NCBI GenBank assembly: GCA_005881995.1
Contig: VBHV01000074.1
Location: 5,512 to 10,694 of the forward strand
Source: Chloroflexota bacterium
Lineage (GTDB): Bacteria > Chloroflexota > Ktedonobacteria > Ktedonobacterales > Ktedonobacteraceae
Reading direction: 5' to 3'
DNA: 5,183 nucleotides
Under the pieces are notes generated by a model. That model had not been told where the DNA came from. It made no database searches and saw nothing but the letters and a program-made list of their open reading frames with translations. The translations under genes and the position numbers were made by a program. Positions 1 through 5,183 of this stretch are shown in pieces. Positions within the stretch are counted from its first letter, which is position 1. Every line of letters begins with the position of its first letter.

Positions 1-48
1 ACGGTGAACAAAGGCAAGCTGAGGGGCTACCAGATGGTGAGCGGTTAG
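1..48 (+). CDS. Possible C-terminal end of an upstream gene (partial)
   Basis: Reading from base 1, the first frame stays open for 15 codons and ends at a TAG at 46-48; the visible residues include KGKLRGYQMVSG. Nothing in so short a tail identifies a family. If real, it would lie 38 bases upstream of the isomerase ATG at 87, which would fit an operon. A competing reading is that this stretch is simply intergenic. The third frame is also open from base 3 right into the isomerase gene, so frame openness alone is weak evidence. Confidence 0.2.
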   Translation, partial: TVNKGKLRGYQMVSG

Positions 49-72
49 ATAGCGAGGGCGTAGGGGAACAAC

Positions 73-78
73 AGGAGG
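73..78 (+). promoter_or_regulatory. Ribosome binding site deciding the isomerase start
   Basis: A perfect AGGAGG lies 8 bases before the ATG at 87. A GTG at 78-80 is in the same frame, but its first base is the last base of this site, so it cannot be served by it. This decides for ATG 87 over GTG 78. Confidence 0.75.
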
Positions 79-86
79 TGTACATT

Positions 87-1001
87 ATGGCAAACTTGCG
101 TCTCGTTATCAATGTCTGCTTTGCGGTCAAGCGTTGGCCGGAACCAGAGCAGTGGGTGCGCATCGTGAAGGATGAGTTGGGGCTGGATTGCTGCCAGTTT
201 AGCTTCGACCTGGTTGACCCTTTGCTCGACGAGGGCACGACTATGGCTTACGCTGATGCTGTTCGCGAGCTTGCTGCTGCTCGTAATATCTTCATTCACA
301 GCGCTTTTAGCGGGCTGGCTGCCTATTCGTGGAGCCAGTTATTGCATCCACACCTGTCTATGCGCGAGGCGGCCACACGCTGGTATGAGCGTGCCATCGA
401 CTTCACGGCTCGCCTGGGAGCGAGCGGCATGGGCGGCCACATCGGCGCATTCAGCGTTCAGGATGCTATGAAGCAGGAGCGCAAACAAATTCTTTTGCGT
501 GAGTTGCGGGAACGGCTGACAGGGCTTTCGCACTACGCCGCGCACAAGGGGCTTTCTCACCTGCTGTTCGAGAACATGGCGGTAACACGCGAATGGGGAC
601 ACAGCATCGAGGAAGCGCAGTGGCTCAGCGACCTGGATACGCGCGGCGGGGTGCCACTGGTACTTTGCCTTGACGTGGGACATCCCTGCGCCCTGCACAC
701 GGGAACCGCCAGCGATGATTATCTCGCCTGGTTTGCAAGCTCCTGGTCGCATCTCCCCATTGTGCATTTGCAACAAAGCGACCGCACAGGCGATCATCAC
801 TGGCCTTTCACACGGGAGTATAACGCGCGAGGGATGATACGAGCGGAGGATGTGCTACGGGCAATTGAACCGTGGCTGACGCGTGGAGATGTGTTTCTCT
901 TTCTTGAGCCGATTCATCCTTTCGAGGCCGATGATAATGTGGTACTGGATGAGTTGCGAGAGAGCGTGGGATACTGGAGGGAGGCTCTGGCTAAAAGGTA
1001 A
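87..1001 (+). CDS. Sugar phosphate isomerase/epimerase, TIM-barrel (AP endonuclease 2-like) family
   Basis: This 304-residue cytosolic protein has the length and look of the xylose isomerase-like TIM-barrel family (COG1082), which interconverts sugars or sugar phosphates using a divalent metal. Visible signposts are an opening strand with NVCFAVKRWPEPEQW (residues 9-23), IHSAF (70-74), GGHIGAF (116-122), LLFENM (159-164), CLDVGH (194-199), IVHLQQSD (225-232) and FLEPIHPFE (272-280). A plausible metal tetrad is Glu162, Asp196, His227 and Glu274. His71, His118 and His199 probably lie near the active site. The start was chosen from the AGGAGG at 73-78. The opening residues recall erythrulose-phosphate epimerases/isomerases of tetritol catabolism, but this is a memory-based guess and the substrate cannot be read from sequence. 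Any operon partners lie upstream, outside the window. Downstream is a gene remnant on the opposite strand. No frameshift or missing core strand is apparent. Confidence 0.85.
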   Translation: MANLRLVINVCFAVKRWPEPEQWVRIVKDELGLDCCQFSFDLVDPLLDEGTTMAYADAVRELAAARNIFIHSAFSGLAAYSWSQLLHPHLSMREAATRWYERAIDFTARLGASGMGGHIGAFSVQDAMKQERKQILLRELRERLTGLSHYAAHKGLSHLLFENMAVTREWGHSIEEAQWLSDLDTRGGVPLVLCLDVGHPCALHTGTASDDYLAWFASSWSHLPIVHLQQSDRTGDHHWPFTREYNARGMIRAEDVLRAIEPWLTRGDVFLFLEPIHPFEADDNVVLDELRESVGYWREALAKR

Positions 1002-1007
1002 TGTGGT

Positions 1008-1227
1008 GTGTGTCCATCTGTTCCAACACCTTCATCTTGCCCATCAGCAGTTTCGCCAACTCGTAGCCCAATTCACGCTTTTGCGCGGCGAGGGCGGCCG
1101 GAGAGCTTGCCTATATGCATACGGCGGTCAGGCCAATCGATTCGGGGGTCATGATCTCGTAGGTGCGTGCGTCTTTGAGGACGCCGTCCTGGTGGATGCC
1201 GCCAGTGTGGGCGAAGGCATTGGCACT
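1008..1227 (-). pseudogene. leuA: Decayed 2-isopropylmalate synthase (leuA) fragment
   Basis: Reading the minus strand, residues typical of the LeuA catalytic/linker region appear: [19 protein letters not shown], then [13 protein letters not shown], in one frame (about 1227 down to 1113). A stop follows at about 1111-1113. The homology resumes in a shifted frame as IGKLSGR (about 1115-1090) and shifts again to AALAAQKRELGYELAKLL (to about 1038). The last part, to about 1008, reads MGKMKVLEQMD and does not resemble LeuA that I recognise. In an intact LeuA (roughly 500 or more residues) these blocks are collinear in one frame: [21 protein letters not shown] and GKHSGR. Here there are at least two frameshifts, and neither the N-terminal TIM barrel nor the regulatory C-terminus is present. 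It is best read as a non-functional relic; 2-isopropylmalate synthase normally commits 2-oxoisovalerate to leucine synthesis. Fragment boundaries are approximate. Confidence 0.7.
1191..1224 (+). repeat. Direct repeat copy A, leuA-derived (pairs with 1262-1295)
   Basis: This 34-base segment starts GGTGGATGCCGCC and ends TTGGC. It matches 1262-1295 at 29 of 34 positions by my count, in the same orientation and without gaps. It encodes the minus-strand [11 protein letters not shown] block of the leuA relic. Confidence 0.6.
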
Positions 1228-1256
1228 TGAACAAACTTGCTGCATCTCGTCTCCTA

Positions 1257-1322
1257 CATGAGGTGGATGCCGCCGCCGTGCGCGAAGGCGTTGGCGCCGA
1301 CCGATGCCCAATCTTTACGCAC
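1257..1322 (-). pseudogene. Second short leuA-like fragment
   Basis: On the minus strand this stretch reads [20 protein letters not shown] and then leaves the LeuA pattern and meets a stop at 1254-1256. The [13 protein letters not shown] core is the same LeuA block that begins the neighbouring fragment, so one conserved segment occurs twice about 70 bases apart. It may be a relic of a second leuA-like paralogue or of a local duplication during decay. It is too short to be a gene. Confidence 0.5.
1262..1295 (+). repeat. Direct repeat copy B, leuA-derived (pairs with 1191-1224)
   Basis: This is the second copy of the 34-base repeat. It encodes [11 protein letters not shown] on the minus strand. 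Most of the five differences cluster in the codons for the Thr/Gly after the histidine, so the two copies have diverged while the motif is still recognisable. Confidence 0.6.
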
Positions 1323-1376
1323 GGGTACACTACAAGGACATCTTTCTTGTTGTGAGTTCTCTGCTTTTTTATCGTA

Positions 1377-1406
1377 TTGACTTATCAATTGACGTTTTGG
1401 TATATT
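1377..1406 (+). promoter_or_regulatory. Candidate sigma-70-type promoter for the three-gene operon
   Basis: TTGACT at 1377-1382 and TATATT at 1401-1406 are separated by 18 bases, close to the housekeeping consensus. They lie about 70 bases before the GTG start at 1477. The surrounding 1361-1460 is only 23% G/C by count, a sharp drop from the genes on both sides. A second TTGACG at 1389-1394 has no well-spaced -10 partner. In so AT-rich a stretch chance matches are common, so the exact boxes are uncertain. The leader as the operon's promoter region is more secure than the boxes. Confidence 0.5.
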
Positions 1407-1414
1407 TATAAAGG

Positions 1415-1437
1415 TATTTTTACTTAATATTTTTACT
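1415..1437 (+). repeat. 10-bp direct repeat in the operon leader (possible operator)
   Basis: TATTTTTACT occurs at 1415-1424 and again at 1428-1437, 13 bases apart start to start. It sits just downstream of the candidate -10, where a bound repressor could block initiation. The repeats are perfect but AT-rich, so chance cannot be excluded. Confidence 0.35.
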
Positions 1438-1464
1438 ATAAAGAATTGCTTGTTAAGCTTAAAG

Positions 1465-1472
1465 AGGGGGTG
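1465..1472 (+). promoter_or_regulatory. Ribosome binding site for the GTG-started first operon gene
   Basis: AGGGGGTG lies 4-6 bases before the GTG at 1477 and resembles the anti-SD complement GGAGGTGA with one changed base. It supports GTG 1477 as the start. No ATG occurs in this frame until methionine 67, inside the hydrophobic stretch. Confidence 0.6.
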
Positions 1473-1476
1473 AGTA

Positions 1477-2034
1477 GTGGATTCTGTCCCGAATATAGCT
1501 GTAGAAATAGCGCGACAAGTCGCACCAGACGAAATTTTCGAGGCTCCGCTTATAGCCGAAAATTTCGTTAAGGGAGGCAAAAGCAGAAAAGAGCTTTTGC
1601 AGCAAACTAGAGCAGGAGAACTTGGAGGCTTTGGTATCGGTGAAGCGGCTATCCTACCCTGGATATTTCACGCGATGGCCGCGGCCGCCCCATTCCTTGC
1701 AGGCTTCCTAGCGTCCAGGACCCTGGATAATTCCAGCATCATCATCAGAGAAATCCATTCCGCGCTCAATGCCCGCAAGTCCACGCCCCAGAATCAGGGA
1801 CAGTCGAGCCAGCAACAAGAGCAGCAGGGTGCGCTTTCATCATCTCCACAGAATCAGCTTTATGCTGTACCGAAACAGTTGCAGCAGTGTGTAGGCATGA
1901 TGACAAAGGCGCTACAAAAGGCGGGCTTATCGCCGGAGGAGAGCGAGAGAGTTGCATATAAGGTAATCCTGGTGCTTTGGGAAGATGCTCCCGGTGCTTT
2001 AGTGTTTCTACACAAGATCACGGAGAAGAAATAA
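1477..2034 (+). CDS. Hypothetical protein with hydrophobic centre, first gene of protease/TIR-NACHT operon
   Basis: I do not recognise this 185-residue protein. Three parts are visible. Residues 1-50 are mixed and charged, with DEIFEAPLIAENFVKGG (19-34) and a probable short helix around SRKELLQQ. Residues 50-80 are a Gly/Ala-rich hydrophobic stretch (GGFGIGEAAILPW, then AMAAAAPFLAGFLA) that could be a membrane helix or a membrane-inserting segment. Residues 101-128 are a Gln/Ser-rich linker. Residues 129-185 look helical (QLQQCVGMMTKALQKAG, then SPEESERVAYKVILVLWED), possibly a small protein-interaction domain. There is no clear signal peptide. The start is GTG with the site at 1465-1472. Its stop codon shares its last base with the ATG of the M48 peptidase, so the two are probably translationally coupled and act together. 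It could be a partner, a substrate or an effector of that protease. The early codons contain two adjacent inverted repeats (see findings). Confidence 0.75.
   Translation: MDSVPNIAVEIARQVAPDEIFEAPLIAENFVKGGKSRKELLQQTRAGELGGFGIGEAAILPWIFHAMAAAAPFLAGFLASRTLDNSSIIIREIHSALNARKSTPQNQGQSSQQQEQQGALSSSPQNQLYAVPKQLQQCVGMMTKALQKAGLSPEESERVAYKVILVLWEDAPGALVFLHKITEKK
1528..1569 (+). repeat. Inverted repeat / RNA hairpin in early codons, 12-13 bp stem
   Basis: CGAAATTTTCG at 1530-1540 is the exact reverse complement of CGAAAATTTCG at 1557-1567. The pairing extends by A1529-T1568 and a G-U at 1528/1569, with a 16-base loop. It lies about 50 bases inside the first operon gene (codons about 18-31), where a hairpin in the message could affect early translation. 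Confidence 0.5.
1577..1600 (+). repeat. Inverted repeat / RNA hairpin, 8-bp perfect stem
   Basis: GCAAAAGC at 1577-1584 is matched by GCTTTTGC at 1593-1600 around the 8-base loop AGAAAAGA. It follows the preceding hairpin after only 7 bases, giving two stem-loops in tandem within the coding sequence. There is no U-tract after it, so it is not an intrinsic terminator. Confidence 0.5.
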
Positions 2035-4232
2035 TGGCAACTTCATTCACTCATGCCAAGCCAAGCGAGCAGAGAAGTAGTGTGTTGCCTCCCTGGCTCT
2101 GGTTCTGGCTCGCCGTTTATATCATAGGGGTTTCATCGGTATTTGATCGCGTAAAGGTGAATCTACTCATTCTCTTTACTGGCAATGATGGCATAAACTC
2201 TTCTATAAGGTATAGTGCATTTGAAAGAGTACCAGGCGTAGTAGAAATATTGCTTGATTTCGCTCTATTTACCGGTGTACTCACAGTGTTTCTTCCCTGG
2301 ATTAGAACTGTTTTCCTGCAGAGAAAATATGGACTCACTGAACCGCAGTTCTTACCACCCGGAACGCCACAACAAACCTTGCAGACCCTGAGCGGAGTAA
2401 GCGGATTTGTAAGGGAGCATGCACCTGGACTTATTCTTACATATAACGCTGGTGGGAAAATCCTATCGGATAAAGCCTTTGTATACCCTATCGGCTATCG
2501 CAAAGCGGGCCTGGCTCTATCTGGTAGGCTGTTAGCCCTCTGGAACAGAGATCAGCAGGCCGCCGAAGCGATTCTATTGCATGAAATAGAACACTTCCGC
2601 CATGGCGACATGCTTGTGATAGGAGCGGGGAGTTTACTTGAGACAATTATCAGGCGTTGGTTTCTGCTGACGGCGGTCTTCGTTATTATTCCTCTGGTTA
2701 TATCTCTCCTGATCGAACATATAACGTCCTTTCAGGAGGAAATGGGTATAGCGGCAGATCTACCAACGATTATCTCTTTTCATGTCCGGCAAGTTTTTAC
2801 CATGGATATACCTTTTATTGTCCTGATCCTTTCCCAATCGTTTTTCTGGGCGGCGTCACTCTTCACCATAGTAGTTATGGCGATCTGGTGTACGGAGATC
2901 AATGCTGACCGTTTCGTCGTGGACACAACTCAGTCAACACAGGCGCTGGAAAAGGCGACTGACCAGCATGCTGCCCCTACATCCTGGCGGCGCTGGCTGC
3001 TGTCAGGAGTATATCATCCACCCATAGCGCTCCGCCGGTGGCTGGTTCTACGATCAGAGGGGACGAAAGGCTTAACTCTCCTGCTGCTCCTTTTTCCAGC
3101 AGCGTGGTTTATTCGCCTGTTCTTCTTGTCCGGGTGGGCGCTATCTCAATACCTGGTTTTCCTTTATACAGGAACAAGTGCAGGCTATATTGTGGACGAG
3201 TTGGGCATCGATGCAGAGTACTTCCTTGAAGCGCTTGTACCGGTGTGGATCGCTATGGCTGTGTTGATAGTACTCTGGCCTATGCTGAGGCGCTACTGGG
3301 AGAGCATTTTTGCTCATGCAGCAGGGCGGCGGGCCAACGCAAACTATCCCGCATATCTCTCATCAACGGGCTTTGTCATCTTCGTCTGTATGATTGGCCT
3401 GATTCTCTCCTTGCTTCCAGCCCCCACAGAGCCTGCTGGCGCCACGCCGATTATTCCTTACAGCAGATCCAGCGGCCCCTCTGGCCACTTTCAGGTCGGC
3501 GAAACAGCAACAATTAGCAACGCGTGGATCATCGCCGTCCACGATGCGCAGGTAAAGCCTGATAATGGTTTATTTCCAGCATCGTCTGGACATGCATTTT
3601 TAGCCATAGATGTTTCATTGAAGAATATCTCTACGCAGACGAGCAATCTTGCCAGTGACTTCCAGTTTACCTTGCAGGACTTGCATGGTGTCAGGTATGA
3701 TGAGACGTATATCGCCGCTACTCCACCTCCGGCAGTGGCGCAGGATACACTTTCCTTTGAGGTTGACTGGAAAAACCCTGATCCCTCTAAAGTAACGATC
3801 TGGGATATCAAGGTAAACCCTGCTGTGGCTCCTACCGGAACCCCCGTTACTACGCCAACCCTGGCACCAACACCTTCTGCCAGTACCTCTACAACTGTCT
3901 ATCCAACCTTGCAGCAAGCGTACCAGGGGACACTGGTCAATACGACAGACAACAGCAACACGAGCGCTACCGCTACGCTCTCTTCCATAGTACAAGTTAA
4001 TGGAGACATCAGCGGGAATATGACGATCCAACTGCCACTCGCAGGCAGTGGTCCTTTTACGGGAACTGTAAGCAGCAATGGCGCAATTCAATTCACAGTG
4101 ATACCGACTGATAATTCTGGCTATGCTGCGATAGTATTTATGGGTACAATTCACCAAGATGGCAGTATGAGCGGAACATATACGCTTCCAGGGACCAATC
4201 AGGGAGGGACCTGGCAGTTCAAGCCCATCTAA
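2034..4232 (+). CDS. Multi-pass M48-family zinc metallopeptidase with DUF4352-like and C-terminal beta domains
   Basis: This 732-residue integral membrane peptidase shows the M48 (HtpX/Ste24-like) signature. HEIEH (183-187) supplies two zinc histidines and the catalytic Glu184. TEINADRF (287-294) supplies the third ligand, Glu288. YHPPIALRRWLVL (327-339) matches the HPP...R...L motif that follows in this family. Likely membrane segments are about 21-38, 69-90, 208-229, 258-285, 346-375, 399-418 and 444-463. By the positive-inside rule (QRK, RR, RRY, GRR) the catalytic loops at 91-207 and 286-345 face the cytosol and the tail from 464 faces outward. The tail holds a DUF4352-like beta sandwich (about 485-597), a Thr/Pro linker (600-625) and a beta-rich repeat-like domain (625-732) with GSGPFTGTVSSNGAIQFTV. 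It has no cysteine. ATG 2034 was chosen over an in-frame TTG at 1977 because GGAG (2022-2025) lies 8 bases before it and TAATG couples it to the preceding gene. It is far longer than HtpX (about 290 residues) because of the tail and extra helices. The zinc residues look intact, so it is probably active; its substrate is unknown. Confidence 0.88.
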   Translation: MATSFTHAKPSEQRSSVLPPWLWFWLAVYIIGVSSVFDRVKVNLLILFTGNDGINSSIRYSAFERVPGVVEILLDFALFTGVLTVFLPWIRTVFLQRKYGLTEPQFLPPGTPQQTLQTLSGVSGFVREHAPGLILTYNAGGKILSDKAFVYPIGYRKAGLALSGRLLALWNRDQQAAEAILLHEIEHFRHGDMLVIGAGSLLETIIRRWFLLTAVFVIIPLVISLLIEHITSFQEEMGIAADLPTIISFHVRQVFTMDIPFIVLILSQSFFWAASLFTIVVMAIWCTEINADRFVVDTTQSTQALEKATDQHAAPTSWRRWLLSGVYHPPIALRRWLVLRSEGTKGLTLLLLLFPAAWFIRLFFLSGWALSQYLVFLYTGTSAGYIVDELGIDAEYFLEALVPVWIAMAVLIVLWPMLRRYWESIFAHAAGRRANANYPAYLSSTGFVIFVCMIGLILSLLPAPTEPAGATPIIPYSRSSGPSGHFQVGETATISNAWIIAVHDAQVKPDNGLFPASSGHAFLAIDVSLKNISTQTSNLASDFQFTLQDLHGVRYDETYIAATPPPAVAQDTLSFEVDWKNPDPSKVTIWDIKVNPAVAPTGTPVTTPTLAPTPSASTSTTVYPTLQQAYQGTLVNTTDNSNTSATATLSSIVQVNGDISGNMTIQLPLAGSGPFTGTVSSNGAIQFTVIPTDNSGYAAIVFMGTIHQDGSMSGTYTLPGTNQGGTWQFKPI

Positions 4233-4246
4233 GCATCGACAGATGC

Positions 4247-4251
4247 AGGAG
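4247..4251 (+). promoter_or_regulatory. Ribosome binding site for the TIR-NACHT gene
   Basis: AGGAG is followed after only 4 bases (TACG) by the ATG at 4256, a shorter gap than for the other genes here. It lies in the 23-base gap after the M48 gene. A competing ATG at 4243 is in another frame and upstream of the site. Confidence 0.6.
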
Positions 4252-4255
4252 TACG

Positions 4256-5183
4256 ATGAGAACACAACAGAATATCTCATCCCCAAGAACAGTTTTCTAC
4301 GTGGCAACCAGTGCAGACGACTTATGGGTCGCTGAACTAGAAAAACACCTGCGCATTTTAAAACATCAGCAACTGATTACAAACTGGTCAGGGAGCAAGA
4401 TCACACCTGGCATGAAGAAGCTGGGCTCTCTCGAACACGCTCTTAACCAGGCTTCGGTGATCCTGTTACTCATCAGTCCCGACTTTCTGGCTTCGGATGT
4501 ATGTAACGTTGTTATGCGGCAAGCTCTCAAGCTCTCCTTAAACGATACAGGGACCGTCGTACCCATCTTACTACGTCCTGTCGTATTAGAGAACGTTCCT
4601 TTTGCCCACCTGCAATACCTCCCTCGTAACGGAAGATTTATAACCAGTTGGACAAACCGCGATGAAGCTTTTGTCGAAATCATAGAAGCTCTCATGGCGT
4701 TATTCGATCAAACTTCCCCACCTAAGCTACAGACCACTCTTTCAACAAGTTCAGGTCGCTTCATAGACATCCGGGATGAAGTGAATCGCGAACGTATGCT
4801 CAAGCGCATGCACGCAATTTGGATCGAAGATGTATTGGATGGGCAGTGGCTGCACAACGCAGTGTTGATGAATCCCGACTTTCATGAACATCCCGGCGCC
4901 ATTGATGATCCCTGGCAGTCAGTCATGCAGGAGAAAATGCGCCCTGAACGTCCACTTCCACCTGGCACGCGCATCACCGATGTATATGATAAGGCTGACG
5001 GAGCACTCCTTATCCTGGGAGAACCGGGCGCAGGCAAAACAACACTACTGCTGGAATTGACACGCGAACTGATAAAAACTGCGCAGCGGAGTGAACTCCA
5101 TCCTCTCCCAGTATTCTTTAACTTCGCTTCCTGGGAAAAGAAGCGGCTCGCCCTCGGTGAATGGCTGGTCGAGGAATTGCAGA
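4256..5183 (+). CDS. TIR-NACHT (STAND / NLR-like) NTPase, N-terminal part, runs off the window
   Basis: The frame is open from ATG 4256 to the right edge, giving 309 residues with no stop. Residues 12-150 form a TIR domain: strand A as TVFYVATSADD (12-22), W44, a BB-loop-like KITPG (48-52), SVILLLISPDFLASDVC (67-83) and TVVPILLRP (100-108), then TSWTNRDEAF (130-139). Residues 151-175 are a Ser/Thr-rich spacer. Residues 176-245 are the helical linker seen before NACHT modules in Ktedonobacteria-type proteins (RERMLKRMHAIWIEDVLDG, then PLPPGTRITDVYD). GEPGAGKTT (255-263) is the Walker A P-loop with Lys261, followed by LPVFFNFASW (284-293), a NACHT strand. Walker B and any C-terminal repeat sensor lie beyond the edge. 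NACHT STAND proteins oligomerise on sensing a trigger and activate an effector; many bacterial ones act in anti-phage defence. The canonical TIR motif has WCxxE, but here it reads VCNVV, so the catalytic Glu is apparently Val86. It is 23 bases downstream of the M48 peptidase gene and probably cotranscribed with it. Confidence 0.88.
   Translation, partial: MRTQQNISSPRTVFYVATSADDLWVAELEKHLRILKHQQLITNWSGSKITPGMKKLGSLEHALNQASVILLLISPDFLASDVCNVVMRQALKLSLNDTGTVVPILLRPVVLENVPFAHLQYLPRNGRFITSWTNRDEAFVEIIEALMALFDQTSPPKLQTTLSTSSGRFIDIRDEVNRERMLKRMHAIWIEDVLDGQWLHNAVLMNPDFHEHPGAIDDPWQSVMQEKMRPERPLPPGTRITDVYDKADGALLILGEPGAGKTTLLLELTRELIKTAQRSELHPLPVFFNFASWEKKRLALGEWLVEELQ

Follow-up and report, generated by a model that had tools for sequence, protein, structure and literature searches.

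A small protein and an M48-type membrane zinc protease as a conserved gene pair, found next to a TIR-NACHT gene in a Ktedonobacteraceae contig

The stretch of DNA analysed here (5183 nucleotides from a Chloroflexota bacterium, hereafter the window) carries three plus-strand genes, placed as in the original prediction. According to the ORF list, gene 1 (1477..2034) encodes a small protein of 185 amino acids from a GTG start and is the first member of the conserved pair described below; gene 2 (2034..4232) starts with ATG and encodes an M48-type membrane zinc protease of 732 amino acids with seven predicted membrane helices; and gene 3 (4256..5183), a TIR-NACHT gene by Pfam and PADLOC, is cut by the window end after 309 amino acids. 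The announced TAATG overlap is present at 2032-2036, where the stop codon of gene 1 and the ATG of gene 2 share bases, and the 23-base gap between genes 2 and 3 was likewise borne out (4233-4255), with no terminator-like site found in it. Homology searches returned 15 homologues for gene 1 and at least 52 for gene 2 (among the best 7996 candidates scored), so that both are true genes rather than chance frames; the closest homologues bearing an organism name (P0013, P0020 and P0021) belong to Ktedonobacteraceae or Chloroflexi MAGs. Of the promoter region that had been proposed ahead of gene 1, the AT-rich stretch is real. The promoter-like site within it (1377..1406, plus strand; TTGACT, 18 bases, TATATT, with TG before the second hexamer; 10 of 12 matches) must be considered weak, because the window holds nine such sites against 4.9 in shuffled sequences.

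Further upstream, a plus-strand gene at 78-1001 encodes a sugar-isomerase-like TIM-barrel protein (AP_endonuc_2, 5.9e-13) and shows no sign of belonging to the pair. On the minus strand, positions 1114-1311 hold what looks like the decayed, intergenic remainder of a gene for isopropylmalate/homocitrate synthase (66-amino-acid frame; Pfam HCS_D2, 6e-13), and a second, shorter stretch similar to it seems, by eye, to lie nearby.

The small protein reached the cut-off of no Pfam or NCBIfam family and had no PADLOC match. At E-values up to 1, Pfam yielded two chance-level matches only, the EACC1 family not being listed, and no helix-turn-helix was matched in Pfam or NCBIfam. Its structural model is all-helical, with no alpha+beta parts (pLDDT 79.5). 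The protein carries a GGFG motif at residues 50-53 (1624..1635, plus strand), for which alignment A5 gives G50 in 50/50 sequences, G51 in 43/50, F52 in 47/50 and G53 in 41/50. Residues 50-55 are modelled as disordered (pLDDT under 50) although G50 and F52 are conserved, and this loop is likely, judging from the model, to be a contact point with the protease. The earlier description of the protein as hydrophobic stood only in part. Indeed, residues 57-75 form a hydrophobic stretch whose best 19-residue hydropathy is just 1.64 in the window protein, where it is modelled as two short helices. In L001 and L026 the corresponding segment has values of 2.22 and 2.32, respectively, and it becomes a single 21-residue helix in the model of a natural fusion with the protease, so that the protein may contact the membrane.

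The protease combines the HExxH and ExxxD motifs of peptidase family M48: HEIEH at residues 183-187 (2580..2594) and ExxxD at E288 and D292 (2895..2909), both read from the plus-strand sequence. H183, E184 and H187 are invariant in alignments A2 and A4, and so are E288 and D292. In the M48 family, ExxxD supplies the third zinc ligand, a role presumed here too. The Pfam M48 model (PF01435) gave 15.3 bits, below its curated cut-off of 20.3, a value reached by 10 of 12 relatives scanned (L049 falls 0.2 bits short and L004 has no match). A natural fusion of 615 residues was modelled with a mean pLDDT of 85.4, and the first 15 entries of its structural comparison are all metallopeptidases, including Ste24p, BepA, BlaR1 and HtpX; the top Foldseek matches are BlaR1, with an E-value that is not significant. 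The proposal of a membrane M48 protease is supported by invariant zinc motifs and a predicted metallopeptidase fold, with a Pfam score that lies under the family cut-off.

From hydropathy and charge, seven membrane helices are predicted. Both catalytic loops fall on the side that carries positive charge, whereas the last 269 residues (464-732; 3423..4229, plus strand) fall on the opposite side. This outside part consists of a partial DUF4352 (residues 486-559; 33.1 bits, cut-off 25.9) and further sequence. It differs from one protein to another: a Tudor-knot domain is found in L003, DUF4352 together with a 3-keto-disaccharide-hydrolase-type domain in P0030, and no further family in the outside parts of L001 and L004. 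From hydropathy and structural comparison, the protease is predicted to resemble BlaR1, its zinc site facing the cytosol and its outside domain being variable. At several loci the neighbouring gene looks, by eye and from its start, secreted or lipoprotein-like. As a separate observation, the window protease is 24 residues shorter than the near-identical P0016, the difference being in frame and inside DUF4352, at about 3746/3747.

Gene 3 matches TIR_2 over the cut-off (38.9 bits), and PADLOC gives a ThsB-type TIR match (1.2e-29); no match to Thoeris ThsA was found among the four window proteins scanned, the window ending inside gene 3. The Glu of the C-x-x-E position in TIR domains is catalytic. 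When the TIR domain is aligned to Cat1 (a weak alignment, E 0.055), this position is occupied by Val (V86), and an NADase role is consequently doubtful. As for the TIR-NACHT NTPase originally proposed, its TIR domain and an intact Walker A motif (GEPGAGKT, 5018..5041, plus strand, read from the sequence; P-loop matches) are present, whereas the NACHT match, truncated by the window end, stays at 21.6 bits against a cut-off of 26.7.

We then considered which of these genes belong together. A scan with the protease alignment, using one genome per species, returned 16 loci, each of which also encodes a homologue of the small protein: immediately upstream, as a gene of its own, in 11 loci, and in the same reading frame in five. 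The four-base overlap is exact in nine of the 11 split loci; in L009 the two frames are 5 bases apart, and the start in L007 is unclear. Among database entries from the window's own group, four pairs, each made up of a gene 1 and a gene 2 homologue, have contigs of equal size (8073, 33731, 9566 and 20519 bases), which suggests that the two genes are linked there as well.

Searching five samples with the small-protein alignment alone gave at least 2/292, 2/396, 1/43, 21/250 and 4/63 genomes, i.e. 28 distinct genomes, with at most 11, 8 and 13 candidates scored per genome in the samples of 292, 396 and 250, so that misses are possible. An M48-type protease is adjacent or fused to the small protein in 26 of the 28. 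It is fused in 13, always with the small domain first, all of them from the sample of 250, which was built around G008 (L013, Microbispora) and which we take to represent the family Streptosporangiaceae. These genomes are not all independent: six (G002, G003, G004, G007, G1002 and G1010) had contributed sequences to alignment A3, and five (G006, G008, G831, G920 and G939) had first been found via the protease. Among the 17 new ones, 15 have the M48 partner and eight have it fused. Four of the 26 (G756, G898, G938 and G943) combine weak small-protein matches with a divergent M48 protease, which was called in G756 by eye, from HExxH and the pattern following it rather than from a family match, and in G938 from a Pfam score 0.2 bits under the cut-off. 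The G924 locus is interrupted by a contig end, with the protease at the edge of a different contig, and the small-protein gene of G1037 follows a subtilisin gene (Pfam S8, 5.2e-30) at a distance of 72 bases. Conversely, the protease subtype was detected in at least 17 genomes of the sample of 250 (at most five candidates scored per genome), each of which is also one of the 21 that have the small protein.

Conserved gene order, the fusions and joint occurrence in genomes strongly support the small protein and the M48 protease as partners and, on these comparative sequence grounds, the conserved unit in the relatives sampled is a pair and not a trio. Record titles place the pair in several bacterial phyla and an archaeal bin, and it is rare, since of the five matches in the three phylum samples (292, 396 and 43 genomes) only G459 was new. 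It was found described neither in the family libraries used nor in the open PMC papers searched, in line with the earlier remark that no named system with the three genes is known. Hence, it is apparently an undescribed protease-partner module, and its definition adds a recurring pair to what those libraries describe.

Several individual loci deserve mention. L005, L045 and L057 stand for a single locus, and L014 and L044 for another. The pair loci L001 and L002, closely similar and from one site, bear the titles of an archaeon and of a Zixibacterium, respectively; L002, a short contig, is probably misbinned, because the neighbours in L001 look archaeal by eye. The only clear case of the small protein with a subtilisin (S8) instead of M48 is L047 (2238-4439), which belongs to the cyanobacterial sample. 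G831 has a broken fused frame, and the fused gene of one Microbispora (L015, 9230-10949) is divided between two frames, apparently through decay or misassembly.

Families encoded near the pair were searched in 29 of the 32 known pair-bearing genomes (all but G756, G831 and G943), in groups other than the Chloroflexota, and short contigs around several pairs (e.g. 4774, 6662 and 6066 bases) hide neighbours. The clearest association was with a gene for a CHAT (caspase-like) protease, which is at most about 4 kb away from the fused protein in at least nine of the 29 genomes against 0.36 expected, a figure based on gene density over 14 kb, which treats related genomes as independent and predates a tenth case. 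None of 20000 simulations reached nine. The tenth case, G924, was recognized via its protease contig and raises the total to at least 10/29 (L008, L051-L053, L056, L089 and L091-L094); CHAT was not found among the contigs and places listed for the other 19 genomes. The CHAT gene is accompanied by a constant partner gene, without a Pfam match in the two copies scanned and with 29-34% identity between copies of the two arrangements compared. These arrangements are divergent with a CRP-type regulator in between (six genomes) or convergent without regulator (four genomes). The link argues for a function, because it persisted while gene order changed, all within one family. Other death- or immune-type neighbours are single cases: a caspase C14 gene in L049 (1/29 against 0.15 expected, not significant), and SIR2_2 with nSTAND1 in L056. 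Of the supposed tie between the M48 unit and death or immune genes, what is supported is the CHAT operon in one bacterial family.

The neighbourhoods also bear on a housekeeping role, in which the pair would serve HtpX-like membrane quality control with the small protein as dedicated adaptor, immune-type neighbours being due to chance or local. HtpX and Ste24 share with the window protease the M48 catalytic fold, the HExxH and ExxxD motifs and several membrane helices, and many loci have ordinary-looking neighbours by eye. The likeness to HtpX is weak (NCBIfam score 16.7 against a cut-off of 245 bits), and the pair departs from both through the large outside part of the protease and a partner protein dedicated to it. 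The very patchy distribution (at least 2/292, 2/396 and 1/43 genomes in three phylum samples) fits this role poorly, and variable outside domains and CHAT linkage resemble signalling instead. We consider the housekeeping explanation unlikely.

The original prediction went further and saw in all three genes one anti-phage defence cassette, with NACHT activation driving proteolysis. In its favour are the common strand, the short and terminator-free gap between genes 2 and 3, the TIR_2, truncated NACHT and ThsB-type matches of gene 3, and the genes of death or immune type that accompany some relatives (CHAT, C14, SIR2_2 with nSTAND1, and a trypsin-NACHT gene in L012). The neighbourhoods outside Chloroflexota speak against such a trio. 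TIR_2 was found within 14 kb of the pair in 0/29 genomes, the nearest on the same contig being 26 kb away, and NACHT in only 1/29 against 0.21 expected (not significant; at most 84 candidates scored per genome), the one neighbour being the trypsin-NACHT gene of L012, on the opposite strand. The C14 count is not significant either, and the TIR domain has no Glu at the expected catalytic position (weak alignment). A comparison of the TIR-NACHT fragment with 16 related loci, some of them short, gave no match at E-values up to 10. Accordingly, in every group sampled, Chloroflexota excepted, the small protein and the M48 protease were found without a TIR-NACHT neighbour, which is the outcome that counts against co-occurrence of the three genes. 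Gene 3 resembles NLR-type TIR-NACHT proteins in having a TIR domain and a truncated NACHT match; such a gene is not linked to the pair in sampled relatives, and the TIR domain appears to lack the catalytic Glu. Gene 3 is probably just a local companion of the pair; the two may be associated locally in the group to which the window belongs, and the three-gene cassette itself is improbable. A role of the small protein as a toxin or as a pore-forming effector, set free or destroyed by the protease, is less probable still: the hydrophobic stretch, stronger in L001 and L026 and a single helix in the fusion model, and the overlapping gene pair would suit such a role, but the low hydropathy of the window protein, its two short modelled helices and its fusion to the protease N-terminus in 13 genomes do not.

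One of the closest known counterparts of the pair is the BlaR1/MecR1-BlaI sensor protease system. Both have a membrane zinc protease with HExxH facing the cytosol and a C-terminal sensor outside (both predicted for the pair), both have a small partner encoded adjacently, and BlaR1 is among the nearest solved structures. In BlaR1/MecR1 systems, BlaI is encoded next to the protease. The differences are these: the window protease is of Pfam type M48, not M56 (PF05569 had no match in the window at E-values up to 1, and L001 scored 12.7 bits against a cut-off of 31); its outside domain is DUF4352, or another one in relatives, with no Pfam match to a penicillin-binding domain in the window protease; and its partner has no match to a DNA-binding domain, so is not recognizable as a winged-helix repressor like BlaI, and can be fused to the protease. 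The best reading of these sequence comparisons is that the pair would work like BlaR1 while standing outside that family, with neither M56, penicillin-binding domain nor repressor.

A further likeness is to the EACC1 protein, described by Kaur et al. (2020, PMC7159879) as a one-helix membrane protein usually found beside a caspase, in a two-gene membrane conflict system. The shared traits are a 5' small-protein gene with a 3' protease gene, prevalence in actinobacteria, variable C-terminal domains and the caspase theme, whereas here an all-helical protein stands beside an M48 protease. The caspase or cyclase domain of the EACC1 3' gene is absent from the 3' gene of the window pair, which encodes the M48-type protease.

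We give about even weight to a mechanism in which the pair is a membrane sensor protease with a cytosolic partner, an outside signal opening the zinc site so that the partner is bound or cut and acts on an effector encoded nearby. The outside domain would sense an envelope signal, which would alter the membrane helices and thereby open the zinc site, facing the cytosol as in BlaR1. The opened site may bind or cut the partner, most likely at the conserved flexible GGFG loop; that is, the small protein would either control the protease or be cut by it. As both can be part of the same chain, a regulatory or pro-domain, maybe also a substrate, would describe the partner better than a repressor that moves freely. 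An effector encoded in the vicinity would receive the output; for Streptosporangiaceae the probable candidate is the CHAT-protease operon. The TIR-NACHT gene may act as effector in the window, which is the weakest step of the proposal.

A bolder extension of this sensor mechanism, which we hold to be doubtful, is that the pair is an undescribed surface-sensing front end plugged into varied death or immune back ends, the protease freeing a GGFG-bearing partner domain that would switch the effectors on. The back ends would be the CHAT-protease operon in Streptosporangiaceae, trypsin-NACHT in an Actinomadura and TIR-NACHT in the window genome. If true, this would constitute a bacterial parallel to cell death triggered by membrane proteolysis. 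In any case, the natural fusions and the CHAT linkage lead to testable predictions about a bacterial membrane protease that may relay an outside signal inward, possibly to programmed cell death.

As a minor observation on gene neighbourhoods, an Hsp70-like gene lies divergent from the pair in two Actinomadura loci (L009, 7174-9198; L012, 1-1092).
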